Part shown: piece after piece, positions 1 through 10,517 of the stretch
Numbering within the stretch: position 1 is the first letter of the stretch
Layout: every line of letters begins with the position of its first letter
Assembly: GCA_028706735.1 (NCBI GenBank)
Contig: JAQTVS010000072.1
Coordinates: 1-10,517 of the forward strand
Direction of reading: 5' to 3'
Source of the DNA: Thiomonas sp.
GTDB taxonomy: Bacteria > Pseudomonadota > Gammaproteobacteria > Burkholderiales > Burkholderiaceae_C
Length of the DNA: 10,517 bases
Notes under the pieces: model-generated
The model's database searches: none
What the model was told of the DNA's origin: nothing
The model's input: the letters and a program-made list of their open reading frames with translations, nothing else
Program-made: the position numbers and the translations under genes

Positions 1-131
1 TGCACATTGCAGCCGATGCGGTGGAGTTGGGCGGACAGCTCTTCGCCGTCCTGGTCCTGTGGGTGGATCACGACCACCTGGAGCGACCGAATCTGTCGCA
101 GGACCGAAGCGTGTTCGGGTACGCGCATCAT
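1..131 (-). CDS. amiR: AmiR-like ANTAR antiterminator, N-terminal fragment
   Basis: Only the first 43 codons are in the window; the gene continues past its left edge. The start is the first of two adjacent ATGs (131 and 128 on the minus strand), preceded by GGAGG at 143-139 with 7-nt spacing. It overlaps the amiC stop, so the two genes are translationally coupled. Residues such as LRQIRSLQVVVIHP and LHRIGCNV align by eye with the start of Pseudomonas aeruginosa AmiR, in its degenerate receiver-like domain. The RNA-binding ANTAR domain would lie C-terminally, outside the window. Family knowledge: AmiR is held inactive by AmiC; when AmiC binds an amide, AmiR is freed to bind leader RNA and prevent termination. 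The likely target here is the double hairpin at 1622-1667. The N-terminal match plus the amiC overlap make the call secure, but the ANTAR domain itself is not visible. Confidence 0.9.
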   Translation of the reverse strand, partial: MMRVPEHASVLRQIRSLQVVVIHPQDQDGEELSAQLHRIGCNV

Positions 132-1303
132 TCCCGGTCCTCCGATCCCTGCATATTCTTGCCCACTGTGCCCAGCCAGTCCGGCGTCGAGTGGGAAACC
201 ACGTAAGGGTCGGCTTTTGCGCGCTCAGGCGCGCTGACCAGAATGTCGAACTGGCCGTGCGCATTGGCCCGACCGATCCGCGGCTGAAGGTAGGTGTGGT
301 GGTTGTGCTCGTCGATGCGGACGCGGCCCTGAGGAGCGTCGTACTCAAGGCCTGGAAGAACGCGGAGCAGGTGCTCCGGATCGTCGCTTCCGACGCGCCG
401 GATGGCGTCGGCGAGCATGTGCATTTGGAAATATGCCGCCTCCCAGCACATATTGGTGACAAGCTGCTCGCCGAAGCGCTCGCGATAGCGTGCGATGGCA
501 TGCCTGTTCTCGGGTGTATCGACAGACTGAAAGTAGGCGGCGCAGGTGATGTGGCCTTCCGCCAGGTCGGCGCCCATGATTGCGATCTCCGCTTCGCTGG
601 TCATGTGGCTGGCGATGGGCACCGCGTAGGGGTCGAGTCCCACGGTCGCGAATGCGCGATGCAGGAGCGTGATGCCCTCGCCGACCACGGTCGAGAAGAT
701 GAAGTCCGGCATGGCGCTCTTGATCCTCCGGGCCACGTCGAGATAACTCTCCCAGGTCGCGTCGAGCGGAAGATAGGTTTCCGAGATCTTCTCGCCGCCG
801 CGCTCGAGAATGAGATCGCTCATGACACGGTTGGACTCGTATGGGCAGATGTAGTCCGAGCCGACCATCCACACGCGCGAGCCAAAGTTCGAGAGCATGA
901 ATCCCGCAAGGGGAAGTGAATTCTGGTTCGGCGCAGCACCCGCGTAAATCACGTTTCTGCTGTACTCGAAACCCTCATAGGGTGTGGCGTAGAACAGCAG
1001 GGCGTTATGCCGCTCGACGATTGGAATCACCGCCTTGCGGGTACTGGACATGTAGCAGCCGAAGAGGAGGCGCACGTCGTGTTCAAGGATGAGTTGCTCG
1101 GCGAGGCCCGCGTAGCGGCGTGGATTGCTTTCGGGATTCAGGCAAACCAGTTCAATCTCGCGACCCAGAACGCCGCCGTCGCGATTCACCTCCTCTGCCG
1201 CCATGATCACCGCACGCTGCTGCGTCTCCTCGACGGTCGAGGTCACGCCGGTGGTGGAATAGAGAACGCCGATCTTGATGGGGCCGTCTTTGGTGTGTGC
1301 CAT
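128..1303 (-). CDS. amiC: AmiC-like cytoplasmic amide sensor (negative regulator of AmiR)
   Basis: Encodes 391 aa, close to the 385 aa of P. aeruginosa AmiC, with the type I periplasmic-binding fold but no signal peptide. Family role: ligand-free AmiC sequesters AmiR, and short amides release it. Recognisable blocks are KIGVLYSTTGVTS (res 10-22), GCYMSSTRKAVIPIVER (82-98), YATPYEGFEYS (105-115), GAAPNQNS (122-129) and GSDYICPYESN (148-158). The first Tyr and Ser of GCYMS, and the Thr and Pro of the ATPYEG block, correspond to ligand-pocket positions of PaAmiC. The aromatic residue I place at Tyr152 of PaAmiC is Cys153 here. The start at 1303 is chosen by alignment to PaAmiC; no clear Shine-Dalgarno precedes it. 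The open frame continues far upstream (to 1678) only because no stop interrupts it, and it crosses the regulatory region. It is divergent from the transporter operon and overlaps amiR by 4 nt. Confidence 0.93.
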   Translation of the reverse strand: MAHTKDGPIKIGVLYSTTGVTSTVEETQQRAVIMAAEEVNRDGGVLGREIELVCLNPESNPRRYAGLAEQLILEHDVRLLFGCYMSSTRKAVIPIVERHNALLFYATPYEGFEYSRNVIYAGAAPNQNSLPLAGFMLSNFGSRVWMVGSDYICPYESNRVMSDLILERGGEKISETYLPLDATWESYLDVARRIKSAMPDFIFSTVVGEGITLLHRAFATVGLDPYAVPIASHMTSEAEIAIMGADLAEGHITCAAYFQSVDTPENRHAIARYRERFGEQLVTNMCWEAAYFQMHMLADAIRRVGSDDPEHLLRVLPGLEYDAPQGRVRIDEHNHHTYLQPRIGRANAHGQFDILVSAPERAKADPYVVSHSTPDWLGTVGKNMQGSEDRE

Positions 1304-1358
1304 TGCGAGTGATAGATGGAATGCCGCGAGAAAGGATGCGTCCCCAAATCGGGGCTTT

Positions 1359-1374
1359 TGCATGTGGCCATGCA
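1359..1374. repeat. 16-bp inverted repeat overlapping the NtrC-type site
   Basis: TGCATG-TGGC-CATGCA has perfect 6-bp arms and shares its last four bases with the NtrC-type palindrome at 1371-1387. The spacing differs from an NtrC site (GCAT-N8-ATGC), so it could be a second operator or an extension of the NtrC region. It lies 56 bp upstream of the amiC start, where a regulator could also act on the divergent amiC promoter. Confidence 0.4.
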
Positions 1375-1387
1375 CGAAAGGCGTGCA
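1371..1387. promoter_or_regulatory. NtrC-type enhancer site
   Basis: TGCACGAAAGGCGTGCA is a perfect 6-bp-arm palindrome with a 5-bp centre. It matches the GCAC-N7-GTGC core of known NtrC sites (consensus TGCACC-N5-GGTGCA). It sits about 160 bp upstream of the sigma-54 core at 1543-1558, a normal enhancer distance. A weaker look-alike, CGCGCC-ATGTT-GGGGGG at 1391-1407 (7 of 10 core bases), is centred 20 bp further on and could be a cooperative second site. Binding is inferred, not shown. Confidence 0.7.
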
Positions 1388-1510
1388 TTGCGCGCCATGT
1401 TGGGGGGTCTTGCGTTTCGATTGGACGCTGGCCAGCTCCAGCAAGAATCGTGCTTGTCCAGGCATTCTCAAGAGCGGGATGCCTCTGCACTTCGGCTGGT
1501 TCTCAAAGGC

Positions 1511-1526
1511 GCGGCCGGTTGGCCGC
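1511..1526. repeat. 16-bp inverted repeat just upstream of the sigma-54 promoter
   Basis: GCGGCC-GGTT-GGCCGC has perfect 6-bp arms and ends 17 bp before the -24 TGG element. It could be an operator for a further regulator, or a chance GC-rich palindrome. It does not fit the NtrC consensus. Confidence 0.35.
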
Positions 1527-1542
1527 TGATCCGCAGAGGATC

Positions 1543-1558
1543 TGGCACGCCCCTTGCA
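1543..1558 (+). promoter_or_regulatory. Sigma-54 (RpoN) promoter of the transporter operon
   Basis: TGGCACGCCCCTTGCA matches the sigma-54 consensus TGGCACG-N4-TTGCW at every defined base. The -24 GG (1544-1545) and -12 GC (1556-1557) are separated by exactly 10 bp. Transcription should begin near 1569, giving a leader of about 170 nt before the ATG at 1739. Together with the upstream NtrC-type site, this predicts induction under nitrogen limitation. Confidence 0.88.
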
Positions 1559-1620
1559 TTTCCTTTGCCGTCGGCATTGCCACGAGCCTTCAGGCTTCGA
1601 TCCATCCGACATCATGAAAG

Positions 1621-1667
1621 TCGCTCCTGACAAAGTCGTCTCGAGCGGCACCGGCCATAGAAGCCCG
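1621..1667 (+). promoter_or_regulatory. ANTAR-target double hairpin (antiterminator) in the urtA leader
   Basis: P1 (1622-1647) has a 5-bp lower stem (CGCTC/GAGCG), a 2x2 mismatch, and a 3-bp upper stem (GAC/GTC) closed by the hexaloop AAAGTC. After a 4-nt linker, P2 (1652-1667) pairs CGG with CCG around one C-C mismatch, closed by a C-G pair and the hexaloop ATAGAA. Both loops have A at position 1 and G at position 4, the signature of RNA targets of ANTAR proteins such as NasR and EutV. The 3' side of P2 (1663-1667) is part of the 5' arm of the terminator, so the two structures exclude each other. AmiR, encoded divergently next door, is the obvious ligand. P2 is a weak stem and should need protein to form. 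The fold was worked out by hand. Confidence 0.76.
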
Positions 1668-1710
1668 AAAACCAGCACGCCTGGTTTCGGGCTTTTTTTA
1701 TTTGTTTTTT
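1661..1710 (+). terminator. Intrinsic terminator in the urtA leader (regulated attenuator)
   Basis: Arms 1661-1675 and 1681-1694 form 14 base pairs with a single bulged A (1668) and the loop CACGC. They are followed by a T-rich tract of TTTTTTTATTTGTTTTTT (1693-1710). The terminator lies upstream of urtA in the sense direction, between promoter and gene, so it would block expression unless overridden. No gene ends just before it on the plus strand, which argues for attenuation rather than ordinary end-of-operon termination. Confidence 0.88.
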
Positions 1711-1738
1711 GGACCCCTACTTTTGTTGGAGCTTTGGC

Positions 1739-2983
1739 ATGAAAAGACGCGTATTCCTCTCCGCTCTCGGTTCGAGCGTAGTTGCCACGGCAGGAACGGT
1801 TCTGCCGCAGTCGGTCCTAGCTGCCGGAAACAAGGACCCCATCAAACTCGGCCTGCTGTTTTCCCAGTCGGGGACGATGGCCAACAACGAGTCGCTCCTC
1901 AAGGACATGTCCTTGATGACCATCGACCAGATCAATGCACGCGGCGGTGTGCTCGGACGCAAGGTCGAGGGCGTCGTCGTCGATCCAGGTTCGGATTGGC
2001 CGATGTATGCCCAGCTATCCAAGCGGCTGATCCTGAGCGACAAGGTGGCCGCCATCTTCGGGTGCTGGACTTCCGTTTCGCGCAAGTCCGTCCTGCCGGT
2101 GGTTGAGGCGCAGGACAGCCTGCTGTTCTATCCGCTCCACTTCGAGGGCGAGGAGGATTCGAAAAACGTGGTCTACCTGAATTCGCCCCCCAGCAGTTCC
2201 GTGCTCCCCGCAGTCGAATATCTGATGAGCCCGAGCGGAGGCGGCGCCAAGCGCTTCTACATGATCGGTAGCGACTATGTGTGGCCGCGGACGATCAACA
2301 AGATCCTGAAGGGATACTGGAAGACCAAGGGCATCCCGGAATCCGCCTGGCGCGAACACTATGTTCCCTTCGGCCAGTCCAACTTCCAGACCATCGTCCG
2401 GGAAATCAAGGAGTTCGCCGCCCAGCCGGGCGGTCAGGCCATCGTGGTGATGACGGTGGTCGGCGATTCCATCCCCGCGCTGTTCAAGGAAGCCGTCAAC
2501 CAGGGCATTCGCGCCACCGACATCCCCATCCTCGGCCTCGACGTCGTGGACAGCGATCTTCAGGGCCTGGACACCAAGCCTCTGGTCGGACACCTGAGCT
2601 GCTGGGACTACTTCCAGAACGTCAATACGCCCCTGAATACCAAACTCAAGAACGACTGGCGGAACTATGTCGAGACCAACAAGCTGAAGCATCGTCCGGA
2701 CATGGTCATCGACCCGATGGTCTCCACCTACCTGGGGCTCAATCTCTGGGCCAGGGCAGTTGAAAAGGCCAAGTCCACCAAGACTGCCGCAGTGCGCAAG
2801 GCGCTCGCCGGTTTGACGATCGACGATCCCGCTGGCTACGTCGACAAGATGGACATGTCGAACCAGTACCTCTGGCGCGGCGACATGATCGGTTCCATCA
2901 ACGCCAATCAGGGTTTCGACATCCTGTGGAAATCGAAAGACATCGTCAAGCCCATCCCGTTCAGCCCGTTCGTCAAGGCTTGA
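1739..2983 (+). CDS. urtA: Urea/amide ABC transporter substrate-binding protein (UrtA/FmdD family)
   Basis: Encodes 414 aa, the usual UrtA length. The start at ATG 1739 follows GGAG (1728-1731) with 7-nt spacing; an earlier in-frame ATG at 1709 lies in the terminator T-tract and is rejected. The N-terminus KRRVFLSAL followed by a hydrophobic stretch and VLA-AG (near residue 29) is a Tat-like signal peptide, so the protein is exported to the periplasm. The Peripla_BP family 5 fold is shown by IKLGLLFSQSG (35-45), GCWTSVSRKSVLPVVE, EYLMSPSGG, GSDYVWPRTINKILK and LDTKPLVGHLS, all UrtA-like. It is the first gene of the transporter operon. The pocket region differs from the urea-type proteins I recall: YPLHFEGEE instead of YPVQYEGEE, and SPPSSS where GAAPNQQ is usual. 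Ligand could therefore be an amide rather than urea. Confidence 0.9.
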   Translation: MKRRVFLSALGSSVVATAGTVLPQSVLAAGNKDPIKLGLLFSQSGTMANNESLLKDMSLMTIDQINARGGVLGRKVEGVVVDPGSDWPMYAQLSKRLILSDKVAAIFGCWTSVSRKSVLPVVEAQDSLLFYPLHFEGEEDSKNVVYLNSPPSSSVLPAVEYLMSPSGGGAKRFYMIGSDYVWPRTINKILKGYWKTKGIPESAWREHYVPFGQSNFQTIVREIKEFAAQPGGQAIVVMTVVGDSIPALFKEAVNQGIRATDIPILGLDVVDSDLQGLDTKPLVGHLSCWDYFQNVNTPLNTKLKNDWRNYVETNKLKHRPDMVIDPMVSTYLGLNLWARAVEKAKSTKTAAVRKALAGLTIDDPAGYVDKMDMSNQYLWRGDMIGSINANQGFDILWKSKDIVKPIPFSPFVKA

Positions 2984-3002
2984 TTTCACATGCCCGGCCT
3001 GA

Positions 3003-3027
3003 GCAGCCCGTTCACTCCGCGGGCTGC
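3003..3027 (+). other. Intercistronic stem-loop between urtA and urtB
   Basis: GCAGCCCG (3003-3010) and CGGGCTGC (3020-3027) form a perfect 8-bp stem with a 9-nt loop in the 81-bp gap after urtA. There is no T-tract, so it is probably not an intrinsic terminator. Such hairpins often protect the 3' end of binding-protein mRNA and so raise its level above that of the permeases. That role is inferred. Confidence 0.55.
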
Positions 3028-3064
3028 ACGTGGCGATGCTGTCGATATGTTCACGGAAGTCTTC

Positions 3065-4705
3065 ATGATGGATTGGAAACGGTTGTTGCATTGGGCCGGG
3101 TTGGCCGGCATGGCGCTCTGCCTGTGCGCCATGGGCGGCCAGGCCGTGTTCGCCGCCGGACAAGCCGAACCGCTGCGCGCAACCGCAGTTCAGTCGTTCT
3201 GCGCGGAAGGTGACCATCCAGACGCGCTTGCCAAGCTGGTCGGCCTGGGCATCCAGGGCGACCCGGCGAATCGCGCCTGGGCGAACACGGTTGTGCTGGC
3301 AATCCGCGACGGGGAGTTGATCTGCACGCCGCGTGGCGGTGCGGTGATCTCCCGAAAAGGGCGCGACCTCGACGCAGTGACACTTGCGCCAGCGCAGGTG
3401 ACGCCCAGCGGAACGCCCTACGTTCCGACCATCGTGATGATGCGCAGGCTTGCAGTGGCCACGGCCGAGATGGATCTGTTCAGCGAGCATCTGGATTTGC
3501 GCGAAAAGGCCGCAGCCCAGGTCAGCAAGTTCTTCATGCTGCTCGACCCGGACATCCTGCGGCAGGCGATCCAGCGCCAGGGTGATGCCGATATCAATGC
3601 CGCGCTCGAACTCGCCATGGCCAAGCGCGGCTTGTATTCCAGCGACAAGAAGGAGCAACTGGCGGCCATCGAGGCGCTCGGCGATGCTCCCAGCGAAAGC
3701 TCGCGCACGCTGCTGACCGATTACCTCGCGAACGACAAGGTCCGCGCAGAGCCGCAACTCGCCAAGGCGGCCGAAGTGGCCTTGCACAGCATCGATCAGC
3801 GGCTATCCATCGGGAAGGCGCTGTCCGTCCTGTTCAGCGGACTGAGCTATGCGGGGATTCTCCTGCTCACCGCCATCGGCCTGTCGATCATCTTTGGCTT
3901 GATGGGCGTCATCAATCTGGCGCACGGCGAATTCATCATGCTCGGTGCCTATGCGACCTATCTGGTCGAGCACACCATGCGCGTGTATGCCCCCAGCATG
4001 TTCGATGCCTATATCTTTGTCGCGATCCCGGTGGCCTTCGTGTCCTGCGGGTTGTTCGGCGTGCTGCTCGAATTCCTGGTGATCCGTTTTCTCTATCGCA
4101 GGCCGCTCGAGACGTTGCTGGCGACATGGGCCGTGAGCATCGCCATCATCAAACTGGTTCAGCTCGTGTTCGGATCCCAGAACGTCGAGTTCATCACCCC
4201 GTCCTTCCTGAATGGCGGTGCGCAGGTGATCGGCGGATTTTTTGTGACCTACAACAGGCTGTTCGCCATCGCGTTCTCGCTCCTTGTCTTCCTGGCGACC
4301 TTCGCGGTGATCCGGTCGACACGCATCGGCCTTCTGATGCGCGCCACCACGCAAAACAGGGACATGGCGAAATGCCTGGGCGTACCCGCTCAGCGGATCG
4401 ACAGACTTGCCTTTGCCTTGGGCGCGGGCCTTGCCGGACTGGCGGGCGTGGTGTTGACACAGATCGCCTCGGTGAACCCATTCATGGGCGCCGGCTTTGT
4501 CATCGATGCATTCATGGTCGTGGTGCTCGGGGGCGCCGGCAGCCTGCTGGGCACGGCGGTTTCATCTCTGGCGCTTGGTGAGATCAACCAGTTCATCGAG
4601 CCCTTCTACGGGGCGGTTGCGGCCAAGGTCGCCGTGCTGCTCATCATCGTCCTGATCATCCAGAAGCGCCCCAACGGGCTCTTCACGGTGAAGACGCGCG
4701 GCTGA
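3065..4705 (+). CDS. urtB: Urea/amide ABC transporter permease UrtB
   Basis: Encodes 546 aa from ATG 3065, chosen because GGAAG (3055-3059) lies 5 nt upstream and a signal peptide follows (MMDWKRLLHW, then a hydrophobic run to VFA-AG near residue 30). ATG 3068 is equally possible; ATGs at 2990 and 3047 are less likely. Residues about 31-250 form a soluble, presumably periplasmic domain typical of UrtB and absent from ordinary LivH permeases. The membrane domain starts near residue 255 and carries the family motif GLMGVINLAHGEFIMLGAY (about 278-296), then several hydrophobic helices and a C-terminal GGAGSLLGT loop that should contact the ATPases. It would pair with UrtC to form the inner-membrane channel for the ligand delivered by UrtA. 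Confidence 0.92.
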   Translation: MMDWKRLLHWAGLAGMALCLCAMGGQAVFAAGQAEPLRATAVQSFCAEGDHPDALAKLVGLGIQGDPANRAWANTVVLAIRDGELICTPRGGAVISRKGRDLDAVTLAPAQVTPSGTPYVPTIVMMRRLAVATAEMDLFSEHLDLREKAAAQVSKFFMLLDPDILRQAIQRQGDADINAALELAMAKRGLYSSDKKEQLAAIEALGDAPSESSRTLLTDYLANDKVRAEPQLAKAAEVALHSIDQRLSIGKALSVLFSGLSYAGILLLTAIGLSIIFGLMGVINLAHGEFIMLGAYATYLVEHTMRVYAPSMFDAYIFVAIPVAFVSCGLFGVLLEFLVIRFLYRRPLETLLATWAVSIAIIKLVQLVFGSQNVEFITPSFLNGGAQVIGGFFVTYNRLFAIAFSLLVFLATFAVIRSTRIGLLMRATTQNRDMAKCLGVPAQRIDRLAFALGAGLAGLAGVVLTQIASVNPFMGAGFVIDAFMVVVLGGAGSLLGTAVSSLALGEINQFIEPFYGAVAAKVAVLLIIVLIIQKRPNGLFTVKTRG

Positions 4706-4732
4706 CGCTGAATCGATGGAGCGAGATAGGTC

Positions 4733-5812
4733 ATGTTGATGAAGAAACGTCTTGAGCAAAAAGTCGAATTCGGATTTGCGGCGCTGATTGTCATGCTGGC
4801 GGTCTACATGCCGGTTTCCCACTACCTGTTCCCGCAGGGAAGCGTCTTTTCCCTGTCTCTGTTCAGCATCAATTTGATCGGACAGATCATGAGCTTCGCC
4901 CTGCTCGCACTGGCTCTCGACCTCGTCTGGGGAATGGCCGGAATGCTGAGCCTCGGGCACGGCATCTTCTTCGGCATCGGCGGGTACATGATGGGCATGT
5001 ATCTGCTGAATGTCTCCTTCGCGCAAACCCATGTCTTGCCCGATTTCATGCAGTACATGGGGTGGACCGACTTTCCGCCGCTTTGGCACCTCCTGTCCGG
5101 ATTCGGCGTCACGCTGGTGCTGTGCGTGCTGTTCGTGATCATGGTCGCGACGCTGTTCGGCATCGTCACGTTCAAGTCGCGTATCAACGGTGTCTATTTT
5201 TCCATCATCACCCAGGCACTGACCTATGCGTTGATGTTGCTGCTGTTCATCAACGATGTCGGTCTGGGCGGCAACAACGGCTTGACGGGTTTCACACGCA
5301 TCCTGGACTTTCCGCTGTCCAGTGTCTCGACGCAGGTCGGTCTCGCTGTCGTCGCTTGCCTGGTCCTTGCCGCCGCCTACCTGCTCTTGCGTTTCCTGGC
5401 CGGGTCGGGGCTGGGGCGGGCGCTGGTCGCCATTCGCGACGATGAGGCGCGCATGCGCTTCCTTGGCTACAAGACGCACGTGATCAAGCTTCTGGCTTGG
5501 GGACTTTCCGCCGTGCTGGCAGCCCTGGCGGGAATGCTCTACGTCCCGCAGGTCGGTATCGTGAATCCCACGATCGTGTCGCCGAGCCTGTCGATCGAAA
5601 TCGCGGTGTGGGTCGCCATCGGCGGTCGCGGCTCGCTGATCGGCGCCATCGTCGGCGCGATCCTCGTCAACGGACTGAAGTTCTGGCTGACCGCCGCAGC
5701 GCCCAGCGTCTGGCCTTTCATCCTTGCCGGCGTCACGCTGGTGATCACGATCTATATGGGCCGTGGTCTTTGGGGTGAGGCGAAAGGGACGCTGACGCGC
5801 ATGGTGCGCTGA
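4733..5812 (+). CDS. urtC: Urea/amide ABC transporter permease UrtC
   Basis: Encodes 359 aa, a LivM/UrtC-type permease with about ten hydrophobic stretches. The diagnostic segment is DLVWGMAGMLSLGHGIFFG (from about residue 62). The C-terminal cytoplasmic loop contains VWVAIGGRGSLIGAIVGA, the EAA-like region that docks on the ATPases. The gene begins 27 bp after urtB. ATG 4733 has GGAG 11 nt upstream; ATG 4739, in the same frame, has TAGG 8 nt upstream and is nearly as good, so the N-terminus is uncertain by two residues. It is the heterodimer partner of UrtB in the inner membrane. Confidence 0.92.
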   Translation: MLMKKRLEQKVEFGFAALIVMLAVYMPVSHYLFPQGSVFSLSLFSINLIGQIMSFALLALALDLVWGMAGMLSLGHGIFFGIGGYMMGMYLLNVSFAQTHVLPDFMQYMGWTDFPPLWHLLSGFGVTLVLCVLFVIMVATLFGIVTFKSRINGVYFSIITQALTYALMLLLFINDVGLGGNNGLTGFTRILDFPLSSVSTQVGLAVVACLVLAAAYLLLRFLAGSGLGRALVAIRDDEARMRFLGYKTHVIKLLAWGLSAVLAALAGMLYVPQVGIVNPTIVSPSLSIEIAVWVAIGGRGSLIGAIVGAILVNGLKFWLTAAAPSVWPFILAGVTLVITIYMGRGLWGEAKGTLTRMVR

Positions 5813-5856
5813 CCGGCGCAAAGACCAGAAACACCGACCGAGCACGGCAACGATTG

Positions 5857-6606
5857 ATGATGAAACAACAAACCGCAATTTACGTCGATGGCCTGCACGT
5901 CAACTTCTCCGGATTCGCGGCCATCACGAACCTGACGATGGAGATTCGCTACGGCGAGGTCCGCGCCATCATTGGTCCGAATGGCGCCGGAAAGACGACC
6001 TTGCTTGACGTCATCACCGGAAAAACGCGGCCGACGAGTGGACAGGTCTTTCTCGACAAGACGATCGATCTTTCGCGGCATGACGAGGCTTCCATCTCCC
6101 GCTACGGCATCAGCAGGAAATTTCAGAAGCCCAGCATCTTCGACGCGCTGAGTATCGAGCAGAACCTCGAACTCGCCATACGCCGTGGGCGGGGCTATCT
6201 GGACATGCTGCGGTCGAAGCTGAGCGGCGACCAGCGCAGGCAGATCGTCGAAGTGACGGACTTGATCGGTCTTGCGGAGACCCCGAGCCAACCGGCCGGC
6301 ACGCTGTCCCACGGACAAAAGCAGTGGCTGGAAATCGGCATGATGCTGGTGGCCAATCCGCAGGTGCTTCTTCTCGACGAACCCGTGGCGGGCATGAGCG
6401 ACCACGAGACGCAACGCACTGCCGAACTCATCGCACGGCTGAAGTCGCCGGAACGTGCGGTAGTGGTAATCGAACACGACATGGATTTCGTCGGCCAGAT
6501 CGCCGACCTGGTCACCGTGCTGCACGAAGGCAGCGTTCTCAGCGAGGGCGAGATGAACAAGATCCGCAACGATCCCCGCGTCATTCAAGTGTATTTGGGG
6601 CGCTGA
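5857..6606 (+). CDS. urtD: Urea/amide ABC transporter ATP-binding protein UrtD
   Basis: Encodes 249 aa, a LivG/UrtD-class ATPase. Visible motifs: Walker A GPNGAGKT (40-47), Q-loop Gln90 in SRKFQKPSIF, signature LSHGQKQWLEIGMML (from 150; His replaces the usual second Gly-type residue, as is common in UrtD), Walker B VLLLDEP (170-176) and switch His207 in VIEHDMD. Two adjacent ATGs (5857, 5860) could serve as the start; a TTG just before them is ignored. No strong Shine-Dalgarno is seen in the 44-bp gap after urtC. It acts at the cytoplasmic face, hydrolysing ATP together with UrtE to drive uptake. Confidence 0.93.
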   Translation: MMKQQTAIYVDGLHVNFSGFAAITNLTMEIRYGEVRAIIGPNGAGKTTLLDVITGKTRPTSGQVFLDKTIDLSRHDEASISRYGISRKFQKPSIFDALSIEQNLELAIRRGRGYLDMLRSKLSGDQRRQIVEVTDLIGLAETPSQPAGTLSHGQKQWLEIGMMLVANPQVLLLDEPVAGMSDHETQRTAELIARLKSPERAVVVIEHDMDFVGQIADLVTVLHEGSVLSEGEMNKIRNDPRVIQVYLGR

Positions 6607-6608
6607 TC

Positions 6609-7307
6609 ATGACGCTGCACATGCGGGGAATCAACCAGTACTACGGCAGCAGCCACACGCTGCGCGACGTCTCAGTTTCCGTGGGAGAGGGCGCCTGTAC
6701 CGTGGTGCTTGGGCGCAATGGGGTCGGCAAGACGACGCTGCTGAAGTGCCTCATGGGCCTGCTGCCCATCCAGGGCGGCGAGATCATGCTCGGTGGCCGG
6801 CGGCTCTCCGATCTTCCAACGCACCAGCGCGTGGTGGCCGGTCTCGGCTATGTGCCGCAGGGGCGTGACATCTTTCCGGAACTTTCAGTCGAGGAGAACC
6901 TGAAGGTCGGTGCCTATGGCGGCGAAAAGAGTGCAAAGGCGCGCTTCGGGTTTTCGGACGTCTTCCAGATCTTTCCGGTCTTGAAGCAGATGAAAGGCCG
7001 GCTGGCAGGCAATCTCTCAGGCGGACAGCAACAGCAGTTGGCCATCGGACGGGCGCTGCTGACAAATCCGTCGATCCTGGTTCTCGACGAGCCGACCGAA
7101 GGCATCCAGCCCTCGATCGTCCAGGAAATCGAGGGAGTGATCAAGTCGCTCAAGGGCGAGCTTTCGATTCTGCTCGTCGAGCAATATTTCGATTTTGCGC
7201 AATCGGTCGCGGACGATTATGTCGTTTTGGTTCGCGGCCAAGTCGTCGCGTCTGGAAAGGGGGGCGACATGGACCAGGACAACGTACGAAGTCTGATTGT
7301 GGTCTGA
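6609..7307 (+). CDS. urtE: Urea/amide ABC transporter ATP-binding protein UrtE
   Basis: Encodes 232 aa, a LivF/UrtE-class ATPase of normal length. The ATG at 6609 follows the urtD stop by 2 nt, and GGGG at 6597-6600 inside urtD can act as its ribosome binding site, so the two are translationally coupled. Motifs: Walker A GRNGVGKT (35-42), Q-loop Gln84 in YVPQGRDIFP, signature LSGGQQQQLAIGRAL (136-150) and Walker B ILVLDEP (156-162). The switch position reads LLVEQYFDFA, with Gln192 in place of His, which is normal for LivF/UrtE proteins. A longer open frame starting at 6324 lies inside urtD and is not the gene. This is the last gene of the transporter set; 71 bp separate it from the hydrolase. 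Confidence 0.93.
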   Translation: MTLHMRGINQYYGSSHTLRDVSVSVGEGACTVVLGRNGVGKTTLLKCLMGLLPIQGGEIMLGGRRLSDLPTHQRVVAGLGYVPQGRDIFPELSVEENLKVGAYGGEKSAKARFGFSDVFQIFPVLKQMKGRLAGNLSGGQQQQLAIGRALLTNPSILVLDEPTEGIQPSIVQEIEGVIKSLKGELSILLVEQYFDFAQSVADDYVVLVRGQVVASGKGGDMDQDNVRSLIVV

Positions 7308-7336
7308 CCCTGTTCAATGTAGAAGTCGGTGTGGCA

Positions 7337-7356
7337 CTGTTTTAATCTGTTTTAGT
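7337..7356 (+). repeat. Tandem 10-bp direct repeat in the urtE-amidase gap
   Basis: CTGTTTTAAT is followed immediately by CTGTTTTAGT, matching at 9 of 10 positions with an exact one-helical-turn period. It lies in an AT-rich 71-bp gap within otherwise GC-rich DNA. It may be an mRNA processing or small-RNA site separating transporter and enzyme expression, or chance. No promoter or terminator is recognised in this gap. Confidence 0.35.
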
Positions 7357-7378
7357 TGATATTTAATTGGGAGTGAAA

Positions 7379-8371
7379 ATGAGTTGGCTCGACGATTCAA
7401 TCATGTATACACGCGGACTCGCAGGTGGAAAACTGGGGAAGACGCATGAGCTTACCGAGGCGAGGCAAGGAAAATTCCATTACACGATTGGTCCGTATTC
7501 GGACCCTGTCATGGAAATCAAGCCCGGAGATCGAGTTGTCGTTGAAACACGTGACGCATTCGAGGGGAAGATCAAGACGGAACAAGATCTGCCGAGTCAG
7601 AAATTACAGGTTCCTTTCCTGAACCCGCAGAACGGACCGATCATGATCGCCGGAGCCGAAAAGGGCGATGTCGTCGCCATCCACATCGAATCAATCAAGC
7701 CGCGCGGCGATAACCCGCGTGGAACATGCTGCCTGATTCCACGATTCGGCGCACTGACCGGTACGGAGTACACGGCGATGCTGAACGAACCCCTGCCGGA
7801 GATCACCCGCAAGATCGACCTCGACGAAGAGGGCGTTTATTGGAGCAAGCGCGTGATGCTTCCGTACCGGCCGCACATCGGTACGCTTAGCCTGTCTCCG
7901 GAAATCGATTCCATCAACTCGCTGACTCCAGATAATCATGGCGGAAATATGGATGTGCCCGATATGGGGCCCGGGAGCATTACCTATTTGCCTGTTCGTT
8001 CAGCCGGTGCGCGGCTATTCATCGGAGACGCACATGCTTGTCAAGGCGATGGTGAGGTCTGCGGAACCGCCGTCGAGTTTGCAAGCACGACGACCATCCA
8101 TGTCGAGTTGATCAAGAACTGGGATATCGCTTGGCCTCGCCTGGAGACCGACCAGTTGCTGATGGCGATCGGCAGCGCCAGACCGCTCGAGGATGCCACG
8201 CGTATCGCCTATTACGAATTGGTGCGCTGGATGGAAAACGAATATGGATTCGATCGCTGGGACGCTTACATGATGCTCAGTCAGTGCGGGCAGGTGCGTC
8301 TCGGTAATTTTGTCGATCCGAAATACACGGTGGGCGCCGCGATTCGGAAGATGTATCTGAAGAATATTTAA
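7379..8371 (+). CDS. Acetamidase/formamidase family amide hydrolase (FmdA/AmdA family)
   Basis: Encodes 330 aa from ATG 7379, with GGGAG (7369-7373) 5 nt upstream; the TTG at 7367 is rejected. Family enzymes hydrolyse formamide, acetamide or related short amides to ammonia and the acid in the cytoplasm. Visible family landmarks: MEIKPGDRVVVET (45-57), GPIMIAGAEKGDVVAIHI (86-103), PHIGTLSLSP (165-174), DNHGGNMDVPD (185-195), GDAHACQGDGEVCGTAVE (216-233, the most diagnostic block) and a C-terminal helix region before VDPKYTVGA. It is nearer the short acetamidase-type subfamily (about 300-330 aa) than the roughly 400-aa FmdA of Methylophilus. Its position after the AmiCR-linked transporter suggests it acts on the imported compound. 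The exact substrate cannot be read from the sequence, and no separate promoter is seen in front of it. Confidence 0.9.
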   Translation: MSWLDDSIMYTRGLAGGKLGKTHELTEARQGKFHYTIGPYSDPVMEIKPGDRVVVETRDAFEGKIKTEQDLPSQKLQVPFLNPQNGPIMIAGAEKGDVVAIHIESIKPRGDNPRGTCCLIPRFGALTGTEYTAMLNEPLPEITRKIDLDEEGVYWSKRVMLPYRPHIGTLSLSPEIDSINSLTPDNHGGNMDVPDMGPGSITYLPVRSAGARLFIGDAHACQGDGEVCGTAVEFASTTTIHVELIKNWDIAWPRLETDQLLMAIGSARPLEDATRIAYYELVRWMENEYGFDRWDAYMMLSQCGQVRLGNFVDPKYTVGAAIRKMYLKNI

Positions 8372-8395
8372 TCAAGCAGAAACAAGGGTTGAAAA

Positions 8396-9157
8396 ATGGA
8401 TCTGAATCTCAAGGGCCTGAAAGTCGTCGTGACCGGAGCGAGCAAGGGCATTGGCCGGTCGATCGCTGAGACATTCGCGCAAGAAGGGGCGAATGTCGCC
8501 ATTTGCGCGCGTGACCGCGACGGGATTGAACGGGCCGTTGCCGAGCTGAAGAAATATGGTGCCGACGTGCTCGGTGGCGTCGTCGATGTTTCGAGCCGAG
8601 ACACCTTGCAGGCCTGGGTCCGGGACGTCGCCGCACAGTGGGATGGCCTTGACATCGTCGTGGCGAATGTCAGTGCCCTCGCCATCGGACAGGATGAGCA
8701 ATCCTGGCGCAGCGAATTCGAGACCGACTTGATGGGAACGGTTCATCTGGTCGACGCTGCGATGCCGTTTCTCGAAAAAAGCAAGGCTGCGTCGATCGTG
8801 GCGATCTCCAGCGTGTCAGGTCGCGAAATTGATTTCGCAGCTGGGCCATATGGGACTTTCAAAGCGGCCATTGTTCATTATATTCAGGGCGTCGCTTTCC
8901 AGAATGCAGCCAAGGGTATTCGGGCGAATACGGTCTCACCCGGAAATATCTATTTTGAGGGCGGTGTGTGGGAGCACATCGAGAAAAATAATCCAGGCCT
9001 CTATGCCGAGGCGATGGCACTTAATCCGACCGGAAGAATGGGCCGCCCTGATGAAATTGGCCGGGCGGTGGCATTTATTTCCAGTCCTGTCGCCAGTTTT
9101 ATTAGCGGGACGAACTTGGTGGTTGACGGAGCTTTGACGCGAGGTGTGCAATTTTAG
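8396..9157 (+). CDS. Short-chain dehydrogenase/reductase (classical SDR)
   Basis: Encodes 253 aa from ATG 8396, with AAGGG (8384-8388) 7 nt upstream. It starts 24 bp after the amidase stop, so it is probably co-transcribed. Classical SDR features: cofactor motif TGASKGIG (13-20), an Asp-Val pair in GGVVDVSS (61-67), catalytic Ser139 in ISSVSG, Tyr152 and Lys156 in PYGTFK, and a C-terminal SGTNLVVDGALTRG. Ala-Arg-Asp after the second strand (CARD, 37-40) favours NADP(H). The usual NNAG structural motif reads ANVSA (90-94), a variant of some uncharacterised FabG-like proteins. Substrate is unknown; fatty-acid reduction is unlikely in this context, and oxidation or reduction of a carbonyl made from the amide or of its side chain is possible. 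Confidence 0.9.
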   Translation: MDLNLKGLKVVVTGASKGIGRSIAETFAQEGANVAICARDRDGIERAVAELKKYGADVLGGVVDVSSRDTLQAWVRDVAAQWDGLDIVVANVSALAIGQDEQSWRSEFETDLMGTVHLVDAAMPFLEKSKAASIVAISSVSGREIDFAAGPYGTFKAAIVHYIQGVAFQNAAKGIRANTVSPGNIYFEGGVWEHIEKNNPGLYAEAMALNPTGRMGRPDEIGRAVAFISSPVASFISGTNLVVDGALTRGVQF

Positions 9158-9164
9158 AGGCCGG

Positions 9165-9181
9165 CGCACCCATATGGGGCG
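9165..9181. promoter_or_regulatory. Candidate NtrC-type site upstream of the second transporter
   Basis: CGCACC-CATAT-GGGGCG matches 9 of the 10 core bases of GCACC-N5-GGTGC. It lies about 70 bp upstream of the sigma-54 candidate at 9250-9265, a typical activator distance. The same bases (9164-9182) can form a hairpin at the end of the SDR transcript, so it could instead be part of a termination structure. Confidence 0.42.
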
Positions 9182-9184
9182 CAT

Positions 9185-9202
9185 CCAGCAAGCTGGCTTT
9201 TT
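9185..9202 (+). terminator. Weak intrinsic terminator candidate after the SDR gene
   Basis: CCAG-CAAG-CTGG forms a 4-bp stem with a tetraloop, followed by CTTTTT, 28 bp after the SDR stop. A hairpin at 9164-9182 precedes it, and CGCACC (9165-9170) can also pair with GGTGCG (9206-9211) around it. The short stem makes this tentative, but the position fits the end of the urt-amidase-SDR unit. Confidence 0.38.
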
Positions 9203-9249
9203 AATGGTGCGTTTCGGGACTGAATTGACCTATTGATGGCTACTGAAAT

Positions 9250-9265
9250 TGGCATGGTTCATGCT
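9250..9265 (+). promoter_or_regulatory. Sigma-54 promoter candidate for the NitT/TauT transporter
   Basis: TGGCATGGTTCATGCT has the -24 GG (9251-9252) and -12 GC (9263-9264) at exactly the required 10-bp spacing. It differs from the consensus only by T for C in the first block and ATGC for TTGC in the second. The predicted start near 9276 gives a leader of about 113 nt before the ATG at 9389. With the NtrC-like site upstream, it implies a second nitrogen-regulated transcript. Confidence 0.62.
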
Positions 9266-9388
9266 TGTAGAATTTAACGAAAAGGGTGAATAGGAATTCT
9301 GGGATTGCGTCTGGAAAATTGTTGTTCACACGGATCGATCGACGTTCCTTTTTTATTTTGCGGCATTTATGGTTGGGCATTTAAAAAT

Positions 9389-10171
9389 ATGAATATGCAA
9401 ACGCCAAAACTTTCTTTGCGGAATGTGAGCAAGAGCTTTCAAAGCAAGGGCCGAGAAATAAATGTGCTCGATAAACTGAGCTTCGATGTTTACGATCGGG
9501 ACTTTGTAAGCATTATTGGGCCTAGCGGATGCGGCAAGACGACAATATTCAACATCATTGCGGGACTGATGAAGCCCGACGAGGGTGAGATTCGCATGGA
9601 TGGAGAGGTTGCGACTGGCTTGCGTGGCAAGGTGGGGTACATGCTGCAGAAAGATCTATTGTTGCCATGGCGAACCGTGCTGCAGAACGTTGTGCTTGGT
9701 TTGGAACTGAGAGGTACGCCCCTGAAGGAGTGCAAGGACATCGCGATGGAATACATCTATACCTATGGATTGGCAGGGTTCGAGCACGCTTACCCCAAGG
9801 CGCTGTCGGGCGGGATGAAGCAGCGGGTTGCGTTGATCAGGACCTTGATTTATGACCCCCAGGTCATTTTGTTGGACGAACCATTTTCTGCTCTCGACTA
9901 CCAGACGAGACTATATCTGGAGGGGGTGCTGGTAGAGGCGGTGGAGACATTCAATAAAACCGTCATTCTTGTTACTCACGACATTGACGAGGCTGTCGCT
10001 CTCTCAAAGCGTGTGGTCGTGCTTGGCGCGAGGCCGGCATCAGTTAAATCTGTTCATGAAATCGATATCGGCCAACGCACTCCTATCGAAGCGCGGAGTG
10101 ACCCTAATTTTTCCGGTTATTTCCATGCTCTCTGCGCCGAGCTGGAAATTCAGACGAAAGTCGGGAGCTGA
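9389..10171 (+). CDS. NitT/TauT-family ABC transporter ATP-binding protein
   Basis: Encodes 260 aa from ATG 9389 (an in-frame ATG follows at 9395), matching the roughly 255-260 aa of SsuB/TauB/NrtD proteins. The longer frame from TTG 9305 would add a Cys-rich, non-homologous stretch and is rejected. No strong Shine-Dalgarno is evident, so the start is moderately certain. Motifs: Walker A GPSGCGKT (44-51), Q-loop Gln87 followed by the family-typical LLPWRTVLQN, signature LSGGMKQRVAL (139-149), Walker B VILLDEP (159-165) followed by FSALD, and switch His197 in VTHDIDEA. The family imports nitrate, sulfonates, taurine, aliphatic nitrogen compounds or thiamine precursors. A possible Ntr-type promoter upstream favours a nitrogen-containing substrate. 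The substrate-binding protein is not in the window. Confidence 0.92.
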   Translation: MNMQTPKLSLRNVSKSFQSKGREINVLDKLSFDVYDRDFVSIIGPSGCGKTTIFNIIAGLMKPDEGEIRMDGEVATGLRGKVGYMLQKDLLLPWRTVLQNVVLGLELRGTPLKECKDIAMEYIYTYGLAGFEHAYPKALSGGMKQRVALIRTLIYDPQVILLDEPFSALDYQTRLYLEGVLVEAVETFNKTVILVTHDIDEAVALSKRVVVLGARPASVKSVHEIDIGQRTPIEARSDPNFSGYFHALCAELEIQTKVGS

Positions 10172-10173
10172 CG

Positions 10174-10517
10174 ATGGACGAAATCATGGGCAATAAAGTA
10201 CTGAATACTGAAAAAAAGAAGGATACGCCTTTTAAATTAAAACGTAAGCTCCCAATCAAGGCGTCAATTATCACGGCATTGGTGCAACTGAGTATCGTTG
10301 GAGGCGTTTTGGCTGTATGGCAATGGGGTGTTCAGGTTGGAATTATTTCTAATTTTTTAGTGGGATCTCCAGCAGGAATTTTCGAAAAGATGTGGCAAGT
10401 GATGCTGGATGGTTCTCTTTGGACGGACACCAAGGCGACCCTTCTCGAGGCGATTATTGGCTTCCTGATTGGCAGTCTCGTTGGGTCGGTTGTCGGCCTG
10501 TCATTGTGGTATTCACC
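10174..10517 (+). CDS. NitT/TauT-family ABC transporter permease, N-terminal part
   Basis: The first 114 codons are present and the frame is open to the right edge of the window. ATG 10174 is 2 nt after the ATPase stop, with GGGAG (10163-10167) 6 nt upstream, so the pair is translationally coupled; ATG 10186 is an alternative. A Lys-rich cytoplasmic N-terminus is followed by a hydrophobic helix (around residues 33-50), then LVGSPAGIFEKMW and DTKATLLEAIIGFLIGS, which are typical of SsuC/TauC permeases at the start of the transmembrane domain. It would dimerise in the inner membrane and dock with the preceding ATPase. Codon use is clearly more AT-rich than in the urt genes. The substrate cannot be deduced. 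Confidence 0.9.
   Translation, partial: MDEIMGNKVLNTEKKKDTPFKLKRKLPIKASIITALVQLSIVGGVLAVWQWGVQVGIISNFLVGSPAGIFEKMWQVMLDGSLWTDTKATLLEAIIGFLIGSLVGSVVGLSLWYS

Follow-up and report, generated by a model that had tools for sequence, protein, structure and literature searches.

The leader RNA of a urt-type ABC transporter operon is very probably an antitermination switch worked by the amide sensor AmiC and the ANTAR regulator AmiR, a reading that includes inferred AmiR binding and inferred antitermination. Directly supported are the elements of the RNA, the fact that these are conserved and covary, a tight link with AmiC and AmiR, and the covariation of one loop base with one AmiR residue. As far as sequence comparison goes, this last match suggests a protein-RNA recognition code that has been switched repeatedly.

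Genes, promoter and RNA of the leader region

The window, i.e., the whole stretch of DNA that was analysed (10,517 bases), is the entire contig C119 of a 2.93 Mb assembly in 425 contigs. The leader precedes urtABCDE, with an FmdA-family gene after them, and is divergent from amiC-amiR. On the minus strand, the contig end cuts amiR (1-131) and leaves the first 43 residues of the protein, the start of AmiR_N. In a profile search, this fragment scored 34.1 bits with AmiR_N (PF21332; cut-off 27 bits) and covered model positions 1-27; it is 47-81% identical to the AmiR N-termini adjoining equivalent leaders in relatives. The gene overlaps that of an AmiC-like amide sensor (128-1303, minus strand; Peripla_BP_5, E 2.7e-134), which is 62-88% identical to the divergent AmiC of the 20 loci described below. 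An export signal is absent, as judged by eye, which fits a cytoplasmic binding-protein sensor beside amiR. The divergent ANTAR-type regulator of the original prediction was recovered as far as its AmiR_N start; the ANTAR domain is not in the window. Since the contig holds only 43 AmiR residues, this domain is seen in relatives only, and a full AmiR (AmiR_N plus ANTAR) divergent from the leader is encoded in all five relatives scanned. No contig of the assembly carries the missing part of AmiR with this domain, and the sole ANTAR match found lies elsewhere, in a NasT-like gene of contig C279.

The plus strand encodes a UrtA-like exported binding protein (1739-2983; TIGR03407, 415.6 bits, under the 492.75 cut-off), followed by the permeases UrtB (2990-4705; TIGR03409) and UrtC (4733-5812; TIGR03408) and the ATPases UrtD (5854-6606; TIGR03411) and UrtE (6606-7307; TIGR03410), each of these four over its cut-off. 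An acetamidase/formamidase-family enzyme (FmdA family) comes next at 7367-8371 (PF03069, E 6e-35); with the FmdA equivalog model its product scores just 75.2 bits, against a 500-bit cut-off. Both the transporter and the amidase-family gene expected downstream are thus present. A short-chain dehydrogenase gene (8396-9157, plus strand; PF13561) is probably co-transcribed with the operon, and such a gene is also found 3' of the FmdA-like gene in related operons, e.g., L002, L005, and L012. Farther 3', the stretch 9305-10515 encodes an ABC ATPase of the taurine/nitrate type and part of a frame that resembles a permease.

Between amiC and urtA, the plus strand carries a -24/-12 element at 1543-1557 (TGGCACGCCCCTTGC, no mismatches) reading TGGCACG-N4-TTGC, which fits the sigma-54 consensus. 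From this sigma-54-type element, transcription would start at about position 1569. A GGCA(C/T)-N5-TTGC element is found 5' of the hairpins in all 21 leaders aligned below. A palindrome at 1371-1387, TGCAC-N7-GTGCA, matches the NtrC consensus without mismatches; it was rejected as an NtrC-like site, being no better than chance at one mismatch (such a site, with 0 or 1 mismatch, turns up in 74 of 200 shuffles).

The leader itself occupies 1620-1699 and consists of a strong hairpin P1, a weak hairpin P2, and a strong terminator that shares the 3' arm of P2. P1 (1620-1649, plus strand) has the hexaloop AAAGUC at 1632-1637 and a 2x2 internal mismatch in its stem, with 1627-1628 opposite 1641-1642. 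P2 (1653-1665, plus strand) has the loop AUAGAA at 1657-1662 and pairs 1653, 1654, and 1656 with 1665, 1664, and 1663, leaving C1655 bulged. As had been claimed, both loops begin with A and have G as their fourth base (A1, G4). The linker between the hairpins is 3 nt; the proposed 4 nt are obtained only without the outermost P1 pair. ANTAR-target linkers are described as ranging from 2 to 25 nt (PMC8164766), and the 3 nt of the window fall inside this range. The intrinsic terminator (1663-1699, plus strand) pairs 1663-1675 with 1681-1692 and ends in the U7 tract 1693-1699, and its fold (z -4.68) bears out the strength ascribed to it. P2 and the terminator are mutually exclusive, as bases 1663-1665 are common to both; the overlap had been put at 1663-1667, whose last two bases could take part only through a mismatched extension.

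Predicted energies are about -15.9 kcal/mol for P1, -18.5 for the terminator, and -16.0 for P1 together with bulged P2. P2 thus brings almost no gain, and the minimum-energy fold of the leader contains the terminator and not P2. On this showing P2 would need help to form, in line with the ANTAR model. A 7-nt P2 loop, CAUAGAA (-2.8 kcal/mol), is favoured by the folding program over the bulged hexaloop. Compared with shuffles, the stability of P2 alone is not above chance (z -0.86, 49/200 as good). The fold of the 170-nt leader has z -3.43 and was equalled by none of 200 shuffles, so the folding proposed as a check came out in favour of a structured RNA. When the dual-hexaloop pattern is applied with stems of at least 3 bp, P1 fits and P2 fits only with C1655 bulged.

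Occurrence and covariation of the leader

The ortholog sample comprised 37 loci from one search with the UrtA-like protein. A divergent AmiC was present in 20 of them, with AmiR in view in 19 of those 20. Each of these 20 carries the complete set of promoter element, P1, P2, and terminator, and all 16 loci without AmiC are also without the leader (no model match better than E 0.18); the sequence of the 37th ends just upstream of urtA, which places it outside both counts. This distribution, 20/20 against 0/16, supports the AmiR-type antitermination reading that was originally put forward.

The 20 orthologs and the window gave 21 aligned leaders. Both-sided changes, sought as the compensatory changes that the original prediction called for, occur in 13 of the 24 pairs of P1 and terminator (7/12 and 6/12, respectively), and none of 500 shuffles reaches 13. 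Pairing of P2 is possible in all 21 rows, in L016 only through an inserted G that yields GGCC-hexaloop-GGCC; the leaders of Variovorax and Rhodoferax have no bulged C, and their P2 is GGC-hexaloop-GCC. These deletions and insertions favour a six-nt loop. In the 57 leaders of the larger set used below, P2 has standard pairs at its first three positions throughout, ignoring the bulged C where present, and the third has changed from G-C to A-U in eight. The second P1 pair from the loop is mismatched (C-C, C-U or U-C) in 20 of the 57. Closing pairs of P1 are described as important in work on EutV.

The two loops are conserved to different degrees. The P1 loop has A1 in 21/21 leaders (57/57 in the larger set) and G4 in 19/21, and the P2 loop has A1 in 21/21 and G4 in only 3/21, leaving 18 without it; in the larger set, P2 position 4 is G in 14/57. 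Conservation of A1 and G4 in both loops had been expected; it holds for A1 and for G4 of P1, and fails for G4 of P2. The loss in P2 is notable because EutV has been described as strictly requiring G4 in either loop. A lack of hexaloop conservation had been named as counting against the switch; since A1 and the length of the loops persist, and position 4 of P1 tracks the AmiR residue expected to read it, we take the loss to refine the predicted switch and not to refute it.

A model of the leader, R1, was built from the 21 leaders and run on 300 genomes of the order. At E <= 0.01 it matches 120 of them, including what look like generic terminators, so only the strongest matches were used. Seven matches have E < 1e-12. 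One is the window, itself among the seeds; the other six, the strongest outside this genome, all lie about 10 kb or less from an AmiR_N gene, and AmiR_N is over cut-off in just 20 of the 300 genomes. Among 20 regions around AmiR genes, 11 hold an R1 match below 1e-7, and two more have one just outside the stretch. An equivalent layout is found on plasmids, for example 5' of urtA in Caballeronia sp. SBC2 and, in Paraburkholderia aromaticivorans, 5' of a gene for an aliphatic amidase. The latter species also has, on pBN4 (L216, 3640-3737, minus strand), a second leader with P1 A4. It precedes a gene for a cytosine permease, which suggests that AmiR has a small regulon. Tandem leaders were seen in L160 (7173-7268 and 7655-7750, minus strand), with starts about 480 nt apart and at least 2.5 kb 5' of a urtA-like gene.

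No Rfam family reached its gathering score in the window, six relatives, or the contig with the NasT-like gene. The window is not a member of the RF03032 narK RNA family (19.0 bits; gathering score 43.2). The printed consensus of this family shows a GGCAC-N5-UUGC element and then GACAAAGACGUC, which can be compared with 1544-1642 of the window; narK RNA may combine a sigma-54 promoter with a P1 hairpin of the ANTAR type and not be an unstructured RNA. A home-made dual-hexaloop scanner, which gave 20 matches in 1.43 Mb (both strands), did not report the window leader; the miss was put down to the terminator bulge, and the scanner was not relied on.

Loop base 4 and AmiR residue 160

Position 4 of the P1 loop was compared with the AmiR residue aligned to Glu160 of EutV. 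According to the description of the EutV-RNA crystal, G4 makes the only base-specific contact and is stacked on Tyr164; the G4 of P2 receives hydrogen bonds from Arg142, Lys149, and Glu160 (PMC8934654). The same source describes G4 as obligatory for EutV in vivo and EutV binding as 60-fold weaker with E160A. The printed alignments of EutV, NasR, Rv1626, and P. aeruginosa AmiR all have Glu here (position by eye).

Among 64 AmiR-leader pairs, 44 combine G with Glu and 20 combine A with another residue (Ala 7, Lys 4, Arg 3, Gln 2, and Asp, Ile, Asn, and His 1 each), and no pair breaks the rule. Given what E160A costs EutV, the natural Ala160 AmiR proteins paired with A4 loops are notable. The pairs with Glu160 include those of L002, the nearest complete relative, and of L005, and the pairs with Gln or Lys160 include those of L012 and L216. 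The table grew from 35 G/Glu and 15 A/non-Glu in the first 50 pairs to 40 and 17 in 57, once loci from plasmids and additional genomes were included. The initial reading of the loops was by eye; a mechanical re-reading of 57 from the model alignment produced an identical table. For L216, the mechanical reading took the second leader, likewise A4, and model scores were weak for L219 (E 0.092) and L244 (E 0.14). The seven further pairs were read by eye and checked for presence only, with a model match in L249, L255, L256, and L257 and none in L248, L258, and L259. Position 4 of P2 does not follow residue 160, being A or T with Glu in 26/57. When 204 AmiR columns were scanned blind to structure, residue 160 alone predicted the base perfectly, and the runner-up reached 0.922.

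Shared ancestry alone, and not recognition, is an unlikely source of this match, and its case lies in the history of the two traits. Parsimony on an AmiR tree built without column 160 gives five changes per trait, and the tree has several very long branches. On well-supported branches, the 50-row set yields 4 independent pairs and the sets of 57 and 64 rows yield 3, a number that falls to 2 when the long row L194 is dropped; the sign test is not significant in any run (p 0.125, 0.25, 0.5), and with fewer than 6 pairs it cannot reach 0.05. Counted on all branches, the independent pairs are 5, and every pair goes in the same direction. Two distant loci kept outside the count, L247 (AmiR with 24% identity to the query; GCCAAC as its P1 loop, by eye) and L155 (25% identity; P1 without a G4 hexaloop, by eye), retain Glu and may be exceptions. 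Against ancestry, all five changes coincide, and the only perfect column is the residue that contacts G4 in the crystal, the one whose replacement so weakens EutV binding. With too few pairs for significance, the case for recognition rests on the coincident changes and on the blind scan recovering a residue known from structure.

Several other loci were kept outside the count. Distant L159, found late, agrees with the rule (P1 loop AGCGUC, Glu). L220 (P2 AAGGGU, Glu), L153 (nearest upstream loop GGCGUC, Glu), and L158 are ambiguous; the leader lies beyond the contig in L079 (Asp160) and L152 (Glu160); AmiR is cut in L017 and the window; and no leader was found in L154, L156, and L157. Fourteen loci in which amiR precedes the leader were kept apart (L067-L070, L073, L082, L142, L145-L150, and L207); L144 was included in the count, unlike its neighbours L145-L150. 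All 14 have U1 and G4 in the P2 loop, Thr in place of Met172, and Glu160, and their P1 position 4 is variable. They form one group and say little about causation. In L145, L147, L149, and L150, three consecutive hexaloop hairpins stand between amiR and a gene judged by eye to be nitrilase-like; here the P2 loop starts with U, not A, and the Met plug of AmiR is Thr.

Taken with these observations, we consider it fairly likely that AmiR and its leaders follow a switchable code in which Glu160 goes with G4 and other residues with A4, and which has passed through about five joint changes. Only P1 would need a readable base, and P2, whose stem and mostly its A1 persist but whose G4 is often missing, would serve as an antiterminator element and not as a second specific site.

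Proposed mechanism and known systems

The steps of promoter use, ligand, AmiR binding, and antitermination are inferred as follows. Transcription would begin near 1569 at the sigma-54-type promoter. With no inducer, AmiC would hold AmiR, the nascent RNA would form P1 and then the terminator, and RNA polymerase would stop before urtA. A short amide, possibly formamide or urea, would make AmiC release AmiR, as an amide is described to free AmiR from AmiC in the P. aeruginosa system (PMC3369931). The ANTAR dimer would then read the P1 hexaloop, with position 4 touched by the equivalent of EutV Glu160, and the weak P2 would be favoured. By capturing the 5' arm of the terminator, P2 would let RNA polymerase proceed into urtABCDE and the amidase-family gene.

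It is very unlikely that the leader is read instead by the NasT-like protein of the same genome, which would place the operon in a nitrate regulon. The gene on C279 is indeed the only ANTAR match in the assembly, a sigma-54-like element and A1/G4 hexaloops are seen by eye 3' of it too, and NasR and EutV are described as favouring identical A1/G4 loops (PMC7496416). Against this, the leader is found with AmiC and AmiR and not without them, and in every one of the 64 counted pairs the base at P1 position 4 agrees with the residue of AmiR. A constitutive terminator or promoter-proximal attenuator working without any ANTAR protein would suit the strong predicted terminator and a P2 that is weak alone, and is highly improbable given that P1 lies outside the terminator yet covaries, has A1 in its hexaloop in all 57 leaders counted, and tracks AmiR residue 160.

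At L001 of the same genome (1200-1520, minus strand), a NasT-like gene is followed by an apparent nitrate-type binding-protein gene, and the gap holds a sigma-54-like element and the hexaloop hairpins AACGGC and AAUGAU (both A1, G4; by eye). Two ANTAR systems with similar loops are thus present in one cell, and the code may help to separate AmiR and NasT leaders there.

ANTAR proteins are common bacterial RNA-binding regulators, and little is known of what determines the choice of loop by each. The question why there are two hairpins if the EutV dimer binds one at a time has been described as open (PMC8934654). Natural AmiR-leader pairs with matched changes at residue 160 and base 4 make both questions directly testable, and such pairs could help to predict what other ANTAR proteins bind. 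An account of how an entire operon for amide uptake and cleavage is switched is a further gain from the leader.

The dual hexaloop with A1 and G4 and an overlap of P2 with a terminator is described as a known ANTAR target (PMC3369931, Ramesh 2012). The leader type of the window is therefore already known, and the wider family holds variants for which no earlier description was found; a survey of the open literature, mostly by listing, found no report of covariation between ANTAR residues and loop bases. Ramesh 2012 describes ANTAR RNA matches 5' of urea transporters, which share motif and gene class with the window; in the available part of that source, neither an AmiC/AmiR link nor loop-residue covariation is named for them (PMC3369931). 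The operon amiE-amiC-amiR-ABC transporter of plasmid pKOS9W-1 likewise joins AmiC/AmiR to an ABC transporter, unlike the window one of a different class, and the accessible part of its report does not describe leader RNA analysis (PMC13209695). The NasR/NasT leaders (nasF and others) have two A1/G4 hexaloops overlapping a terminator, like the window, but respond to nitrate through another regulator architecture. In the eut leaders, the ANTAR domain of EutV is described as reading loop position 4 with a Glu160 contact (PMC8934654), as is proposed for AmiR leaders; EutV is, however, a phosphorylated response regulator that needs G4 in both loops, whereas AmiR leaders are often without G4 in P2 and some are without it in both loops. 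The AmiC-AmiR amidase leader of P. aeruginosa, as described, shares with the window the AmiC sensor, a regulator of AmiR_N plus ANTAR, and a dual hexaloop overlapping a terminator (PMC3369931). In contrast to that system, the regulators of the window are divergent, the urt-type ABC transporter genes come first, the enzyme is of the FmdA family, the promoter element is of the sigma-54 type, and 18 of the 21 orthologous leaders of this type do without G4 in P2.
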